From Salinadaptatus halalkaliphilus (lineage in GTDB: Archaea > Halobacteriota > Halobacteria > Halobacteriales > Natrialbaceae): a stretch of 64,000 nucleotides of DNA. Position 1 is the first letter of the stretch; each line of letters begins with the position of its first letter. Under the pieces are notes generated by a model that was not told the origin of the DNA, ran no database searches, and was given only the letters and a program-made list of their open reading frames with translations. The stretch is from positions 62,001 to 126,000 of the forward strand of contig NZ_RBZW01000016.1 in the NCBI RefSeq assembly GCF_006543045.1, in the 5' to 3' direction. The position numbers and the translations under genes are program-made. Of this stretch, positions 1 through 64,000 are shown piece by piece.

Positions 1-298
1 TGGCGTCTTGATACGCGGGGAGGATCGCGGCGACCGGAGGGCCGTCTAGCACGCGCTCGTCGGGATCACGTCCGCTGTAGACTTCCCGAGCGAGCATCAC
101 CCCGCTCACCGTCACCAGCACCGAGAAGACGACCGTCGCTGCGACAGCGTCGATCGTGACGATCCGGACGATCACCCAGTGCAAGTCGAGCGAAATCGCT
201 TCCCGTTGGACTCCTTCGTAGGCACCGAATGCCAGCACTGCGATGACAGCCAGCAGATAACCAGCTTGTTCGCCTGTGCTCCGGAGGCTGAAAGCCAT
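1..298 (-). CDS. Glycosyltransferase family 2, N-terminal part (runs off window)
   Basis: The minus strand reads open from an ATG at 298 to the window edge, about 99 codons. Two hydrophobic stretches (near residues 12-30 and 45-70) are followed by a basic/acidic turn and then the motif AILPAYQDA. This is the usual opening strand of a GT-A fold family 2 glycosyltransferase (V-I-P-A/T-Y-N-x). Several haloarchaeal membrane GT2 proteins start with two membrane segments like this. The catalytic DxD and acceptor region lie outside the window, so donor and acceptor are unknown. An AT-rich stretch (about 365-372 on the reverse strand) could be its TATA box, with a short leader. Confidence 0.7.
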   Translation of the reverse strand, partial: MAFSLRSTGEQAGYLLAVIAVLAFGAYEGVQREAISLDLHWVIVRIVTIDAVAATVVFSVLVTVSGVMLAREVYSGRDPDERVLDGPPVAAILPAYQDA

Positions 299-845
299 AT
301 CAGCGATCATCCACCGTTCTGTTGTCAATCTATCGGTCACTATTTTCTGATTCAGGATCCTCCACTTATATTGTCACCAGCAGTGCTATATCAGGAGATG
401 ACTGGGTCTAATGGGGCAATCACACCAGAGATGCGGCATTCTCTAACGGTAAATTCGAACCTTTAATTTAAACGTGGAAATGATTTGAGCACACTGTTCT
501 CGACGGTTATCGATGAGGTCGTTCGCTACTCCACCTATACTGATAGGGATTATCGTCGGCGTTCATAGCGTCCCGACCGGGAATCGAAACACGGTATCAT
601 ACGGTCCGTTGTAGTTCTTTACCGGTGATCGCCGACCCCGTCCGAGCGATCACCGGTAAAACGCTACAACGATCCGTATCAATCCCTTCGAGGCACCCCA
701 TCCGGCTGGCGACGATACTCCCTATGAACGCGACTCGAGTGGCGACTGTCGGAAAGTCCACTAGGCCGGCGTCGACGGCCGAAAGAGCCGTCAGGCTGCG
801 TTTGCCGGGCCCGTCTTTACCCGACGTGAACGCGAGTATCGATCC
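299..845. other. Intergenic region of about 550 bp
   Basis: Divergent region between the glycosyltransferase and the small zinc protein. The only structured item I see is the palindromic element at 599-681. The short frames here lack haloarchaeal codon bias and acidic composition, so I call no gene. The AT-rich part at 300-490 probably holds the promoter of the minus-strand gene. Confidence 0.6.
599..681. repeat. Dispersed palindromic element, copy D
   Basis: Imperfect palindrome of 83 bp. The outer ends are ATACGG and CCGTATCA. Inner arms TTTACCGGTGATCGC and GCGATCACCGGTAAA are perfect complements around a centre of 13 bases. The same outline (TGATACGG, then about TTACTGTAACGATTTACCGG, a GC-rich centre, and the mirror image) recurs at 2103-2174, 40045-40127 and 47253-47337. 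This copy alone is not fused to the stop codon of a recognisable gene. Confidence 0.8.
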
Positions 846-1226
846 ATGAGCGAACGGGACCGCGAGGCGGCCGCCCACATGGAACTGACGCCGGACTCGT
901 GGCACCAGACCGACGACGGGAACTACTACATCGACTGCCCGGAGTGTGGCTCGGCGGCGACGCTGATGAACGTCGTCGATCGCGGCCGGTGTAACGGCTA
1001 TCTCGACCAGCAGGAAGACGAGACCGAACTCGAGGAGGAGGCGATGGACTGTACGGCGAAACTCTGGCTCGAGCTCGGCTACACGTCCGATCCCGGTGAG
1101 ACGCCGAGCGACGACGCCGCCGGCGAGTCCGAAGGCGCCGCAGAAACAGACGAGGGTGTTCCCGCATCGGACCAGCCCCCAGGCAACGACGGGACGGTCT
1201 CCGAAGAACAGGCCGACGGCGAGTAA
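846..1226 (+). CDS. Small haloarchaeal zinc-ribbon-like protein
   Basis: 126 residues, strongly acidic. A CPECG knuckle near residues 35-39 and single cysteines at about 50 and 69 could bind one metal ion as a degenerate zinc ribbon. The tail from about residue 80 is low-complexity Asp/Glu/Gly/Ser and probably disordered. The preceding sequence has no clear Shine-Dalgarno, consistent with leaderless translation. It ends 22 bp before the convergent hydrolase gene. I recognise the type (small haloarchaeal protein with a CPxCG motif) but not a specific function. Confidence 0.8.
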   Translation: MSERDREAAAHMELTPDSWHQTDDGNYYIDCPECGSAATLMNVVDRGRCNGYLDQQEDETELEEEAMDCTAKLWLELGYTSDPGETPSDDAAGESEGAAETDEGVPASDQPPGNDGTVSEEQADGE

Positions 1227-1248
1227 CTGTCTCGAGCAACGAGGCGGG

Positions 1249-2031
1249 TTAGTCGTCTGCCGTCTGTGACTCGAGAAACCCGAGCAGCCGATCGTTCACG
1301 TCTCGAGAGCGCTCGATGAAGGCGAGATGGCCGGCATCGTCGATAGGGACGAACTCGCCCCGCGGGAGTCCGCGAGCGAGCTCCCGTCCCGCCTCGAGCG
1401 CGACGATGTCGTCGTCGGTCCCGTGGAACACCCGCGTCGGCTGGTCCACCTCGAGCAGCCGATCGGACAGGTCGATGTCCGCCAGCGCCTCGCGCTGGGC
1501 GGTCCAGCCCGCTCGGTCGGCGTCACCGTCGGCACGCCAGTCGACGATCCCCTCGCAGACGTCGGGGTGTTCCCGGCGGAACGTCTCGGAGAGGCCCGCC
1601 GACAGCGAGTCCCGAATCGCCTCGCGGTCGTCGGGCGGTGCCCACAGCGACTCGAGATCGATCCCCGACCCTCGGGATGCCGTCCCGAACAGCGTCAGCG
1701 ACTCGACGCGGGCAGTCGTCCGAGCGGCCTCGAGCGCGAGCAGTCCACCGAGTCCCGTCGCGACGAGGTGGCCGCTTCGGGCGTCACAGGCGGTGAGGAC
1801 GGCCTCGAGGTCGGCGACGAGCGTCTCGAGGTCGTACGGACCGGACGGAGCATCGGAGCGGCCGGTGCCCCGTAGGTCCCAGACGACGGCTTCGTAGGGG
1901 CCGGCGACGGCCGCGTGTTGCCACCCCCAGAGCCAGCCACCGAGGCCGACTTCGGGGACGAAGACGACGGGGACGCCAGCGCCCTCACGGTCGTAGTACA
2001 GCGAGACGGAGCCGTTCGTGGCGGTCGGCAT
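1249..2031 (-). CDS. Alpha/beta hydrolase fold protein lacking the nucleophile serine
   Basis: 260 residues from the ATG at 2031, preferred over the ATG at 2055 because a TATA-like AACTATCG lies about 30 nt upstream and the fold starts right after it. The oxyanion region, the acid (VFHGTDDDIV) and the histidine (DDAGHLAF) of the catalytic triad are visible. The nucleophile elbow, normally G-x-S-x-G, reads ATGLGG with glycine at about residue 93 where serine is expected. Without a nucleophile ordinary esterase chemistry is unlikely. It may be a cofactor-free dioxygenase-like or C-C lyase-like member, a binding protein, or use another residue. Convergent with the small zinc protein. Confidence 0.85.
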   Translation of the reverse strand: MPTATNGSVSLYYDREGAGVPVVFVPEVGLGGWLWGWQHAAVAGPYEAVVWDLRGTGRSDAPSGPYDLETLVADLEAVLTACDARSGHLVATGLGGLLALEAARTTARVESLTLFGTASRGSGIDLESLWAPPDDREAIRDSLSAGLSETFRREHPDVCEGIVDWRADGDADRAGWTAQREALADIDLSDRLLEVDQPTRVFHGTDDDIVALEAGRELARGLPRGEFVPIDDAGHLAFIERSRDVNDRLLGFLESQTADD

Positions 2032-2102
2032 ACTCGGTCTGAGCAGACGGAGCAAGGCGATAGTTTCGGTTCCGCGAGCGACCGTCGGCGGTCAGACGAA
2101 CT

Positions 2103-2174
2103 ATGGTACGTCGTTGCCGGTGCAACCGCGACCGTCTTGCGCTGTCCCGGGAATCGTTACAGTAGACCGTATCA
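2103..2174 (-). repeat. Dispersed palindromic element, copy A (contains PIN gene stop codon)
   Basis: Read on the minus strand it starts TGATACGGTCTACTGTAACG, and that TGA is the stop codon of the PIN-domain gene ending at 2172. The centre has GACGGTCGCGGTTGC. The far arm is degraded compared with the copies at 599, 40045 and 47253. Confidence 0.75.
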
Positions 2175-2684
2175 GTCTTCGAATGACTCGGGTTTTCGGA
2201 CGATTGTGGTGTATACGTCGGGTGCACAGTACCAGCCGGCGTCGATCATCGCATCGATCGTCTCACGTGCGGTATCCGGAGCAATAGCACCGCGTTTCGC
2301 ACACAGCACGACGAGGTAGGCCGTCCCGCGTGTCTCGATATCCTCGATGTCTGCGACTCGCCGTCCGGCAGTTTCGTCCATTACAGCGACCCCCTCGTTC
2401 GAGGCGGCACAGGTAAGTGCTGTGACATCGGCATCGCTAACGGTTGGATTCCCCCGCAATCGATCTGCAAGCGGCGAGTCGTCGACGGAAACGAGGTCGA
2501 ACCGCCCGTCCTCGACGGACTGTTCGATCCGACGTGCGTCGGGATACCCCGCTTCGAGACCGGTCGTGACGACTTCCTCGTATACGAGATCGGGAATACA
2601 GCAGCAACCCTCGAAAGTCGACACGAGCCGTAGCTGCTCGACTTTCGCGAGGTAGATGAGCGCCGTTGCGTCGAAGACCCACAT
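2172..2684 (-). CDS. PIN-domain toxin of the DUF3368/VapC type
   Basis: 170 residues. It opens with VFDATALIYLAKV, where the Asp is the first metal ligand of the PIN nuclease fold. SDADVTALTCA near residue 94 carries the second acidic set, and a later acid falls in AVMDETAGR. PIN domains of this kind are Mg-dependent RNases paired with UPF0175 antitoxins, and such a gene sits directly upstream: its TAA stop and this ATG share one base (TAATG). The stop codon forms the first three bases of palindromic element A. The pair is most simply read as a type II toxin-antitoxin module, though some haloarchaeal copies may be general regulators. Confidence 0.85.
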   Translation of the reverse strand: MWVFDATALIYLAKVEQLRLVSTFEGCCCIPDLVYEEVVTTGLEAGYPDARRIEQSVEDGRFDLVSVDDSPLADRLRGNPTVSDADVTALTCAASNEGVAVMDETAGRRVADIEDIETRGTAYLVVLCAKRGAIAPDTARETIDAMIDAGWYCAPDVYTTIVRKPESFED

Positions 2685-2974
2685 TAGAGGTCGTCGAGAT
2701 CCGCTTCGAGGTGCTCACTCGAGACCCAGGTCACGTCTCGCTCGTCGGCGAGGACGGCGAATTCCCACGTCGACAGCCCCGCGATGTCGGCTGCTTGTGT
2801 GAACGTCACCTCGCCAGCTTCGAGACGATCGAGAGCCTGTTCGCGACGCCACTCCGCGAGCCCGTCGGCGAGCAACTTCCGAACGGCTGTACTCCGGTCG
2901 AGACGCTCTTCGTCGAGATACTCCTGGAGTTCGGCCTCGAGATCGTCCGGTACGCGTGCCGAAATCGTCCCCAT
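2684..2974 (-). CDS. UPF0175 family antitoxin (ribbon-helix-helix type)
   Basis: 96 residues from the ATG at 2974. The N-terminus MGTISARVPDDLEAELQEY is a typical ribbon-helix-helix DNA-binding start. It is followed by SEY-like helices and the UPF0175 core around EAGEVTFTQAADIAGLSTWE (about residues 50-70), the region that normally docks on the PIN partner. A longer reading from 3109 is possible but its extra residues are basic and unlike the family. GTATAC at about 2986 lies just upstream and may be part of an autoregulatory site. Translationally coupled to the toxin by a one-base overlap. Confidence 0.85.
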   Translation of the reverse strand: MGTISARVPDDLEAELQEYLDEERLDRSTAVRKLLADGLAEWRREQALDRLEAGEVTFTQAADIAGLSTWEFAVLADERDVTWVSSEHLEADLDDL

Positions 2975-3167
2975 GTTTGCATCGTATACAAGCGTTCCGT
3001 CGAAGCGATTCCCGCTCGAGAGCCGTCGCGGTTCGAAACGGCCGAGACATACCGACACTGATCGGAAAGAGAACGAACAGGTTGCTGTGTCGAGATCGAG
3101 CGGTATCACGCGGCGGGAATCGCAGCCGTCGGTGCTTCAGAAGTGGTGAATTGCAGATATCGGTACG

Positions 3168-5945
3168 TCAGGCGTCGAGAACCTGCCGGAGCACGTCGGG
3201 TGCGTCCTCGAGGGCGTCGTCCAGATCCTCGACGTTGGGGCCGCCGCCCTGTGCGAAGTCCGGCGGACCGCCGCCGCCACCGCCGACTTTAGCGGCGAGT
3301 TCACCGACGACATCGCCGGCGTTGACGGCGCTGCCGTCGGGGACGGCGACGACGAACTGGGCCCCGCCCTGGCCGCTTCCAAGCACCGCGACGCTGCCTT
3401 CTTCGGCGATGGCCGTCGCGGTTGCGCGCAGTTCGTCCATGTCGGAGTCGATGCGGTCGATCACGGCCGTTGTTTCGTCGATTTCGACCTCCTCGCCGCT
3501 CCCACCGCCGCCGGCGCGGGCCGAGGCGAGCTGTTCTTTGAGCTCTTCGATCTGCTTGCCGCGATCCTTCCACTCCTCGAAGAATCGTGCGGCCGTCTCG
3601 GGGACCTCCTCCGGGGAGACATCGAGCGTCGCTGCGGCGTCGTAGAGGGCATCCTCTTTGGTCTGGGTGGCCTCGATAGCGGCCGCTCCGGCCGCGAAGG
3701 TGATACGTTCGACGCCGTCTTGCACGCGCTCGGCGTTGAGAATCTTGATCGTGCCGATCTCGCCGGTACGGGCGACGTGGGTGCCACCACAGGCCTGGAC
3801 ATCCTCGTCGACGTGGATCAACCGGATCTGTTCGCCCGGCGGGATGCCGCCCTGGTAGAGGTCGAAGCCGTGGTCGGCTTCGGCATCGTGGCGGTCGGGC
3901 CACTCCTGGGTGACCGCGGTGTTTTCCATCACGATTTCGTTCGCGCGAGCTTCGATGGCTTTGACATCCTCGCGCGTGACTCGATCGTAGTGGCTAAAGT
4001 CGATTCGCGAGGAGTCGACCCCTTTCTGGGCACCAGCCTGGCGAACGTGCTCGCCGAAGTGTTCGCGAGCGGCGTGGATGACGATGTGGGTCGCCGTATG
4101 GTGTCGCATGAGTTGGCGACGCCGGCCGCCGTCGACCTGGCCGTTGACGAACTCGCCTTTGCCAAGCCGGTCGTCGGTCCGATGGCAGATGACGCCGTCC
4201 TGGATCTGGACATCGACGACGTCGACAGTCGCGTCGTCGGTCGAGAGTATCCCCGTGTCGGCGGGCTGGCCGCCGCCTTCGGGATAGAACATCGTCTGAT
4301 CGAGCACGATGTCGTAGCCGTCTTCGCGCTCGAAGACATCTAAGACCACCGCCTCGAACTGCGTTCGCTGCTGGTCGTCGTAGTAGAGCTTCTCCGTCTC
4401 TGGAAGATCCTCGAAGCGTTCGTCGGCCTCGTCGTCGGCGGTCTCCGCTCCAGCATCGGGCGTCTCCTGACGCTGCGCGACGAGACTGTAGAAGTCGTCG
4501 GGAACGTCGACATCGGCGCCGGCCTCGGCGGCGATCTCTTCGACCATATCGGGCTGAATTCCGTGTGAGTCGTAGAGTTCGATCAGTTCGTCCGTCGGGA
4601 TCGGCTCCCCTTTTTCGGCGTACTCCTCGGCGAGACTCTCGACGCGTCGGCCGCCGCGCTCTAAGGTCTCGCGGTACTTTTCGACCTCTGTGCGGACGAT
4701 GTCACGGATCGTGTCCCGGTTTGCGTAATCGAGGCGCGCAGCCTGCATGTCGACGAGTTCGTCCAGCGGGGCGTCGACACCGACCGTGTCACAGAGGCGT
4801 TTCGTCCGGCGCAAGACCATCCGTGCGAGATAGCCCGTGCCGACGTTCGAGGGGACGATGCCGTCGCCGAGCATGTACGCGAGCGTGCGACAGTGGTCCG
4901 CGATGGCATAGATGTCCTCGAGCGGTTCGACGAGGTCACGCAGTTCCTCGACCGAAACCCCGAGTTTGTCGGCGATGTCGCCGCGGGCGGCCTCGACATC
5001 GTCGACATCGTCGATGTCTAAGTTTCCGGAGAGTCGGGCGGCGCGACCGACGAGTTCGGCTTCCGCCTCGGTGTGGTCGATGCCGGCGTTGTCCTTCAGG
5101 AAGTCGATCATCTCGGGGTAGATGGCCTCGTAAACCGTCGCCGTCCCCTGGCTCATCCAGGTCCAGCGTTCCAGTCCATAGCCCGTATCGACGATGTAGG
5201 TGTCCATGAAAGAGTAGGTGTTCCCGTCTTTGAGTTCGTACTCGCCGTCGGGGTCCTGTTCCATGCACATGAAGACAAGCGTCGCGAGCTCTAAGCCCTT
5301 GTAGATGACCTCGATGGCGGGCCCGGCGTTGCCGCCGCCGACCCAGGGGTCCTCGATGTAGGTGACCTCGGTGATGTCCGCACCCATCGACTCGAGCAGT
5401 TCGTCGCAGAGTTCGACGGTGTGACTCTTCCAGTACACTTCCCCTTCGTAGGCGTACTCCTCGTCCGTCTCTTCGCGCGTGTTGAACGCGTGATGGGCCA
5501 TCATCTCGAAGGCCATCGTGTGTCGGCCCGTTTTCCCAACGTTGTCGATGTCTTGCATCCGAATGCAGGGCTGGCTCACTGTGAGGGGATTCGCCGGCGG
5601 CGGCGTCTCCCCGCTGGTGACCAGCGGCTGAAAGTCGTAGATCGATGCTTGGGTCAACAGGACATCGTCACGCCAACGGTTCGCCGCAACTGGATAGGGA
5701 TCGATCCGCTCGTGGTCGTGGTCTTCGAAAAAAGAGAGGAAGACCTCGCGCATCTCCGCTAAGCTGTAGGCCTGGTCGAAGCCCGGATCGTCGATGAAGT
5801 CGTACTCTTCACACGGCGGCTCACCACAGGTTACTCGGTCCTCATCGCGCGTCCAGAAGTGATTCCCACATTCGGGACACTCCTTGCGCACGAACCCTTC
5901 TTCCTCGAAGTACTCGAGGCGGTACTCGTCCGCCAGTTCACTCAT
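3168..5945 (-). CDS. alaS: Alanyl-tRNA synthetase
   Basis: 925 residues, the usual length for archaeal AlaRS. The N-terminus carries the archaeal zinc-binding segment ([23 protein letters not shown] split over residues 19-45), then the class II aminoacylation domain ([20 protein letters not shown] near 130). The editing domain has HHTATH and the CGGTHV metal motif near residue 710. The C-Ala part ends with a Gly-rich segment typical of the DHHA1 domain ([14 protein letters not shown]). It charges tRNA-Ala and hydrolyses mischarged Ser/Gly-tRNA-Ala. Transcribed toward the toxin-antitoxin genes but separated from them by about 190 bp. Confidence 0.97.
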
Positions 5946-6266
5946 TGTACGTTGTTGACCAGCCAGTGCCTAAAACAGTTCCGCAACGTTCATTCCCTGC
6001 GAGTCGCCGACGCAGTTGGGACGACTGCGTGTCGGTATCGACCACCCATCCGATCAGTGGCGGCCGCTTCGACCCCTCGTTAGAGATGCAGAAAACCATA
6101 GTTATAGTCCGAGATTAGTGCCCCATCGTTTGGAACCAAGCGAGAGTAAACCAAATGTCTGTCCCAGATACAAATAACACTTACTATTTCGGCAATTCCG
6201 AATCGCCCAGCAGAATCTTTATGGTGGAATTACAGACTGTGCGTATAGACTACCAGTTCGGATTCG
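5946..6266. other. Divergent intergenic region between alaS and the kinase-like gene
   Basis: About 320 bp holding both promoters. The stretch 6090-6225 is clearly AT-richer than its surroundings and includes CTTTATGG (about 6219), a fair TATA candidate for the plus-strand gene. A short open frame starting at 6155 overlaps the kinase start out of frame and is not convincing as a gene. Confidence 0.5.
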
Positions 6267-8228
6267 ATGACATCGAAGGTACACTCGACGACGCGTTCGA
6301 CCGCCCGATCGATCCTCTACGTCGCCACGACCGTCCAGGCGGCCGAGGACGGAGCGGCGGCACTCGAGAGCGTCCAGACGGGCGGTGAACGAACCGTCCA
6401 GCCCACGACATCGATCGATCAGCTCCGCGACCGCACATCGGCGGTCGACTGCGTGGTTCTCGAGACGGATCCAGCAACGGACGACGACCGTCCCGAGATC
6501 CTCGAGGCGATCGGAGCGACGCCGGTCGTGCTCTTTGCCGACGACTCCTACAGCGCGACCGCGCCGGCCGGCGATGTCGACGGCTTCGTCCGTCGAGATA
6601 CCGACGATGCTTACCAACACCTCGTCGACGAACTCGAGCGCGTCTGTGAGCAGAACCCGGCAAACGAGGGGGCTCACTCGAACGTCCGCGCTGTGGCGAC
6701 GACGTTCGAATCGACCGCCGACCTCGTCGCGTGCCACGAGCGTGATCGACTCTTCGAGGAACTCGTCGACAGTGCCACCGATGTCCTCGCGTACGACTAC
6801 TGCTGGCTCGCGACGATCAACTTCGGCGAACTGGTTCCTCGCGCCGCAGCCCCAGCCGTTCCGGAACACGCACTCAAGTCGATCTCGCTCGAGGATCCAC
6901 TCGGCGTCGCCTTCCGTGCCCGCGAACCGATCCAGATCGCCGACCTGGCGAACTACGAGTGGATCGAGCCGCCCTTCGAGGGCGCACGCTCACTGTGTAG
7001 CGTCCCCGTCGGGGATGTCGGCGTCTTGCACGTCGCCGCCGAACGGCCGAACGCGTTCGATAGCGCCGAACTCACACTCATCGAGGAACTCTGTGGCGTC
7101 GCGACCACGATCCTCGAGCGCAACTGGGCCGAGCAAGGCGTCGCCAACGAACGCGACCGGCTCCGTCGCGAACGCGAACGGTTCCACGAACAGTACACCA
7201 CACTCAGGGACGAACGCGACGCACTCTTTACGCTGTTTCGCGACGTCTCGGAGCCGATGGTCCACTACGACCTCGACGACGACGACCCCGTCGTCTCGAG
7301 TGTCAACGCGAGTTTCGAAGCCGTCTTCGGCGTCGATCGCGAGACTGTCGTCGGCGAACCCCTCGCGGGTGTCGCGCTCCCGAACGGCATCGCCGACCAG
7401 CGGGCCAGACTCCGCGACGCGGTCGACGCAACGGAACGCCGCCAGTTCGACGTTCGTCGCGGGACGCCCGACGGCGTGCGTGACTTCTCGCTGTCGATCG
7501 TCCCACTCGCGGTTACCGACGCTGTCGAGGCACCCACCGATCGCTCGGGTGGGCTCGTTATCTACGAAGATGTCACCGAACATCGCCGCCGCGAACGCGA
7601 ACTGCTGGCCGCGAGCCACCGCCTCGAGTCGATCGCCGACCGGATCGACGACGACGTTCGGAGCCCGCTGAATACCGCCCGTGGCTACCTGGAGCTCGCC
7701 GAAAAGACCGGCGACGAGGAGCACTTCGACGTCGTCGAGACCGCCCACGAACAGCTCGCCGATCGCCTGCAGGAGCTAGTGGCCGCCGCAACCGACGGCG
7801 ACACCGATACCGAACCGGTCAGCCTCCACGATATCGCTACCCGTTCCTGGCTGACGACGCCGACGGCCGACGCACGACTCCACACCCAAGACGACCGCCT
7901 CCTCGAGGCCGACCGCGACGCCCTCGAGACGCTCTTTGAGTACGTCATCCGAACGACGATCGAGATCGAAGGCGAGGACGCCACCGACGCCGTGACCGTC
8001 ACCGTCGGCGGCACCGACGACGGCTTCTACATCGCCGGCAGCCGACCCGTCGACAGCGACGAGAGCGGCACCGATCCCGACCCCGACCGTCTCGACGACA
8101 CCGACGCCAGCGCGTTCGAACTCGAGTTCATCGAGCAGGTCGCCGACGCCCACGACTGGGATATCGGCATCGCAGAAGACGACGACGGCACGGCTGTCGC
8201 GTTCCGCGGTGTCGAACCCCTCGAGTAA
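6267..8228 (+). CDS. Histidine-kinase-like sensor lacking the phospho-histidine and ATP-binding motifs
   Basis: 653 residues, no membrane segment. Order: receiver-like domain (about 15-125, ending in the acidic ETDPATDDDRPEI patch and a later GFVRRD turn), GAF domain (about 150-295), PAS domain (about 320-435), then a HisKA/HATPase-like end. In related haloarchaeal kinases the H-box reads SHDLRNPL before ARGYLELA. Here it is DDDVRSPLNTARGYLELA, with Asp at about residue 460 instead of His. The ATPase part has LFEYVIRTT where the N-box asparagine should be, and IAGSRPVDSD in place of the D-x-G-x-G box. It is therefore probably a non-catalytic scaffold or signal adaptor derived from a sensor kinase. 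Convergent with cgi121. Confidence 0.85.
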   Translation: MTSKVHSTTRSTARSILYVATTVQAAEDGAAALESVQTGGERTVQPTTSIDQLRDRTSAVDCVVLETDPATDDDRPEILEAIGATPVVLFADDSYSATAPAGDVDGFVRRDTDDAYQHLVDELERVCEQNPANEGAHSNVRAVATTFESTADLVACHERDRLFEELVDSATDVLAYDYCWLATINFGELVPRAAAPAVPEHALKSISLEDPLGVAFRAREPIQIADLANYEWIEPPFEGARSLCSVPVGDVGVLHVAAERPNAFDSAELTLIEELCGVATTILERNWAEQGVANERDRLRRERERFHEQYTTLRDERDALFTLFRDVSEPMVHYDLDDDDPVVSSVNASFEAVFGVDRETVVGEPLAGVALPNGIADQRARLRDAVDATERRQFDVRRGTPDGVRDFSLSIVPLAVTDAVEAPTDRSGGLVIYEDVTEHRRRERELLAASHRLESIADRIDDDVRSPLNTARGYLELAEKTGDEEHFDVVETAHEQLADRLQELVAAATDGDTDTEPVSLHDIATRSWLTTPTADARLHTQDDRLLEADRDALETLFEYVIRTTIEIEGEDATDAVTVTVGGTDDGFYIAGSRPVDSDESGTDPDPDRLDDTDASAFELEFIEQVADAHDWDIGIAEDDDGTAVAFRGVEPLE

Positions 8229-8280
8229 ACGCTCGAGCGACGATCGCTTCCAACTCCCGTCCACGAACGACCGATAGCCG

Positions 8281-8811
8281 TCATTTCTCGACTTCGAGCA
8301 AGACGACGCGTTCCCGAACGAGGGTCGGCAGCGAGGCGTCGGTTGCTGCTCGTTCCGCGTCGGTAATCTCGAAGAACGCACAGAGCGTCGATTCGTCGAC
8401 GAACTCGAGCGTCGGCTCCCGTGTCAGGACCGCATCGAGATCGGCGACGGCCTCGAGGGCGGCCGGTTCGTCCGTACCGGCGTCGCCCTCGGCCTCCAGC
8501 GTCGGGTCGGCGTCGATCAGGACGACCGCTCGCGTCTCGCCCGCCGCGACGCCCATCTCGAGGGCGCGGTCGATCTGACGGCGACCGGCGGCATAGAGGA
8601 GTATCTCGACAGCGCGATCGTGGGCGATGTTCTCGCCGCGGTCGATCGCGCGATCGGCGAGTTCGACCGCGCGCTCGAGGTGGCGACGATCGGCGACGTA
8701 GCGGGCGTCGAACGCCTGGACGGTCACGCCGTGACGGTCGCCCACGTCACCGAGTATCGCGACGAATGTGTCGAGGTCGTCAACCGCGAGCCGGCACTCG
8801 ACCAGCTCCAT
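8281..8811 (-). CDS. cgi121: KEOPS complex subunit Cgi121
   Basis: 176 residues. The family signature AHDRAVEILLYAAGRRQIDR (about 84-103) and the C-terminal LVRERVVLLEVEK match the Cgi121/TPRKB subunit of KEOPS, the complex that makes N6-threonylcarbamoyladenosine on ANN-decoding tRNAs. Cgi121 is the tRNA-recruiting, Bud32-bound subunit. The ATG overlaps the TGA of hel308 by one base (TGATG), so the two are translationally coupled, an arrangement seen widely in haloarchaea. Confidence 0.9.
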   Translation of the reverse strand: MELVECRLAVDDLDTFVAILGDVGDRHGVTVQAFDARYVADRRHLERAVELADRAIDRGENIAHDRAVEILLYAAGRRQIDRALEMGVAAGETRAVVLIDADPTLEAEGDAGTDEPAALEAVADLDAVLTREPTLEFVDESTLCAFFEITDAERAATDASLPTLVRERVVLLEVEK

Positions 8812-11174
8812 CAGAAATCACCCAGACTGGATTGGCTGTCCTCGGCCGACGACGATTCCGTACGCGGTTCAGTCTCGCTGTCTGTCCCGGCGCTCGAGCC
8901 CGGCCCCGCCGTCTCGGCGTCGCCGCCGGCGGGTTCGATGTCGTCCATCGACGGATCCTCCCGGCCGGCGTTCTCGAGGATCGTCTCGGCCGTTTTCTTC
9001 CCTTTGAGCACTCGCAGGATCACGCCCTTGTCTGCCGTTCGGAGATCGGCGGGTTCCTCGACCCCCGCCTCGTAGAGCCGTCTGGCGCGCTTACGGCCGA
9101 CGCCGCCGACCGAGACCAGCTCGAGCAGTTCCTCGCCGACGCCGTGTTCGACGCGGGCACGAGCGTCGCGGACGGCGACCGTCCACTCGCTGTCGATCTC
9201 CCGGGCCAGCGATTCGGCGGCTCCGAGCAGCCACTCGGCGGTGTCGACTTTCCCCCGGAGGTCGCCGGGGCCGATCTTGTACCGATCCGTAATCGTCTCC
9301 TCGTCGGTTTCCTCGGCCCAATCCTCCAGTAGTTTTCCGGTCTTGAGAGCGGCGAGCCAGTCCTCGAAGCGATCCTCCTCGAACTCGCTGGGCGTATCGC
9401 CCAGCAACTCGCGCTCGCGCTCGTAGTAGAGTTCGCCGAATGTATCGTCCTCGCCCGATCGAAGGTAGAGTTCGTACATATCCGGCGTTCGAGCGGTGAG
9501 CTGGTAGAGACCGAGGGCGGTCGGGCGCTGGTCGGCGCGCTCGAGGCCGTGGACGATCTCGGCGGCGCTCATCGGATCGAGGTAGAGCCGCGAGACGGTG
9601 TGGCCGAGACTGGTCGCCTCGAGAGCCTCGTCTCGATTCTCCTGGGCGGCGAGATCGGCGGCGGCGGTGAACCCGCCTGCGCCCTCGTTTTCGTCGGTAC
9701 GACCACCGCTCCCCGAGCGCTCGACGAAGTCGTTGCGCTCGAGGTAGCCGAGCACGTCGTCGGTCACCCGCTCGAGGCGGCCAGCCTCGGTCGATTGGCT
9801 CGCATAGAGGGTCGCCTCGAGGAACTCGAGCAATCCCTCGCGGGTCCGTGCGAAGCCCGACGCGATCGTCGCGAGGACGTGGGTTCGCAGGGCCGGTTCG
9901 GCCGCCAGTTTCGAGCGGACGGCTTCGGGGTCGGCCCAAATATACCGGTCGAACAGCTCGTCGCTCTCGTCGTGGCTCTTGGCCAGCAAAACGGCCTCGC
10001 CGTAGGGATCGAGACCCGGCCGACCGGCACGGCCCATCATCTGGTGGACCTCGAGGACATCTAAGGGGGCCATCCCGCCAGCGCTGGGATCGAAGCGTCG
10101 CCAGTCTCGAACGATGACGCGGCGAGCTGGCGTATTGACCCCTGCAGCCAGCGTCGGCGTCGCCGAGATGACCTTCAGCAAGCGATCACGGAACGCATCT
10201 TCGACGAGCGAGCGTTGGGCGCTCGAGAGGCCGGCGTGGTGAAAGGCCGAACCGTTCTCCACGCAGTCGGCCAGATCCGTGCTCGTCTCGGTGTCGCTGT
10301 CGTCGCGAATGTCGGCGGCCAGATCGGCGAGCTCCGTTCGTTCCTCGTCGGTGAGTTCGCGTTTCGCGACGCCGCCCAAACGACTCGCGGCGGCCTCGGC
10401 GTTGCGCCGGGAGCTGACGAACACGAGCGAGGAGCCGCCCTCCTGCAGGATGTCTCGCACGAGTGCGGCCTCCTGCTTCTCCGATCCCTCGACCGGCACC
10501 TCTCGGGTCGAACCGTCGTCGAAGTTCAGCGCGTTGCCGTAGTGGACGCCCATCTGGAGATCGATCGGTCGCCAGTCGGTATCGACCAGCGCGGCGTCGA
10601 GCCAGTCGGCAATCTCGTCGGCGTTGCCGACCGTCGCCGAGAGCGCGACGACCTGCAACGTCGGATTGAGTCGCCGGAGTTTCGCGAGGGTTACCTCGAG
10701 GGTGGGGCCGCGTCCGCGGTCGTCGATGAGGTGGACCTCGTCGGAGACGACGCAGGTGAGATCCGAGAGCCAGTCGGCACCGTTTCGCACGAGCGAATCG
10801 ACCTTCTCGCTGGTCGCGACGACGATATCTTTCGTGGCCAGCCACTCGCTGGTCGACTCGTAGTTGCCCGTCGCCACGCCGGTCGTGACGCCGAACTGTT
10901 CGTAGGCGTCGAACTCGGCCTTTTTCTCGCTAGCCAGGGCTCGCAACGGGACGATATACAGCGCTTTGCCGCCGCGCTGGACCGCCGATAGCATCGATAG
11001 CGCGGCGATCATCGTCTTTCCGCTGGCGGTCGGGACCGCCGCGACCAGGTTCTCGCCGTCGGTCGCGCCGGCCTCGACCGCCTCGGCCTGGGGCGGGTAG
11101 AGCTCCTCGATGCCCTCCTGTCGGAAGTGCTCGAGCGCACCGGGTGGGAGCCCCGACAGCTCCTCGACGTTCAT
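8811..11174 (-). CDS. hel308: Hel308-type DNA repair helicase
   Basis: 787 residues from the ATG at 11174. Upstream extension to 11333 is rejected because TTTAAA lies at 11200-11205, 26 nt before this ATG, as expected for a leaderless mRNA. Motifs: Walker [10 protein letters not shown] (about 45), motif [10 protein letters not shown] (about 148), motif [12 protein letters not shown] (about 365), winged helix and ratchet domains, and the helix-hairpin-helix [16 protein letters not shown] near 690. The end is acidic and ends in SSLGDF, resembling a PCNA-interacting tail. It unwinds lagging-strand forks and D-loops. First gene of the hel308-cgi121 operon. Confidence 0.95.
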
Positions 11175-11199
11175 TACCCGCCTTTGGCGTGTCCCGTGG

Positions 11200-11205
11200 T
11201 TTAAA
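11200..11205 (-). promoter_or_regulatory. TATA box of hel308
   Basis: TTTAAA on the minus strand, 26 nt upstream of the hel308 ATG. The spacing implies transcription starting at or next to the start codon. Confidence 0.6.
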
Positions 11206-11353
11206 CTGTCGTCTCCTGGTGGGTGGGGAACGGTCTTGATTGGAGTGGGAGCCACGTGACCAGGGGACAGCGAACGCAAACACACGCCCGGGAGGCCGGA
11301 TAGCCTAACCTGTTGGTGTAAATGACTACCCACGTCCGTTCGAATCGGTGAGT

Positions 11354-11830
11354 ATGCTGTCGAACGGGGTGTCGTCGCAGTTGAAACGCATCGCTCGAGG
11401 ATCCGACGGCGTCGATATCCGTCTCTACCGGCTGATCGTGCTGGTGACGGTCTTCGGCGTCGGTCACCACATCGATCACGTCATCCGCGGGAATCACGTC
11501 GGCTGGCCGTTGATTCCGGAAGTCACGGCGTTTACGTACAGTCTCGGGTTCTATCCGCTGATCGCGCTCGGACTCGCACTCTCGCTGGCCGACCGCGTCG
11601 GCGCGGGCTACTGGGCGGTCGTCACGGGTGCCGGATTCGTGATGGTCACCGTGTTACACTTCGGACCGCTCGCGGTCGAACCGCCCGGCGACGTCGTCGG
11701 CCCCTACGAGAGCGCAACCGTAGGCTACGTCGCGCTCGCGTGGCTCGTCGGGTTCGTCGCCACGCTCGCGGTGACGACGGGCTATGCGAGTTATCGGTGG
11801 CTCGAACGAGTGCGATCAGATGTGCAGTGA
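11354..11830 (+). CDS. Four-span membrane protein, unknown function
   Basis: 158 residues from the ATG at 11354 (an in-frame GTG lies six bases earlier). Hydrophobic stretches near residues 25-40, 60-80, 88-108 and 126-146 predict four membrane spans. A conserved-looking [20 protein letters not shown] segment sits between spans 1 and 2, with three histidines that could bind metal. I do not recognise the family with certainty. Divergent from hel308. Confidence 0.75.
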
Positions 11831-11972
11831 CTGCAGTAGCTACTATAGTCGTGTTCGGCGATTGATACGCGTACGCACGAAGACTTGAATCCGCGAGCAA
11901 GCGGTAAGCGGCCGACAGACGGTTGCGACAGTACCGACGGACTGAAGGTCCCGACCGCCGACGATTGGGCTG

Positions 11973-12563
11973 ATGGCCGACGAACTCAAGCGGCGACTCG
12001 TCCACGCGAGCGGCTCCGGACTGGTCGCACTCTATCTCCTCGCGAGCTATCTCGAGATTGGTCTCACGTGGGAGTACTTCCGGGTGTTGATGGTCGTCCT
12101 CGCGGTCGGAACGATCGGTCTCGAGGTGGTTCGTCTCTACGCTGGTCTCGAGTGGTGGCTCTACGAGAAGCTTACTCGGGAGTACGAACAGGACCAGTTT
12201 GCGGGCTATGGCTACTACATGCTCTCCATGACGGTGGTCGTCTTGGTGTTCGAACCGGCGATTGCACTGCCCGCGATGTTGATGCTCGCACTCGGCGATC
12301 CCATCAGCGGGGCCGTCTCCGACGATACGCTCAGGACCGTCAAGGGGCCGAAAGTGCTCGGCACGATGTTCGTCGTCAGCGCCGGTATCGCAACCCCATT
12401 CCTGCTTGGGACACCCCTGGCGATCGTCGCCGCGGCGCTGGGGGCGACGCTGGCCGACGGCATCAAGATTCGAGTCGGCGACGTTATCGTCGACGACAAC
12501 CTGACCATTCCCATCTACGCGGCGGTCCTGGCCTGGCTCGCCCTCGAGTTCGGGCCGATCTGA
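11973..12563 (+). CDS. Dolichol kinase / CTP:polyprenol kinase-like membrane protein
   Basis: 196 residues with about six hydrophobic helices. The N-terminal LKRRLVHASGSGLVALYLL and the motif ALGDPISGAVSD (about residue 107) followed by KVLGTMFVV resemble the SEC59/DGK1/VTE5 and phosphatidate-cytidylyltransferase superfamily, where the GD pair is near the nucleotide site. A role in phosphorylating a polyprenol for protein glycosylation or isoprenoid salvage is inferred from the family. No glycosylation gene is adjacent. Confidence 0.75.
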   Translation: MADELKRRLVHASGSGLVALYLLASYLEIGLTWEYFRVLMVVLAVGTIGLEVVRLYAGLEWWLYEKLTREYEQDQFAGYGYYMLSMTVVVLVFEPAIALPAMLMLALGDPISGAVSDDTLRTVKGPKVLGTMFVVSAGIATPFLLGTPLAIVAAALGATLADGIKIRVGDVIVDDNLTIPIYAAVLAWLALEFGPI

Positions 12564-12656
12564 CAGTCGGCGCCCAATCTCGAGGCGAGCCTCGAGCGTC
12601 GACCGAGTAGCCTCGAGAAACACAACGCATTCCCGTCCTGGCCCGGTAGCGCTGGT

Positions 12657-13295
12657 ATGAGCGAGCCAGATCCGACTGCGGTAGACACCGAACAGTGGCA
12701 CGAACAACTGGCAGCCAAACGCGCCGAGAAAGACGAGTTCTTCGAGAGCCATCCGCAGTCACCGATCCCACCGGAAAAACGGGAGGATTTCGACGGGCTC
12801 ACGTATTTCGAACCCGATCCAACCTACCGCGTCGACGCGACCGTGACCGTCCACGACGACCCCGAAGTCGTCCTGATGGACACCACGGGGGGCCGCGAAA
12901 TGCGATACCTTCGCGTCGCGACGCTTACGTTCGATCTCGAGCGCGGTGGGTCGGACGAATCGACGACGGCAGACGATGGAGCGGCCGAACTATCCGAGGA
13001 TGACGAACTCGAGAGCGGCACGTACGATCTCGCCGCCTATCAACTCGAGAGCCCAAACGACGAGCCGCTTTTCGTCCCGATGCGCGACAAGACGACCGGT
13101 CAGCAGACCTACCAGGGTGGCCGGTATATGGAGCTGTCACCCGACCGGGAACTCGACGACGGCGACGAGATCGTCCTCGACCTCAACCTCGCGTACACGC
13201 CATTCTGTGCCTACAGCGACACCTTCGATTGTCCGCTACCTCCCGAGGAGAACTGGCTCGAAGTAGCGATTCCGGCGGGCGAACGGTTCGAGTGA
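12657..13295 (+). CDS. DUF1684 domain protein
   Basis: 212 residues. The EKDEFFESHPQSPIP start, the FDGLTYFEPDP strand, the PLFVPMRDKTTGQQTYQGGR core and the YTPFCAYSD.F.CPLPP end are hallmarks of DUF1684. Function of the family is unknown. An acidic insertion of about 25 residues (near 105-130) interrupts the beta sandwich. Convergent with the methyltransferase. Confidence 0.9.
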   Translation: MSEPDPTAVDTEQWHEQLAAKRAEKDEFFESHPQSPIPPEKREDFDGLTYFEPDPTYRVDATVTVHDDPEVVLMDTTGGREMRYLRVATLTFDLERGGSDESTTADDGAAELSEDDELESGTYDLAAYQLESPNDEPLFVPMRDKTTGQQTYQGGRYMELSPDRELDDGDEIVLDLNLAYTPFCAYSDTFDCPLPPEENWLEVAIPAGERFE

Positions 13296-13369
13296 TTCCG
13301 GCCGCGGCGATAGCGTAATGCCCGTTTCGGGTCGACGTACACAGTCGAAACCGATCGAGGGGAGCGGGG

Positions 13370-13391
13370 CTCGAGTGGAAACGAGGGGGTT
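13370..13391 (+). other. Origin-recognition-box-like sequence outside oriC1
   Basis: CTCGAGTGGAAACGAGGGGG followed by TT. It has the haloarchaeal ORB layout (short inverted repeat, GAAAC, then a run of G). It lies in the convergent gap between the DUF1684 gene and the methyltransferase, about 10 kb from oriC1. Confidence 0.45.
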
Positions 13392-13487
13392 CGATTCGCT
13401 CGTGGGCTCGAGTCGAAACGGCGGTCGCCGGTGCCGGGCGACGCGACGCTCGAGATCGGACCACCCTCGAGTCGGAATCGCGGTTGG

Positions 13488-14168
13488 CTACAGTACAACG
13501 CCGACCGTCAACAGCGTCCCGAGTTCGCGGTAGCGTTCGACCATCGCCTCGCGCGTCTCCCAGTCGTCGGTGGGAAACTCGCTTTCGGGCGGGATCCCCA
13601 CCTCACGGTCGGGAATCTGGTCCTGTTCGGCGACGGCGAGGCCCGCCTCGCGGAAGGCCTCCCGGTACTGGTCGCGATCCCAGCGGGTCATCTCGATCGA
13701 AATCGTGTCTTGCCACGGGTGAGAGTGGACGTTCTCTTCGTAGTAGTTGACCGCACAGTAGAACGTCCCACCGGGGCGGAGCACGCGCGTGATCTCCTCG
13801 AGTGTGCGGTGGGGATCAGCGGCGTAATAGAAGGCTTCCATCGACCAGACGTGATCGATAGCGTCTGGAGCGAACGGCAACGATCCGAAGTCGCCGACGA
13901 CGTAGGTAACGCCGGGGTCGTCGGTATAGGTGGCCGCGTTGTGAGCCATCTCCGGTGAGCCATCGAGCCCGTAGATTCGGCCGGCGTTTGCCGTCTCTCG
14001 AAGTGCACGGCCGGCGTACCCGCTGCCACAGCCGAGATCCAACACGGTGTCGCCCGACTCGACCGGCATACGCGCGAGCGCGTGTTTCGCGGTGTGCCAG
14101 TGTCGATCCTCCATGCCTCTGTCTCGGCCGCTTGCGGCCCACTCGTCGAACTCCTCGCGGACGCTCAT
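13488..14168 (-). CDS. Class I SAM-dependent methyltransferase
   Basis: 226 residues. Motif I VLDLGCGSGYAGRAL (about 42-56), motif II acidic turn IYGLDGSPEM, and a post-motif RVLRPGGTFYCAVNYY define the Rossmann-like fold of small-molecule methyltransferases. It resembles the Methyltransf_11/UbiE-like branch; the acceptor cannot be told from sequence. Its upstream region contains three palindromic iron-box-like sites shared with the divergent iron transporter, the nearest more than 100 bp away, so co-regulation is possible but unproven. Confidence 0.9.
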   Translation of the reverse strand: MSVREEFDEWAASGRDRGMEDRHWHTAKHALARMPVESGDTVLDLGCGSGYAGRALRETANAGRIYGLDGSPEMAHNAATYTDDPGVTYVVGDFGSLPFAPDAIDHVWSMEAFYYAADPHRTLEEITRVLRPGGTFYCAVNYYEENVHSHPWQDTISIEMTRWDRDQYREAFREAGLAVAEQDQIPDREVGIPPESEFPTDDWETREAMVERYRELGTLLTVGVVL

Positions 14169-14278
14169 ACGTCACCTCGCGTCGCCACCGCCAAAACCCG
14201 TTCGTCTCCTGGGAGTGTCCGCGCCGCGGCTACACACTCGAGTGGAAGTCCCGCTCGATCGAATCGACCGACACACTC

Positions 14279-14294
14279 TTTAGGATGGCCTAAA
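14279..14294. promoter_or_regulatory. DtxR/IdeR-type palindrome 1
   Basis: TTTAGGATGGCCTAAA, a near-perfect palindrome of the TTAGGnnnnCCTAA class bound by metal-dependent repressors of the DtxR/IdeR/SirR family in archaea and actinobacteria. Confidence 0.65.
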
Positions 14295-14312
14295 AAGATG
14301 TGTGTGGAGAGG

Positions 14313-14328
14313 TTTAGGTTGGCCGAAA
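14313..14328. promoter_or_regulatory. DtxR/IdeR-type palindrome 2 (degenerate)
   Basis: TTTAGGTTGGCCGAAA, the same motif with one mismatch in the right half, 34 bp from palindrome 1. Confidence 0.5.
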
Positions 14329-14410
14329 TACCGTGGGCATCGGTAATCGGTCGATCGAGAAGCAGTTGCTGTCCCGGCCTCTCGTCCATTCTACCGAAGA
14401 TAATCGCAAG

Positions 14411-14417
14411 CTATATG
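14411..14417 (+). promoter_or_regulatory. TATA box of the iron-binding lipoprotein gene
   Basis: CTATATG, 27-33 nt upstream of the ATG at 14444. Palindrome 3 starts three bases downstream, so a bound repressor would block the initiation complex. Confidence 0.6.
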
Positions 14418-14419
14418 TG

Positions 14420-14437
14420 TTTTAGGTCGGCCTAAAA
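14420..14437. promoter_or_regulatory. DtxR/IdeR-type palindrome 3 (operator)
   Basis: TTTTAGGTCGGCCTAAAA, a perfect 18-bp palindrome except for the two central bases. It lies between the TATA box and the start codon of the lipoprotein gene, the expected place for an iron-dependent operator. Confidence 0.75.
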
Positions 14438-14443
14438 CTACGT

Positions 14444-15676
14444 ATGCAACAGCGCGACAGCGATCGATCGAATCGTTCGACGACGGGCCGACGACCATTC
14501 CTCACCACCGCAATCGCTGCGGCCGGGCTCACTGGACTTGCAGGATGTATGGGTAACGGCGACGGGAATGGATCTTCTGACGGGAACGGCGGCGGAAACG
14601 GCAGCGGAAACGGCAGCGGAAATGGCGGTCCAAGCGCCGTCGCCGACGCCGATCCGCTAGCAACGCCGGTCGACCCGAGCGGGGTTTCCTGGGACGATCT
14701 CGGCGATCTCGAGGGCGAGATTACGATTTACTCCGGACGAACTCCCGACCAGATCGATCTCGTCTTCGAGGAACTCGAAAACAAGTACAGCGGACTGACG
14801 ATCGACCGCGACTACGACGACAACGACGTCCAGGTCAACCAGTTAGAACAAGAAGGCGACGCGACGCCCGCGGACGTATTCTACTCCCAGGACCCGGGTG
14901 CGCTCGGTGCCGTCCACGACGCGGGAATCGTTCAGGAGCTTCCGAGCGACATCCTCGAGACGGTCCCCGAGAGCTACCGTCATCCGAACGGATACTGGAC
15001 CGGCGTCAGTGGTCGCGTCCGTTCGGTCTTTTACAACGAGGACCGATTGGACGAAACGCCGTTCGACAGCTGGGACGAACTGCCGACGGATATCTCCGAG
15101 TACGCGACCGACGACCGATTCGAGGGAATCATCTCGACGCGTCCCAACTCCGGCACGTTCCGGGGGTTCATTCAGGCGATGGTCGACCTCGAGGGCGAAG
15201 ACGCGACGCGACAGTGGGTCAGCGACTTCATGGATCAGGATCCACAGCTGTACGGGAGCGGAAGTACCCAAGCCGAGGAAGTCAACCGTGGCGGTGACGA
15301 CGACCCGATCATCGGGCTCGGCAACAGCTACTACGCCGCCCGCCTCGTCAACGAAGATTCCGACGCACCGATCCGTGTGACGTTCACCGAAGGCGACGCA
15401 GGTGCCCTGTTCAGCGTCGCGGGCATCGCCGTGACGAACAACGTCGACGATCCCGAACTCGTCGCCGAATTCGCCCGTCACCTCGTCGCCGTCGAGGGAC
15501 AGGAGTTCATGATGGACGACAACGGCGAGTTCCCCGTCGTCGACGGCGTCGATTACGTCGGCCCGCTGCCCGGCCCCGACGAGCTCAACTCGCCAACGTA
15601 CGATCTTAGCGAGTTCGACATGGAACTGCAGGCAGCCAACGACCTCCTGGAAGATGAGGGCATGATGCCACTCTAA
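14444..15676 (+). CDS. Fe(III) ABC transporter substrate-binding lipoprotein (FbpA-like)
   Basis: 410 residues. A twin-arginine-like GRRPFLTTAIAAAGLTGLAGC leader split at the arginines gives a lipobox ending at Cys36. A Gly/Asn/Ser linker (about 38-65) follows, then a periplasmic-binding fold: EITIYSGRTPDQ, ADVFYSQDPGALG, GVSGRVRSVFYNED and SYYAARL. The tyrosine-rich YYAAR segment matches the Fe-binding tyrosines of FbpA/FutA proteins. It should capture ferric iron outside the membrane for the permease gene downstream. The TATA/iron-box promoter supports iron repression. Confidence 0.9.
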   Translation: MQQRDSDRSNRSTTGRRPFLTTAIAAAGLTGLAGCMGNGDGNGSSDGNGGGNGSGNGSGNGGPSAVADADPLATPVDPSGVSWDDLGDLEGEITIYSGRTPDQIDLVFEELENKYSGLTIDRDYDDNDVQVNQLEQEGDATPADVFYSQDPGALGAVHDAGIVQELPSDILETVPESYRHPNGYWTGVSGRVRSVFYNEDRLDETPFDSWDELPTDISEYATDDRFEGIISTRPNSGTFRGFIQAMVDLEGEDATRQWVSDFMDQDPQLYGSGSTQAEEVNRGGDDDPIIGLGNSYYAARLVNEDSDAPIRVTFTEGDAGALFSVAGIAVTNNVDDPELVAEFARHLVAVEGQEFMMDDNGEFPVVDGVDYVGPLPGPDELNSPTYDLSEFDMELQAANDLLEDEGMMPL

Positions 15677-15977
15677 CGCCGACGACCACCGGTTGACCCT
15701 CGCCGACACCAGCATTCGATCCCGTTCTGTCCCACCCCTTCGGCCCCGCCTTTCGCCACTACCACGACGTATCCATCGAACTCGCACGACCGCCCTGATC
15801 CGGAAACGCGCTCCGATCAGTCGTACAACCGAAGTCCGAACGACGGACTCGATCCCGTGGTGTATATCTTGGATGTCATCATCGGAGTTCCGGGCTCGAG
15901 AAACTAATCAGGAGGTTCAAGAGAATCGAGAGCCGACCGGTTCGTAGGAGATCCGATTCGGTTCACAGACATAGAGG
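15677..15977. other. Intergenic region of 300 bp inside the iron-uptake locus
   Basis: Between the lipoprotein and permease genes. No clear hairpin, iron box or small gene is visible. A moderately AT-rich stretch at 15855-15975 may carry a separate promoter for the permease. Confidence 0.45.
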
Positions 15978-17597
15978 ATGAAGCCACTCAAAAGCGCCGT
16001 CGAAGCCACCCAACAGATCGCCGCGGTCAGAGAGCGACTCGAGCGTGCAGAGCCAGGGCGAATCGGCTTGGCCGCCGCGAGCGCTCTCGTCGCGTTTTTC
16101 GTCATCGTGCCGATGTTCTGGCTGGTCTGGCAGGCGTCGACGGTCGAACTCTCCCGCGCGTACGATCTCATCGTCTCCTCACAGACCGCACGCATCACGG
16201 CGAACAGTATCGGATTGATGCTGTTCGTGACGGTGTGTTCCATTTTGCTCGGCGTTCCACTCGCCGTACTGACCACCCGAACCGATCTCCCGTATCCCCG
16301 GTTCTGGACGGTCGTGGCCGCGCTTCCGCTCGTGATTCCGAGCTATATCGGCGCGATCGCGTTTACCGGCATGTTCGGGTCCGGCGGCGAAATCGACTCG
16401 CTATTCGGACTGGCGCTCCCAGCGGTCGACGGCCTGTCCGGCGCGACGTTCATCATCACGCTGTACACCTACCCGTACGTGTTCCTGACGACCCGGGCAG
16501 CGCTACTGTCGATGGACAGTTCGCTCGCCGACGCCGCACGGACGTTAAACGCCGGTCCGTTCGAAGCGTTTCGACGCGTCACGCTGCCACAGATCAGGCC
16601 AGGGATCGCCGCCGGTGCGTTGCTCGCCGGCCTCTATGCGATTTCTGACTTCGGGACGCCGGCGTTCATGCGGGCGAGTGTCTTCACGAGCAGGATCTAC
16701 TGGGAGTTCAGCAGTTTCAACGTCGAGTACGCCGCACTACTCGCCTTGCAACTGATCGCGATCGTCGCCGTCGTCCTCGTCATCGAGGCTGGGATCGGCC
16801 GCGACGAGGACGCCACCGGTGGCGACGATACTGGGAGTACGATCCGGCTTGGCAACTGGAAGTGGCCGGCGATGGGTTTCGTCTCGGGGCTGGGCGTGCT
16901 CACCCTCGTCGTCCCCGTGGCGATCTTTACGCGGTGGCTGTTCGTGAGCGAGGGCGACCGCATCCCGGCCTACGAGTTCGGGTGGGAGTTGGCCTACAAC
17001 TCCGTCCACCTCGCCGCACTCGCTGCGCTGGTCGCCTGCCTCTTTGCACTGCCCGTCGCCTACTACTCCGGACGAGCGAATTCACTCGTCTCACGGGTAC
17101 TCGAGCGGGCAACCTACGTCGGCTTCGCCGTTCCCGGCGTCGTCATCGGCCTCGCGTTGGTGTTCCTTGGAACCCGAACGCTGCCGTCGCTGTACCGGGA
17201 AGGCGTCTGGCTGCTCGTGTTCGCCTACGTCGTCCGGTTCTTACCCCAAGCGGTCGGGACCGTCCGCTCGTCGGTCCTCCAGGTCGACGACAAGACGATC
17301 GAGGCCGCTCGAACGCTCAACGCCGGCCGACTCGAGGCGTTCCGTCGCGTGACTCTGCCTCTTATCATGCCGGGTGTGATCGCCGGTGCCGTTCTCGTGT
17401 TCCTGACGACAATGAAGGAACTCCCAGTGACGCTGATGCTCAGACCAATCGGGATGGAGACGCTCGTCAGTCTCATCTGGAACGCCCAAGACTCGCTTGC
17501 GTACCGATACGCGGCGATTCCCTCCCTGCTACTGATACTCATTTCCGGGCTCTCGATGATCGTCCTGCTCCGACAGGAAGGCGACAAGATCGGCTGA
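15978..17597 (+). CDS. Fe(III) ABC transporter permease (FbpB-like, two fused halves)
   Basis: 539 residues with about 12 membrane helices in two similar halves. Each half has an EAA loop that contacts the ATPase: ADAARTLNAGPFEAFRRVTL (about 190-209) and IEAARTLNAGRLEAFRRVTL (about 437-456). This is the FbpB/ThiP-like layout. No FbpC-type ATPase gene follows; the next gene is unrelated, so the ATPase must be encoded elsewhere. Confidence 0.92.
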   Translation: MKPLKSAVEATQQIAAVRERLERAEPGRIGLAAASALVAFFVIVPMFWLVWQASTVELSRAYDLIVSSQTARITANSIGLMLFVTVCSILLGVPLAVLTTRTDLPYPRFWTVVAALPLVIPSYIGAIAFTGMFGSGGEIDSLFGLALPAVDGLSGATFIITLYTYPYVFLTTRAALLSMDSSLADAARTLNAGPFEAFRRVTLPQIRPGIAAGALLAGLYAISDFGTPAFMRASVFTSRIYWEFSSFNVEYAALLALQLIAIVAVVLVIEAGIGRDEDATGGDDTGSTIRLGNWKWPAMGFVSGLGVLTLVVPVAIFTRWLFVSEGDRIPAYEFGWELAYNSVHLAALAALVACLFALPVAYYSGRANSLVSRVLERATYVGFAVPGVVIGLALVFLGTRTLPSLYREGVWLLVFAYVVRFLPQAVGTVRSSVLQVDDKTIEAARTLNAGRLEAFRRVTLPLIMPGVIAGAVLVFLTTMKELPVTLMLRPIGMETLVSLIWNAQDSLAYRYAAIPSLLLILISGLSMIVLLRQEGDKIG

Positions 17598-17675
17598 CGT
17601 TCGGTCCCTAGCCGGACGCCATCAGCCGATATCGACCAACGGTGCTGACCGACCGCGAACTCGTGACATCCGCAC

Positions 17676-17682
17676 GCTTAAG
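17676..17682 (+). promoter_or_regulatory. TATA-like box before the DUF7090-like gene
   Basis: GCTTAAG, 28-34 nt before the ATG at 17710. This spacing selects 17710 rather than 17686 as the start. Confidence 0.5.
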
Positions 17683-17709
17683 TCGATGTCGAAAGTTGTT
17701 CACACCAGC

Positions 17710-18288
17710 ATGGACTACAGGCTCGAGATCGACGACACGCCGGCGACGGTACCTGGGGGGACCGGCGTCCTCTTGCTCCACCCGAGCACCGGTGAAACAG
17801 ATCGCATCGATACCGACTTTCTCAAAACCGACACCGATCACTTTCTCGTCGTCTCCACCCGAACTACCGCCCGCGAAGTCAGACAGAAACTCGAATACTA
17901 CGATGTCGACGAAGAGCGTGCCGAGATTCTCGACACCCTGAGCATCGAACGCGGCTACTCCCGACGGAAGACGGATACCGTCCACTACGTCGCCGCCCCC
18001 GACGACGTCGACGGCATCGTCGAGCACATCGACGGCTTCCTCGAGAACCACGACGGCAAACTTCGACTCAGCTTCGACTCCGTTACAGAACTCGCCTACT
18101 ACGCCGGCGACGACGACGCCCTCGAGGCCGTCGAGCGCATTCTAGGGTTGCTCGAAGAACACGACGCGATCGGACTGTTCCACCTCTCGGAAGAGCCCCA
18201 CGACTCGGCAGTCGTCGAGCAGTTCCGTGACCAGTTCGACGGCGTGATCGATCTCGCCGAGGACGGCAGCGTCGACACCGAGTTCTGA
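17710..18288 (+). CDS. Haloarchaeal RecA-fold-like protein (DUF7090 type)
   Basis: 192 residues from the ATG at 17710 (MDYRLEIDDTPATVPGG...). The start TVPGGTGVLLLHPSTGETDR and later LRLSFDSVTELAYY (Walker-B-like region) and LLEEHDAIGLFHLS resemble a shortened KaiC/RecA fold without a full Walker A. I recall this as a conserved haloarchaeal family numbered DUF7090, from memory and unverified. Function unknown. Convergent with the phosphoesterase gene. Confidence 0.8.
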   Translation: MDYRLEIDDTPATVPGGTGVLLLHPSTGETDRIDTDFLKTDTDHFLVVSTRTTAREVRQKLEYYDVDEERAEILDTLSIERGYSRRKTDTVHYVAAPDDVDGIVEHIDGFLENHDGKLRLSFDSVTELAYYAGDDDALEAVERILGLLEEHDAIGLFHLSEEPHDSAVVEQFRDQFDGVIDLAEDGSVDTEF

Positions 18289-18377
18289 CAGGGCTGCTGT
18301 ACCGCGTTCCCGGACCGCAAGCGCTCGCGCTCTCCGGTACCGATGGACACCAGTCCGTACGAACCGGGACCCAGAGA

Positions 18378-19805
18378 TCAGTTCGGATCCGTCCCGTCCG
18401 GTAGCGTCGCCGTCGGCTCCGTCGCTCGCTCGCGACGCTCGACGACGGCCTCGAGGTCTGGGCCGTCGGTCTCGATCACCGCCGGATCGGGCAACGCCGG
18501 ATTAGGGGCGCGACCGATCGTCAGCAACCGTTCTGTCAGCGTGAGTTCTTCGGCTTTCGGGCTCGGTTTCTCGATGGCCTGATGTTCGACGGCGATCCCG
18601 TCGGCCGTGGTTTCGATGCGAACGGCACAGAGCTGGTACGACGGGTAAAACACCGGCGGAAGCAAGCCCGTGATACCGTCACGTCGATGGAGGCGTTTGA
18701 GCCACGTCCCGGTGTTGACGAGTAATCGACCCTCGAGTTCGCGGGCTTCCGGACGGTGAGTGTGGCCATAACAGAAGATGGCCGTCTCCGGGCGCTCGTC
18801 GAAAATTTCGCGTGCGGCCGACTCGTAGGGTTTCTCCGGATCGACCGTGAGATCCGTCTCGAAGAGTCCGAACCTGTCGATCGTCTTTTTGACATCCCGG
18901 CGAAGCGCGTAGATCGGGATCCCGACGAACAACAGGATGCCGGCGACCGAGACGTTGATCACCAGCAGGTGCCAGACGGCCGTCCCTGCCATACCGAACT
19001 GCCCGAGAAACGTCGCCGTTCGCTCGGTCGGCATCGACCAGACCCCGACCAGATCCAGTCCAGCCAGGATCGCAAGGATCGCGCTCACGTTGAACAACAA
19101 CAGAAACGGCACCAACGCGTATCGGAAGATCGGGTTCATCTCCACGTAGAAGTACTTCGAAACGAGCCAGATCGGCATCCACTCCGTCGGCGTGATCGCC
19201 TGCACGTCTTTCAGCCAGTTGTACCGACCGCGATCGGAGAGCTGTCCCGCACGACTGGTCACGAGCGTATTGTAGTAGTAGCCAAGCGGCGACGCGTGGG
19301 GGTTGCCCCAATCCTCGATCCGGTTGTTCTCGTCGCGCTGGTGGCCATGCTCGAAGTGAATCGCTCGCTCGCCGATCGGTCGGCTGATCGACTGGTCCTG
19401 GACCAATTCGACGTTGTACTCGGCAAAACGATCGACGTACTCGTCGTACGCCGCCAACTCGTGATCGTGATTGCCGGGCATCAACGTGATTGGGACGTTC
19501 TCACCGGTCGCACGAAGTTGGGCGAACAGTTCGGGATACATCTCCTCGAGCGCGTCGAACTTCTCGAGCCCGTCGATTCGCGTAAACTCCCAGAGACCGA
19601 ACGCGTCGCCGTTGATGATCAACTCGACGTTCTCGTCGGTCTTCTCGAGGTCTTCGAGAAACTCGAGTAACTCCTCGCGGAACTCGATCTCCTCGAGTTG
19701 CTCGTCGCCGCCGATGTGGAGGTCGCTAACGACGTAGTAGACGCGATCGTCGACGGCGCTGCCGTCGTCGGTTCCCGTCGTGTGATCGGAACTGGTGGCG
19801 GCCAT
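18378..19805 (-). CDS. Membrane-associated calcineurin-like metallophosphoesterase
   Basis: 475 residues. Metal-site motifs in order: VVSDLHIGG (about 25-33), INGDAFGLWE (about 64), MPGNHDHE (about 108), FEHGHQRD (about 150) and YGHTHRPE (about 346). Two or three hydrophobic helices (about 225-320) split the domain between the fourth and fifth motifs, so the enzyme is anchored at the membrane with both halves of the active site on the same side. Substrate unknown; related enzymes act on UDP-2,3-diacylglucosamine or phospholipid-like pyrophosphates. Confidence 0.88.
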   Translation of the reverse strand: MAATSSDHTTGTDDGSAVDDRVYYVVSDLHIGGDEQLEEIEFREELLEFLEDLEKTDENVELIINGDAFGLWEFTRIDGLEKFDALEEMYPELFAQLRATGENVPITLMPGNHDHELAAYDEYVDRFAEYNVELVQDQSISRPIGERAIHFEHGHQRDENNRIEDWGNPHASPLGYYYNTLVTSRAGQLSDRGRYNWLKDVQAITPTEWMPIWLVSKYFYVEMNPIFRYALVPFLLLFNVSAILAILAGLDLVGVWSMPTERTATFLGQFGMAGTAVWHLLVINVSVAGILLFVGIPIYALRRDVKKTIDRFGLFETDLTVDPEKPYESAAREIFDERPETAIFCYGHTHRPEARELEGRLLVNTGTWLKRLHRRDGITGLLPPVFYPSYQLCAVRIETTADGIAVEHQAIEKPSPKAEELTLTERLLTIGRAPNPALPDPAVIETDGPDLEAVVERRERATEPTATLPDGTDPN

Positions 19806-19945
19806 TGGGGATGCTCAAACAGTCCTCAGCGTGACCCCGTAAGTGCATCGGAGCGACTCGGCACAGGTCGGTCGAGGAGACTTCGGTCTCGAGTCGAAAA
19901 CAGGGTATCCACGAGGAGTGTGAAACGGACCCCAGACGGAAACCA

Positions 19946-20728
19946 CTACTCCGCGAGCGCGTCGAAGGTCGTTTCGGCCCACTGGATGGCGTAGTCGGGG
20001 CCGTGATCCCGGTACGCAGCGGTATCGAGCGCGTCGAACGGCGCCGGCAGTTCGATCCCGTGTTTGATCGCCCCACAGGCCAACTCGGTGGCGTCGGCGA
20101 AGTCGGTCTCGCCGCGTGCGACCGCCCGTGACAATCCCGAGACTCGATCCTCGAGCCGGTCGCCGGCATCTCGCCACGCGTTGGCGAGATCAGGGTGGGT
20201 GTCGTGCCAGCCGGCGAAGATCTCACGAGTCTGGACGCCGAGCCAGCCATCGTACAGCGCCGCAGCGATCTGGTACGTGCTGTTGGGATCGAACGGGACC
20301 GCTCGATCGAGATCTCGATACTGCGCCTCGAAAAAACCGATGAACTGTTCGGGCACCTCGAGTCCGCACTCGACCAGCGCTTCCGCGACGAGAAATTCCA
20401 CGAACGGTTCCGGCGAGCCTTCGATGCGCGGTTTGACCAACACGACCGGTGGGTCGGTCTGGCGGGTCCAAACGATGCTGCCGTCGCCGGGCATGCCGAT
20501 CGTAAACGTCGAACTCGCGTACCGCTCGAGCAGCGTCGGCGCGTCCGCGGGAAGCCACTCGGTTGGGTAGCTCGCGGGCTCGAGTGCGTCGACGAGTAAT
20601 CCGAGATCCTCGGCCTGTGCCGGCGCCAGCGTCTCGAAGTCCGTCGCAACGTCACAGACGAGCGCGTCGGGTGCGTGCTCGTCCCGGACGGCGTCGACAC
20701 TGCTCGAGCAGTCTCGAGGCTCGAACAT
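19946..20728 (-). CDS. Conserved haloarchaeal protein (DUF7089 type)
   Basis: 260 residues from the ATG at 20728 (MFEPRDCSSSVDAV...). The longer reading from 20842 runs through an upstream small gene in another frame and is rejected. Acidic, no membrane segment or catalytic motif I recognise. Conserved-looking blocks are VVLVKPRIEGSPEPFVEFL and CGAIKHGIELPAPF. I recall this as haloarchaeal family DUF7089 from memory. Its ATG shares one base with the stop of the 30-residue membrane peptide gene, so the two are translationally coupled. Confidence 0.8.
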   Translation of the reverse strand: MFEPRDCSSSVDAVRDEHAPDALVCDVATDFETLAPAQAEDLGLLVDALEPASYPTEWLPADAPTLLERYASSTFTIGMPGDGSIVWTRQTDPPVVLVKPRIEGSPEPFVEFLVAEALVECGLEVPEQFIGFFEAQYRDLDRAVPFDPNSTYQIAAALYDGWLGVQTREIFAGWHDTHPDLANAWRDAGDRLEDRVSGLSRAVARGETDFADATELACGAIKHGIELPAPFDALDTAAYRDHGPDYAIQWAETTFDALAE

Positions 20729-20820
20729 CAAGCGGCGGTGACTTGCTGGGCGACGATCAGCAGCGACAGCAGTGCCGAGACCGCGACCGTGGCGAGAACG
20801 ACCTTCGTTGCAGTGCTCAT
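20728..20820 (-). CDS. 30-residue single-span membrane peptide
   Basis: Reads MSTATKVVLA then TVAVSALLSL LIVAQQVTAA and stops at TGA. Residues 6-25 form one membrane helix after a short polar N-terminus with one lysine. A TATA-like TTTATGG (20845-20852 reversed) lies about 25-32 nt before the ATG, so it has a leaderless promoter of its own. The TGA overlaps the ATG of the DUF7089-type gene by one base (TGATG), which argues that it is really translated. Function unknown; it may anchor or regulate the downstream product. Confidence 0.7.
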   Translation of the reverse strand: MSTATKVVLATVAVSALLSLLIVAQQVTAA

Positions 20821-20844
20821 AAACGGAGGCTATCACCCGCATTC

Positions 20845-20852
20845 CATAAATC
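20845..20852 (-). promoter_or_regulatory. TATA box of the small-peptide/DUF7089 operon
   Basis: Minus-strand ATTTATGG, 25-32 nt before the ATG at 20820. Confidence 0.55.
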
Positions 20853-20920
20853 CATCTGTCTGTCTTGGGTCGTCAGTCGTCTCTAAGCCGTAATCGATCG
20901 CCGACGAACGATCCATAGCG

Positions 20921-20945
20921 AACCCCCCTCATTTCGACTGGAAAC
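20921..20945 (-). other. ORB-like sequence downstream of oapC
   Basis: On the minus strand it reads GTTTCCAGTCGAAATGAG and then a run of six G and TT. It fits the haloarchaeal origin recognition box (CCAnTnGAAA plus G-string) and resembles the box in front of orc1. Confidence 0.55.
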
Positions 20946-21102
20946 AACGGCGGTGATGCCGAATTGAGGACAAAGAGGCCCTCAAACAGGAAAGGAACCG
21001 AGAGACGCGGTAGGAAACTGGAAGTGAAGCGAAGGCCATGTCGGCCAAAACGGAGTTTGGTTACCAAACTGGATGGTAGCCGACAGCGGAATCGACGGCC
21101 GA

Positions 21103-22203
21103 TCACTCCTCGGTATCACCGTCACGCCAGGAGTCGGGGACGTCGATGACGTAGCGTCCGTCTTCCTGGAGCGAAATGATGTATTCCTCGCGGTTGTACA
21201 ACTCCATGAGGTTGAGTTCGTACTGTCCGGGATTGACGATTTTGATGCTCTCGAACTGTTCGTTGAGCTCCGCACGGAGTTCTTCGATCGATGGCTGATC
21301 ACCGGACGGTTCGCTCACTACGCGACCGTGGTCCGGCGCCTGCTCGTCGTCGACAGCCGGCTGATCGGTGCCCGTCGTCCCCTCGACGGTACCGGCCGGG
21401 ATGTCGTCGTTCGAAACGACACCACCCCTGGCATCGGCCTGTGCCGAATCCTCGGTCTCGGTAATCGGCGGTTTCGACGGAGCGCTTTCGGCCGACGAAT
21501 CAAGTTGATCGCGTCCACTGGCACCACTCGAGCGATTGCTCGCATCGTCGCCGCTCGATCGATCCGACGGTTGGTCCGGCGCTGACGATCTGTCTTCGGG
21601 CCGGCGAGCAGTGTCTGGCCACTCCCCAAACTCGGATGGCTCATCCGTCGATCCACCGCCCTCGCCGGTCTCACTCGCGGGCCAGGCGGAAGCGGATTCT
21701 GCATCGGCGTTGGCACCGGCCGTCTCGAGGCCCTCGGGAGCGGTTTCAGTGTCGGCAGAGGTCGGGTCGGTATCGGCAGAGGTCGTGTCGGTATCGGCAG
21801 AGATTGGGTCGGTATCGGCAGAGGTTGGGTCGGTATCGGCGGACGCAGTCCCCGCCTCTCCGAGAGCGGTTCCGCTATCGGCAGCGGTCGCCCGCTCGCC
21901 GTCGCGACCGTCGTCGGACGTTACCCAGTTTCGAACGGTCTCGGTCGCTTTCGTGAATCCGCTCTCGGAATCCCAGCCCGAGGTCTCGTCGCCAGCAGGG
22001 TCCTCGTCGGGAGCGTCTGCAGCCGACGCTACTGGGGCTGTGTCACCCCCGCCCTGGGACTCCGATCCCTCCGCTGGATCCTGCGATGTCGATCTCGAGG
22101 GCGTAAACTGAAACTTGTTCCCACCACAGTCCGGACAGCCCGACAGCATCTCCTTGGAGCCGTCGGGAAACGTCCGGCCGCAGTTCGTACATTCGTGTGG
22201 CAT
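21103..22203 (-). CDS. oapC: Origin-associated zinc-ribbon protein OapC
   Basis: 366 residues. A zinc ribbon at the start (CTNCGRTF..., GCPDCGG, residues 4-29), a long acidic disordered middle (about 40-300), and a conserved C-terminal block SIEELRAELNEQFESIKIVN plus QYELNLMELYNREEYIISL. It follows oapB with the ATG and stop sharing a base. OapC, OapB and OapA are known as proteins encoded next to the main origin in haloarchaea; their exact role is unresolved. The middle includes a 21-bp tandem repeat coding SADTDPT units. Confidence 0.85.
   Translation of the reverse strand: MPHECTNCGRTFPDGSKEMLSGCPDCGGNKFQFTPSRSTSQDPAEGSESQGGGDTAPVASAADAPDEDPAGDETSGWDSESGFTKATETVRNWVTSDDGRDGERATAADSGTALGEAGTASADTDPTSADTDPISADTDTTSADTDPTSADTETAPEGLETAGANADAESASAWPASETGEGGGSTDEPSEFGEWPDTARRPEDRSSAPDQPSDRSSGDDASNRSSGASGRDQLDSSAESAPSKPPITETEDSAQADARGGVVSNDDIPAGTVEGTTGTDQPAVDDEQAPDHGRVVSEPSGDQPSIEELRAELNEQFESIKIVNPGQYELNLMELYNREEYIISLQEDGRYVIDVPDSWRDGDTEE
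21746..21850 (-). repeat. 21-bp tandem repeat in oapC
   Basis: Five units of 21 bp (core TCGGTATCGGCAGAGGT), the outer ones diverged, coding on the minus strand for S-A-D-T-D/E-x-x. In frame, so copy number can change without a frameshift. Confidence 0.85.
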
Positions 22204-22604
22204 TAGTTTCGGGACACGAGCGCGCTGATGAGCGTTTCGTCCTTGTGAAGCGTCTCGATTTGGTTGGCCGGTCCGATCACGGTCAGTTTCGCCTCCGCGT
22301 CGTTGGTCCCCATGATGCGACCGAGCAGCGAGGAGTCCCCGGCTTCCGATTTCGGATAGGTCTCGATCTCGATGCCGTTGAAGCCGTCGGGATTGATCTC
22401 GGCCATCGTCGTCTCGATGAGGCGGCTCTCTTCGTCCGGCGTCAGCCCTTCCTCTAAGATGACGATGTTGCCGTCGTGGACGCCATCTAGAATCATCCGG
22501 ATTTTTTCCATCGTGGCCATCTCCGCCATCCGTTCGCCGCTGATCAGGTCGATCTGGACCCCATCAGGCCCCTCCGGGTCGTCCGTATTCGTTGCTTTAG
22601 GCAT
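22203..22604 (-). CDS. oapB: Origin-associated protein OapB (DUF2073)
   Basis: 133 residues from the ATG at 22604, chosen because GGTGAT lies just upstream in the mRNA; a GTG at 22613 is the alternative. Blocks GVQIDLISGERMAEMATMEK and ILEEGLTPDEESRLIETTM are diagnostic of DUF2073, which is nearly always next to the Era-like GTPase in archaea. The first residue overlaps the end of oapA closely, so the three oap genes form one operon reading away from oriC1. Confidence 0.88.
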   Translation of the reverse strand: MPKATNTDDPEGPDGVQIDLISGERMAEMATMEKIRMILDGVHDGNIVILEEGLTPDEESRLIETTMAEINPDGFNGIEIETYPKSEAGDSSLLGRIMGTNDAEAKLTVIGPANQIETLHKDETLISALVSRN

Positions 22605-22609
22605 CGATA

Positions 22610-23248
22610 TCACCCAAAATACTGTGCGATGTTGTCGTACACTTCGTCCATGTTGTCGCCCTCCTTAGCCGACAACGGGACGGTCTTGTGTTGGGGGAAC
22701 GCGTCCTCGATCCGTTTGACGCTCGCGTCGTCGAGGTCGATCTTGTTCGCAAAGATCAAGACGGGGAGGTCGCGAGATTCGATGATACCGATCAACATCG
22801 TATTGACCTGGGTAATCGGATCTTCCGCGCTATCGAGCACGTAGATGACACCGTCGACGTCTTCGCGAAGCCAGTGCATCGCTTCGGCGACGCCTTCGGT
22901 CGCTTCCCGGGAACGACGGATTGCATCTTCTTCGTCCATCTCGCCGGTAAATTCCTCGTAATCGACTTTCGTCGTCACACCGGGCGTGTCGACGATGTCG
23001 ATCGTCACCGACTTGCCGTTGCGTTCGATCTCGACGTTTTCTTTCCTGCGCGCGCGTCGCGTTTCGTGTGGAACGTGACTCTCCGTTCCGATCGCATCGC
23101 CAGTCCAGTCTCGTGCGATTCGATTTGCAAGCGTTGTCTTTCCGGCGTTCGGGGGTCCGTAGATACCGATTCGTTTGGGATCCTGATCGGAGAACAACCG
23201 ATCGGTTGCCCGAGAGATACTATCTTTGAGTTCTGTGAACAGTCCCAT
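22610..23248 (-). CDS. oapA: Era-like small GTPase OapA
   Basis: 212 residues from the ATG at 23248, preceded by GGAGG nine bases upstream in the mRNA. The reading from 23422 adds an unrelated basic stretch and is rejected. GTPase boxes: G1 GPPNAGKTT (about 31), G3 DTPG (about 84), G4 NKID (about 165), G5 SAKEG. It is first in the oap operon and faces oriC1. Orthologues are the GTP-binding origin-associated proteins of haloarchaea. The family also resembles bacterial Era and Der, which act in ribosome assembly, so a ribosomal role is possible. Confidence 0.9.
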   Translation of the reverse strand: MGLFTELKDSISRATDRLFSDQDPKRIGIYGPPNAGKTTLANRIARDWTGDAIGTESHVPHETRRARRKENVEIERNGKSVTIDIVDTPGVTTKVDYEEFTGEMDEEDAIRRSREATEGVAEAMHWLREDVDGVIYVLDSAEDPITQVNTMLIGIIESRDLPVLIFANKIDLDDASVKRIEDAFPQHKTVPLSAKEGDNMDEVYDNIAQYFG

Positions 23249-23475
23249 TTGTAGGGCCTCCAGCACACGGGGTGTGTCTGCGCGTACTACCGCACTGAAT
23301 TCACTTAAGCCTACGTTACTGGTGTTGTTTTTCGTATATGTTCGCACGAAACGATGCGATCGATTCGACCGTCCGATTCGACGCCGCGTCGGAAACGAAC
23401 GACCAAGAGCTCGGTTCGGCACGCAGTCATCGGAGTGTGGGCACCCTCGTCCCTGTCACGTCACCGGAGTGGCAC

Positions 23476-23493
23476 CTCGAGTGGAAACGAGGG
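23476..23493 (+). other. ORB-like box near the oapA side of oriC1
   Basis: CTCGAGTGGAAACGAGGG. Same layout as the box at 13370 but with only three terminal G, so weaker. Confidence 0.5.
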
Positions 23494-23640
23494 CATAGTA
23501 CCAACTGCAACGATGCACACACTGATCGGACAGCCGTCGTGTGATCTGGAGCCATACTAGGAGTATCCCTCCTAACGCACACCTGCACAGAGGAGCCACG
23601 AACTCAATGTGTGATATAATGACTTAGTAGCCGTTCAGCA

Positions 23641-23670
23641 CCACCCCCACCCCTTCGTTTCGTGTGGAAC
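23641..23670 (-). other. Origin recognition box, left
   Basis: On the minus strand GTTCCACACGAAACGAAG continues with GGGTGGGGG. The first 27 bases are identical to the right box, in opposite orientation. This is the Orc1-binding element with G-string. Confidence 0.9.
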
Positions 23671-23816
23671 CAGCCAACAGTGGGTTCGAGAGGTGCTGGG
23701 ATATGCGGCTGTTTTCATTCGAACTCAAGTGCTGACCCAATAGACTGTAGAGTTAGAGCTTCTCTGTAGAGAATGTGGCTGTCTCGATCCTCCTAATAAC
23801 GAACCGGTTCCTGAGC

Positions 23817-23912
23817 GGTAAATCTAGTAAGCTCTAGTAATAATATTGAAACTACTAGCAATTAATCTAACTCACTTGGTTTGCGGATACTGTTTCTGCA
23901 CTACCAATATAA
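23817..23912. other. AT-rich unwinding element of oriC1
   Basis: The most AT-rich stretch of the region, with TAATAATATTGAAACTACTA and AATTAATCTAAC, located between the two inverted boxes. CTAGTAA occurs twice (about 23824-23842) and the reverse TACTAG once. Confidence 0.75.
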
Positions 23913-23958
23913 AACCTCCCCTTCTCAGATCCTTCACGGTGGGGGGTGGGTTCGGAAC

Positions 23959-23986
23959 GTTCCACACGAAACGAAGGGGTGGGGGG
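23959..23986 (+). other. Origin recognition box, right
   Basis: GTTCCACACGAAACGAAG continuing with GGGTGGGGGG. Exact 27-base match to the left box. Confidence 0.9.
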
Positions 23987-24014
23987 CAGGTGGGCGGATC
24001 GTTCGACTGAGAAC

Positions 24015-24087
24015 AACTCACTCACCCTCACACTCCACTCTCCACTCAGGATATCTCCTCACCCACCTCCCTCCACCCCTCCCTCTC
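24015..24087 (+). other. Pyrimidine-rich asymmetric tract in oriC1
   Basis: 73 bases containing only two adjacent G, full of CACTC and CTCC words, directly after the G-rich right box (23941-23997). The pair makes a sharp purine/pyrimidine strand switch. Confidence 0.7.
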
Positions 24088-24543
24088 GAGTTCACCGTTC
24101 AGTCGTCGACTTCCACACTGTCCACACTGTGACGTTCGTTCCTCGAGTTGGTTGTCACCGCGTCTCGACCTGACGACAGTCCACCTGTTGGGGCCCCGAA
24201 CTCTTTCGTCCCTATCCGTCGAATCGTCGCCAAACGTGGTACTACTGTAATCGTGACTGTACTCCTGCGACGATCTTGTACTCCTGCGACGACCCGTCTA
24301 GTATTATTGACCTCGTCGATATATCATCGAAATATAGGAAAATGCACGGGTACTCGATCGAGTCACAACCTGCCAAACGGCAATCGATCCAGCGGGTTCG
24401 ATCGCGAACTGAAGGGAAGAATTTAATATCACGGTGTTCCTCTGGTTCGTTTGCATCAACTGGATCCGACCCGGGTCGATATATTCGCCGATGATCTTCC
24501 AGAGGCGGTCTTGCCCGTGAAATCTTCCGCTCCGGTACCGGAT

Positions 24544-24563
24544 CTCCACTCGAAATGAGGGGG
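24544..24563 (+). other. ORB in the orc1 promoter
   Basis: CTCCACTCGAAATGAGGGGG, 15 bp before the orc1 ATG. An Orc1 site here would allow autoregulation. Confidence 0.7.
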
Positions 24564-24577
24564 TACGCGTACGACGA

Positions 24578-26341
24578 ATGTCTGACGACGATCTAAACAC
24601 GCCGCCGACCGACGATCTCGATATCGACGGTACGAGTGGCTTCTCGACGGACCTCGAGGGAACCGACCTTGGCGAGGAATCGTCGAACCAGGGCTTGTTC
24701 GACGATCTTCTCAGCGGTGAACCGATCTTCGAGAACAAGGAGGTCTTGCGACCGTCGTATACGCCACACGAACTTCCCCACCGAAACGATCAGATCAACA
24801 AGATGGCGACGATTCTCGTCGCCGCCCTTCGCGGTGAAACCCCCTCGAATATCCTGATATACGGGAAGACGGGGACCGGCAAGACCGCGAGTGCGAAGTT
24901 CGTCAGCAAAGAACTCGAGAGTACGTCACAGAAATATAGCGTCCCCTGCGACGTCGAATACATCAACTGCGAAGTCACCGACACTCAGTATCGCGTGCTC
25001 GCGCAACTGGCGAACAAGTTCATCGAAAAAAACAAAGCCCGTATCGACGACAAAATCGACTCACTCGAGACGCTGCTCGAGCAGGTCGATGCCGCCGGTG
25101 CCGATGTCGATGCCGGTCCAGCGGGATCGAACACGGATTCGACGACGCCTGCCGAAGGTTCGGGCTCGGTATCCTCGGTTTCGAGTCGAAACCAAACCGA
25201 CGGGAAAACGGACGACTCAGCCGCCGATACTGGTCGCCCAGTCGAAACGGCAGGGTCGGCCGAGGGCGACGATACGGGTAACGCCACGCCGTCTGATTCC
25301 GGTTCGACGGACGGCCTGTCCACGGACGAGGCGACTGGGGACCAGCCCTCCCCCGATGAGTCTACAGTAGCGCACCCGCTCGAGTCGACGCCGTTCGACT
25401 CCAGAGCCGATGTCGTCGAACGGATCGAACAGCTCGCAGCGGACAAAGAGTCCTTCGAGGACGTGCCGATGACCGGTTGGCCAACCGATCGAGTCTACAG
25501 CGTCTTCTTCGACGCCGTCGATTACGACGAGCGAGTCGTCGTCATCATGTTAGACGAGATCGACAAACTCGTCGAGAAAAGCGGGGACGATACGCTCTAC
25601 AATCTCTCGCGGATGAACTCCGAACTCGAGAACTCTCGCGTGTCGATCATCGGCATTTCGAACGATCTCAAGTTCACGGACTTTCTCGATCCGCGGGTCA
25701 AGTCCTCGCTTGGCGAGGAGGAGATCGTTTTCCCGCCCTACGACGCCAACCAGCTTCGCGATATTCTGGAACACCGATCGGACGTGGCGTTCAAAGGCGG
25801 TGCGCTCTCCGAGGACGTGATCCCGCTGTGTGCGGCCTTTGCCGCACAGGAACACGGCGACGCCCGCCGCGCGCTGGATCTGCTCCGGACCGCTGGCGAA
25901 CTTGCCGAGCGATCCCAGGCTGAGACGATCGACGAGGACCACGTTCGCCAGGCCCAGGACAAGATCGAACTCGATCGCGTCGTCGAGGTCGTTCGGACGC
26001 TGCCGACCCAGAGTAAGCTCGTCCTCTTTGCGATCATTCTCCTCGAGAAAAACGGCGTCCACAGCATCAATACGGGCGAGGTGTACAATATCTACAAACG
26101 TCTCTGTGAGGAGATCGACGCCGACGTTCTTACCCAGCGTCGGGTCACCGATCTCATCAGCGAACTCGACATGCTCGGCATCGTCAACGCCGTCGTCGTC
26201 TCGAAGGGACGATATGGCCGCACCAAAGAGATCAGCCTCTCGGTGCCGATCGACGAGACCGAGGCCGTGTTGCTCTCGGATTCGCGACTCTCCGACATCG
26301 ACGATGTCCAGCCGTTCGTGCAGGCGCGCTTCGAGAACTAA
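24578..26341 (+). CDS. orc1: Orc1/Cdc6 origin-binding initiator
   Basis: 587 residues. AAA+ core with Walker A IYGKTGTGKTASA (about 93-105), Walker B VVIMLDEIDKL (about 317-327), sensor 1 IIGISNDLKF and sensor 2 EHGDARRALDLLR; then a winged-helix domain (about 470-587) that grips ORBs. A low-complexity acidic insertion of about 95 residues (about 175-270) splits the AAA+ core between the first helices and Walker B. Next to the ORBs it binds, this is the initiator of oriC1. Confidence 0.96.
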   Translation: MSDDDLNTPPTDDLDIDGTSGFSTDLEGTDLGEESSNQGLFDDLLSGEPIFENKEVLRPSYTPHELPHRNDQINKMATILVAALRGETPSNILIYGKTGTGKTASAKFVSKELESTSQKYSVPCDVEYINCEVTDTQYRVLAQLANKFIEKNKARIDDKIDSLETLLEQVDAAGADVDAGPAGSNTDSTTPAEGSGSVSSVSSRNQTDGKTDDSAADTGRPVETAGSAEGDDTGNATPSDSGSTDGLSTDEATGDQPSPDESTVAHPLESTPFDSRADVVERIEQLAADKESFEDVPMTGWPTDRVYSVFFDAVDYDERVVVIMLDEIDKLVEKSGDDTLYNLSRMNSELENSRVSIIGISNDLKFTDFLDPRVKSSLGEEEIVFPPYDANQLRDILEHRSDVAFKGGALSEDVIPLCAAFAAQEHGDARRALDLLRTAGELAERSQAETIDEDHVRQAQDKIELDRVVEVVRTLPTQSKLVLFAIILLEKNGVHSINTGEVYNIYKRLCEEIDADVLTQRRVTDLISELDMLGIVNAVVVSKGRYGRTKEISLSVPIDETEAVLLSDSRLSDIDDVQPFVQARFEN

Positions 26342-26406
26342 ATCCACTGGACTGTCGGCCGGGAATCGACGAGGGAATCATAACGGGGGAGTTACTTTCC
26401 ACAGGT

Positions 26407-26859
26407 ATGTACCGCCGCCAGGTCCTTCTCGGTACCGGGGCCGTCGTCTCGCTTGCGGGCTGTCTCTCCGACGACAGCGAAATCGACGAGATGGAGCGGG
26501 GACGGATCGAGATCGTCATCGACGACGAACCGGTCGACCTCGAGGCGGACCGATTTCAGTCCGAACACGCCGAGGAATACTCGATCGACTTTCACTTTCA
26601 CGAGTTCGACGAGTTCTGGTATATGGAAGGTGAGAAACGAGTCACGTTTGCCGAGGCGATCGATTTGATTCCCCACTTCGAATACGCCACCGACGAGGGC
26701 GAACACGTGCTCACCTACGACGGAACGACCTACGACACGAATCATTCGGAAATTCACATTTCGTTTTTCCACAACGACGATCCCGTCGATCCGACGGAGC
26801 AGTTGCTCTACAACGGCGACGAACTGCTCGTCGAGGTCGAGACCGACGGTATGGAATAG
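26407..26859 (+). CDS. Small TAT-type lipoprotein, unknown function
   Basis: 150 residues. MYRRQVLLGTGAVVSLAGC gives a twin-arginine leader with lipobox Cys at 19. The mature part is acidic and has a His/Phe cluster FHFHEFDEFWY (about 58-68) and later HFEY and HISFFHN, a possible metal site. No family recognised. It lies between orc1 and the signal peptidases, convergent with the latter. Confidence 0.75.
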   Translation: MYRRQVLLGTGAVVSLAGCLSDDSEIDEMERGRIEIVIDDEPVDLEADRFQSEHAEEYSIDFHFHEFDEFWYMEGEKRVTFAEAIDLIPHFEYATDEGEHVLTYDGTTYDTNHSEIHISFFHNDDPVDPTEQLLYNGDELLVEVETDGME

Positions 26860-26892
26860 TGAACAGGAGCTGCTGAAAATCGACGAAGCCGA

Positions 26893-27804
26893 TCAGGATA
26901 CTGGGACGATTTCGTCTCCAGCCGAAATGGGGGCCTCGAGTCCGGTCGTCACTGCCGAGATGTCGGTCGGTGCGGGCGTCGGCGCGAGCATCCCGCCGAA
27001 CAGACTGTCGAAGAGGAGCCTGATGTGACCGAGCCACGGGATGCGGAACTGTGCTTTGCCGGTGATCCAATCGGGATCGACCACGTCGGTCTGGGCCCCG
27101 CCCTGGTGCTGATCGTAGCCGCTGTTGGCGTCGCCTTTGGTGACGAAGCCGTCACGAGAGGCCGGACACGTCTGGACGTCGTCACAGGTCGCATCGCCGA
27201 TGATCTCCTCGTCGGCTTTCGTGTCGACCCAGTTTTCGCCCTCGTCGACCCAGAAGTGCGCGCGGTGTATGACGGGCGTTCGATACTGGCTGCCGTCGGG
27301 TCTGAAGATGACTACGTCCCCGGGTTGGCCGAACGTGTCGTGGCCGCTCTCGAGGCCGTTGTCGGCCGTCACGACGCCGGTGGCGTCGACGGGGCCATCA
27401 CCGACGAAGCGGTCGTCGTCGACGACGAAGATGAGGTCACCGCGTTCCATGTTGGGTTCCATACTGCCACTTTCGACGGCGACCAGCGGCGGCCAGACGC
27501 CACTGACGGCAAACAGGAGGAGTCCGATCGCGGCCACGATCGCGACGCTGCTTACGATGTCGCGAACGAAGACGACGGAGCCGTCCTCGCTGCGAAGAAA
27601 CCAGCGGACGACGCCGTCGTCCTCGATGGTGACGGCCGGCCGGTCGGCGCTGGTATTGTCGTCGGACTCCGCCGCTGTTGGGCCGGCGGACGCGCGATCA
27701 TCGCTCGAGGATGGCATCATCTCGTCGGACTCGTCGCTGGAGGTGGGATGACCGTCGCCAGTTTCGTCATCCGCTTCGTGGTCGCCGGGATCGGGACCGC
27801 TCAT
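26893..27804 (-). CDS. sec11: Signal peptidase I (archaeal Sec11 type), copy 1
   Basis: 303 residues from the ATG at 27804. Acidic cytoplasmic start (about 1-80), membrane helix VSSVAIVAAIGLLLFAVSGV (about 95-115), then the catalytic serine in VESGSMEPNM, catalytic histidine in PVIHRAHFW, and the aspartate box FVTKGDANSGYDQ, which are the S/H/D boxes of archaeal and ER signal peptidases. Two cysteines in an insertion (CDDVQTC) could form a disulfide. A second membrane-like segment near the end is weaker. It cleaves Sec-type signal peptides. Paralogue of the next gene. Confidence 0.92.
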   Translation of the reverse strand: MSGPDPGDHEADDETGDGHPTSSDESDEMMPSSSDDRASAGPTAAESDDNTSADRPAVTIEDDGVVRWFLRSEDGSVVFVRDIVSSVAIVAAIGLLLFAVSGVWPPLVAVESGSMEPNMERGDLIFVVDDDRFVGDGPVDATGVVTADNGLESGHDTFGQPGDVVIFRPDGSQYRTPVIHRAHFWVDEGENWVDTKADEEIIGDATCDDVQTCPASRDGFVTKGDANSGYDQHQGGAQTDVVDPDWITGKAQFRIPWLGHIRLLFDSLFGGMLAPTPAPTDISAVTTGLEAPISAGDEIVPVS

Positions 27805-27947
27805 TGTCCCGGCTTTTGCTGGGGGCACCAATCAACTTTCCCCTCGCCCCACGGCCGTGAGACAGCGTCTCTGACGTGGGCGAATCTGCCGTAACGATAT
27901 CCCGACGAAACTGGAGACTGCTGGTGGTTTCGGCGTAACGACGTTCA

Positions 27948-28772
27948 TCACGACGCCGTATCGAGTGGAGCCGAATCGACCGTCGGTGTACTCGTGGCGA
28001 ATAACGATTCGAACGCCAGTCGGACGTTACCGAGCCACGGCACCCGGATCGAGCCCTTGCCGACGATCCAGTCGGGGTCGACGACGGTCGTCTCGGCGCC
28101 GCTGCCCTGGATCTGGTCGTAGTTCGGGTTGTTGTCGCCTTTCGTGATGAAGCCGTCGTGTGGTGCCGGACAGGTTGCCAGATCGCTGCAACTATTTCCA
28201 GCGAGGGTATCCGCGTCGGCTTTCGTGTCGACCCAGTTTTCGCCCTCTTCGACCCAGTAGTGAGCTCGGTGGATAATCGGCGTCTCCGTCGGATCACCGT
28301 TGGGCTCGAAGATCACGACGTCGCCGGGCTGGCCGAACGTCTCGTGGGTTCCGCCCGCCCCGTTTTCGAGTGGAACGACGCCGGTGTCACCCGCGGGATC
28401 GTCGCCGACGAACCGATCGTCGTCGACGACGAAGACGAGGTCACCTTCGCCGACGTTTGGCTCCATGCTGGGACTCTCGACCGCCACGAGCGGCGGCCAG
28501 GTGCCGCTGATCGCGAACAACAGGCCACCGACGACCCCAACAAGGACGAGTATCGTCACTACGTCGCGAACGAGTGCGACCGATCCATTGTCGGTCAGGA
28601 CCAGCCAGCGGACGATACCGTCGTCCTCGATCGTGACCGACGGCTCGTCGGGTTTCGAGCGTCGACGAGGGCCAGTAGCATCGACCGGCGGCGCCGACGC
28701 AGAACGTCCGTCACCGTCGCGGGAGTCGGTTCGGTCGTCGCGGTCGCCACCGTCCATTACAGCGTCGTTCAC
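27948..28772 (-). CDS. sec11: Signal peptidase I (archaeal Sec11 type), copy 2
   Basis: 274 residues (an ATG at 28757 is an alternative start). Serine box VESPSMEPNVGEGDLVFVVD, histidine box PIIHRAHYW, aspartate box FITKGDNNPNYDQ, one N-terminal membrane helix (about 70-92) and the same two-cysteine insertion (CSDLATC). The two genes share gene order and most motifs, so they come from a tandem duplication. Divergent from the polymerase D gene, as in other haloarchaeal oriC1 regions. Confidence 0.92.
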   Translation of the reverse strand: MNDAVMDGGDRDDRTDSRDGDGRSASAPPVDATGPRRRSKPDEPSVTIEDDGIVRWLVLTDNGSVALVRDVVTILVLVGVVGGLLFAISGTWPPLVAVESPSMEPNVGEGDLVFVVDDDRFVGDDPAGDTGVVPLENGAGGTHETFGQPGDVVIFEPNGDPTETPIIHRAHYWVEEGENWVDTKADADTLAGNSCSDLATCPAPHDGFITKGDNNPNYDQIQGSGAETTVVDPDWIVGKGSIRVPWLGNVRLAFESLFATSTPTVDSAPLDTAS

Positions 28773-28892
28773 CGAACAGCGACATTATCGCTACGGTTTT
28801 GACCCGTTTGCTCGGTGTTCGTCGGCGGATATCGGTTTCCCGTCTATCAGCGGTATCGCTATCCTTTTTTTCTTACCCGCGAATGGAGTGAT

Positions 28893-30470
28893 GTGCCACT
28901 CGAGGCCCCCGCTCGAATCGTTAGCGAACTGGTAAGCCGCGGCTACAACGCCGAACGCGAGGCCGTCACGCAACTGGCCTCGAGCGACGACCCCGACCGG
29001 GCACTCGAGCGCGTGCTCGAGGACCTTGCGGAGGAAACGCTCGTCGTTCGGACCGAACACGTCGAATCGGCGCTCTCTCGGGACTCACCGCCACGGTCTT
29101 CGGCGTCGGAGACGGCTTCCGCCACCGAAGACCCCTCCGTTTCGACTGGAACGGCCGGCGGGACGGGTCGTGGATCGACGACCCGATCTCCAGTTGAAAC
29201 AGGGGGGTCCGCCGGTGGGCCAACCCCGGCGGCTGGCAGTGGAAATCGCTCGGCCGATCCCGCGTTGCGATCGCTGGAGATCGCCAACGACATGACGGGT
29301 GCGAGTACGGGAACGGGCGAGTACGAGGATTTCGTCTCGGTGTTTCGGGATCGGCTCGAGCGACTGGGAGCGACGCTTCGTGGACGAGTCAACCATCGGC
29401 CGGCGACGGCGATCCAGTCGATGCCCGGCGGTTCGGAGGCGGGGATGGTCGGGCTGGTCAACGATATCCGATCGACCGCGAGCGGCCATTGGCTGATCGA
29501 ACTCGAGGACGCGACGGGAACGTTCCCGTGGCTCGTGATGAAAGATCGGGAGTACGCGGATCTGGTCGAGCAGTTGCTCTGTGACGAGGTGCTGGCGATG
29601 GAGGGGACGCTCGCGGACGATTCGGGGATCGCGTTCGTCGATTCGATGCACTTTCCGGATATTCCGCGCACGCACGAGCCGTCGACGGCCGATCGACACG
29701 TCCAGGCGGCGCTGATCAGCGACATCCACGTCGGGAGCCAGGAGTTCATGGCCGAGGCCTGGAACGCCTTTGCCGACTGGCTCCACACCGAGGCCGCCGA
29801 ACACGTCGAGTATCTCTTGATCGCCGGCGACATGGTCGAAGGGGTCGGCGTCTACCCGAATCAGGACGAGGAACTGGACATCGTCGACATCTACGATCAG
29901 TACGAGGCGTTCAACGCGCGTCTCAAACGCGTTCCCGGCGATATCGAGATCGTCATGATCCCCGGCAACCACGACGCGGTTCGTCTCGCCGAGCCACAAC
30001 CGGGATTCGACGAGCAACTGCGCGATATCATGTCGGCCCACGATTCGCGGATCGTCAGCAACCCGTCGCTGGTGACGCTCGAGGGGGTTTCCGTGTTGAT
30101 GTATCATGGCGTCTCCCTGGACGAGGTCATCGCCGAACTCCCCGAGGAGAAGGCCAACTACGACGAACCCCACAAGGCGATGTACCAGCTGTTGAAAAAG
30201 CGCCACGTCGCTCCCCAGTTCGGTGGCCACACCCGTCTCGCTCCCGAGGAGAAGGATTACCTCACCATCGACGACGTTCCCGACATCTTTCACACCGGCC
30301 ACGTCCACAAACTCGGCTTCGGCAAGTACCACGACGTGCTCGCGATCAACTCCGGCTGCTGGCAGGCCCAGACCGATTTCCAGCAAAGCGTCAACATCGA
30401 CCCCGACGCCGGCTTCGCACCCATCGTCGACCTCGATACGCTCGAGGTGACCGTCCAGAAGTTCAGTTAG
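28893..30470 (+). CDS. polD1: DNA polymerase D small subunit (DP1), 3'-5' exonuclease
   Basis: 525 residues from a GTG at 28893 (protein MPLEAPARIVSELVSRGYN). GGAGTGAT sits just before it, and the longer reading from 28815 adds an aromatic/basic stretch unlike the family. Order: N-terminal helical domain (1-55), a Ser/Thr/Gly-rich linker (about 65-130), an OB fold (about 165-250), and the Mre11-like phosphodiesterase with DIHVGSQEF, GDMVEGVGVYP, IPGNHDAV, YHGVSLDE and HTGHVHKLG all intact. It proofreads for the D-family replicase. The linker DNA contains two ORB-like sites. Confidence 0.94.
   Translation: MPLEAPARIVSELVSRGYNAEREAVTQLASSDDPDRALERVLEDLAEETLVVRTEHVESALSRDSPPRSSASETASATEDPSVSTGTAGGTGRGSTTRSPVETGGSAGGPTPAAGSGNRSADPALRSLEIANDMTGASTGTGEYEDFVSVFRDRLERLGATLRGRVNHRPATAIQSMPGGSEAGMVGLVNDIRSTASGHWLIELEDATGTFPWLVMKDREYADLVEQLLCDEVLAMEGTLADDSGIAFVDSMHFPDIPRTHEPSTADRHVQAALISDIHVGSQEFMAEAWNAFADWLHTEAAEHVEYLLIAGDMVEGVGVYPNQDEELDIVDIYDQYEAFNARLKRVPGDIEIVMIPGNHDAVRLAEPQPGFDEQLRDIMSAHDSRIVSNPSLVTLEGVSVLMYHGVSLDEVIAELPEEKANYDEPHKAMYQLLKKRHVAPQFGGHTRLAPEEKDYLTIDDVPDIFHTGHVHKLGFGKYHDVLAINSGCWQAQTDFQQSVNIDPDAGFAPIVDLDTLEVTVQKFS
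29131..29154 (-). other. ORB-like site inside polD1, minus orientation
   Basis: On the minus strand CCGTTCCAGTCGAAACGG continues with AGGGGT. It codes for part of the disordered linker. Confidence 0.6.
29188..29207 (+). other. ORB-like site inside polD1, plus orientation
   Basis: CTCCAGTTGAAACAGGGGGG, 33 bp from the minus-oriented site, forming a divergent pair. It is one of the best matches in the window to the haloarchaeal ORB pattern. Confidence 0.65.
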
Positions 30471-30573
30471 GGCGTCCGACGGTCGGATCCCCCGGTTCCG
30501 GCGACGGGTTCCGTGACCTCAACGATTTTCACGGACTGGCGTGAGACTCAGCCAACCCCTGGCTCGAGATCGA

Positions 30574-31749
30574 ATGCAGTGGAACTACCGGTACACGCTA
30601 CTCGTCCTCTGTACCTTCGCATTTTTCGGGACGATGGTGGCGCGGCTGGTCATCAGTCCGCTCGTGCCCGCGATCACCGACTCGTTTACGATCACGAACA
30701 CGGCGATCGGCGTCGCATTGACGGGGATGTGGCTGGCGTACGCGCTGACGCAGTTTCCGAGCGGCCTGCTTGGCGATCGGTACGGCGAACGGCTGATCAT
30801 TCTCGTCGCCGTCGGCGGCACTGCCGTCATGAGTTTCGTCCTCGCGCTCGCACCGGTTTTTCCCGTCTTCGTCGTCAGTGTCATCGTCCTCGGCGCGGTC
30901 GCCGGCTTGCACTACAGCGTCGCGACCTCACTGCTTACGCGAACGTTCGACGACCAGATGGGGATGGCAGTCGGCATTCACACGATCGGCTCACCGGCCG
31001 CGGGCTTGTTCGCGCCGGTCGCGGCCGCGTGGGTCGGCACCCGATACGGCTGGCGCGCCGGCATCGCTATCGGCGCGGCGATCGCCGCCCCCATCTTCGT
31101 CCTCTTTGCGCTTCGAACTCGTCGAACCGATCCACAGCGGCCGGACCAGCCGGTTTCCGACCGTCTCGAGTTCGCGCCCTTGGTCGATCTCCTCTCGACG
31201 CCGCCGATAACGTTTACCGTCGGCATCGCCGCGATCTGTGCGTTCGTCTGGCAAGGAACCGCCTCCTTCCTCCCGACGTTTCTCGTCGAGTATCGGGGAC
31301 AGTCGGCGACGCTTGCGGGCGTCGTCTTCTCGTCGTACTTCGTCGTTCAGGCGGTGACCAAACCGGTCCTCGGCTCGCTGTCGGATTCCTACGGCCGAGA
31401 CAGCGTCATCGTCGGCTGTATGGTGACGACCGTCCTCGGGCTCGTTCTGTTCGTCGCCGTCCCTGGGGCCCTCGCCGTCGTCGCTGCGATCGTGCTGGTC
31501 GGGACGGGACTGGGCTGGGCCTCCGCGGTCGAGCCACGATTCATGGACGAGTTGGGCGACCGTGAACGCAGTGCCGGCTTCGGCCTCGTCAGAACGGTGT
31601 ACCTGGTGGTCGGCTCGCTCGGATCGTTCGCCGTCGGGCTCTTCGCCGACGCCTTCGGCTGGGCCGTCTCGTTTGGCGTCCTCGTCTGTCTCCTGTCGCT
31701 GGTCGCCGTCGCCGTCGTCATCAACGGCGCCCTCGAGCTCGGCTACTGA
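30574..31749 (+). CDS. Major facilitator superfamily transporter
   Basis: 391 residues from the ATG at 30574 (in-frame GTG at 30541 possible). Twelve predicted helices with the MFS motif A GLLGDRYGERL between helices 2 and 3 and a related GSLSDSYGRD in the second half. Similar to NarK/OFA-like or unspecific drug/organic acid carriers; substrate unknown. Convergent with the Bat-type regulator 16 bp away. Confidence 0.88.
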   Translation: MQWNYRYTLLVLCTFAFFGTMVARLVISPLVPAITDSFTITNTAIGVALTGMWLAYALTQFPSGLLGDRYGERLIILVAVGGTAVMSFVLALAPVFPVFVVSVIVLGAVAGLHYSVATSLLTRTFDDQMGMAVGIHTIGSPAAGLFAPVAAAWVGTRYGWRAGIAIGAAIAAPIFVLFALRTRRTDPQRPDQPVSDRLEFAPLVDLLSTPPITFTVGIAAICAFVWQGTASFLPTFLVEYRGQSATLAGVVFSSYFVVQAVTKPVLGSLSDSYGRDSVIVGCMVTTVLGLVLFVAVPGALAVVAAIVLVGTGLGWASAVEPRFMDELGDRERSAGFGLVRTVYLVVGSLGSFAVGLFADAFGWAVSFGVLVCLLSLVAVAVVINGALELGY

Positions 31750-31765
31750 CATCAATCCAGGGTGG

Positions 31766-34700
31766 TCAGGAGCTGACGGCGTCGCCGAACAACTGTGCCA
31801 GCAGTCGCCGTTGGCCGATCCGCAGATGGCGGTTGACAGTTGGTTGGGACACGTCGAGGCGGTCGGCGATCTCCTGACCGGTGCTCTCGCGGGGCCACTC
31901 GAAGAAGCCGGCGTAGAAGGCCGTCCTGAGTACCTCGAGCTGACGGTCAGTCAGTTCCTCGAACAGCGAGGAGATGAGTTCGCGTCTCGTGTGCATGGAA
32001 CGTTCGACGTGGCGGCGGCTGCGGAGTTCAACGTCGCGGTGTGTGTCCGCGAGGGCATCGATGAAGGCGCGAACGTCGGTCCCGGTCGTAACGTCGACGG
32101 TTACGATCGTCTCCTCGTCGTCGCCGACGATCGATCGCGGACTGGCGCCGTGGCGGATCAGTTGCGACGCGAGCACTTCGCCGCTGACGAGCGCCTCGAA
32201 CCGACAGCGGTCCTCGTCCTCGCTCAGCAGCCGGTAGGCCGAGACGACCACGAGTTCTTCGAGGATGGCCGTCACCGCTTGCGGGTCCACGTCGTGGGTT
32301 TCGAAGAACAGGAGCGTGTCCTCGCTCGAGTGTGTTCCGATGCCGTCGTACTCGATGCGTCCGCCCGTTTTCGTCGCGATCTGTGACAGGATATCGTTCG
32401 ACTCCGTCATCGCGAGGGTGAGTTCGATCTGTACGGCCGAGTGGAGGGCTTCCCGGGTACGCGTCACGTTGATCGCGTTCGCGATCGTCTCGCCGAGTTC
32501 GCCGAATACCTCCCGCTCGAGCTCGGCAAACGCGTCGGGTTCGGTCGCGTAGACGGTCAGTACGCCGTACGAGTACTCCGCTAACGTCAGCGGAATGCTG
32601 ATCACCGACTGGAAGCCCGCATCGAGCGCTTTTCGCCGCCAGGACTCGCCACGGATATCGTCGACGACGTTCTCGACGACGGTCGTCTGCTCGGTTCGTG
32701 CGGTCCGACACGCGGGTTCGACCGACGTCTCCGTCGCAAGCGAAACGCTATCGAGGTACTCGCCGTTTGTCCCGGCCCAGCTCTGGGGCTCGAGGGTCGA
32801 TTCGCTCGAATCGACGGTGCCGATCCAGGCGAAGCCGATCCCCGTCGCCTCGACGAGACGCTCGGGGACGGTCGAATCGATCTCGGCGCGGCTCGTCGCG
32901 CCGACGAGCGAGCCGTTGATTCGTCTGATGATCTCGGTGACCGACATCTGCCGTCGAAGGCGCTGATTCTGGGCCTCGAGTTCGGCGTCGCGTTCGCGCA
33001 ATCGCGACTCGTGCTCGAGTCGGTCGAGAGCGGCTTCGGTCGTCGCCGCCAGCGTCTCGACGAGCTGGCGGGTTTCGGCGTCGATAGCGTCGGACTCGGC
33101 GGCGACCGTGACCACTCCGTGGTTGCCGATCGGGACGACGACGGCACTCTCGACGTCGTCTTCGAAGAGCTGTGTTTGATCGCCAGCAGCGGGATCGTCG
33201 ACGACGGTCTGTGCGCCCGTGACGAAGGCATTCCAGAGGACCGAGCCGTCGCTGGCAAGTGGGGTTGTTGGCGCCTCGTGTGTGAGTCGATCGAACGCGT
33301 CGCTGTGGCCGACCGGGACGAGCTGGTTGACGTCGTCGTCGAGCCGATAGAGTGCAACGCCAGCGTCGTCGAAGAGATCGGTCGCGGTGTCGATGACCAG
33401 ATCGGCGACCGCTTCGACGGTTTCGACGCCTAGTAGCCCGCGCGCGGCTTCGTGAAGCGACTCGAGTGCTAACTCCCGGTGTTTCAGGTCGGTCACGTCC
33501 CGCAGCGCACCCTGGTAGGCGACCAGTTCGCCGTCCTCGAAGACGGGCTCGCCGACGCCGCGGACCCAGATCAGTTCCTCCGGTGTCGGTTCGATCCGTG
33601 CCTCGAGCTCGTAGATAGATTCGGTCTCGATCGCGGTCTGGAGTCGTTGGCGAACGCGCGGGCGATCGTCGGGGTGATACTTTTCGATGGCCGCGCTCAA
33701 GTCGGGCGGCGTGTCACGGGGCAGTCCGTGAATCCGATACTGCTCTTCGGTCCAGGTCGGCTGTGGCGGATCCTCGGTCAGATCCAGTTCCCAGCCGCCG
33801 ACGCCGGCCAGTTGCTCGACGCGCTCGAGAAGTTCCTGGGTCTGCTCGAGTTCGCGTTCGCGCTCCTTGCGGTCGGTAATGTTCTGGATCGAGCCCCGGA
33901 CGGCGACGACCGCATCGTCGGTCGACTGCAGGCGATCCTCGTTCGACGCTGCTACCGCGTCGCCCGTGACGATCGGCTCTCCGATCGCCCGCACCCAACG
34001 TCTGTGGCCGTCCGTGGTGGTCAGGCGTAGTTCGAGATCGTAGGGTTCGCCCTCCTCGATCGCGCGGTCGAGGGCCGTTCGGAGACGCGCCCGATCCTCG
34101 GGGTGATACAACTCGAGTGAGTCTTCGAGGGAAAAACTCGACGTTTCCGGATGGTAGCCCAGTATTCTGGCGACCTCGTCGGTTCCCTCGAGTTCGTACG
34201 GCTCCTCGCGGACGTCGAGCTCCCAGGCGCCGACGCTTGCGAGGTGCTGGGACTGCTCAAGCAGCGCCCGGGTTCGCTCGAGTTCGCGTTCGTACCGCTT
34301 GCTCTCGGAAACGTCTTCGATCGCCCCCATCACGCCGACGACCTCGCCACTCGAGTCCCGGATCGGTGCTTTCGAGATGCGGACGTCGAGTAGTGAGCCG
34401 TCTTTCGTTCGACGCTGTAGTTCGACGCCGGTGATCGTCTCACCGGCGCGAAGCCGATCGAGGAAGATGTCGAGTGACTCCTCGTCCGGCTCCGGGATCG
34501 TCGGCAGTTCGTTGCCACGTACTTCCGACTCGTCCCACCCGAAGATGCGCTCGGCTGCGGGATTCCACAGTTGGACGGTATCCTCGAGATCGACCGCGAT
34601 GAGTGCTGCCGGCGAGGCATCGATGATCGCGTCGAGCCACTCGTTGGTCTCTCGCAGCCGCTGTTCGCGGATTCGGCGATCGGTCACATCTTCCTGAAAA

Positions 34701-35932
34701 CCGACGAAATTCGTCACCGTTCCCGCGTCGTCTTCGATCGGAGCGAGATGGACTCGGTTCCAGAACTCGGTGCCGTCCGGTCGGTAGTTACGAAGCTCGA
34801 CGGCAGTTGGCTTCCCGTCCGCGACCGCCTCCTGTAGCTGCTCGACGCGGTCTGGATCCGTCCGTTCTCCCTGCAAGAATCGGCAGTTTCGTCCGATTGC
34901 GTCTTCACGGTCGTAGCCAGTGACCTCCTCGAAGGCCTCGTTCGCGTAGATGATCGGATTGTCCGGCTGGTCCGGATCGGTGATCGTCACCCCGACTGGT
35001 GCTGCCTCGAGCGCTCGATCTTTGAGTCGAAGTTCACGTTCGTACCGTTGGCGATCGAACGCGTGGCCGATCCAATTCGCCATCAGATCGACGAACGTGC
35101 GATCGGCCGTCGAAAACTCCCCCTCGCGTGGCGTTCGGTCGAGGAAACACAGCGTCCCGTAGCGCTCGTCGCCGATCTCGAGGGTCGTCCCGAGATAGCT
35201 GTTGATATCCCCCGACTCGACCGCGGGATCGTCTGTGTCTCTCTCGTCGTCGGCGTCGTGAATCCCACGGAGACCGTCGGATTCGACCGTCTCGCGACAG
35301 AACGTCTCCGAAAGTTTCGTCTCCGTTCCGTCCGGGACGACCTCGGTCCCGTGGGTGTACTCGACGACGTAACGATCGGCGTCTTCGTCGGTTCGCGAGA
35401 CGAGCCCCGCTTCCATCTCGAGTCGGTCACAGCCGAGTTCGAGCAACTGGCGTATCTGCTCGTCCGTGCTCGCGTTTGTCTCGGCGGTAATTCGATACAG
35501 CGCGTCTCGGTACTGTTCGTGTTCCGCGATGCGCTGACTGCAGCGATGGAACGCACTCGTCAGGTCGTCGATTGCGGCCGAGAGTTCGCCGAGTTCGTCG
35601 TCTCGGTCGAGTTCGATGTTGATTTCGTCGGTCCGTATCTCCGTCGGATGCGTCGTTCCCTCGAGTCGATCGACGACGGTTCGGACGTCGGTTGCGAGAC
35701 GTTCGATCGCGTTCGATCGATCGGCGCTGCCACCGACTGCGAGCCCGAGGACGACCGATTCGACAGCCTGCTCTATGTACAGCCCCAGAAGCACCGTCCC
35801 GACGAACAGCAGTGACCCGGCGACGATAGCGTTGATCCCGGACATTCGGGACCGATACCACGGTAGCGCCAGCTGGGGGTCTCGTGCCGGTGACGCTCCG
35901 TCATCGTGTGACGACCCTCGGCTGAAAGGCAT
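31766..35932 (-). CDS. Membrane-anchored LOV/PAS/GAF regulator with Bat-type HTH
   Basis: 1388 residues. One membrane helix (about 31-53), a HAMP-like linker (60-130), GAF (145-295), a LOV-type PAS (305-420) with GRNCRFLQG (Cys350) and ELRNYRPDGTEFWNRVHLA plus FVGFQEDVT, three more PAS domains (425-545, 555-690, 695-815), GAF (825-965), a Bat-type GAF (985-1140), and a C-terminal HTH of the bacterio-opsin-activator class (LTDRQLEVLRTAFYAGFFEW ... TGQEIADRLDVSQPTVNRHL, about 1315-1375). All flavin-contact residues of a LOV photosensor are present, so blue-light input to a DNA-binding output is likely. Being tethered to the membrane is unusual for Bat-type proteins. It stands where E3 often follows E2. 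Confidence 0.9.
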   Translation of the reverse strand: MPFSRGSSHDDGASPARDPQLALPWYRSRMSGINAIVAGSLLFVGTVLLGLYIEQAVESVVLGLAVGGSADRSNAIERLATDVRTVVDRLEGTTHPTEIRTDEINIELDRDDELGELSAAIDDLTSAFHRCSQRIAEHEQYRDALYRITAETNASTDEQIRQLLELGCDRLEMEAGLVSRTDEDADRYVVEYTHGTEVVPDGTETKLSETFCRETVESDGLRGIHDADDERDTDDPAVESGDINSYLGTTLEIGDERYGTLCFLDRTPREGEFSTADRTFVDLMANWIGHAFDRQRYERELRLKDRALEAAPVGVTITDPDQPDNPIIYANEAFEEVTGYDREDAIGRNCRFLQGERTDPDRVEQLQEAVADGKPTAVELRNYRPDGTEFWNRVHLAPIEDDAGTVTNFVGFQEDVTDRRIREQRLRETNEWLDAIIDASPAALIAVDLEDTVQLWNPAAERIFGWDESEVRGNELPTIPEPDEESLDIFLDRLRAGETITGVELQRRTKDGSLLDVRISKAPIRDSSGEVVGVMGAIEDVSESKRYERELERTRALLEQSQHLASVGAWELDVREEPYELEGTDEVARILGYHPETSSFSLEDSLELYHPEDRARLRTALDRAIEEGEPYDLELRLTTTDGHRRWVRAIGEPIVTGDAVAASNEDRLQSTDDAVVAVRGSIQNITDRKERERELEQTQELLERVEQLAGVGGWELDLTEDPPQPTWTEEQYRIHGLPRDTPPDLSAAIEKYHPDDRPRVRQRLQTAIETESIYELEARIEPTPEELIWVRGVGEPVFEDGELVAYQGALRDVTDLKHRELALESLHEAARGLLGVETVEAVADLVIDTATDLFDDAGVALYRLDDDVNQLVPVGHSDAFDRLTHEAPTTPLASDGSVLWNAFVTGAQTVVDDPAAGDQTQLFEDDVESAVVVPIGNHGVVTVAAESDAIDAETRQLVETLAATTEAALDRLEHESRLRERDAELEAQNQRLRRQMSVTEIIRRINGSLVGATSRAEIDSTVPERLVEATGIGFAWIGTVDSSESTLEPQSWAGTNGEYLDSVSLATETSVEPACRTARTEQTTVVENVVDDIRGESWRRKALDAGFQSVISIPLTLAEYSYGVLTVYATEPDAFAELEREVFGELGETIANAINVTRTREALHSAVQIELTLAMTESNDILSQIATKTGGRIEYDGIGTHSSEDTLLFFETHDVDPQAVTAILEELVVVSAYRLLSEDEDRCRFEALVSGEVLASQLIRHGASPRSIVGDDEETIVTVDVTTGTDVRAFIDALADTHRDVELRSRRHVERSMHTRRELISSLFEELTDRQLEVLRTAFYAGFFEWPRESTGQEIADRLDVSQPTVNRHLRIGQRRLLAQLFGDAVSS

Positions 35933-36014
35933 AGCGGCTGTATGTGACCGACAAGAATGAGTGTTCGGTCGGTTCGGCGTCCCTGGTCGGCGCGTTGGCA
36001 GCGAAACGATGGAG

Positions 36015-37649
36015 TCAATCGAGCAACAGCAACTCGGGATGCTCGAGGTACTCCATCACGGTGTTCGTAAAGCGCGCGCCGACGGCGCCGTCGATCAGCC
36101 GGTGGTCGAACGACAGCGACAGCGTCAGCACGGAGCGTGGTTCGATCGATTCCGCGCCGTCGTCGGTGACGACGCGGGGTTTGCGCTTGATCTCGCCGAT
36201 GGCGAGAATCCCCGATTCGGGGTAGTTCAGGATCGGCGTCGCGTACTCGCCGCCGATGCCGCCGACGTTGGTGATCGTAAACGTCGAGCCCTGCAACTCG
36301 TCGGGGCCGATCGTTCGATCGCGCGCTTTCTCGACGAGTTCGTTCGTCTCGGAGGCCAACTGGAGCAACCCCTTCTTGTCGGCGTCCTCGAGGACCGGCA
36401 CCATCAGGCCGACGTCGGTCGCGGTCGCGACGCCGATGTTGTAGTAGTCGCGGTAGACGATTTCCTCCGCGTCCTCGTCGATGACCGCGTTCATCTCGGG
36501 GTACTCCTGTAAGGCCGCGACGACGGCTTTCGTGACGAACGGCATGTAGGTCAGCCGAATGCCCCGGTCCTCGGCACGCGGGGCGAGTCGGTCTCGCGTC
36601 TCGACCAGCGCCGTCACGTCGACCTCGTCGTGGTGGGTGACGTGGGGGGCGCTGTACGTCGACTCGACCATCGCCTCGGCGATTCGCTTGCGGACGCCGC
36701 CGAAGGGTTCGCGGCGCTCGCGCTCGCCGGGTTCGAACGCGGCGTACTCGCGCTCGCCGACGGGGTCCCCGGCCTCGAGTGCCTCGCGATCCGCATCTTG
36801 GGCCCGGCGTTGGGCCTCGGCGTACTCCTGGACTGCCTCGGGCGTGACGAACGCCTCGCCGTCGCGGTGGTCGACTGCGGGGACGGCGTCGATGTCGACC
36901 CCCGCCTCGTCGGCGAGTCGTCGGGTCGCCGGCGCGGCCAGCGTCCGCTCGCGATCCGCCGACTCGAGGTCGCCTGCCGCCGGCGCGGTCGACGCACCAG
37001 CATCGGCGCTCGAGGTCGCCGGATCGCTCGCGGCGACGTCCGGCTCGTCGGCGTCGGCAGACGCGTTACCCGCAGTGGCAGCCGTGTCGCTCCCGGCGGA
37101 TTCGGAGTGAGTCGGCTGCGAGTCGGTTGTCTGTGAGTCGGTGCCCGTCGCAGCCCTGACATCGGCCGTCGTGATCCGACCGCCGGGGCCGCTGCCCTCG
37201 AGCGTCGCGAGGTCGATCCCCGCCTCGCGGGCCAGTTTGCGGACTCGCGGCGGTGCGAAGACGCGGTCCTGGGGGGTATCGATCGTCTCGGTCTCGGCGC
37301 CGGTTGCGCCGGGATCACCCGCTGACTCGCTCTCGCCCTCGGTTGTGGTCAGGTCGGCCGCCTCGCTCGAGTCGGTGTTTTCGATATCGCCGGTTTCGGC
37401 GGGCGCCTCGCCCTTGAGCGAGAAGGTAACGAACACCTCCCCGACGGGGATGACGTCGCCCTCGTCATAGTGTAGTGTTTCGACGGTACCGTCGACGGGC
37501 GAGGGGATGTCGACCAGCGCCTTGTCGGTCTCGATCTCGGCGATCGGCTGATCCTCTTCGACGGTGTCGCCTTCAGCGACGAGCCACGAGACCAGTTCGC
37601 CCTCGGCGACGCCCTCGCCGACGTCGGGCAGTTCGAACTCACGAACCAT
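36015..37649 (-). CDS. pdhC: 2-oxoacid dehydrogenase E2 (dihydrolipoamide acyltransferase)
   Basis: 544 residues. Lipoyl domain (1-80) with the lipoyl-lysine in ETDKALVD; a Ser/Thr/Ala/Asp-rich linker; a peripheral-subunit-binding domain (PPRVRKLAREAGIDLATLEG, about 130-170); a second linker; a second, diverged binding-like domain (PATRRLADEAGVDIDAV, about 238-280); and the catalytic core with DHRLIDG near residue 517. Transfers acyl groups to CoA. Starts one base after the E1beta stop codon. Two E1/E3-binding domains are more than the usual one. Substrate (pyruvate or branched-chain) cannot be fixed; genetic studies in haloarchaea link similar operons to several 2-oxoacids. Confidence 0.93.
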   Translation of the reverse strand: MVREFELPDVGEGVAEGELVSWLVAEGDTVEEDQPIAEIETDKALVDIPSPVDGTVETLHYDEGDVIPVGEVFVTFSLKGEAPAETGDIENTDSSEAADLTTTEGESESAGDPGATGAETETIDTPQDRVFAPPRVRKLAREAGIDLATLEGSGPGGRITTADVRAATGTDSQTTDSQPTHSESAGSDTAATAGNASADADEPDVAASDPATSSADAGASTAPAAGDLESADRERTLAAPATRRLADEAGVDIDAVPAVDHRDGEAFVTPEAVQEYAEAQRRAQDADREALEAGDPVGEREYAAFEPGERERREPFGGVRKRIAEAMVESTYSAPHVTHHDEVDVTALVETRDRLAPRAEDRGIRLTYMPFVTKAVVAALQEYPEMNAVIDEDAEEIVYRDYYNIGVATATDVGLMVPVLEDADKKGLLQLASETNELVEKARDRTIGPDELQGSTFTITNVGGIGGEYATPILNYPESGILAIGEIKRKPRVVTDDGAESIEPRSVLTLSLSFDHRLIDGAVGARFTNTVMEYLEHPELLLLD

Positions 37650-37650
37650 T

Positions 37651-38661
37651 CTAGAACCCCGCAGCGCGCCGAATGCCGTCCTCGATGCGGGCGGCTTCCG
37701 GCAGGTAGTAGTCTTCGAGCGCGTACAGCGGGAACGGCGTGTCGAAGCCGGTGATGCGCTCGATCGGTGCCTCCTGGTAGAGCAGCGCCTCCTCCTGGAT
37801 CGTCGCGGTGATTTCGCCCGCGAGCCCGCCCGTCTTGGGGGCTTCGTGGACGACCGCGGCGCGGCCGGTCTTCTTGAAGGAGTCGAGGATGGTGTCGTCG
37901 TCCAGCGGCGAGAGCGTCCGCAGGTCGACCACCTCGACGTCGACCTCGTCCGCGAGATTGTCGGCGGCCTCGAGCGTCGGCCGGGTCATCGCGCCCCACG
38001 TGAAGACGGAGACGTCGCTGCCCTCGCGGCGAACGGCGGCCTCGCCGAGAGGGACCTCGTAGGAGTCGACCGGGACGTCCTCGCGAAACGCCCGGTAGAT
38101 GAGTTTCGGCTCGAGGAAGAGCACGGGATCCGGGTCTCGAATCGCACTCGTCAACAAGCCCTTCGTGTCGGCGGGCGTCGAGGGGACGACGACCTTGAGG
38201 CCGGGCTGGTGGACGAACATCGCCTCGGTCGACTCGGAGTGGTGTTCGGGCGCGCGGATACCGCCGCCGTAGGGTGCGCGGACCACCAGTGGACACGTAA
38301 ATCGTCCTCGAGAGCGCGTTCGCAGGCGTGCGGCGTGGGAGACGATCTGGTCGAATGCGGGGTAGATAAAGCCCATAAACTGCATCTCGGCGACGGGACG
38401 CAGCCCGTAGGCGGCCATGCCGATGGCCGTGCCGACGATTCCGGACTCCGCGAGTGGAGTATCGATGACTCTCTCCTCGCCGAACTGATCGTAAAGGCCT
38501 TCCGTCGCGCGAAAGACGCCGCCGTTCTTGCCGACGTCTTCACCCATGACGAGGACATCCTCGTCGCGTTCCATCTCGGTTCGAAGCCCGTCCTGAACCG
38601 CCTGGACCAGGGTCAGGCTCTCGGTCTCTCGGTCGGTCTGCGGTTCCGTTTCGGTAGCCAT
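37651..38661 (-). CDS. pdhB: 2-oxoacid dehydrogenase E1 beta subunit
   Basis: 336 residues from the ATG at 38661; the longer open reading to 38991 overlaps E1alpha and is rejected. Blocks VMGEDVGKNGGVFRATEGL, DTPLAESGIVGTAIGMA, RAPYGGGIRAPEHHSES and the C-terminal transketolase domain (TWGAMTRPTLEAAD) are typical. Pairs with the E1alpha subunit to decarboxylate the 2-oxoacid on thiamine diphosphate. Two bases separate it from E1alpha's stop region, so it is in one operon. Confidence 0.95.
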   Translation of the reverse strand: MATETEPQTDRETESLTLVQAVQDGLRTEMERDEDVLVMGEDVGKNGGVFRATEGLYDQFGEERVIDTPLAESGIVGTAIGMAAYGLRPVAEMQFMGFIYPAFDQIVSHAARLRTRSRGRFTCPLVVRAPYGGGIRAPEHHSESTEAMFVHQPGLKVVVPSTPADTKGLLTSAIRDPDPVLFLEPKLIYRAFREDVPVDSYEVPLGEAAVRREGSDVSVFTWGAMTRPTLEAADNLADEVDVEVVDLRTLSPLDDDTILDSFKKTGRAAVVHEAPKTGGLAGEITATIQEEALLYQEAPIERITGFDTPFPLYALEDYYLPEAARIEDGIRRAAGF

Positions 38662-38665
38662 GGTA

Positions 38666-39793
38666 TCACTCCAGGAGTTCGTCGTCGCCGTGGTCGTCGC
38701 GAATCGATTCGAGATACTCGAGTTGGCGCCGTAATCGTTTGGGCATCCCCTCGTAGACGTGAGCGAAGATTTCCTCGGGATCGGGCCGGCGAACCGACTC
38801 GACGGCCTCGATGGCGTCGGCGACGTCCGCTTCGACGCTGGATTCGATCGCGTCGACGCGCTCGTCGTCGAGGATGCCTTGCGAGCGCAGGTAGGTTTCG
38901 AGGCGCGGGATCGGATCTTTTTCCTTCCAGTTTTCGACCTCGTCGTCCTCCCGGTAGACGGAGGGATCGTCGGCCGTCGTATGGGCGCCAAAGCGGTACT
39001 GGACCGCCTCGATCAGCGTCGGTCGGGTGGCGCGGCCGGGTGCGTCGTCCACGAAATCGTCGGGGTCTTTGGCCTTCTCGACGGCCTCGCGGGTGACCTT
39101 GTAGACCGCGAGCGGGTCCATGCCGTCAACCTGGACGCCCTCAAAGCCGTAGGCTTCGGCTTTCTGGGCCAACGTCTCGCTCGCACTCTGGCGCTCGCGC
39201 GGGACCGAGATGGCCCACTGGTTGTTGTTACAGAAGAAGACCGTCGGGGTGTCGAAGACCCCGGCGAAGTTCAGCCCCTCGTGGAAGTCGCCTTCCGAGG
39301 TCGCGCCGTCGCCGAAGTAACAGACGAATGCCTTCCGCTCGCCCTTCAGTTTCGACGCCCACGCCGCGCCCGTCGCGTGGGGAATCTGGGTCGCGATCGG
39401 CACCGCGACCGAGAACATGTTGATGTCCTTGGGAATCGCATTGCCTTGCTCGTGGCCCATCCAGTACAGCAGTGTTCGCTCTAAGCCCATCCCGCGAACC
39501 AGGCCGACGGCGTGTTCGCGGTAGCTGGGAAACACCCAGTCCTCGGTGTCCATCGCGTGGGCACTGGCGACCTGGGCGGCCTCCTGTCCTGATAATGGGG
39601 GGTAGGTTCCCATTCGTCCCTGGCGCTGCAGGCTCACCGCGCGTTCGTCGAAGTGGCGGGCCAGGCGCATCTGCTCGTAGATCTCGAGGAGTTCGTCGTC
39701 GGAGAGATCGGGCACGTCGGCACCCTCGCGCACCCGCCCCGTCTCGTCGAGGATCTGTACTCGTCGCGTCGGATCGCGCTGTAACGTACTCAC
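38666..39793 (-). CDS. pdhA: 2-oxoacid dehydrogenase E1 alpha subunit
   Basis: 375 residues from the GTG at 39793, selected by GGAGG eight bases upstream; an ATG at 39823 is the alternative. The thiamine-diphosphate motif [17 protein letters not shown] (near 160-176) followed by [10 protein letters not shown] and the phosphorylation-loop-like [14 protein letters not shown] are seen. First gene of the E1alpha-E1beta-E2 operon; E3 is not in the window. Confidence 0.95.
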
Positions 39794-40124
39794 GGGGAAC
39801 CCCTCCAGTACATACCCGACCAATGTATCGCTCAGGATAAAGGATTTTCCCTAAATAGCTTACTATCGGTGAGATTCTTACCACACAGAGCCACGTATTC
39901 CGGACAACAGTGGATAATTATGGACAGATGTGGGCGAAGACAGTGTCGTCGAGACGGTCGAGAGGTGTACTGACGTGCCACGCGGCGATGAGCGAATCGA
40001 TGTTTCCGACCCGTACGATGCGATGTGGGACGAGGCGTCGCCTCATACGGATTGCTGTAACGATTTACCGGCGAAACCGCAGACGGGTCGCGGTTTCGGC
40101 GGTAACGACTTACAGTAAACCGTA
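39794..40124. other. Intergenic region between pdhA and lipA
   Basis: About 330 bp. It holds the pdhA promoter (TTTATCC about 45 bp before the start, reverse strand) and palindromic element B at its far end. No gene seen. Confidence 0.6.
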
Positions 40125-40127
40125 TCA
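40045..40127 (-). repeat. Dispersed palindromic element, copy B (contains lipA stop codon)
   Basis: 83 bp. Read on the minus strand it begins TGATACGGTTTACTGTAAG, and that TGA is the stop of lipA. Inner arms GCGAAACCGC and GCGGTTTCG surround AGACGGGTC. The outer arms CTGTAACGATTTACCG and CGGTAACGACTTACAG pair nearly perfectly. Confidence 0.85.
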
Positions 40128-41072
40128 GTCCGATGCGGCCCGCGCCTCCTGCCGGGCCTGCTCGACGCTCTTTCCCTCCCGGAGCACGGCGTCGACGAAC
40201 AGTTCGCCGGCCTTGTACGACGACCGGACCATCGGGCCGCTGGCGCAGTACAGAAAGTCCAGTTCCTCCTCGGCGACGCGTCGCCACGTGTCGTACTTCT
40301 CGGGGTGGTCGTACCGTTGTACCTCGAGGTGATCTCTCGAGGGCCGGAGATACTGGCCGAGGGTAACGATGTCGACGCCGCGGTCGCGACAGTCGGCCAA
40401 CGTCTGGTAGACCTCGTGGTCGTACTCGCCGTGGCCGAGCATGATCGAGGTCTTGGTGTAGATATCCGATTCCCGGTCGACCTGCTCCAGCACGCCCAGG
40501 CTCTGTTCGTAGCCGGCGCGGCGGTCCCGGACGGGAAACTGCAGGCGCTCGACGGTCTCGACGTTGTGGGCGATGACGTCGGGGTCGGCGTCGATAATTT
40601 TGCGAACGAGACGTTCCTCACCCTGAAAATCGGGGATGAGGACCTCGACGAGGATGCCGGGGTGGCGATCCTTGATCTCGCGGATCGTCTCGGCGAAGTG
40701 GCCCGCACCCTGGTCGGGGAGATCGTCGCGGTCGACGCTCGTGAGGACGACGTAGTCCAGTCCGATCTCGGCGATCGCGTCGGCGACGTTCGCGGGTTCG
40801 TCGGGATCGAGCGGCTCCATCCCGCCGGTTTCGACGTCACAGAAGTTACAGGCCCGGGAACAGCGATGGCCCATCAGCATGAACGTCGCCGTCCCGCCTT
40901 CGCCGCTGCCGGTTCCAGCCCCGCCGGACCAACATTCACCGAGGTTCGGACAGTTAGCCTCCTCGCAGACAGTGTTGAGATCGCGCTCGCGCAGTGTCTC
41001 CCGAATGTCGGCGAACTCCCGACCCGACGGCGGCCGCATCTTCAGCCAGTCGGGTTTGCGTGCGCTGCTCAT
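40125..41072 (-). CDS. lipA: Lipoyl synthase
   Basis: 315 residues from the ATG at 41072. Radical-SAM CxxxCxxC motif (CSRACNFC) and the auxiliary-cluster cysteines ANCPNLGECW are both present, as is the C-terminal SSYKAGELF serine ligand region. Inserts sulfur into protein-bound octanoate, making the lipoyl group for E2 two genes away. Reads in the same direction as pdhA, but with its own spacing. Ends in palindromic element B. Confidence 0.95.
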   Translation of the reverse strand: MSSARKPDWLKMRPPSGREFADIRETLRERDLNTVCEEANCPNLGECWSGGAGTGSGEGGTATFMLMGHRCSRACNFCDVETGGMEPLDPDEPANVADAIAEIGLDYVVLTSVDRDDLPDQGAGHFAETIREIKDRHPGILVEVLIPDFQGEERLVRKIIDADPDVIAHNVETVERLQFPVRDRRAGYEQSLGVLEQVDRESDIYTKTSIMLGHGEYDHEVYQTLADCRDRGVDIVTLGQYLRPSRDHLEVQRYDHPEKYDTWRRVAEEELDFLYCASGPMVRSSYKAGELFVDAVLREGKSVEQARQEARAASD

Positions 41073-41130
41073 AGGCGATGTCACGGGCGGGAGCGTGAAA
41101 AACCGTCGCTTGTCGGCAGTCGTCAGGTCG

Positions 41131-41916
41131 TTAGATCGTGCCGAATCCTTGCAGTCGGAGCGCGACCGAGACGACGGCGGCCACGAGACCGACGACGACG
41201 ACCGCCCAGTCGACAGTCTGGAATGGCTGGCGGTTGTAGAACGACCGGTCACCACGCGTATCGAACCCGCGGGCCTCGAGTGCCATTGCCTGCGTCTGGA
41301 CGTTCCGAATCGCGGTCATGAACACCGGGATCAACAGCGGAATATAGCTTCGCAGCAGCGTGACCGGGTTGTTGCCGCCGACCTCGTGTCCGCGAGCGGC
41401 CTGGGCCTGTCGGACCGTGTTGGCCGACCCGAGGAAGGTCGGAAACAGCCGCAGTGCGGTGCCGACGGCGAAACAGAACGCGAAGGGGATACCGAGCGAC
41501 CGCATCCCCGCGACGATCTCCTCGTTCGATGTCGTCGTCACGAACAGTAGACCGCCGATGATGAACGCCGCGATCCGTTCGGATCGACCGAGGGCGAACA
41601 GCACCTCTCGCTCGGTCAGCGTCCCGACCGGCGTCGAGAGCAAGACGGCACCGCCGGAGTGGGTAAACGCCGGCCAGACGGCGAAGCCGACGAGAAATAG
41701 CGCGACGACGATGAAAGAGAGTCGTTTGAAGTTCGGCCAGCCGCCGACGGCCACGAGCGCGAGAAACGAGGCCGCCAGCGGCACGAACACCCACACCGGA
41801 TCGGTGAACGAGTACGCCATGACGAACAGGCCCGTGATAAGCGCCAGTTTCGAGCGTGCGTTCAGCCGGTGAATGAACGTGTCACGGTCGGCGTACAGCG
41901 ACGGCGAGGAACTCAC
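41131..41916 (-). CDS. ecfT: ECF transporter transmembrane subunit (EcfT/CbiQ)
   Basis: 261 residues, starting at a GTG that overlaps the ATPase stop by four bases (GTGA). Several hydrophobic helices and the coupling motifs AARGHEVGG and ALEARGFDTRGD (the Ala-Arg-Gly sites that touch the ATPases) identify EcfT. Energy-coupling factor module with the fused ATPase and the S component. Confidence 0.9.
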   Translation of the reverse strand: MSSSPSLYADRDTFIHRLNARSKLALITGLFVMAYSFTDPVWVFVPLAASFLALVAVGGWPNFKRLSFIVVALFLVGFAVWPAFTHSGGAVLLSTPVGTLTEREVLFALGRSERIAAFIIGGLLFVTTTSNEEIVAGMRSLGIPFAFCFAVGTALRLFPTFLGSANTVRQAQAARGHEVGGNNPVTLLRSYIPLLIPVFMTAIRNVQTQAMALEARGFDTRGDRSFYNRQPFQTVDWAVVVVGLVAAVVSVALRLQGFGTI

Positions 41917-43844
41917 GAATGGTCACCCCCAGTAGCGGCGTCGGCCTCGGCATGGGTCTCGCCGGATGCGGCGTCCGACCCAGCCGTCTCGAGGCCAGCG
42001 ACCAGTTCGTCGACCGACAGCGCCGGCAGCGCGTCGTCCTGACCGGTTTCGGCGGCCAGTCTATTCGACACCTCGATGGGTTGTGGCGGCTCGAGGTTCC
42101 AGCGCTCGAGCAGCGACTCGTCGGCGAACAGTTCTCGAGTCGGCCCGTCGAACGCCTTCTGTCCGTCGTCCATCACGACCGTCCGGGGCGCGTACTGGGC
42201 AACGGTGTGCATGCTATGGGTGACCATCGCGATCGTGACGCTGGTCTCTCGGTTGAGGCGAGCCACGAGATTCATAAATTGGTCGCGCTGGGTGGCGTCG
42301 AGGCCGGTCGTCGGCTCGTCGAAGACGATCGCGTCGGGATCGGTCGCGAGGATCGACGCCAGCGCCACGCGCTGGCGCTGTCCCTTCGAGAGGTTGAACG
42401 GGTCGGCGTCCTCGAGGCCGTCGAGTTCGACCGTCTCGAGCGCTTCGGTGACGGCCTGGTCGAGTTCGTCGCCCGTCATGCCGAAGTTCTCGGGGCCGAA
42501 CGCGACCTCGTCGCGAACGGTGTCGGCGAAGATCTGGTGATCGGGGTTCTGGAAGACGTAGCCGACGGCTCGGCCGATCTCGCTCATCGAGCGCTCCGCG
42601 ACGTCCCGTCCGCGCCAGCGTGCCTCCCCTGAATCGGGCTCGAGCAAGCCGTTGAGGTGTTTCGCGAGCGTCGTCTTCCCGCTGCCGTTGTGGCCGACGA
42701 TGGCGACGACTTCGCCGGATTCGACGGTGAGATCGACGCCGTCGACGGCCCGAACCGTCTCGCGGTCGGTCTCGTACTCGTGGACGATGTCCTCGAGTTC
42801 GAACACCGGATCGCCGGTCTTCTGGCGGGTGCCGGCGGGTGCGCCGGGTAGCGAGTCGCCGCGGCGTGCTGGCGGCGTCCACTCGAGGGCTCGCTCGAGC
42901 ACGGCCTCGACGGCCTCGTCGGGATACAACGGCAGGTCTTCGCGCGACCAGCCGAGGCGATCGAAGGTGTCGACGACCGGCGGAACGGCGACACGCGCGT
43001 TGTGGAGCGCCTCGACGTCGGTAAACACCTCGCGAATCGGCCCCTGACGATACACCTGGCCGGCGCGCAAGAGGACGGCGTGGTCGGCCAGCAGCGCCTC
43101 CTCGATCTCGTGGGTGATCGTGACGATCGTCTCCGGCCCGTTCCAGCCCTCCGGGGCGTCGAAGCCATCGGCGTCCGCGAGCGAACGGATCACCTCGAGG
43201 GTATCGTGGCTACCCGCGGGATCGAGGTCGCTGGTCGGTTCGTCGAGCAACAGCAGTTCGGGGTGGTTTGCGACCACACCAGCGAAGACGAGGCGTTGTT
43301 TCTGGCCGCCCGAGAGCGCGTCTGGCGGCCGGCGTCGGTCGAGATCGGAGAGTCCGGCGACCGACAGCGCGTGCTCGACACGGGGATCGATGTCGTCGAT
43401 CGGAACGGCGAGGTTTTCGGGACCGAACACCGTCTCGCTCGTCACGCTCGTTCCGAACAGCTGGGATTCGTAGTCCTGTAACACCATACCGACGTCGTCT
43501 GCCATCTCGGGGACGCGGGCGCTCGTTGCGTCGCGCCCGAGAACCTCGATATCGCCAGCGAACGAGCCGGTAACGAAGCTTGGGATGATCGCGTTGAACG
43601 TCCGTAGGAGCGTGGATTTCCCGCCGCCACTGGCCCCCATTATTACGGTGAAGCTTCCGGCCGGGATATCCAGATCGAGGCCCCGGAGTACCGCGCCCCC
43701 GCGGTCGTCCGGGTCGTACGCCTCGTCGTCTGCGAACGAATCCGCAGCGGGAAGGTCCAGCCCGCGATCGTACGCGAAGACGACATCTCGCAATTTCGCG
43801 GCCGGTTCCCCCGTCGAGTCACTGCCCATTCTATCTGGTATCAC
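41913..43844 (-). CDS. ecfA: ECF transporter ATPase, two ATPase domains fused
   Basis: 643 residues (ATG at 43844; MGSDST at 43829 is alternative). Two ABC domains in one chain: Walker A GASGGGKSTLL (about 71) and GHNGSGKTTLA (about 385), signature LSGGQKQRL (about 180) and LSKGQRQRV (about 488), Walker B LLLLDEPTSDLDP and AIVFDEPTTGLDA. In bacteria EcfA1 and EcfA2 are usually separate genes; the fusion is common in haloarchaea. Drives vitamin uptake through EcfT and the S component. Confidence 0.94.
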   Translation of the reverse strand: MIPDRMGSDSTGEPAAKLRDVVFAYDRGLDLPAADSFADDEAYDPDDRGGAVLRGLDLDIPAGSFTVIMGASGGGKSTLLRTFNAIIPSFVTGSFAGDIEVLGRDATSARVPEMADDVGMVLQDYESQLFGTSVTSETVFGPENLAVPIDDIDPRVEHALSVAGLSDLDRRRPPDALSGGQKQRLVFAGVVANHPELLLLDEPTSDLDPAGSHDTLEVIRSLADADGFDAPEGWNGPETIVTITHEIEEALLADHAVLLRAGQVYRQGPIREVFTDVEALHNARVAVPPVVDTFDRLGWSREDLPLYPDEAVEAVLERALEWTPPARRGDSLPGAPAGTRQKTGDPVFELEDIVHEYETDRETVRAVDGVDLTVESGEVVAIVGHNGSGKTTLAKHLNGLLEPDSGEARWRGRDVAERSMSEIGRAVGYVFQNPDHQIFADTVRDEVAFGPENFGMTGDELDQAVTEALETVELDGLEDADPFNLSKGQRQRVALASILATDPDAIVFDEPTTGLDATQRDQFMNLVARLNRETSVTIAMVTHSMHTVAQYAPRTVVMDDGQKAFDGPTRELFADESLLERWNLEPPQPIEVSNRLAAETGQDDALPALSVDELVAGLETAGSDAASGETHAEADAATGGDHS

Positions 43845-43909
43845 GCGGGTTCTAGAACTAAAACAGTCCGGATTGGCCCGCGGGAAATTCGGGGGTAATC
43901 GTCACCCGA

Positions 43910-44752
43910 TCAGTCGAGCAGTCGCGAGAGTCGCTCGCCGGAAATCGCCGTCAGCCCGAGCACGAGCAGGAACCCGATCGCGCCGAGGACGATCTGGATC
44001 GTCGCGCCGCCCTGACCGAAGGTTTCGCCTTGAGCGACGCCGAATTCGACGTTGTAGACTCCGAGCGAAATCGCGATACCGACCGTGACCCAGATGATCG
44101 ACACTGCCAGCAATCCGAGTGCGGCTGTTCTAGCTCGCCCCAGCCCGACGTCCGGCACGTCCTCGTCGTGAAGCAGGTCGGGGTAGAGCAGTCCCATCTC
44201 TTTGATCCGCGGGTAGGTCAGGTACAGCAGCGGCGGACCGAGGACGACCGTCGCGATCAGGTTGTTCGCGAAGATCACCGTGCCGAGTACCGAGAACGGG
44301 AACAGCCCGAGTACTTCGAGCCCCCAGGCGATGATCGCCGCACAGACCGCCGAGGCCGCGGCCGCGATAGCGACGAACTCGACCAGTTGTCGAATCGTGT
44401 TCTCGCGGAAATCGGGCTCCACCCCGCTCGAGAGCGGACCGAGGTTGCCCCACAGTTTGTAGCCGAGCAAGCCGAAGAAGAAGTTGCCGATGAACCCGAA
44501 CAGGCTTCCCGGGCCGAACGTCCCCGCGAAGATATCGTTGATCAGGTTTCCGATCGCCGACCCCCAGGCCGCCGCCGGTCCGAACATGATGCCGAAGATC
44601 ACCGGAATCACGTTGCCCGGCCGAACCGCCGTAATGCCGGGAACGACCACGAACCCGGCGAAGGGTATCAACAGCGCAGCGTAGACCGCAGCGACGACTG
44701 CGACGAGCATTATCATTCGCGTGTCACGCCACATCGTGAGTAGCTCTCTCAT
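43910..44752 (-). CDS. ECF transporter substrate-specific (S) component, QueT-like
   Basis: 280 residues with about six to seven hydrophobic helices. AVRPGNVIPVIFGIMFGPAAA and GNLINDIFAGTF, with conserved Asn/Asp in the first membrane half, resemble the QueT/thiamin-like S components. The extra C-terminal helices exceed the usual 180-200 residues. Substrate is not certain: QueT proteins bring in queuosine precursors in bacteria, whereas archaea use archaeosine. Forms the first gene of ecfS-ecfA-ecfT. Confidence 0.8.
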   Translation of the reverse strand: MRELLTMWRDTRMIMLVAVVAAVYAALLIPFAGFVVVPGITAVRPGNVIPVIFGIMFGPAAAWGSAIGNLINDIFAGTFGPGSLFGFIGNFFFGLLGYKLWGNLGPLSSGVEPDFRENTIRQLVEFVAIAAAASAVCAAIIAWGLEVLGLFPFSVLGTVIFANNLIATVVLGPPLLYLTYPRIKEMGLLYPDLLHDEDVPDVGLGRARTAALGLLAVSIIWVTVGIAISLGVYNVEFGVAQGETFGQGGATIQIVLGAIGFLLVLGLTAISGERLSRLLD

Positions 44753-44948
44753 CGGTTTACAACCCTCAGAACTGCTACTTAAACATAGTCGTTTTCTCCA
44801 TCATCTTTCGATCAAATGTAACTATTTCATTTATTTCGGCCTGCCGACCGCGCTCGGTGTTGCCATCGATCGCTATGGAGATCGCCGGCAGACGCGCACC
44901 GAGCGCAGCAACCACGCGACTGCACGAAGAGCGATCCGCAGTCACTTA
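44753..44948. other. Divergent leader/promoter region between ECF operon and endA
   Basis: AT-rich promoter part 44753-44838 (TTTATTT at about 44829-44836 for endA), then a GC-rich stretch with two crossing complementary pairs: CTGCCG (44841) with CGGCAG (44886), and GCGCTCGGTG (44850) with CACCGAGCGC (44897). If transcribed this could form a pseudoknot leader of about 90 nt. Confidence 0.5.
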
Positions 44949-46022
44949 ATGTCGGACGAACAAGCCTCGAGTATGGGACTCGAGGGGCGATTCGACGAGC
45001 AAGCGGGCATCGTCCGCGTCGGTGGCGACGCTCGCCAGCGGTACTACGACTCGCGGGGCTATGGCTACCCACTCGAGGGTAACGAGATCGCGCTGGCGCC
45101 GGTCGAGGCGGCCCATCTGCTCTTTCGGGACGACCTCGAGGCGGTCGTCGACGAGTCGGGCGACCGATTGTCGTTTCGGGCGTTCGCCAGCCGCGAGCCC
45201 GGTGGCGACTTCGGCGTTCGATTTCTGGTCTACGCCGACTTGCGCGAGCGCGGATTCTACCTTTCGCCGGCGGCCGAGCCGTGGGTCGACGATCCACCGG
45301 CGACCGACTTCGCCGTCTTCCCGCGCGGCAAAGGGCCACAGGACGGCGAGATCGCCTATCCGCTGAGTGTGATCGGCGAGCGAACCGATGTCCCCGCGAG
45401 CGACCTCGCCGACGGCGTCCTCGCGGTCGTCGACGAGGAAAGCGAGATCACTTACTTCGACATCAGTCCGCGAGAGCCCGAGGGATCGACGGACGCCCCG
45501 GTTCCCGAAGACTGCCCCGCTGACCTCCTCGCCGATCGGGTCGTCGTCTGGGAGCCCCCGCTCGAGCTCTACGAGGAGTCGTTCTACGGCCAGCCCCTCG
45601 AGGGGCGAGAGTACGACCGGCCGACGCTGCAGTGCTCGCTGCTCGAGGCGGCCTACCTGGCCGAACGCGGGGCGCTCGCGCTCGAGCCGGAGACGGTCCG
45701 CGAACGCGGACGCGAGGTCGAAGGTGAGCGGTTCGACCGACGCCTCGCCGTCTACACGACGCTTCGGGAGCGCGATATCGTTCCCAAGACGGGCTACAAG
45801 TTCGGCGCGGACTTTCGGACCTACGCCGATGTCGAGTCGGTCGACGAGCTGGGTCACTCCGAGTTGCTGATTCGGGTCCACCCCGCCGACGCCGCCTTCG
45901 AACCGCGGGATCTCGCTCTCGACGTGCGCCTCGCACACGGCGTCCGCAAGACGATGGTGTTCGCGCTCGTCGATGATTCGTCCCACATCGAGTGGTGGTC
46001 GATCGAGCGCCTAACGCCGTAA
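44949..46022 (+). CDS. endA: tRNA-splicing endonuclease
   Basis: 357 residues from the ATG at 44949; the longer reading to 44721 is rejected. Two tandem EndA-like halves, the form found in haloarchaea. The catalytic triad is in the second half: tyrosine near KTGYKFGADFRTY, histidine in IRVHPAD, and lysine in GVRKTMVFAL. The first half has a related fold without the triad. It cuts introns at bulge-helix-bulge motifs. Confidence 0.93.
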   Translation: MSDEQASSMGLEGRFDEQAGIVRVGGDARQRYYDSRGYGYPLEGNEIALAPVEAAHLLFRDDLEAVVDESGDRLSFRAFASREPGGDFGVRFLVYADLRERGFYLSPAAEPWVDDPPATDFAVFPRGKGPQDGEIAYPLSVIGERTDVPASDLADGVLAVVDEESEITYFDISPREPEGSTDAPVPEDCPADLLADRVVVWEPPLELYEESFYGQPLEGREYDRPTLQCSLLEAAYLAERGALALEPETVRERGREVEGERFDRRLAVYTTLRERDIVPKTGYKFGADFRTYADVESVDELGHSELLIRVHPADAAFEPRDLALDVRLAHGVRKTMVFALVDDSSHIEWWSIERLTP

Positions 46023-46100
46023 GCTGCTCGCACGCGCTATGATCGCCGCCAACGGTGCTGGTCGGAAACGTAAAAACCCCAACAGCCGATAGCTCCCCAT

Positions 46101-47255
46101 ATGCAACTCGAGGTGATCGGTGTCGGCGCCGCGGGATGTCGGATCGCCGATGCGATTCACGCGGGCGATCCGGCCGAGCGGTCGGTCGTCGGGACGGCGT
46201 TCGCGTTCGATGTCGACGGCGAGGACGTGACCGCCCTGCAGTCGATCCCGGTCGCACGCCGATTTCGGTACGGGGAGACGATCGAGAACGGACTCAACGG
46301 CAACCTCCAGCGCGGGTTCACCGTCGGCGAGGAGCACGTCGACGAACTCAGTCGTCACCTCGACGACGGCCAGCCCTCGATCGCGGACGCTTTCGTCGTC
46401 GCTGTCGGCCTCGGCGGGGCGACCGGCGGCGGGACGGTCCCCGCGCTCGTCGAGAATCTGCAACGACTGTACGACAAGCCGGTCTACGTCCTCGCGACGC
46501 TGCCCGCGACGAGCGAACTCGAGCCGTCGAGCGACGATCGGTCCGGGTCGGGGTCCGACGCCGAGACGCGGCCGATGGCCGAGGAAAACGCTGTTCGCAC
46601 GCTCGAGCGCCTCGAAGGGAGCGCGGATGCCGTCATCGCGTTCGACAACGAGGAGTGGCTCCGAAGTTCGGAGACAGTACTCGAGGCGCGCGATCGCCTC
46701 AACCGGGAGCTGGCCGACCGAGTGCTGGCGTTTTTCACGGCGACCGCGAGCGGGACGGACGAACCGAGCGGTGCGGAGACGATCATCGACGCGAACGACG
46801 TCGCGCGCATTCTCGGCGACGAGACGGGGATCGCGACGATCGGCTACGGCAAACAGCAGGTCGAGACCGACGACGGCGGCTCCCGATTCGGGCTGGGGCT
46901 CTTTTCGGCGGAGACGAGCGTCGACACGACGACGGCGATCAGCGCCATCGAGACGACGATCCAGAAAGGGCTGCGGGGCAAGCTTACCCTCGAGTGCGAT
47001 CGCGGCGATGCCGATCGAGCACTGCTGGTCGTCGGTGGCCCGCCGGCGTGGCTCAACCGCCAGGCGATCGCCGACGGCCGCTCGACGCTCGAGTCGGCGA
47101 CCGGCTCGGCCGAGATTCTAAGCGGTGACGCCCCGCGTCCCGACAGCGACCAGGTCTTTGCGGTCGTCTTGCTCGCCGGCGTCGAGCCCGCGGGCCGACT
47201 CGCGGCCCTTCGCTCGAGGACGAAGCCGCTCGATCGGCGTCGGGCGGGCGAGTGA
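46101..47255 (+). CDS. Divergent FtsZ/CetZ-family tubulin-like GTPase
   Basis: 384 residues. A Rossmann-like start LEVIGVGAAGCRIADAI, then the tubulin signature loop GLGGATGGGTVPAL (about 100-113) that binds GTP phosphates, and KPVYVLATLPAT. The middle (about 135-150) is disordered-like and the C-terminal half is diverged from cell-division FtsZ, so I place it with noncanonical FtsZ3/CetZ-type proteins, some of which control cell shape. The stop TGA is the first codon of palindromic element C. Confidence 0.78.
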   Translation: MQLEVIGVGAAGCRIADAIHAGDPAERSVVGTAFAFDVDGEDVTALQSIPVARRFRYGETIENGLNGNLQRGFTVGEEHVDELSRHLDDGQPSIADAFVVAVGLGGATGGGTVPALVENLQRLYDKPVYVLATLPATSELEPSSDDRSGSGSDAETRPMAEENAVRTLERLEGSADAVIAFDNEEWLRSSETVLEARDRLNRELADRVLAFFTATASGTDEPSGAETIIDANDVARILGDETGIATIGYGKQQVETDDGGSRFGLGLFSAETSVDTTTAISAIETTIQKGLRGKLTLECDRGDADRALLVVGGPPAWLNRQAIADGRSTLESATGSAEILSGDAPRPDSDQVFAVVLLAGVEPAGRLAALRSRTKPLDRRRAGE

Positions 47256-47337
47256 TACGGTTTACTGTAACGATTTACCGGTGCACCCGCCGCCCGGGTC
47301 GCGGGTGCGCTGGAACCGACGTAAGCAGTCCGTACGA
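47253..47337 (+). repeat. Dispersed palindromic element, copy C (contains tubulin-like gene stop codon)
   Basis: 85 bp. Starts TGATACGGTTTACTGTAACG, whose TGA ends the GTPase gene. Centre GGTGCACCCGC and GCGGGTGCGC pair around CGCCCGGGTC. Far arm CGACGTAAGCAGTCCGTACG is less conserved. Confidence 0.85.
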
Positions 47338-47409
47338 ATCCGTCTCGGACAGTATTTTTATTGGTTCTGCCGGAGTGCGTGACGGTAGGACGATTGCTCC
47401 GGTGTGTAC

Positions 47410-49989
47410 ATGGAGGGGACTGACGAGGGTGCGGTGACGTCCGGGCCGGACCGGCCGGACTGGGGACAGCTCGGTCTGGTCGCGCTCGCGCTCCTGATTT
47501 TGGCGCTGGCAGCGGTTGCGATCCCGGCTCTCGGCGGCGTTTCCCTCGGTGGACCGTCACAGGCGGGCCCGGATGCCGGGAGCGAGTCCGGATTCACCGA
47601 CCTCGAGACGGCGCCGGATGGCGCGGACGCCGATGGCGCCTCGAGCGGCGAGGCCGCAGACGGTACGAACGGCGCCGGCGACGACACCGTGGCGGGCGAC
47701 CCGGAGGCTGGAGACGGTGCGGTGGCCGACGGTGATCTGGACGACGCCGACACGCCCGGGGACGCCGACGGCGCCGACGGATCGGCTATCGGCGACGGCA
47801 CCGAGGGAGACGCCCTCGAAGTCGGCGACGATCCCGGCGGAGCGGACGCGGAGGATGCCGATGCGTCCGACGGCGGTAGTCCCGATGGGGCCGACCAACC
47901 GGGAGACGGTGACGAGTTCGACGATGGAGAGCTGGCCGGCAGTAGCGGCGAACCCGGCGACGGCGACGAAATCGGTGAGGGCGGTGGGTTCGGCGGTGGT
48001 GAGCCAGCGGACGGCGACGGGGCCGGTGACGGCGACGTGCCAGGAGATGGTGAATCCGGTGACGGTGACGAACTCGGAACGGGTGCTGGTGACGGTGGCG
48101 ACCCCGGAGATATCGACGACGGTGCGTCCGGAGACGACACTGAACCGGGTGGTGGCGATGCCGACGATGACCTCGTCGACCTCACGGACGACGTGGACGG
48201 GGACGCTACCGACGGTAGCGACGACGGCGACCTCGGAGACGGTGCCGACGGTGGTGCGGACGAGAACGGCGACGAGCCCGGGGGCGATGCCGCCGACGGA
48301 ACCGACGGGGAAAACGGGCCGGACGATGGCGACGAAGGCGGCGAAACGGGGGCTGCCTACGATATTTCGTTCGAGGACTCGCCGAGTCCCGGCAGCGAGG
48401 CGACGGCCACGATCACCGAAGACGGCGACCCGCTCGAGGGCGCGACGGTCTTTTTCGACGGCGAGCCCGTCGGAACGACCGACGGTGACGGTCGGGTAAC
48501 GGGGACGGTTCCGTTCACGACTGAACTCGAGGTCCAGATCGATCCGTCGGGAGCGACCCAGGCCTCGGTCGTCCGCGGTGGCGGGGGTGTACCGGGTGGC
48601 ACGGGCACACCGGGCGGGAGCGGAGCGAGGCAGTTTTCGGGTGGAAGCGTCGGCGCGATCCAGCAGTGGGACAACGAGACGCGAACGACCATCCAGTTGG
48701 ACGCCGAGACGACCCTCGAGGTCGACGGCGAGTTCGTCGCCGGCAGCGAGCGGACGGTGACCGCGACGGTCGACGGAAATCCGATCCCCGACGGGATGGT
48801 GCTGGTCGACGGCGAGGAGTATGGGACGACCGACATCGACGGCACGGCGACGATCGAAGTGCCCGAGGACCGCGAGAACGCGACGGTCGCGGTCGAGCGC
48901 GACGAGATTCGCGCCGAGCGGACGTTCGACGTTCGGCACTTCTCGGTCGCGGTCAGCGATCGGCTCCCCGTCCCCGGGCGGACCGTCGACGCCGCGGTCA
49001 CCGACGGCGATGGGCCGGTCGCAAACGCCACGGTTTCGCTCGAGGGCGAGCCAGTCGCCGAGACGGGTGCGGACGGAACGGTTGCCGTCCAGTTGCCGGT
49101 CGCGAGCGAGGCGACGATCGCGGCCCAGTACGACGGGGCGACGACCGAGACGACCGTCGACGGGCTCTATCGCAACGCCGCGATCCTAGGAGCAGCTGTC
49201 GTCGGCGTGCTCGCGCTCGTCGCCGCGACACTCGTCCGCCGGTACGGGGCGTCGGCGTCTGCGGCCCGCTCGCTGCCGACGAGGCTCTACCGGCGGGCTC
49301 GAGAACTCCTCCATGCGCTCGGTCGGTTCGCGGTCGACGCCGTCGTCCGACTCGCCGGCGCACTCGAGCGACTCGGGCGCTGGCTCGCCGCCCGAATTCG
49401 GGGCGGTTGGCGAGCGCTCCGTCGGGCCGGGCGTTGGCTGTACGCACTGCCGGGCGAACTCGCCGCCGAGGGTCTCGATGCACTCGCGGCGATCCATCCC
49501 GCACGACTCTACGCCGCCATCGTCGGCGTAGTCCGATCGCTGATTCGTTCGTCGCGATCCGGACCCGAATCGATGGTTTCGTCCGGAAGCGGCGGGAGCG
49601 CGAGCGATGATCGCGCTGGTCGGGATGGCGACCAGGTCGGCACCCTCCGAGAGCTCTGGCAGGAATTTCTGGCCCTGGTTCGACCGCCTCGGCTCCGTAC
49701 GAAAACGCCCGGCGAAATCGGACGCTACGCGATCGAGAAGGGGTTTCCCGAGCCGCCGGTTCGAACCGTTGTCGATACGTTCAGGGACACCGAGTACGGT
49801 CGCTCGAGTCCCTCCGAAGACCGACTCGAGGAGGTGCAGACGGCCGTTCGATCGGTCGATGGCGCCCGAACCGACAGCGGTGACGAGACGGCAACCGACG
49901 GCGATGACGATACCCGAACCGACAGCGGCGACGATACCGGCACCGACGGCGTCGACAGTTCCCGACCGGCAGGAGGTGAGTCGACGTGA
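47410..49989 (+). CDS. Large membrane protein with Asp/Gly-rich region and DUF4129-like tail
   Basis: 859 residues from the ATG at 47410, after TATTTTTA at about 47350. Membrane helix (about 18-45), a 260-residue Asp/Gly/Glu low-complexity spacer (about 55-315), two or three beta-rich Ig/carboxypeptidase-regulatory-like repeats (about 315-580, with DGRVTG, DGTATIE and DGTVAVQL turns), a second helix (about 590-612), and a C-terminal cytoplasmic helical part with GRYAIEKGFPEPPVRTVVDTFRDTEYG, the DUF4129 pattern. First of four overlapping genes. Likely a cell-surface sensor or assembly factor with the MoxR/DUF58 pair; no enzymatic motif seen. Confidence 0.8.
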   Translation: MEGTDEGAVTSGPDRPDWGQLGLVALALLILALAAVAIPALGGVSLGGPSQAGPDAGSESGFTDLETAPDGADADGASSGEAADGTNGAGDDTVAGDPEAGDGAVADGDLDDADTPGDADGADGSAIGDGTEGDALEVGDDPGGADAEDADASDGGSPDGADQPGDGDEFDDGELAGSSGEPGDGDEIGEGGGFGGGEPADGDGAGDGDVPGDGESGDGDELGTGAGDGGDPGDIDDGASGDDTEPGGGDADDDLVDLTDDVDGDATDGSDDGDLGDGADGGADENGDEPGGDAADGTDGENGPDDGDEGGETGAAYDISFEDSPSPGSEATATITEDGDPLEGATVFFDGEPVGTTDGDGRVTGTVPFTTELEVQIDPSGATQASVVRGGGGVPGGTGTPGGSGARQFSGGSVGAIQQWDNETRTTIQLDAETTLEVDGEFVAGSERTVTATVDGNPIPDGMVLVDGEEYGTTDIDGTATIEVPEDRENATVAVERDEIRAERTFDVRHFSVAVSDRLPVPGRTVDAAVTDGDGPVANATVSLEGEPVAETGADGTVAVQLPVASEATIAAQYDGATTETTVDGLYRNAAILGAAVVGVLALVAATLVRRYGASASAARSLPTRLYRRARELLHALGRFAVDAVVRLAGALERLGRWLAARIRGGWRALRRAGRWLYALPGELAAEGLDALAAIHPARLYAAIVGVVRSLIRSSRSGPESMVSSGSGGSASDDRAGRDGDQVGTLRELWQEFLALVRPPRLRTKTPGEIGRYAIEKGFPEPPVRTVVDTFRDTEYGRSSPSEDRLEEVQTAVRSVDGARTDSGDETATDGDDDTRTDSGDDTGTDGVDSSRPAGGEST

Positions 49990-50813
49990 GCCGGTCGGTA
50001 ACTGACGCGGTACTGGTACTCGTCGCGGTGGGTACGCTCGCGCTCGGTGGCCTTCTCGCCACGGCACCGACGATGCTCCCGCCGACCGTCCTCGAGACGG
50101 TCGAGGGTATCGAGAGCGCCGTCGACACCGATCGAGCGTTGCTGGCGATCGGCCTCGTCGTCGCCCTGTTTGCGGTGTGGCGTGCCTACTTCTCGGGCGC
50201 AGACGACGTTCATGATCCGGGCATCGAAGGAGAAGCGACGGCTCGAGAGTCGAACGTCGGGGGTGCGAAGACGCCCCGAGACGCGATCGAAAGCGAGCAA
50301 CCGCGGGATCCGACCGCCGGAACAGCGCTCGAGGAGCCGGCGACGGCCGGCAGTGACACCGTCGCGATCGTCGGCCAGCGGACGACCGATCGGATCGAGG
50401 GGACGATCGCGTCGCTGCAACGCGGCGACGAAGCGGACACCAACGCCGTTCGTGAGGAGCTGCGAGCGACCCTGCGAACCGTCGAAACTGCTCGCGGCCG
50501 CTCGAGGCAGGCCGCCGCCGACCGGGTTCGACGGGGCGCGTGGACCGACGATCGGGTCGCCGCCGTCTTCCTTGGCGACGACGCCGCGGGCACCCTCTCG
50601 ATCTGGCACCGACTCCGTCGGTGGCTGTTCCCCGGCCGGACGTTCGATCGACGACTCGAGCGAACCCTCGCGGAACTCGAGGCGTACGCGGCGACTCCGG
50701 CGAACGGCGCTGTCACCCGAACGGGCGGTCATGGCGACGAGTCCGACGGGACGAGACCCGAGGGCGACGCCGTCGCGAACGCGGTCGATCCGACGGAGGT
50801 CGATCATGCGTAG
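49986..50813 (+). CDS. Membrane protein of the MoxR/DUF58 cluster (DUF7269-like)
   Basis: 275 residues beginning at a GTG that overlaps the preceding stop by four bases (GTGA). Two hydrophobic segments (about 8-30 and 45-62), then a soluble region with regularly spaced arginine and glutamate. I recall this as haloarchaeal DUF7269 from memory. Ends eight bases inside the next gene. Likely part of the same membrane complex. Confidence 0.75.
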   Translation: MSRSVTDAVLVLVAVGTLALGGLLATAPTMLPPTVLETVEGIESAVDTDRALLAIGLVVALFAVWRAYFSGADDVHDPGIEGEATARESNVGGAKTPRDAIESEQPRDPTAGTALEEPATAGSDTVAIVGQRTTDRIEGTIASLQRGDEADTNAVREELRATLRTVETARGRSRQAAADRVRRGAWTDDRVAAVFLGDDAAGTLSIWHRLRRWLFPGRTFDRRLERTLAELEAYAATPANGAVTRTGGHGDESDGTRPEGDAVANAVDPTEVDHA

Positions 50814-52170
50814 GGTCTCCCGGTGGCACTCCGGCGTCGTCGCCACCATCGTGCTGACGACCGCCGGATTGCTGGTCGGGTCGCGAGCGCTGTTGCTGGC
50901 GGCGATCGTCCCCATTACCTATCTGGGCTACGGTGCGCTGTCGTCGATTCCCGACCCCACAGACGCGCTGTCGGTCGAACGCGAGTGTTCGCCACGCCGA
51001 CCCCTTCCCGGCGAGCGCGTCGCTGTCACGCTCACGGTTCGAAACGAGGGTCGGCGAACGCTGCCGGACGTCAGAATCGTCGACGGCGTCCCCGACGAAC
51101 TCGAGGTCGTCGAGGGCTCCCCACGCGCCGGTGCGACGTTGCGGGCCGGCCAGGAGACGACGCTCTCGTATACGCTCCAGCCCCGACGCGGGTCCTACGC
51201 CTTCGGCGACACCCGGGTCCGCGTTCGCAGCCTGAGCGCGACGGCTGTCGCGACGGCGGCGTGTCCGGTTACGGGCGACGACGACCTCGAGTGTCGCGTG
51301 CCGGTAGACGGGCTCCCGGTCGAGCGCGACACGATCGCGGTCGCCGGCGCGGTCGCGACCGACAGCGGCGGGCCGGGCAACGAGTTTCACTCGACGCGGG
51401 ACTACCAGCGGGGCGATCCCCTCAACCGCGTCGACTGGCGACGGTACGCCCGCACCGGCGAACTCGGGACCGTCCTCTATCGCGAGCAGGAGGCGGCCAC
51501 CGTCGTCGTCATCGTGGACGGTCGCCAGTCCGCCCGCGTCGCCGCCGCGCCGGGTCATCCCGACGGCATCACGCTCGCGGCATACGCGGGCGTCGTCACG
51601 GCCAGCGCGCTGATCGACGCCGGCCACACCGTCGGCGTCGTCGGCCTCGGCGTTCGCGGCGACGTTCCCGGCGTCTACACGGGCCCGCCAGCCTACGTCG
51701 AGCCCGGCCGCGGCGTCGACGTCGGCGGCCGTATCGCCCGCGTCTGCGATGCGGTCGCCGCTCGAGCGACCGCTGCCGATGGGGTCGCTTCGAGCCAGCC
51801 CAAATCCGATTGTGCAACCGGCCGCTCTCGCCAGTCCGACGAGGGCGCGACGGCTCGAGCCGACGGTCACGGGACCGCCGATCACCTCGAGACGTTGCTT
51901 CCCGAGCGCGCACAGCTCGTGGTCTGTACGCCCGCAGTCGACGACGAAATCGTCGATCTGGCGATCGCGCTGCGGCGACGCGGGTATACGCTGTCGACGA
52001 TCTCGCCGAACGTCACCGGCCGGGACGATGCCGGCGCGCGCCTCGCCGCGATACGCCGTCAGTCACGCCTCGAGCGGCTGGGACGGCTCGACGTCCCCGT
52101 AAGCGACTGGGAGCCCGACACCCCGCTTGCGAGCGCGCTGGGTCGTGGCTTCGGCGAGGTGATTCGCTGA
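50806..52170 (+). CDS. DUF58 domain protein
   Basis: 454 residues. Two N-terminal helices (about 10-45), an Ig-like region with RVAVTLTVRNEGRRTLPDV, and the DUF58 core: GNEFHSTRDYQRGDPLNRVDWRRYARTGEL followed by a von-Willebrand-A-like strand VVIVDGRQSAR. DUF58 proteins pair with MoxR ATPases. Overlaps both neighbours by a few bases. Confidence 0.93.
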   Translation: MRRVSRWHSGVVATIVLTTAGLLVGSRALLLAAIVPITYLGYGALSSIPDPTDALSVERECSPRRPLPGERVAVTLTVRNEGRRTLPDVRIVDGVPDELEVVEGSPRAGATLRAGQETTLSYTLQPRRGSYAFGDTRVRVRSLSATAVATAACPVTGDDDLECRVPVDGLPVERDTIAVAGAVATDSGGPGNEFHSTRDYQRGDPLNRVDWRRYARTGELGTVLYREQEAATVVVIVDGRQSARVAAAPGHPDGITLAAYAGVVTASALIDAGHTVGVVGLGVRGDVPGVYTGPPAYVEPGRGVDVGGRIARVCDAVAARATAADGVASSQPKSDCATGRSRQSDEGATARADGHGTADHLETLLPERAQLVVCTPAVDDEIVDLAIALRRRGYTLSTISPNVTGRDDAGARLAAIRRQSRLERLGRLDVPVSDWEPDTPLASALGRGFGEVIR

Positions 52171-54554
52171 TGGCGACCGAACGGGGGTCGGCCTCGAGCA
52201 CCCAGACCGAGTCGGGGCCGTCCTCGAGCGGGGCCGCCGAACCACGCCAGCCCTCGAGCGAGCCCCGAGATCGGGCAGGGTCGACGCGGAATCGGAACCA
52301 GGTGGCTGCGGAGACGATCAGTGCGCCCGGCACCGCAGTCGGCTCGATCCTCGCGACGGTCGTGGGCGTTCTCGTGCTCGCTGTCGGCGTCGATGTGCTC
52401 GTGCCGGCCATCCTCGCCGTGGCGACCGGCTGTCTGTTGACGGCGACTGTCACGGCGGCGAAACGGCGTACTCCGGGCGGGCGGGCGATTGCCAGCGCCC
52501 TCGCGGTGTTGGCCGCGATCGGACTGGTCGCGGCGATCGGCGTGGCGGCCGTCGCCGCCGGCGGCGCGACGGCCGTTGGCGCCCGAATCGGTCTCGTTTT
52601 CGCGCTCGCGCTCGCGGCCTTCGGCGCGACGGCGACCGTTACCGGGGCGATCGGCGACGGTGCCGTGCGCTCGGCGATTCCCGTGGCCGTCCTGACGACG
52701 ATCCCGATCGCAGCGACCGCCGCCTTCTATACGGACCCCGTCCGCTCGCGGCTGCTCGAGGGCGCACTCGGTGGAGCGACCAGCAGGGGCGCACTCGTCC
52801 TCGAGCGACTGCTCGAGCCCGTGGATGCCGCCGCCGGCGTGGCGAGTTTCGTCGCGTTGGTCGTCGGCTGTTGTTGGCTCGCGTCGGTCGTCGTCACTCG
52901 GCTCCCGATCCCCGAGTTGCTCCCGCGGGACCGACGCGAGACGGCGCGGCGCAGGATCGAGGCCGTCGCCGCGCAGGCGAGGATCAGTGGCGTCGTCCTG
53001 TTGTTGGCGGGTGGCGTCGCGTTCGTCCTCGCCGCGGCCGAAGACGCCGTCGGCGTGCCCTATCTCGACGATATCTCTCCCCAACTCGAGGCCGCGATGC
53101 TCGCGGTGACGTCGGCGGGGTGGCTTCGCGCGCTCATCTTGGCGTGTATCGTGACGTTGCTCGTCCTGTTCGTGCTGTCGAACGTTCCGGTGCTCGGCCG
53201 GCTTCGACACAGCGCCCTGGCCACGTGGGGACCGGTCTTCGCGGGTGGAACGCTCGCCTCGGCGCTCGTGATCGTCGCCTACCCGCCGTTATTCGAGCAG
53301 TTCGTCCGTCCCGAACTCGAGGGGGCGCTGACCGACGGCGAGTTGTTTTCCCTCCCAGGTACCGGTGCGGCGTTGCCGCCACACCAACTGCTCGCGACGC
53401 TCGAGCCGCCGGGCGGGATCGCAGTCGCAGCCGCCGCGACGACGGCCGTCGTGGGGACGATCGTCTCGGTGTTACTGATCGTCTCGCTACTCGGGGCGAT
53501 TCACCTCTTGCCGCGGCGGGCGACGCCGGGTGCGCTCGGGGCCAGCGCGCTCGTCGGCGCGAGTATCCTCGCAGCGGTGGCGGGGGCCGGCCCGCTGATC
53601 GTCTGTCTGGCCGTCGTCTGTGCGATCGTCGTCTGGGACGGCGCCCTCTACGGCGTTTCGATCACCGAAGAAATAGGTCGAGAAACGTCGGTTCGACTGC
53701 CCGCAGTCGCACACACGACCGGCACGGCTGTCGTGGGTCTCTGCGGCGTCGCGCTCGCGTTCGGACTCGCCGCGGCGCTCGAGTCGATCGCCGTCCAGAC
53801 GGGCATCACGATCGTCCTCAGTCTCGTCGTGGCGCTGGTCGTCGTCATCGTCGTACTCAAGCGACGAGCGACCAGGACGCGGACCGACGGGCTATCACGC
53901 GGGGGAGACGGGATCGAGAGCGGTGACGATCCGACGCCGAACCGGGAGACGAACACGGCCGCGGAGGGCGACGATGTGGCGTCGACCCGAACGGATCGCA
54001 CCGAACCGGCGGAAACGCCCCGGACGGAGACGACGGCATTGTTCGTCTTTTTGAAGGGTGTTCCCTACGGTATCGTCACGACGCTCGTCGGAATCGCGCT
54101 GGTAACGATCTTTCTCCTGTTCGTCGAGGGACCGCCGAATCACCCGACGGCCGATATCGTCACCGCGGGGCTGGGGAGTTACGGACTGATCCATCTGTTC
54201 GTGTGGTTCGATGGACAGCTGGTGATCGGACATCTCTTACAGGGTGGGCTTTCGCCCTCGCTGCTTGCCGCCGTTCCTATTCCCGGCGCTGTGGTGGGTG
54301 CCGCCGGCTATCTGTACGCCACCGCCACCAGTCCCGAGCGACTGTTGGATCTCGTCCCGGTCGTTGCCGGGGTCGCCACCGGCTACGCTGGAGCGCTAAC
54401 GACGCTGGCGACGATCGGCTACACTGCTGGACTGGGAATACCGGGTAGCCACACGCTCACCGTGCTCTCGACCGCAGTTTCCGGATTCGCCGTTGCAATT
54501 CTGTTCGCGGGGAGCGGCGCCGACATCGCTCGTTGGTCGGCCGACCAACCGTAA
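52170..54554 (+). CDS. Large multi-spanning membrane protein (DUF7519-like)
   Basis: 794 residues from the ATG at 52170, sharing one base with the DUF58 stop (TGATG). A disordered Ser/Glu-rich start (1-45) is followed by about 14-16 hydrophobic helices, with a charged, low-complexity loop (about 570-640). No known transporter motif. I recall it as haloarchaeal DUF7519 from memory. Last gene of the plus-strand cluster, convergent with MoxR. Confidence 0.75.
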   Translation: MATERGSASSTQTESGPSSSGAAEPRQPSSEPRDRAGSTRNRNQVAAETISAPGTAVGSILATVVGVLVLAVGVDVLVPAILAVATGCLLTATVTAAKRRTPGGRAIASALAVLAAIGLVAAIGVAAVAAGGATAVGARIGLVFALALAAFGATATVTGAIGDGAVRSAIPVAVLTTIPIAATAAFYTDPVRSRLLEGALGGATSRGALVLERLLEPVDAAAGVASFVALVVGCCWLASVVVTRLPIPELLPRDRRETARRRIEAVAAQARISGVVLLLAGGVAFVLAAAEDAVGVPYLDDISPQLEAAMLAVTSAGWLRALILACIVTLLVLFVLSNVPVLGRLRHSALATWGPVFAGGTLASALVIVAYPPLFEQFVRPELEGALTDGELFSLPGTGAALPPHQLLATLEPPGGIAVAAAATTAVVGTIVSVLLIVSLLGAIHLLPRRATPGALGASALVGASILAAVAGAGPLIVCLAVVCAIVVWDGALYGVSITEEIGRETSVRLPAVAHTTGTAVVGLCGVALAFGLAAALESIAVQTGITIVLSLVVALVVVIVVLKRRATRTRTDGLSRGGDGIESGDDPTPNRETNTAAEGDDVASTRTDRTEPAETPRTETTALFVFLKGVPYGIVTTLVGIALVTIFLLFVEGPPNHPTADIVTAGLGSYGLIHLFVWFDGQLVIGHLLQGGLSPSLLAAVPIPGAVVGAAGYLYATATSPERLLDLVPVVAGVATGYAGALTTLATIGYTAGLGIPGSHTLTVLSTAVSGFAVAILFAGSGADIARWSADQP

Positions 54555-54627
54555 TTGTGGGTGTCGACGCTCGTCGTGTAATGGCGCTCGACTCGAGTGG
54601 CACGCAAGATCGCGTGACTCTGCGACG

Positions 54628-55593
54628 CTACGGATCGACGGCCGGTACTGGCACGCGCTCGAGTACGTCGCGAACGATTGCGCCACCGTCGACGCCCTCG
54701 ATCTGGGCGTCGGTCGTCAGCACGAGCCGATGTTGCATGATCGGCTCGGCGATGTGCTTGACATCGTCAGGGGCGACGTACTCCCGGCCCGAGATCACCG
54801 CGCGGGCTCTGGCGGCCTCGTAGTAGCGCTGGATGCCCCGCGGCGAGATACCGATCTCGACTCTGGGATCGTCCCTCGTCGCGCGAGCCAACTCCACGAG
54901 GTACTCCCGAACCCGTTGGTCCATCGTGACGCCTTCGGGGACCCGCTGTAGCGCCCGGACACCCGAGGCGTCGAGAACCGGCTCAACGGTGGGCGTTTTC
55001 GTCTCCCGGCGACTCCGGCGGTCGATCAACTCGAGTTCGCCATCCATCCCGGGGTAGCCGATCGAACTCTTGATCATGAAGCGATCGCGTTGGGCCTCGG
55101 GGAGTTCGAAGGTGCCCTCCTGCTCGACGGGGTTCTGGGTCGCGATCACCAGGAAGGGGTCGGGTAGCTCACGGGTCGTGCCGTCGACGGTGACCTGGCC
55201 CTCGTCCATCGCCTCGAGTAGAGCCGACTGGGTCTTGGGTGGGGCCCGGTTGATCTCGTCGGCCAGCACGACGTTGGCGAACACCGGGCCGCGAGCGAAC
55301 TCGAACGCGGCGTGTTGCTCGTTGAAGATGTGCGAGCCGGTAATATCGTTGGGGAGCAAGTCGGGCGTAAACTGGATGCGGGAAAACTCGAGGCCCAGCG
55401 CCTCGGCGAGCGTCAGCGCCGTCAGGGTCTTGCCCGTCCCCGGAACGTCCTCTAAGAGGACGTGGCCGCGGGCCAACACGGCCGTCATGACGTGTTCCAG
55501 AAACTCACGGTCGGTGATCACTGCGTCGGCGATCCTCGATACGACCGCCGAACACCGCTCGCTCGCCGACCGCGAGGCGACATCGTCTGGCAT
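54628..55593 (-). CDS. MoxR-type AAA+ ATPase
   Basis: 321 residues. Walker A GVPGTGKT region (EDVPGTGKTLTALTLAE, about 48-64), Walker B VVLADEINRAPPKTQSALLEAM (about 108), sensor region FLVIATQNPVEQEGT and the C-terminal lid VARATRDDPRVEIGISPRG. MoxR proteins act as chaperones that assemble or activate complexes with DUF58 and vWA proteins. Convergent with the DUF58 cluster rather than upstream of it. Confidence 0.93.
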   Translation of the reverse strand: MPDDVASRSASERCSAVVSRIADAVITDREFLEHVMTAVLARGHVLLEDVPGTGKTLTALTLAEALGLEFSRIQFTPDLLPNDITGSHIFNEQHAAFEFARGPVFANVVLADEINRAPPKTQSALLEAMDEGQVTVDGTTRELPDPFLVIATQNPVEQEGTFELPEAQRDRFMIKSSIGYPGMDGELELIDRRSRRETKTPTVEPVLDASGVRALQRVPEGVTMDQRVREYLVELARATRDDPRVEIGISPRGIQRYYEAARARAVISGREYVAPDDVKHIAEPIMQHRLVLTTDAQIEGVDGGAIVRDVLERVPVPAVDP

Positions 55594-55686
55594 CGCTCGA
55601 AACTGGCCGCCCGAGTACCATCAACGTACTGGCGACTCACCGTTCTCGTAAACGGCGGGCGAGCTGTCGGCGAGAGCCGTCGACGA

Positions 55687-56616
55687 CTACGCGAGTTCCG
55701 CGAGCAGTCGCTTTCCGAGGACGACCTCGGTGCCGGCGAGCCCGACCGAACAGAACAGCGTGATCTCGTCGGCGCCGTCGCGACCGCAATCGGGCGACTC
55801 GAGAACCTCGGCGAGTTCGACGGTCCGATCGAGCTGGTCGTTCGAGAGTAGCGAGGGTCGGTCGCCGGCCTCGAGCTGGGGCAGCGAATCGGTCGCGATT
55901 GCGTCGGCCCGCTCGAGGACCGCCGGCGGGAGTTCGTGTGCGTCCCGATATTTCGGTCCGATGGTCGTCACGTGGGTGCCGGCCTCGAGCCAGTCGGGGT
56001 CGAAGACGGGCCCCGTGCTGTCGGTCGCACAGAGCAGCGCGTCGGCCTCGCGAACGACGGGTTCGGCATCCTCGAGGGCGCGAACCGACGGATCGCCCTC
56101 GTCGTCGAGTTTCGTGGCGAACGAGTCGCGATGCTCGGGTGTCGGGCTGTAGACCTGGACGTCCGAGAACGACCGGGCTGTACAGGCCGCCCCGACCTGC
56201 GAACGCGCTTGAAAGCCCGAGCCGAGGACGCCGAGGGTCTGTGCGTCGTCGGGAGCCAGCGCGTCGACCGCGACGCCGCCGATCCCGCCCGTCCGCAGCC
56301 CGCCGACGGCGTAGCCGGCGAGTAACCCCTCGAACGCGCCCGTCGTCGCGTCGAAGACCGCCACCAGTGCGGTGTGGTCCGCTCCCGTCTCGGGAAACGT
56401 CTCGTAGACGCGGAAGCCGGCGGCGTTGACCGCTCCGGTCGCCGCCCCCGCCGTGAACACGAGCTCGCCCTCGCCGGCGTCGACGCGCCACCGCGGCGGC
56501 GCCTCGAGCGTGCCCGCCGCGCGTTCGACGAACGCCTCGCGCATGGCCTCGAGCACCCACTCGTACTCGAAGCTCGAGTACACGTCGCCGTCTGTCAGTA
56601 TCGGAAACGACGTCAT
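55687..56616 (-). CDS. Ornithine cyclodeaminase / alanine dehydrogenase family enzyme
   Basis: 309 residues, NAD(P)-dependent. LGVLGSGFQARSQVGAA is the Rossmann nucleotide loop (about 128-144). TGGIGGVAVDALA and ATDSTGPVFDPDWLEAGTHV fit the OCD/mu-crystallin family. Candidate activities are ornithine cyclodeaminase, alanine dehydrogenase and ketimine reductase; residues cannot decide here. Confidence 0.9.
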   Translation of the reverse strand: MTSFPILTDGDVYSSFEYEWVLEAMREAFVERAAGTLEAPPRWRVDAGEGELVFTAGAATGAVNAAGFRVYETFPETGADHTALVAVFDATTGAFEGLLAGYAVGGLRTGGIGGVAVDALAPDDAQTLGVLGSGFQARSQVGAACTARSFSDVQVYSPTPEHRDSFATKLDDEGDPSVRALEDAEPVVREADALLCATDSTGPVFDPDWLEAGTHVTTIGPKYRDAHELPPAVLERADAIATDSLPQLEAGDRPSLLSNDQLDRTVELAEVLESPDCGRDGADEITLFCSVGLAGTEVVLGKRLLAELA

Positions 56617-56670
56617 ACGGTGACGATAGGTCAGGATCAGTATAACAGTAGTGTATCGACGGAGACACTC

Positions 56671-57021
56671 TCAGAGCTGGATTTGTTCGACGAGAGCAGC
56701 GATAGCCTCCGCGACGACCGTCTCCTCGAGCCGTCCTTGCCAGAAGTCGATGTCCGCACTGTCGATCGATTGGACGCCCCACGGGACGATGCGACTGTCG
56801 TCTGGTGTGGCTCCCCGAATCCACGCGTCCGATTCGATTTCCACGAGCCCGTCCATTCACGTTCTTGTCGTCAACGGAAGTGAAATATACTGCTGGCCGT
56901 GAAACGGCCGGTCGTCGTGATTTGTGATGACAAGCCAGGGACGTGCGGCCTCGTCTCCCTTGTACGGGTCTGCCCCGTAGACGACGTCACATGGCTCGTA
57001 AATTGGAGGGTCGCCGGTCAC
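56671..57021 (-). pseudogene. PemK/MazF-like toxin broken by an in-frame TGA
   Basis: A single reading frame of 117 codons with one internal TGA at codon 55 (56857-56859). Start is a GTG overlapping the stop of the winged-helix gene by four bases (GTGA). The two halves make one toxin: CDVVYGADPYKGDEAARPWL, VITNHDDRPFHGQQYIS and LPLTTRT before the stop; then MDGLVEIESDAWIRG, SRIVPWGVQSID and FWQGRLEET after it. G-D/E-x-x-x-RPWL and the T-T site are PemK/MazF-type landmarks. By comparison with the family the TGA replaces a Trp codon. Each half alone would be inactive. Confidence 0.75.
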
Positions 57022-57388
57022 TGATCATCATCCGTGAGACTCGGATGAGGGTTGTCAGGAGCGTGTGCCTGCCAGTCCGCACGGTCTTCGGTTCCCAACT
57101 GCTCGTTGAACAGCGCGGTTGCGCGAGCGTATCCGTCGTGGCGTCGTACCCGTTCGTCGTCTGTGATCGCCCAGTACTGCCCCTTGTGTTCGACGAGATC
57201 CCGATTTTCAGCCGAGAGAGTGCCGTACTCACCGCACCGTCGTCTACCTCGATCCGCCGTGCAATTTCTCGCGCCTTGAACGCCCTGTCGTCGTTCGTCG
57301 CGAGAAATCCGAGTACGCGGTCCGTGGCCGAAAGATCCTCGAGTTCGGCCTCGCTCGAGCGCTCGAACGTGTCTCGGTCGATCGACAT
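57018..57388 (-). pseudogene. Winged-helix protein with a one-base deletion (probable antitoxin)
   Basis: The ATG frame from 57388 reads a proper winged helix for 61 codons (MSIDRDTFERSSEAELEDLS ... DDGAVSTALSRLK). At an A-run (57205-57208 as T on plus) it loses frame. The -1 alternative continues at once with RDLVEHKGQYWAITDDE, RRHDGYARATALFNEQL and TEDRADWQAHAPDNPHPSL, ending at the TGA that overlaps the toxin GTG. One more A in the run restores a 123-residue protein. A sequencing error is possible, but the partner toxin is broken too. Confidence 0.75.
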
Positions 57389-57436
57389 CGGTAGCTGTAC
57401 CTACTGTATGGACCGTTATATGTGTTCCTCGCGAAA

Positions 57437-57847
57437 CTACTGTGAGTCCGGTGACGGCGAGGAAACGACGGCTGCTCCCTCAAGTGCGAGCAGCTGCCGC
57501 TTCAACTCGAGGCCGCCCCCATAGCCGGTCAGCGAGTCGGCGCCGACGACGCGGTGACAGGGGACGATCACGGGGATCGGGTTCCGGCTGCAAGCCTGCC
57601 CGACCGCGACGGCAGCGGTGTCCAGGTCGGCGGCGAGGTCGCCGTAGGTTCGCGTCTCGCCGTAGGGAATGTCGATCATCGCTCGCATCACTTCGCCCGT
57701 GAACGTCTCGGGGTATGCGATCTCGAGGGTGAACGTCTCGCGTTCGCCCGCGTCATACTCACGCACCTGCTTGCGGATCGTTTCCGCATCTTCGGCGATC
57801 AGCGAGGCGTCGATCTCCCGGTCGTGCTCGCGGACGTGGATTTCCAT
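57437..57847 (-). CDS. ogt: Methylated-DNA-protein-cysteine methyltransferase
   Basis: 136 residues from the ATG at 57847. The active-site motif IPVIVPCHRVV (about 105-115) holds the acceptor cysteine. The HTH-like IPYGETRTYGDLA and the GYGGGLELKRQLLALEG end are typical of AGT/Ogt. Repairs O6-alkylguanine in a suicide reaction. It ends just downstream of the decayed toxin pair. Confidence 0.94.
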   Translation of the reverse strand: MEIHVREHDREIDASLIAEDAETIRKQVREYDAGERETFTLEIAYPETFTGEVMRAMIDIPYGETRTYGDLAADLDTAAVAVGQACSRNPIPVIVPCHRVVGADSLTGYGGGLELKRQLLALEGAAVVSSPSPDSQ

Positions 57848-57924
57848 ACCTGCTGTCGTCGCCCCAGTATCGTAATGCTCTCGACGCCGACCAGTTCCGA
57901 GTAGCGACGAACTCGACTCAGTGG

Positions 57925-57998
57925 CTTCCCAAGCCTGCACTGCTGGGTCGAACCAGTTGGCGGGTGTCGGTTCGACCCAGCAGTCGACGCTTGGGAGG
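57925..57998. terminator. Large hairpin after the MFS gene
   Basis: 30-bp arms (57925-57954 and 57969-57998) with a 14-base loop. The inner part ACTGCTGGGTCGAACC and GGTTCGACCCAGCAGT is perfect; the outer part pairs CTTCCCAAGC with GCTTGGGAG. It lies five bases after the MFS stop codon, so a transcription or RNA-processing role at that 3' end is likely. No U-tract follows. Confidence 0.65.
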
Positions 57999-58002
57999 GT
58001 AC

Positions 58003-59211
58003 TCAGCTGTCGGCCTGTGGCATCACCAGCGTCAGCAGGATGACGCCGGCCATGATCGCGGCCAGCGCGACGTATCCCTGATCGAAGTAGCCGTAGTCGG
58101 CGACGACGCCGAAGACGACCGGCCCGCCGGCACCGAGCGTCGCCGACGTCGTGCGGACGACACCCAGTCCCGTCCCCTGTTTCTCCGCGGAGAAGGAGTC
58201 GGCCAGATACGACTGGGTGACCGCCCCGGAACCGAGCATCGTACTGATCAGGGCGGTGACGCCGACGAGCAACCAGAGGTTGTCGAGCAGCGGAAGCAAG
58301 AGAAAGCCGGCGACCGAGGGCAACAGGACGGCCACGAGCGACCCTCGCATCCCGATGCGGTCGTAGGAGGCGCCAGCGACCGGTTTGACGACGACACCGA
58401 CGGCGAAGAAGAAGCCAAAGAGGAGACTCGAGACCGCCGGCGAGAAGCCCTTGACGGTCGTCAGATAGGTCGGGTAAAAGGCCGTAAACGACTGCCAGAT
58501 GAAGATATAGAGAAAGAGGATGCCCGCCATGAAACCCAGCCCGGGGTTTCGTAGCTCGCCGAAGACGGCGAGGGTATCGCCGAGTGACTGGGTCTGGCCG
58601 TCGGCTCCGCTCGAGGGCTGGGCCGGGACGGCGACGTAGAGAACGACCCCGCCCAGCAACAACAGCGGGGCGACGAATCCCAACCCCGCTTGCCACGCGA
58701 CGGCGGCGGCCAGCGCGGCGGCAATCGGTGGCAGGACGGTCTGGCCGATGTCGCCGGTCGCCATCGTCACGCCGAGTGCGCTCCCGAGTCGCTCGGCGTA
58801 CAGGTTCGAGAGGATCGTGATGCGGGCGATGGGATACAGCGAGTGGCCGAGTCCCCAGACCGCGGTCGCGAGAAAGAGGACGATCGCCGAGGACGACGCG
58901 ACGATGACGCCGACCGCGATGGCGACGACCGTCGTCCCCACGAGCATGAGCTTTCGCTCGTCGTATCGATCCGCCAGGATGCCGGCCGGCAGCTGCCCGA
59001 TCGAGCCGAACAGCCACAGGATAGAGACCAACAGTCCCGCGACGGAGAGGCTCAACCCGTAGGTTGTCTGCAGGTACGGGAGCACGACCGGTAGGACCAT
59101 GCGCGTTCCGACCAGCAGTCCCCAAGCCGTCGCGATCGCGACGAGGGAGACGCCCGTCCCATTGCCCCACAATCCCCGCACCTCCTGCCCGAGTACCGAC
59201 CGAACATCCAT
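58003..59211 (-). CDS. Major facilitator superfamily transporter
   Basis: 402 residues from the ATG at 59211 (MDVRSVLGQEV...). Twelve helices, motif A LADRYDERKLMLVG between helices 2 and 3, and FGFFFAVGVVVKPVAGASYDRIG in the second half. Related to NNP/OFA-type carriers; substrate unknown. Followed by a strong hairpin. Confidence 0.88.
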   Translation of the reverse strand: MDVRSVLGQEVRGLWGNGTGVSLVAIATAWGLLVGTRMVLPVVLPYLQTTYGLSLSVAGLLVSILWLFGSIGQLPAGILADRYDERKLMLVGTTVVAIAVGVIVASSSAIVLFLATAVWGLGHSLYPIARITILSNLYAERLGSALGVTMATGDIGQTVLPPIAAALAAAVAWQAGLGFVAPLLLLGGVVLYVAVPAQPSSGADGQTQSLGDTLAVFGELRNPGLGFMAGILFLYIFIWQSFTAFYPTYLTTVKGFSPAVSSLLFGFFFAVGVVVKPVAGASYDRIGMRGSLVAVLLPSVAGFLLLPLLDNLWLLVGVTALISTMLGSGAVTQSYLADSFSAEKQGTGLGVVRTTSATLGAGGPVVFGVVADYGYFDQGYVALAAIMAGVILLTLVMPQADS

Positions 59212-59427
59212 CGAACAATCGTTAGCCCAGCCTCGAGTCCAGTCGCTCTTAGTAACTGGCTTCGCCCCCGGCATTTTCCTGTTCTATCCCCCGATATCGA
59301 TCGTTTCGTTTTACAACCGACCAGCGACGCTCCACCTCGAGTACCGATCCAAAGCGCCGCAGGCAATCGCTACGATGTCGACCCGAAGGCGAAGGCTTTT
59401 GCGCGCCCGAGCGCCAAGACGGTGGTA

Positions 59428-61053
59428 ATGACCGGAGACGACCCACTCGAGGAGTCCGAGTCAGGGGAACCGCCGACCGATGGAGGTGATGGGACCGCAG
59501 ATCCACAGCCGGGGCTTCGGCCCGACGGTGGCGCCGCAGGTGCCGACGACGTTGCACTGGACCCCTGGGGATCCTCGAGCGTCTCCGACTACCGCAACCT
59601 CTTCGAGGAGTTCGGTATCGAGGAGTTCGACGACATTCTCCCCGACGTGGCGAACCCCCACTACCTGATGCGCCGGGGTGTGATCTTCGGTCACCGGGAC
59701 TTCGGGCCGGTCGCCGAAGCGCTCCGAAACGACGAGCCGGCGGCCGTCCTCTCGGGGTTCATGCCGACCGGCGACCCCCACATCGGTCACAAGCTCGTCT
59801 TCGACGAGATCATCTGGCACCAACAGCAGGGGGCGGACGCCTACGCGCTGATCGCCGACCTCGAGGCGAATTCCGCCCGCGGGATGAGCTGGGCGGAGAT
59901 CGACGAACACGCCCGGAGCTACCTGCTGTCCCTGCTCGCGCTCGGCTTCGACCCCGAGGAGGGGACCCTCTATCGGCAGTCGACCAACCGCGAGGTGCAG
60001 GATCTGGCCTTCGATCTGGGCGCGGAAGCCAACTTCTCGGAGTTCCAGGCGATCTACGGCTTCGACGGCGAGACCGACGTCTCCCACATGCAGTCGGTCG
60101 TCACCCAGATGGCCGACATCCTCTACCCGCAACTCGAGGAACCCAAACCGACCGTCATCCCCGTCGGCCCCGACCAGGACCCCCACGTCCGGCTGGCACG
60201 GGATCTGGCCGAGCGGATGCGTTATTTCAAGGTCAGCGAGGCCTACGCCAGCTTCGAACTCGAGCCCGACGAGCGCGACCTCGTCGCCGAATATTACGAC
60301 CGACTCGATCCGGCCGAGTTCGACGACGACCAACTCCGGTGTACTCACGTCGCCGACGCGCTCGCGGAGACGCCGCTTGCGGAGCTCGAGACCGACGCCG
60401 ACACCCTCAGTTCGGTCCTGACGAAACTCGAGGAGGCGGGGATGGAACCGATCCGACCCCGAACCAGGTTCTTCGATCGGCGGGCGACCGAGGATGCCTT
60501 CGAGGCTCTCATCGATGCCGTCGACGGTGAGAAACGGGTCTACGAGAGCCACGTCGACGCCTTCGAGATCGATCGCGCCGAAGCCGAAGAACTCGCTCGC
60601 GAGATCGAGGTCGACACCGGCGGCTACGGCTTCCAGCCGCCCTCCTCGATCTACCACCGGTTCATGACCGGCCTCACCGGCGGGAAGATGTCCTCCTCGA
60701 TTCCGGCCAGCCACATCTCCCTGCTGGACGACCCCGAGGACGGCTACGACAAGGTCAAATCCGCGACCACGGGCGGCCGCGAGACCGCCGAGGAACAGCG
60801 GGAGAAAGGCGGCCGCGCCGACGAGTGTCCCGTCTACGAACTGTACGCCTACCTGCTTGCCGGCGACGACGACGAGTTCGCAAAGCGCGTCTACGACGAG
60901 TGCGTCGGCGGCGACCGGCTCTGTGGCGACTGCAAGGAGCAAGCGGCGCAGTTGATGCAGGAGTTCCTCACAGACCACCAGGAGAAACGCGAAGAGGTCG
61001 AGGAACTACTCGAGGAAGCGGATATCGAACTCGAGTCGCCGCGGCGGCGGTAA
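59428..61053 (+). CDS. trpS: Tryptophanyl-tRNA synthetase
   Basis: 541 residues from the ATG at 59428 (GTG at 59422 also in frame). Class I signature DPHIGHKLVFDE (HIGH, about 114-117) and KMSSSIPAS (KMSKS loop, about 415). The archaeal/eukaryal form, with an acidic N-terminal extension of about 45 residues and a C-terminal helical region ending in Glu-rich helices. Charges tRNA-Trp. Confidence 0.95.
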   Translation: MTGDDPLEESESGEPPTDGGDGTADPQPGLRPDGGAAGADDVALDPWGSSSVSDYRNLFEEFGIEEFDDILPDVANPHYLMRRGVIFGHRDFGPVAEALRNDEPAAVLSGFMPTGDPHIGHKLVFDEIIWHQQQGADAYALIADLEANSARGMSWAEIDEHARSYLLSLLALGFDPEEGTLYRQSTNREVQDLAFDLGAEANFSEFQAIYGFDGETDVSHMQSVVTQMADILYPQLEEPKPTVIPVGPDQDPHVRLARDLAERMRYFKVSEAYASFELEPDERDLVAEYYDRLDPAEFDDDQLRCTHVADALAETPLAELETDADTLSSVLTKLEEAGMEPIRPRTRFFDRRATEDAFEALIDAVDGEKRVYESHVDAFEIDRAEAEELAREIEVDTGGYGFQPPSSIYHRFMTGLTGGKMSSSIPASHISLLDDPEDGYDKVKSATTGGRETAEEQREKGGRADECPVYELYAYLLAGDDDEFAKRVYDECVGGDRLCGDCKEQAAQLMQEFLTDHQEKREEVEELLEEADIELESPRRR

Positions 61054-61100
61054 GTCGCCGGTCGTCTTCTACAATCACCTCGGCGCTCGAGTCTGACGAA

Positions 61101-61110
61101 CATATATACG
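61101..61110 (+). promoter_or_regulatory. TATA box of the 431-residue protein gene
   Basis: CATATATACG, ending 25 nt before the ATG at 61135. A strong archaeal TATA match for a leaderless transcript. Confidence 0.7.
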
Positions 61111-61134
61111 TCCGTTCGTGAAACGTGGGGACGA

Positions 61135-62430
61135 ATGCCCCGCCCTCCCCGCGACGCGGACGACCTCCTGGTCTGTGCCGACGTGCTCGGCGCCTTCGGC
61201 GTCACGGCGGCGGACGTGCGCCGTACCGACGAGGGCGACGCCGGCTCTCTCGAGGCGGCCCTCGAGACGTTGCTGTCGGACGGGCGGGATCGGACCGCCG
61301 TCCTCCGGGCGACGATCGCACGGAGCGACCGCGGGATCAGCTGCTCGGCGCGGTATCCACGTGAGACGCTGGCCGCGGAACTGCGGGCCGCCTTCGAGTC
61401 GATCGGCTGGTCACTCGCCCTCGAGCCCCGCGAGTCGCCGGGGTCGGGCGACCGGATGGCGGTAACCGTGACCGACCACCGCGGTCGACGCCGCGAGACG
61501 ACCCCCGAGTACCCCGAAACGCCGCTGGGCTCGGACAATTTTCCGGCGATCTTGCACGCTATCGACGAGTCACTGCTCGCGGGCACCGACGCGAGTTTCG
61601 TCCTCCTCTCGAGCGGCGTCGACCGCTGGCGGGCCGCGCTGGTCGACGACGACGAACTCGAGCGCCTGCAGGATCGGTACGGCTCGCGCATTTCGGCGGT
61701 CGAGGAGCCGCTCTTGCCCGAGTACGGCCTCGCAGCCTACACCGACGCGGAACCGACGAGCGAGCCCTGGCCCGGGTGGGCCAACAGCCGCGAGCGCAAG
61801 GGGAGTCAGTCGACACTGGACGATATCGGCTCGCTCATCGACGAGGCCGAAACTGACCGCGCTGTGGGGGCAGCCGCCGCAACTGGTGAGAATGACGCCA
61901 CGACGACCGGCGGTGTCGACGAGCGATCGTCCGACGCCGACACCGACGGCTTCGAGCTGCGGGGCTCGCCCTCGGTGTCGCGCGTGCGTGATGGCGAGTC
62001 GAGCGCCGAGTCGCCGACCGAAGCGACCGCGACTCCCTCGAGCCCCGCACCGACGACTCCCTCGAGCGACCGACCGACAGAGTCCTCGAGTTCGTCGTCG
62101 GAACTCGGCACGCTCTCGGGAACGACCGAGACGAAACGCCTCTCGAACGACTCGTTCGGCAGCGACGTCGCCTGGGAGACCGACGACGACCAGTACCGGG
62201 CTCTCGGCGCGGCACTCGGGGCCGGCGGGCGAATCTCCGTCGACGGACTGCTCGAGGACGAACAGTTCCTGCCCGAACTCCCCGAAACCGAGCCAGACGA
62301 GACCCGTATCGAGTTCGAGAATCCGTTTGATCCGGCGGCGATTCAGGAGGCGACGGCCGCCGCCGAGGAGTCGGGGTTCGTCTGGGTCGATTCGGGCTCG
62401 CTCGAGACGACGCGAGTCTCGTCGAAGTAG
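61135..62430 (+). CDS. Conserved haloarchaeal protein, unknown function
   Basis: 431 residues. An N-terminal folded half (about 1-205, with SISCSARYP-like strand and LPEYGLAAYTDAEP end) is followed by a low-complexity Ser/Thr/Asp/Glu half and a short C-terminal block (FENPFDPAAIQEA ... SGFVWVDSGSLE). Domain family not recognised. A strong TATA box upstream supports expression. Confidence 0.75.
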   Translation: MPRPPRDADDLLVCADVLGAFGVTAADVRRTDEGDAGSLEAALETLLSDGRDRTAVLRATIARSDRGISCSARYPRETLAAELRAAFESIGWSLALEPRESPGSGDRMAVTVTDHRGRRRETTPEYPETPLGSDNFPAILHAIDESLLAGTDASFVLLSSGVDRWRAALVDDDELERLQDRYGSRISAVEEPLLPEYGLAAYTDAEPTSEPWPGWANSRERKGSQSTLDDIGSLIDEAETDRAVGAAAATGENDATTTGGVDERSSDADTDGFELRGSPSVSRVRDGESSAESPTEATATPSSPAPTTPSSDRPTESSSSSSELGTLSGTTETKRLSNDSFGSDVAWETDDDQYRALGAALGAGGRISVDGLLEDEQFLPELPETEPDETRIEFENPFDPAAIQEATAAAEESGFVWVDSGSLETTRVSSK

Positions 62431-62520
62431 GCACGGCTTCGACGGCCACGACACCCGGGCGAGAGTGCGGTGAGCGCACTCTGGAATAACCATCCGAAAT
62501 AACCATTGTATTTGATAACT

Positions 62521-62527
62521 ATTATAC
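62521..62527 (+). promoter_or_regulatory. TATA box of the 46-residue protein gene
   Basis: ATTATAC, 27-33 nt before the ATG at 62554. Confidence 0.6.
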
Positions 62528-62553
62528 TGGATACTGTGACTTTCTTGGATATC

Positions 62554-62694
62554 ATGTCCTGTCGACGGAGACTCAGTGACGAATGCATCGATCACCTCGA
62601 AACCGCACTCCAGGCCGACGAGTCCTCGGAGAAGGACTTCCACGTTCGGCAGGTCCTCCAGGCCTGCGGTGTCGAACAGCTCCCTGCCGAGTAA
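62554..62694 (+). CDS. Small haloarchaeal protein (46 residues)
   Basis: Starts at the ATG at 62554 (MSCRRRLSDECIDHLETALQ...), because a TATA box lies 27-33 nt upstream; the longer frame from 62506 adds a hydrophobic stretch through the promoter and is rejected. Acidic helical protein with two cysteines, typical of short haloarchaeal proteins of unknown function. Confidence 0.7.
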   Translation: MSCRRRLSDECIDHLETALQADESSEKDFHVRQVLQACGVEQLPAE

Positions 62695-62807
62695 TCCGCA
62701 GATAGCGACTGGGTGGGGCGCTCGAGCGACGGCTCCCGAAGTGCCGGTCGGCATCTATCAATCTGCAATAAGATTTAGCACGGTTGGCTCGAAAGTCGGG
62801 AGCGTCG

Positions 62808-64000
62808 ATGATAGAAACGGCCGTGGCGATCGCAGTGGGAGCAGTCGGTCTCGCCGGGGCCGGCCTCTACTGGACCGCAGCTCTCGGCGCGACTCGCCCC
62901 GATCGTCCGGGGCGCGCTGCGTTCGTTCTCGTGGCCGGCCTGCTGGCGACGGCGGCGGTCGGTGCTGTCGGCGGCCACCTCGTTGGCCTCGAGGTGACGG
63001 ATGCGCGCTGGCACCTGCTGGTTCGCGTGCCGGTGTATCTGGCCATTGGACCGTGGCTGGTGTTTGTCTTCCAGTTCACCGGGCGCGGAACCCATCTCAC
63101 CGGCTGGCGGACGGTCGCGCTGATGAGCCCGATCGCGCTCTTTACTGTTTCGCTGACCGGCCAAACGCTCTATACTTGGCTCGCGACCGAACTGCTCGAG
63201 ACGCCCGGCACACTCGTCGCCGGGACTCCGGTTGCCAGTCGGCTCACGGTCGTCGTCATCAGTCTCGGTCTCGTCGTCTACGCACTCGCGTTCACCGGTC
63301 TGGTGGCGCTCTTACAGACGAGTTACACTAGCCCACAGTGTCGGCCGGGAGTTGCTGGTGTCCTGTGTGGTGCGATGTTCGGACCGCTGTTACCCTCGTT
63401 CGTCGCCTGGTCGGCCAGCCACGCCGCCGGCTCGATGGCGATCGTCGGTACCTACGCCGTCGGGTTCTGTCTCAGCGCGGGCTGTCTCTGGCTCGCACTC
63501 ACGCGCTTTGGCGTGTTCGATTCCTCGGCCGTCGCGGCTGGGACCGTCGCCCGACGGACGCTTCCAGCCGAACTCGACGACCTCATCGTCGTCGTCGACG
63601 ATCGCGAACGGATCGTCGACTACAACGCAGCCACGCGGGAGACTCTCGATCTCGCGCCGGCGGCGGCGATCGGAACGCCGCTCGAGGATGTCTGTGACAG
63701 CCCAACAGACGACCTCACGCGCGATGGCATCGTGACCCTGGAGACGGCGGACGGACCACGCCGGTTCGACTTACAGACGTCCGAGTTGGGCGACGGCCAG
63801 CAGTGGCTCGGACGCGTCCTGAGCTTTCGGGATGTCACCAGGCGCGAGCTCCGCGAACAGCGGATTCGGATTCTCAATCGCGTGTTGCGACACAACCTCC
63901 GGAACAAACTCTCGATCGTCAGGGGCAACGCAGAGCGGGTTCCCATGACCGACGAACCGGCCGCCGTCGCCGACGAGATCCAGGCCGCCTCCGACGAGTT
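62808..64000 (+). CDS. 7TM histidine kinase with PAS domain (runs off window)
   Basis: 397 codons visible from the ATG at 62808. Seven hydrophobic helices (about 5-230), the histidine-kinase N-terminal 7TM domain of haloarchaea. Then a PAS domain (about 260-350, DDLIVVVDDRERIVDYNAAT) and the HisKA box RVLRHNLRNKLSIVRGNAE with the phosphorylatable histidine. The ATPase domain is beyond the window. No neighbouring response regulator seen. Confidence 0.9.
   Translation, partial: MIETAVAIAVGAVGLAGAGLYWTAALGATRPDRPGRAAFVLVAGLLATAAVGAVGGHLVGLEVTDARWHLLVRVPVYLAIGPWLVFVFQFTGRGTHLTGWRTVALMSPIALFTVSLTGQTLYTWLATELLETPGTLVAGTPVASRLTVVVISLGLVVYALAFTGLVALLQTSYTSPQCRPGVAGVLCGAMFGPLLPSFVAWSASHAAGSMAIVGTYAVGFCLSAGCLWLALTRFGVFDSSAVAAGTVARRTLPAELDDLIVVVDDRERIVDYNAATRETLDLAPAAAIGTPLEDVCDSPTDDLTRDGIVTLETADGPRRFDLQTSELGDGQQWLGRVLSFRDVTRRELREQRIRILNRVLRHNLRNKLSIVRGNAERVPMTDEPAAVADEIQAASDE

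Follow-up and report, generated by a model that had tools for sequence, protein, structure and literature searches.

Directly in front of the DUF7089 gene of Salinadaptatus halalkaliphilus lies an open reading frame of only 30 codons, which raises the question whether it is a gene in its own right and how it is tied to its neighbor. A sequence-only reading of the window, i.e. the whole stretch of 64,000 nucleotides that was analyzed, had proposed a short membrane peptide with its own promoter that is translationally coupled to the following gene. The features needed to assess this proposal are:

20728..20820, minus strand: microprotein gene, PF24004 (Microp_archaea), 30 amino acids, predicted single-span; identified by open reading frame, Pfam match and conservation
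20846..20850, minus strand: TATA-like box TTTAT at -30 to -26 of the microprotein ATG; identified by conserved position and background rank
20726..20730, minus strand: TGATG stop/start overlap, presumed termination-reinitiation site; identified in the sequence and in relatives
19946..20728, minus strand: downstream gene DUF7089 (PF23363), 260 amino acids; Pfam E 9.2e-133

The microprotein gene and its conservation

The microprotein reading frame extends on the minus strand from 20820 to 20728 and consists of an ATG, 30 codons and a TGA, in agreement with the position, the ATG and the 30 residues given in the sequence-only reading; its product is MSTATKVVLATVAVSALLSLLIVAQQVTAA. The peptide matches the Pfam family PF24004 "Archaeal microprotein" with 32.3 bits (cut-off 27, E 7.2e-8) in an alignment covering only profile positions 1-19 of 29, and it displays the PF24004-type features of the relatives gathered here, namely a length close to 29 residues (30 in the window), an N-terminus of the type MSxATK (here MSTATK) and one hydrophobic stretch. 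As a member of this Pfam-named family the peptide is already known and not new in kind; our analysis adds to PF24004 that its coupling geometry and its leaderless-type promoter are conserved and that its distribution is nested, with the peptide outlasting DUF7089, as described below. The highest mean Kyte-Doolittle value over 19 residues is 2.42, and the single membrane helix that had been proposed is also predicted here by hydropathy, while K6 is the sole charged residue. Neither NCBIfam models nor PHROGs matched the peptide, and a search of its profile against the PDB sequences gave no match up to E 1. The literature searched yielded neither data on expression, proteomics or interactions of the peptide nor any papers on DUF7089, PF23363, PF24004, Microp_archaea or "archaeal microprotein". 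HVO_3011 and HVO_3011A were not mentioned in this literature, and HVO_3012 to HVO_3014 were mentioned in PMC10927574 only.

Relatives of DUF7089 were searched and the best 80 of 95 confirmed loci were examined. A peptide of the same kind is located upstream of DUF7089 in the same direction in 79 of these 80 loci. The exception is a Haloquadratum locus, which was left out of the 79-locus counts as it lacks an intact peptide; judged by eye, it retains a decayed copy upstream of the DUF7089 match (L087:2600-3010) with ATA in place of ATG. Among 108 unique peptides M1 and T5 are invariant, K6 and T11 are each changed in a single peptide, and charged residues beyond position 6 are absent throughout. 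All 108 reach a 19-residue hydropathy mean of at least 1.6. In the codons of the peptide, position 3 varies most and position 2 least, and the pooled pN/pS is 0.41 (1020 pairs with 3 to 21 differences over 84 bases), a value that comes from non-independent pairs and that hydrophobicity by itself would lower through pN. The variation analysis was performed without the two copies of the window (L001, L002) on 109 peptides and 128 DNA sequences, which still include one false regular-expression match (L092) that was removed for the counts on 108 peptides. The frame, the length, the ATG and the distance to the TATA-like element recur throughout the class, which makes a chance reading frame unlikely and confirms the microprotein as a genuine haloarchaeal gene.

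A conserved face of the helix was also looked for. No periodicity of 100 degrees was detected either in conservation (shuffle p 0.51) or in small residues (p 0.97), and the helix thus gives no particular indication that it packs against a partner. As neither signal rose above the shuffles, a packing face was no longer considered.

A TATA-like element in front of the microprotein gene

The TATA box that had been proposed at the right distance from the peptide is borne out, both in the window, where TTTAT occupies -30 to -26, and in the relatives. Across 80 loci (79 relatives and the window) the consensus TTTAA at -30 to -26 forms the sole sharp element in the 60 bases before the ATG, with a T at -29 in 79 loci and a T at -28 in 76. 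When scored with a leave-one-out matrix, which still holds close relatives, the site in front of the peptide ranked within the top 5% of the local background at every one of 82 loci (L147 and L148 in addition to the 80), whereas the DUF7089 start passed the same test in only 8 of the 73 loci scored as coupled. At spaced loci the TATA-like sites of DUF7089 were weak at best, with ranks of 0.05-0.07 in four of nine rows listed as uncoupled; one of these nine, L093, was mis-set and has its true start at TGATG. A TATA element at about -30 to -26 of the ATG has the spacing expected for a leaderless haloarchaeal transcript. Since the element is regular at the peptide and seldom found at DUF7089, the pair looks like one transcript starting at the peptide. 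Leaderless transcripts account for 72% of the transcripts of Haloferax volcanii according to PMC6728339.

Additional positions are conserved in the window (20829..20861, minus strand) and its relatives, namely -41 (A/G), -39 (A), -36 (G), -11 (A) and -9 (C) across the 80 loci. The positions at -41, -39 and -36 before the box, and those at -11 and -9 between box and ATG, possibly belong to a BRE or to the site of a regulator.

The junction with DUF7089

In the window the junction reads GCC GCT TGATG TTC, and the A at 20728 is shared by the TGA of the peptide and the ATG of DUF7089, in line with the overlap that had been claimed. This geometry is widespread. Stop and start are separated by anything from an overlap of 1 nt to a gap of 6 nt in 74 of the 80 loci that include the window, the junction being TGATG in 43, TAATG in 4, TAGATG in 10 and a gap of 3-6 nt in 17, with at least 17 nt in the remaining 6. 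Without the window, 73 of 79 loci fall within -1 to +6 nt and 42 have TGATG; the sequence-only reading had named the conservation of the peptide upstream of the orthologous gene as its check, and both the frame (79 of 80 loci) and the coupling arrangement were thus found to be kept. For these counts the DUF7089 starts set by tblastn were corrected in L086, L093 and L104, and L093 was counted as TGATG although its ATG is preceded by an in-frame GTG. An uncoupled layout occurs in Halosimplex carlsbadense, where the peptide (L068:1151-1237) is positioned 1763 nt upstream of DUF7089.

Gene pairs of this type have been studied in H. volcanii. Nine of nine tested pairs of H. volcanii, and 13 of 14 over two species, were strictly coupled (PMC6728339). 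A spacing of about 20 nt nearly abolished reinitiation, and in H. volcanii pairs at -8 to +10 nt encoded subunits of complexes in 45.2% of cases versus 5.6% where the distance exceeded 20 nt (PMC10666635). The locus resembles these termination-reinitiation pairs in the -1 nt TGATG overlap of the window and in the overlap or short gap of 74 of 80 loci; it differs in that the upstream cistron comprises only about 30 codons. Given the short gaps in most loci and the published behavior of the H. volcanii pairs, translational coupling of the peptide to DUF7089 is likely. Overall, the proposal of a short membrane peptide gene coupled to the next gene is supported, and we infer its translation and membrane location.

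Distribution of the microprotein and DUF7089

A profile built from 48 peptides was searched at a threshold of E 0.01 and matched 383 of the 391 sampled genomes from the class Halobacteria, where a match reports the sequence and implies neither an ATG start nor adjacency to DUF7089. The peptide is single-copy in nearly all matching genomes, with two matches in four of them, and the match in one genome (G317) is marginal at E 0.0059. The Pfam model of PF24004 detected 335 of the 391 genomes at E 0.001 and 294 above its cut-off; among the matches listed, many of the two models were seen by eye to lie at the same places. H. volcanii, included as a control, carries the PF24004 family. In a draw of 374 genomes from the phylum there were 72 peptide matches, all within the class, and none in the 299 genomes from outside it, with the division of the draw into class and others deduced from the order of a listing that leaves out 282 of the non-matching genomes.

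DUF7089 was found in 365 of the 391 class genomes at E 0.001. All 365 have a peptide match, and DUF7089 was never seen without the peptide, whereas among the 26 genomes in which DUF7089 was not matched 18 retain the peptide. All eight genomes without a peptide match also have no match to DUF7089. The co-occurrence is significant in a Fisher test that ignores phylogeny (p 1.2e-10). Six of the 26 genomes were identified by elimination, and the family model of DUF7089 found no copy in the 23 of the 26 to which it was applied. Some of the absences may be gaps, as several genomes in each of the two groups, the 26 and the eight, are small or incomplete. The 18 genomes that retain the peptide indicate that it is more than a leader of DUF7089 and that an obligate partnership with DUF7089 is not the whole story.

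Five stand-alone peptide loci (L142-L146), chosen because their coordinates were among those listed, were inspected. DUF7089 is not present in them, and each has a TTTA[AT] element whose first base is 28 to 30 nt ahead of the ATG of the peptide.

The DUF7089 protein

The DUF7089 protein of the window matches PF23363 with 441.9 bits (cut-off 27) over positions 1-258 of 258 and is thus full-length when read from the TGATG start. An AlphaFold2 model based on 38 sequences was obtained with a mean pLDDT of 94.5 and a pTM of 0.91. The DUF7089 profile matched no PDB sequence up to E 1, Foldseek gave no match to the model at E 0.001 or better, and PHROGs yielded one weak match (E 0.036). In a second structure comparison the best match was 8exq_A (BlaR1) with Z 5.3, rmsd 5.8 and 142 aligned residues, which is below the level of a clear match. 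The top structure matches listed include many zinc metallopeptidases, among them several aminopeptidase chains, and all of them are weak; families that do not appear in this comparison may still be related to DUF7089. Gluzincin-type metallopeptidases bind zinc through the motif HExxH, and this motif occurs in none of the 38 DUF7089 sequences. DUF7089 was therefore dropped as a gluzincin-type zinc metallopeptidase, given the missing motif and the weak structural match; the comparisons possibly point to a degenerate zincin-like fold, which is at most a lead.

Proposed expression and role of the microprotein

The locus is probably best explained by a single-span membrane microprotein that is encoded first on a leaderless bicistronic mRNA, is coupled to DUF7089 by termination-reinitiation, and serves as a membrane partner of DUF7089 in addition to a role of its own. 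Transcription would begin at the ATG of the peptide or a few bases before it, and the resulting leaderless mRNA would include DUF7089 as well. The 30-residue peptide would be translated first and inserted as a single helix with the MSTATK end probably in the cytoplasm. The ribosome would then halt at the TGA and reinitiate on the overlapping ATG to produce DUF7089, and the output of DUF7089 would consequently be tied to that of the peptide. The peptide most likely acts as a docking or assembly partner for DUF7089 at the membrane, and it may also have a role that does not depend on DUF7089. Against a strict form of coupling stand the six of 80 loci with gaps of at least 17 nt.

A bolder account, possible though doubtful in our judgment, regards the peptide as a near-universal and class-defining membrane component, which became linked to DUF7089 and on which DUF7089 depends. 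The peptide would have a core role of its own, perhaps at the origin or vesicle (arvABC) locus, and it would outlast the loss of DUF7089 because of this core role in the membrane.

It is unlikely that the peptide is a mere translated leader, whose inert product is a by-product of loading ribosomes for the reinitiation at DUF7089. Such a leader would agree with the geometry of the junction and with a TATA-like element that is regular before the peptide and not before DUF7089. However, it would not account for the conserved amino acid sequence, for the 18 of 26 DUF7089-less genomes that keep the peptide, or for the stand-alone copies with a TTTA[AT] element of their own.

The genomic neighborhood suggests another role, in which the peptide would be part of the archaeal vesiculation system beside arvABC (oapABC; arv names as in PMC10927574) and act in the membrane together with ArvA. 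The gene next to the microprotein is:

21103..22203, minus strand: oapC/arvC, PF09845, next gene upstream of the microprotein; identified by Pfam, context only

According to Pfam matches it is accompanied by oapB/arvB and by a small GTPase that occupies the oapA/arvA position, which are likewise upstream on the minus strand. An Orc1/Cdc6 gene starts divergently at 24578 (Cdc6_C, E 2.4e-33). ArvC matches were found in the flank of 38 of the 80 relatives' loci, many of them from one family, and in all but one of the five stand-alone loci. According to PMC10927574, arvABC affect the formation of extracellular vesicles in H. volcanii. However, 42 of the 80 relatives' loci showed no ArvC match within a flank of up to 3 kb (shorter in 11), a conserved TATA-like element of its own precedes the peptide, and the adjacency may reflect synteny of the origin region. 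Moreover, ArvA is present in 14 archaeal phyla (PMC10927574), whereas the peptide was found in this class only, which makes a general link between the peptide and the Arv proteins unlikely. We therefore regard a part in vesiculation as improbable.

A membrane-anchored form of DUF7089, generated by frameshifting or by readthrough of the stop codon so that the peptide is fused to it, is very improbable. The peptide abuts DUF7089, and in 47 of the 73 coupled loci no stop codon interrupts the DUF7089 frame over the entire peptide gene. However, the relative frame of the two genes varies among loci (gap modulo 3 of 2, 0 and 1 in 48, 13 and 12 of the 73), which argues against a fused product. Finally, a chance reading frame inside a longer DUF7089 gene can practically be dismissed, as an in-frame upstream start does exist (at 20842, ORF 19946..20842, 298 amino acids) but the DUF7089 profile is matched in full from the TGATG start and the frame of the peptide is conserved and also present where DUF7089 is missing.

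A near-universal, single-copy membrane gene of 30 residues that is retained without its coupled neighbor lends itself well to a clear-cut knockout in H. volcanii. Such a knockout would tell whether microproteins of this type are working parts of the membrane or mere devices of translation. The evidence places the microprotein gene, for which the roles given above are proposals.

Further observations on neighboring genes

Past DUF7089 a further gene is of interest:

17686..18288, strand opposite to DUF7089: DUF7090 (PF23365; weak KaiC match), second gene past DUF7089; identified by Pfam

In two of the stand-alone loci (L142 and L143) the peptide adjoins DUF7090, which is a possible third member of the neighborhood of peptide and DUF7089. 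In the stand-alone loci with an ArvC match, an amino-acid-kinase gene is located between the peptide and ArvC; this was tested in L142, and a similar arrangement was seen by eye in L143, L145 and L146. The middle of the ArvC/OapC protein of the window (21103..22203) is long and hydrophilic and contains SADTD units in repetition, and the extent of the tblastn match to ArvC differs much between loci. The translations of L143:2287-3625 contain runs such as MCIRDS and YKRQ beside an unresolved base, which resemble remnants of sequencing adapters.

Follow-up and report, generated by a model that had tools for sequence, protein, structure and literature searches.

A haloarchaeal Bat-type regulator that combines a membrane segment and a LOV domain in a single chain

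Can a transcription regulator answer to light while it stays fixed in the membrane? The question is raised by a gene of Salinadaptatus halalkaliphilus that lies at 31766..35932 on the minus strand of the window, the 64,000-nucleotide stretch of contig NZ_RBZW01000016.1 analysed here. The gene is complete, with an ATG start and no internal stop (ORF and Pfam analysis), and its 1388 aa product consists, in this order, of a membrane segment, a HAMP-like linker, a GAF domain, a LOV domain, three PAS domains, two GAF domains, a BAT domain and an HTH_10 domain. The presence of a membrane segment and a DNA-binding domain in one chain is the structural mark of a transmembrane transcription regulator. 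We consider it probable that the protein is a haloarchaeal transmembrane Bat-family (BAT-HTH_10) regulator that acts from the membrane, with light as one of several inputs.

Domain architecture and the LOV domain

All features described below are encoded on the minus strand. The N-terminus carries a first membrane segment (residues 35-53, AIVAGSLLFVGTVLLGLYI, 35774..35830) with a mean hydropathy of 2.26 over 19 residues, and a second, shorter hydrophobic stretch (residues 56-70, AVESVVLGLAVGGSA, 35723..35767) with a hydropathy of 1.57 over 15 residues. These are followed by a divergent HAMP-like linker at residues about 72-128 (RDDELGELSAAIDDLTSAF, 35549..35719), which scored 15.1 bits with Pfam HAMP (E=0.029), below the cut-off. 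The sensor chain begins with GAF domain 1 (residues 157-291, 35060..35464; best stretch of PF01590) and the LOV domain (residues 305-428, 34649..35020). A PAS domain that lacks the LOV cysteine comes next (residues 433-541, 34310..34636; PF00989), and then two PAS_3 domains, the first with its core at residues 585-654 (33971..34180; best stretch of PF08447) and the second at residues about 715-815 (33488..33790; PF08447, approximate limits read from the sequence). PF08447 matched the whole protein at E=9.8e-48 in 4 stretches. GAF domain 2 occupies residues about 832-975 (33008..33439; PF13185 with 3 stretches, approximate limits read from the sequence) and GAF domain 3 residues 1013-1154 (32471..32896; best stretch of PF13185, E=1.8e-34).

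The chain ends in a BAT domain (GAF and HTH_10 associated; residues 1169-1319, 31976..32428; PF15915, E=2.8e-38, 131.6 bits) and an HTH_10 DNA-binding domain (residues 1327-1378, 31799..31954; PF04967, E=6.9e-17, 61.4 bits), both above the Pfam cut-offs. BAT followed by HTH_10 at the C-terminus is the Pfam arrangement that defines a Bat-type (BAT-HTH_10) protein. Pfam gave no match to Response_reg (REC) at the N-terminus, where the membrane segment, HAMP-like linker and GAF domain are found instead; the regulator is therefore a relative of Bat and not Bat itself. The earlier note on this DNA had recognized the C-terminal HTH, which these two domains bear out. It had overlooked the HAMP-like linker, the first GAF domain, the three further PAS domains, the two additional GAF domains and the hydrophobic stretch 56-70.

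The LOV domain was recognized by Pfam, by LOV structures, by a YtvA-family profile and by a check of individual residues. The Pfam LOV/PAS_9 match spans residues 312-418, and LOV proteins of known structure align with residues 305-428 (6hmj, E=2e-37; Brucella LOV-HK 6ph3, E=7e-35). The YtvA-family blue-light profile matches the domain at E=6.9e-48, a score that lies below the full-length cut-off of that equivalog model. The adduct cysteine, C350, sits within GRNCRFLQG, exactly as had been stated, and the numbering on the protein agrees. Alignment with Brucella LOV-HK placed all flavin-pocket residues: the asparagines and glutamine already claimed (N382, N392 and Q413), and in addition N331 and Q354. 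With Cys350 and a complete set of flavin-pocket residues, the LOV domain of the regulator is canonical by sequence. Structure prediction of the domain alone gave a pLDDT of 60.8, with the first 55 residues below 50; the PDB matches of this model were LOV domains with TM-scores near 0.45, and it therefore added little to the sequence evidence. Six conserved residues are not proof of a photocycle, and the domain could serve as a redox sensor.

The membrane anchor and its history

An N-terminal membrane helix had been proposed for the protein in the earlier note. Segment 35-53 upholds the membrane part of that proposal, but a plain single helix is less likely than a hairpin formed with stretch 56-70. 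This stretch aligns with the GLAA-type second segment of orthologues and is probably the second arm of such a hairpin. Most members show an excess of Arg/Lys on the N side of the first segment (7 to 2 in locus L041 and 9 to 1 in L044; 3 to 3 in this regulator), which would place the N-terminus inside, and a single pass would then put the HTH outside the cell. Since the HTH is necessarily inside, two crossings would be the consistent reading. Hydropathy and charges together suggest that the anchor is likely to be a two-segment hairpin followed by a HAMP-like linker, and not a single helix. The second segment of this regulator is short, and some members possess only one clear segment. For the N-terminus AlphaFold gave a model of poor quality (pLDDT 47.8). 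In three orthologues tested, the HAMP profile reached 29.2, 40.1 and 34.7 bits, all above the cut-off of 25, compared with the 15.1 bits of this copy. With no notable domain on the outer side, the anchor is more likely to serve in positioning the protein or sensing membrane state than in binding a ligand from outside.

The reading frame has start codons at residues 1, 30 and 47 (a GTG inside the segment), and the next are found only at residues 163 (TTG) and 173 (ATG). A translation start downstream of the helix, a possibility that had been raised for this gene, was rejected as very unlikely, because the codons that follow the membrane segment offer no start before residue 163. The gene is thus poorly suited to yielding a soluble product in which the first GAF domain is whole.

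To place the regulator among its relatives, 196 genomes of the host's order were searched and loci were taken with their flanks. A strong relative was present in 31 genomes, and 29 of the 30 complete members have an N-terminal membrane segment, the exception being G175. In a tree of the C-terminal half, the anchored members formed one clade (100/100), apart from the REC-type Bats. A second tree that included nearer soluble Bats placed G008, and G006 with G072 and G113, inside the anchored clade. The last three keep the HAMP-like start with no hydrophobic segment before it, and for all four soluble proteins the simplest reading is that the anchor was lost. Seven further Bat loci of the regulator's own genome were read, and an N-terminal membrane segment is absent from every one. 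As judged from these trees, the anchor is ancestral to a haloarchaeal Bat subfamily, most members of which lack a LOV domain. The earlier note called a light-regulated transcription factor fixed in the membrane unusual; the anchor, at least, is a trait of this subfamily and not an oddity of one protein.

The LOV domain has a different distribution. In the order sample the LOV cysteine was found only in this regulator, G146, G112, G141 and G078, the last being an anchored Bat with GRDCRFLQG from outside the host's family. G115 has a LOV-like domain with Tyr for Cys, and the remaining members have ordinary PAS domains. A denser search recovered a LOV-bearing anchored Bat in 10 of 125 genomes of the host's family. 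The membrane segment and the adduct cysteine are present in 10 of these 10; nine retain the complete set N331, C350, Q354, N382, N392 and Q413, and the tenth differs by Q413H. The LOV domains of anchored Bats cluster within the haloarchaeal LOV domains, though support for the group is modest (89/77 for five). LOV-like matches are very common in haloarchaea, nearly all genomes having one; among the best 30 matching LOV loci, a membrane segment was found only in anchored Bats. The G078 member, at 1.79, fell just under the membrane-segment cut-off of this survey and was seen among the relatives' anchors. LOV is accordingly an optional sensor of the subfamily, patchy in occurrence and decayed elsewhere (G115). 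Since most members have no LOV domain, light can be at most one of several inputs. Other candidate inputs in the same chain are a GAF domain, three PAS domains and two more GAF domains.

The same pattern bears on whether the domain senses light at all, as it may bind flavin and act mainly as a redox or oxygen sensor, with light incidental. Flavin binding and a response to reduction are known from a Bat LOV-like domain in which Pro replaces Cys, and redox or oxygen sensing has been proposed for Cys-less Bat LOV domains (PMC4682037). We regard such a role as unlikely here: redox sensing alone would not need the adduct cysteine or the pocket residues, and where LOV is retained in the family the cysteine is kept in 10 of 10 cases and the pocket residues are kept too. 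The Tyr for Cys in G115 and the many anchored Bats without any LOV are more easily accommodated by it.

Genomic neighbourhood and co-occurring genes

In orthologous loci the common neighbours of the regulator gene are a divergent REC-like/PAS gene (product of about 255 aa), genes for a CPBP intramembrane protease and hjc downstream, and an adenosylhomocysteinase-like gene beyond. Neighbours were clustered by codon scoring, which misses some genes, such as the REC-like/PAS gene in G100. The REC-like/PAS protein (at least 97 bits) was detected in 22 of the 196 genomes, and all 22 are among the 31 that have an anchored Bat (hypergeometric 3e-22, with relatedness ignored). The two genes lie side by side throughout, apart from this genome and one case at a contig edge. 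This co-occurrence makes the REC-like/PAS protein a likely partner of the regulator.

The regulator has left its usual locus in this genome. On the same contig, its gene is found at 93.8-97.9 kb next to pyruvate dehydrogenase genes, the protease gene and hjc at about 167-168 kb, and the REC-like/PAS gene together with a HalOD1 gene at about 178 kb. The neighbourhood evidence therefore applies to this copy only indirectly. A conserved operon with pyruvate dehydrogenase was rejected, as 0 of the orthologue loci read place these genes beside the regulator; its placement after the E2 gene is thus local.

Synteny suggested a further alternative, in which the tethered regulator is inactive and is freed by intramembrane proteolysis, for instance by the neighbouring CPBP protease. 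This protease is Rce1-like (E=1.1e-18; motifs EEFLFR, FALVH and HAVLN), and in 17 of 32 loci its gene lies directly after that of the regulator, in the same orientation. Loci L053 and L064 retain the regulator-protease pair although the rest of the neighbourhood differs, and an orthologue (58%) is present in this genome, about 70 kb from the regulator gene. A genome-wide count demoted this candidate. The protease occurs in all 30 sampled genomes of the host's family, ten of which have no regulator; no close orthologue was seen in the 11 more distant genomes that do carry the regulator, and the steady neighbour of the protease is hjc. Its occurrence is independent of the regulator, and the linkage is therefore explained by a shared ancestral locus. 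The suggestion that the protein may require proteolysis thus found nothing specific in its favour, the CPBP protease being core to the family with or without the regulator, and we hold release by cleavage to be quite improbable. We favour a regulator that works from the membrane in its uncleaved form: the search turned up no dedicated protease, and regulators of this kind are widespread, with documented archaeal examples (PMC10269533, PMC6396743).

Proposed mode of action and relation to known systems

That the protein is an ordinary soluble or peripheral LOV-Bat, its hydrophobic N-terminus failing to cross the membrane in vivo, is very improbable: the short second segment, the anchorless G175 and the soluble derivatives with a HAMP-like start inside the clade would allow it, but the segment stays hydrophobic in 29 of 30 members despite sequence drift, precedes a HAMP-like linker and is followed by no start codon until residue 163.

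We propose that a short N-terminal membrane hairpin, with no sizeable domain outside, anchors the regulator, and that the HAMP-like linker and the GAF/PAS chain would extend on the cytoplasmic side as far as the DNA-binding HTH. In the LOV domain, blue light would lead to a flavin-Cys350 adduct. This change would be relayed along the PAS/GAF chain, presumably via altered helix packing or dimer state, and DNA binding by the BAT-HTH end would depend on the relayed signal. Further inputs may come from the other domains and from the membrane, and the separate, co-occurring REC-like/PAS protein would be the likely partner. The regulator would work on promoters from the membrane, making cleavage unnecessary. 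It is conceivable, if rather doubtful, that the protein is the first example of a transcription regulator that is gated by light and functions without leaving the membrane, with LOV and membrane/HAMP input in one chain and a REC-like/PAS partner, so that light and membrane state would jointly control genes.

It is an open question how regulators bound to the membrane gain access to their DNA (PMC10269533). With a natural regulator both membrane-anchored and light-switchable, the signal could be timed, and action from the membrane could be told apart from action after release. Natural controls are at hand within the subfamily: anchored proteins that carry LOV, that lack it or that have lost its cysteine, together with soluble derivatives.

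We found no description of a membrane-anchored LOV-HTH_10 (Bat-type) protein in the open-access library searched. A survey of 2014 gave the architecture of LOV-HTH proteins from Halobacteria as (RR/GAF/PAS)+LOV+nPAS+kGAF+HTH (PMC4844311). The regulator, with GAF+LOV+PAS+GAF+HTH, fits this general formula: its PAS and GAF domains come after LOV, and the HTH is C-terminal. Unlike those proteins, for which the main text of the survey describes no membrane segment or HAMP, it has both before the first GAF domain. Bat, the bacterio-opsin activator, is REC-PAS-GAF-BAT-HTH_10 (PMC5847659, PMC4682037) and shares with the regulator the BAT and HTH_10 output and the PAS and GAF inputs. In Bat, however, the N-terminus is a divergent REC and the LOV-like PAS has no cysteine, whereas in the regulator the membrane segment and HAMP-like linker replace REC and the cysteine is present.

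Both bacteria and archaea have documented one-component regulators that are bound to the membrane and exert their action there, and those studied, of the ToxR/CadC/ArnR type, answer outside signals or nutrient state (PMC10269533, PMC6396743). Like the bacterial ToxR/CadC type and ArnR of Sulfolobus, the regulator has a DNA-binding domain and a membrane segment in one chain and would be expected to act from the membrane; for these proteins the main text of the two papers mentions no light sensor, Bat or HTH_10. With EL222, a LOV-HTH one-component regulator, it shares a light-sensing type of LOV domain coupled to a DNA-binding domain. EL222 itself is a small, soluble protein with a LuxR-type HTH, whereas the HTH of the regulator is HTH_10, with some 900 residues of other sensor domains in between. 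LOV-Bat proteins and membrane-bound regulators are thus each known, and their combination in one chain is the new part.

A divergent REC-like/PAS gene and its neighbours

A gene for a small REC-like/PAS protein lies in divergent orientation relative to the membrane-anchored Bat regulator in orthologue loci (for example at 9738-10517 of locus L041, with equivalents in others), and the two genes co-occur in 22 of 22 genomes. The REC-like/PAS protein is likely to be a partner of the anchored Bat. The genome that contains the window carries this gene at G000:C21:177831-178571, approximately 80 kb from the regulator. The region separating the divergent pair spans 600-700 bases in L041, L043, L046 and L055. 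Directly upstream of the regulator we noted a promoter-like stretch, AACCGCGCGTATCATTG, which is conserved in several relatives.

Seven orthologue loci contain a stand-alone HalOD1 mini-protein of about 85-104 residues, encoded next to either the regulator or the REC-like/PAS gene (for example L044 11165-11422 and L119 15285-15533); in the window's genome it adjoins the latter. Another recurring pair consists of a gene for a CPBP intramembrane protease and, after it, hjc (L041 3212-4638; G000:C21:167642-168397); in 17 loci this pair adjoins the regulator. Every sampled genome of the family has the protease.

Genes preceding the regulator in the window

The genes at 36015-39823, on the same strand as the regulator, read by sequence alone as those for the E1 alpha, E1 beta and E2 components of pyruvate dehydrogenase, and run into it, with 82 bases between the E2 stop codon and the regulator ATG. 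No E3 gene follows this set.

Anchored Bats with an altered LOV domain or a short frame

The LOV-bearing anchored Bat of genome G203 (L197; G203:C1:2288005-2289162) has a frame of only 711 residues and may therefore be frameshifted or truncated. The anchored Bat of genome G115 (L069) possesses a LOV-like domain (residues 303-416 of the frame) in which tyrosine replaces the adduct cysteine, providing a natural cysteine-less control.
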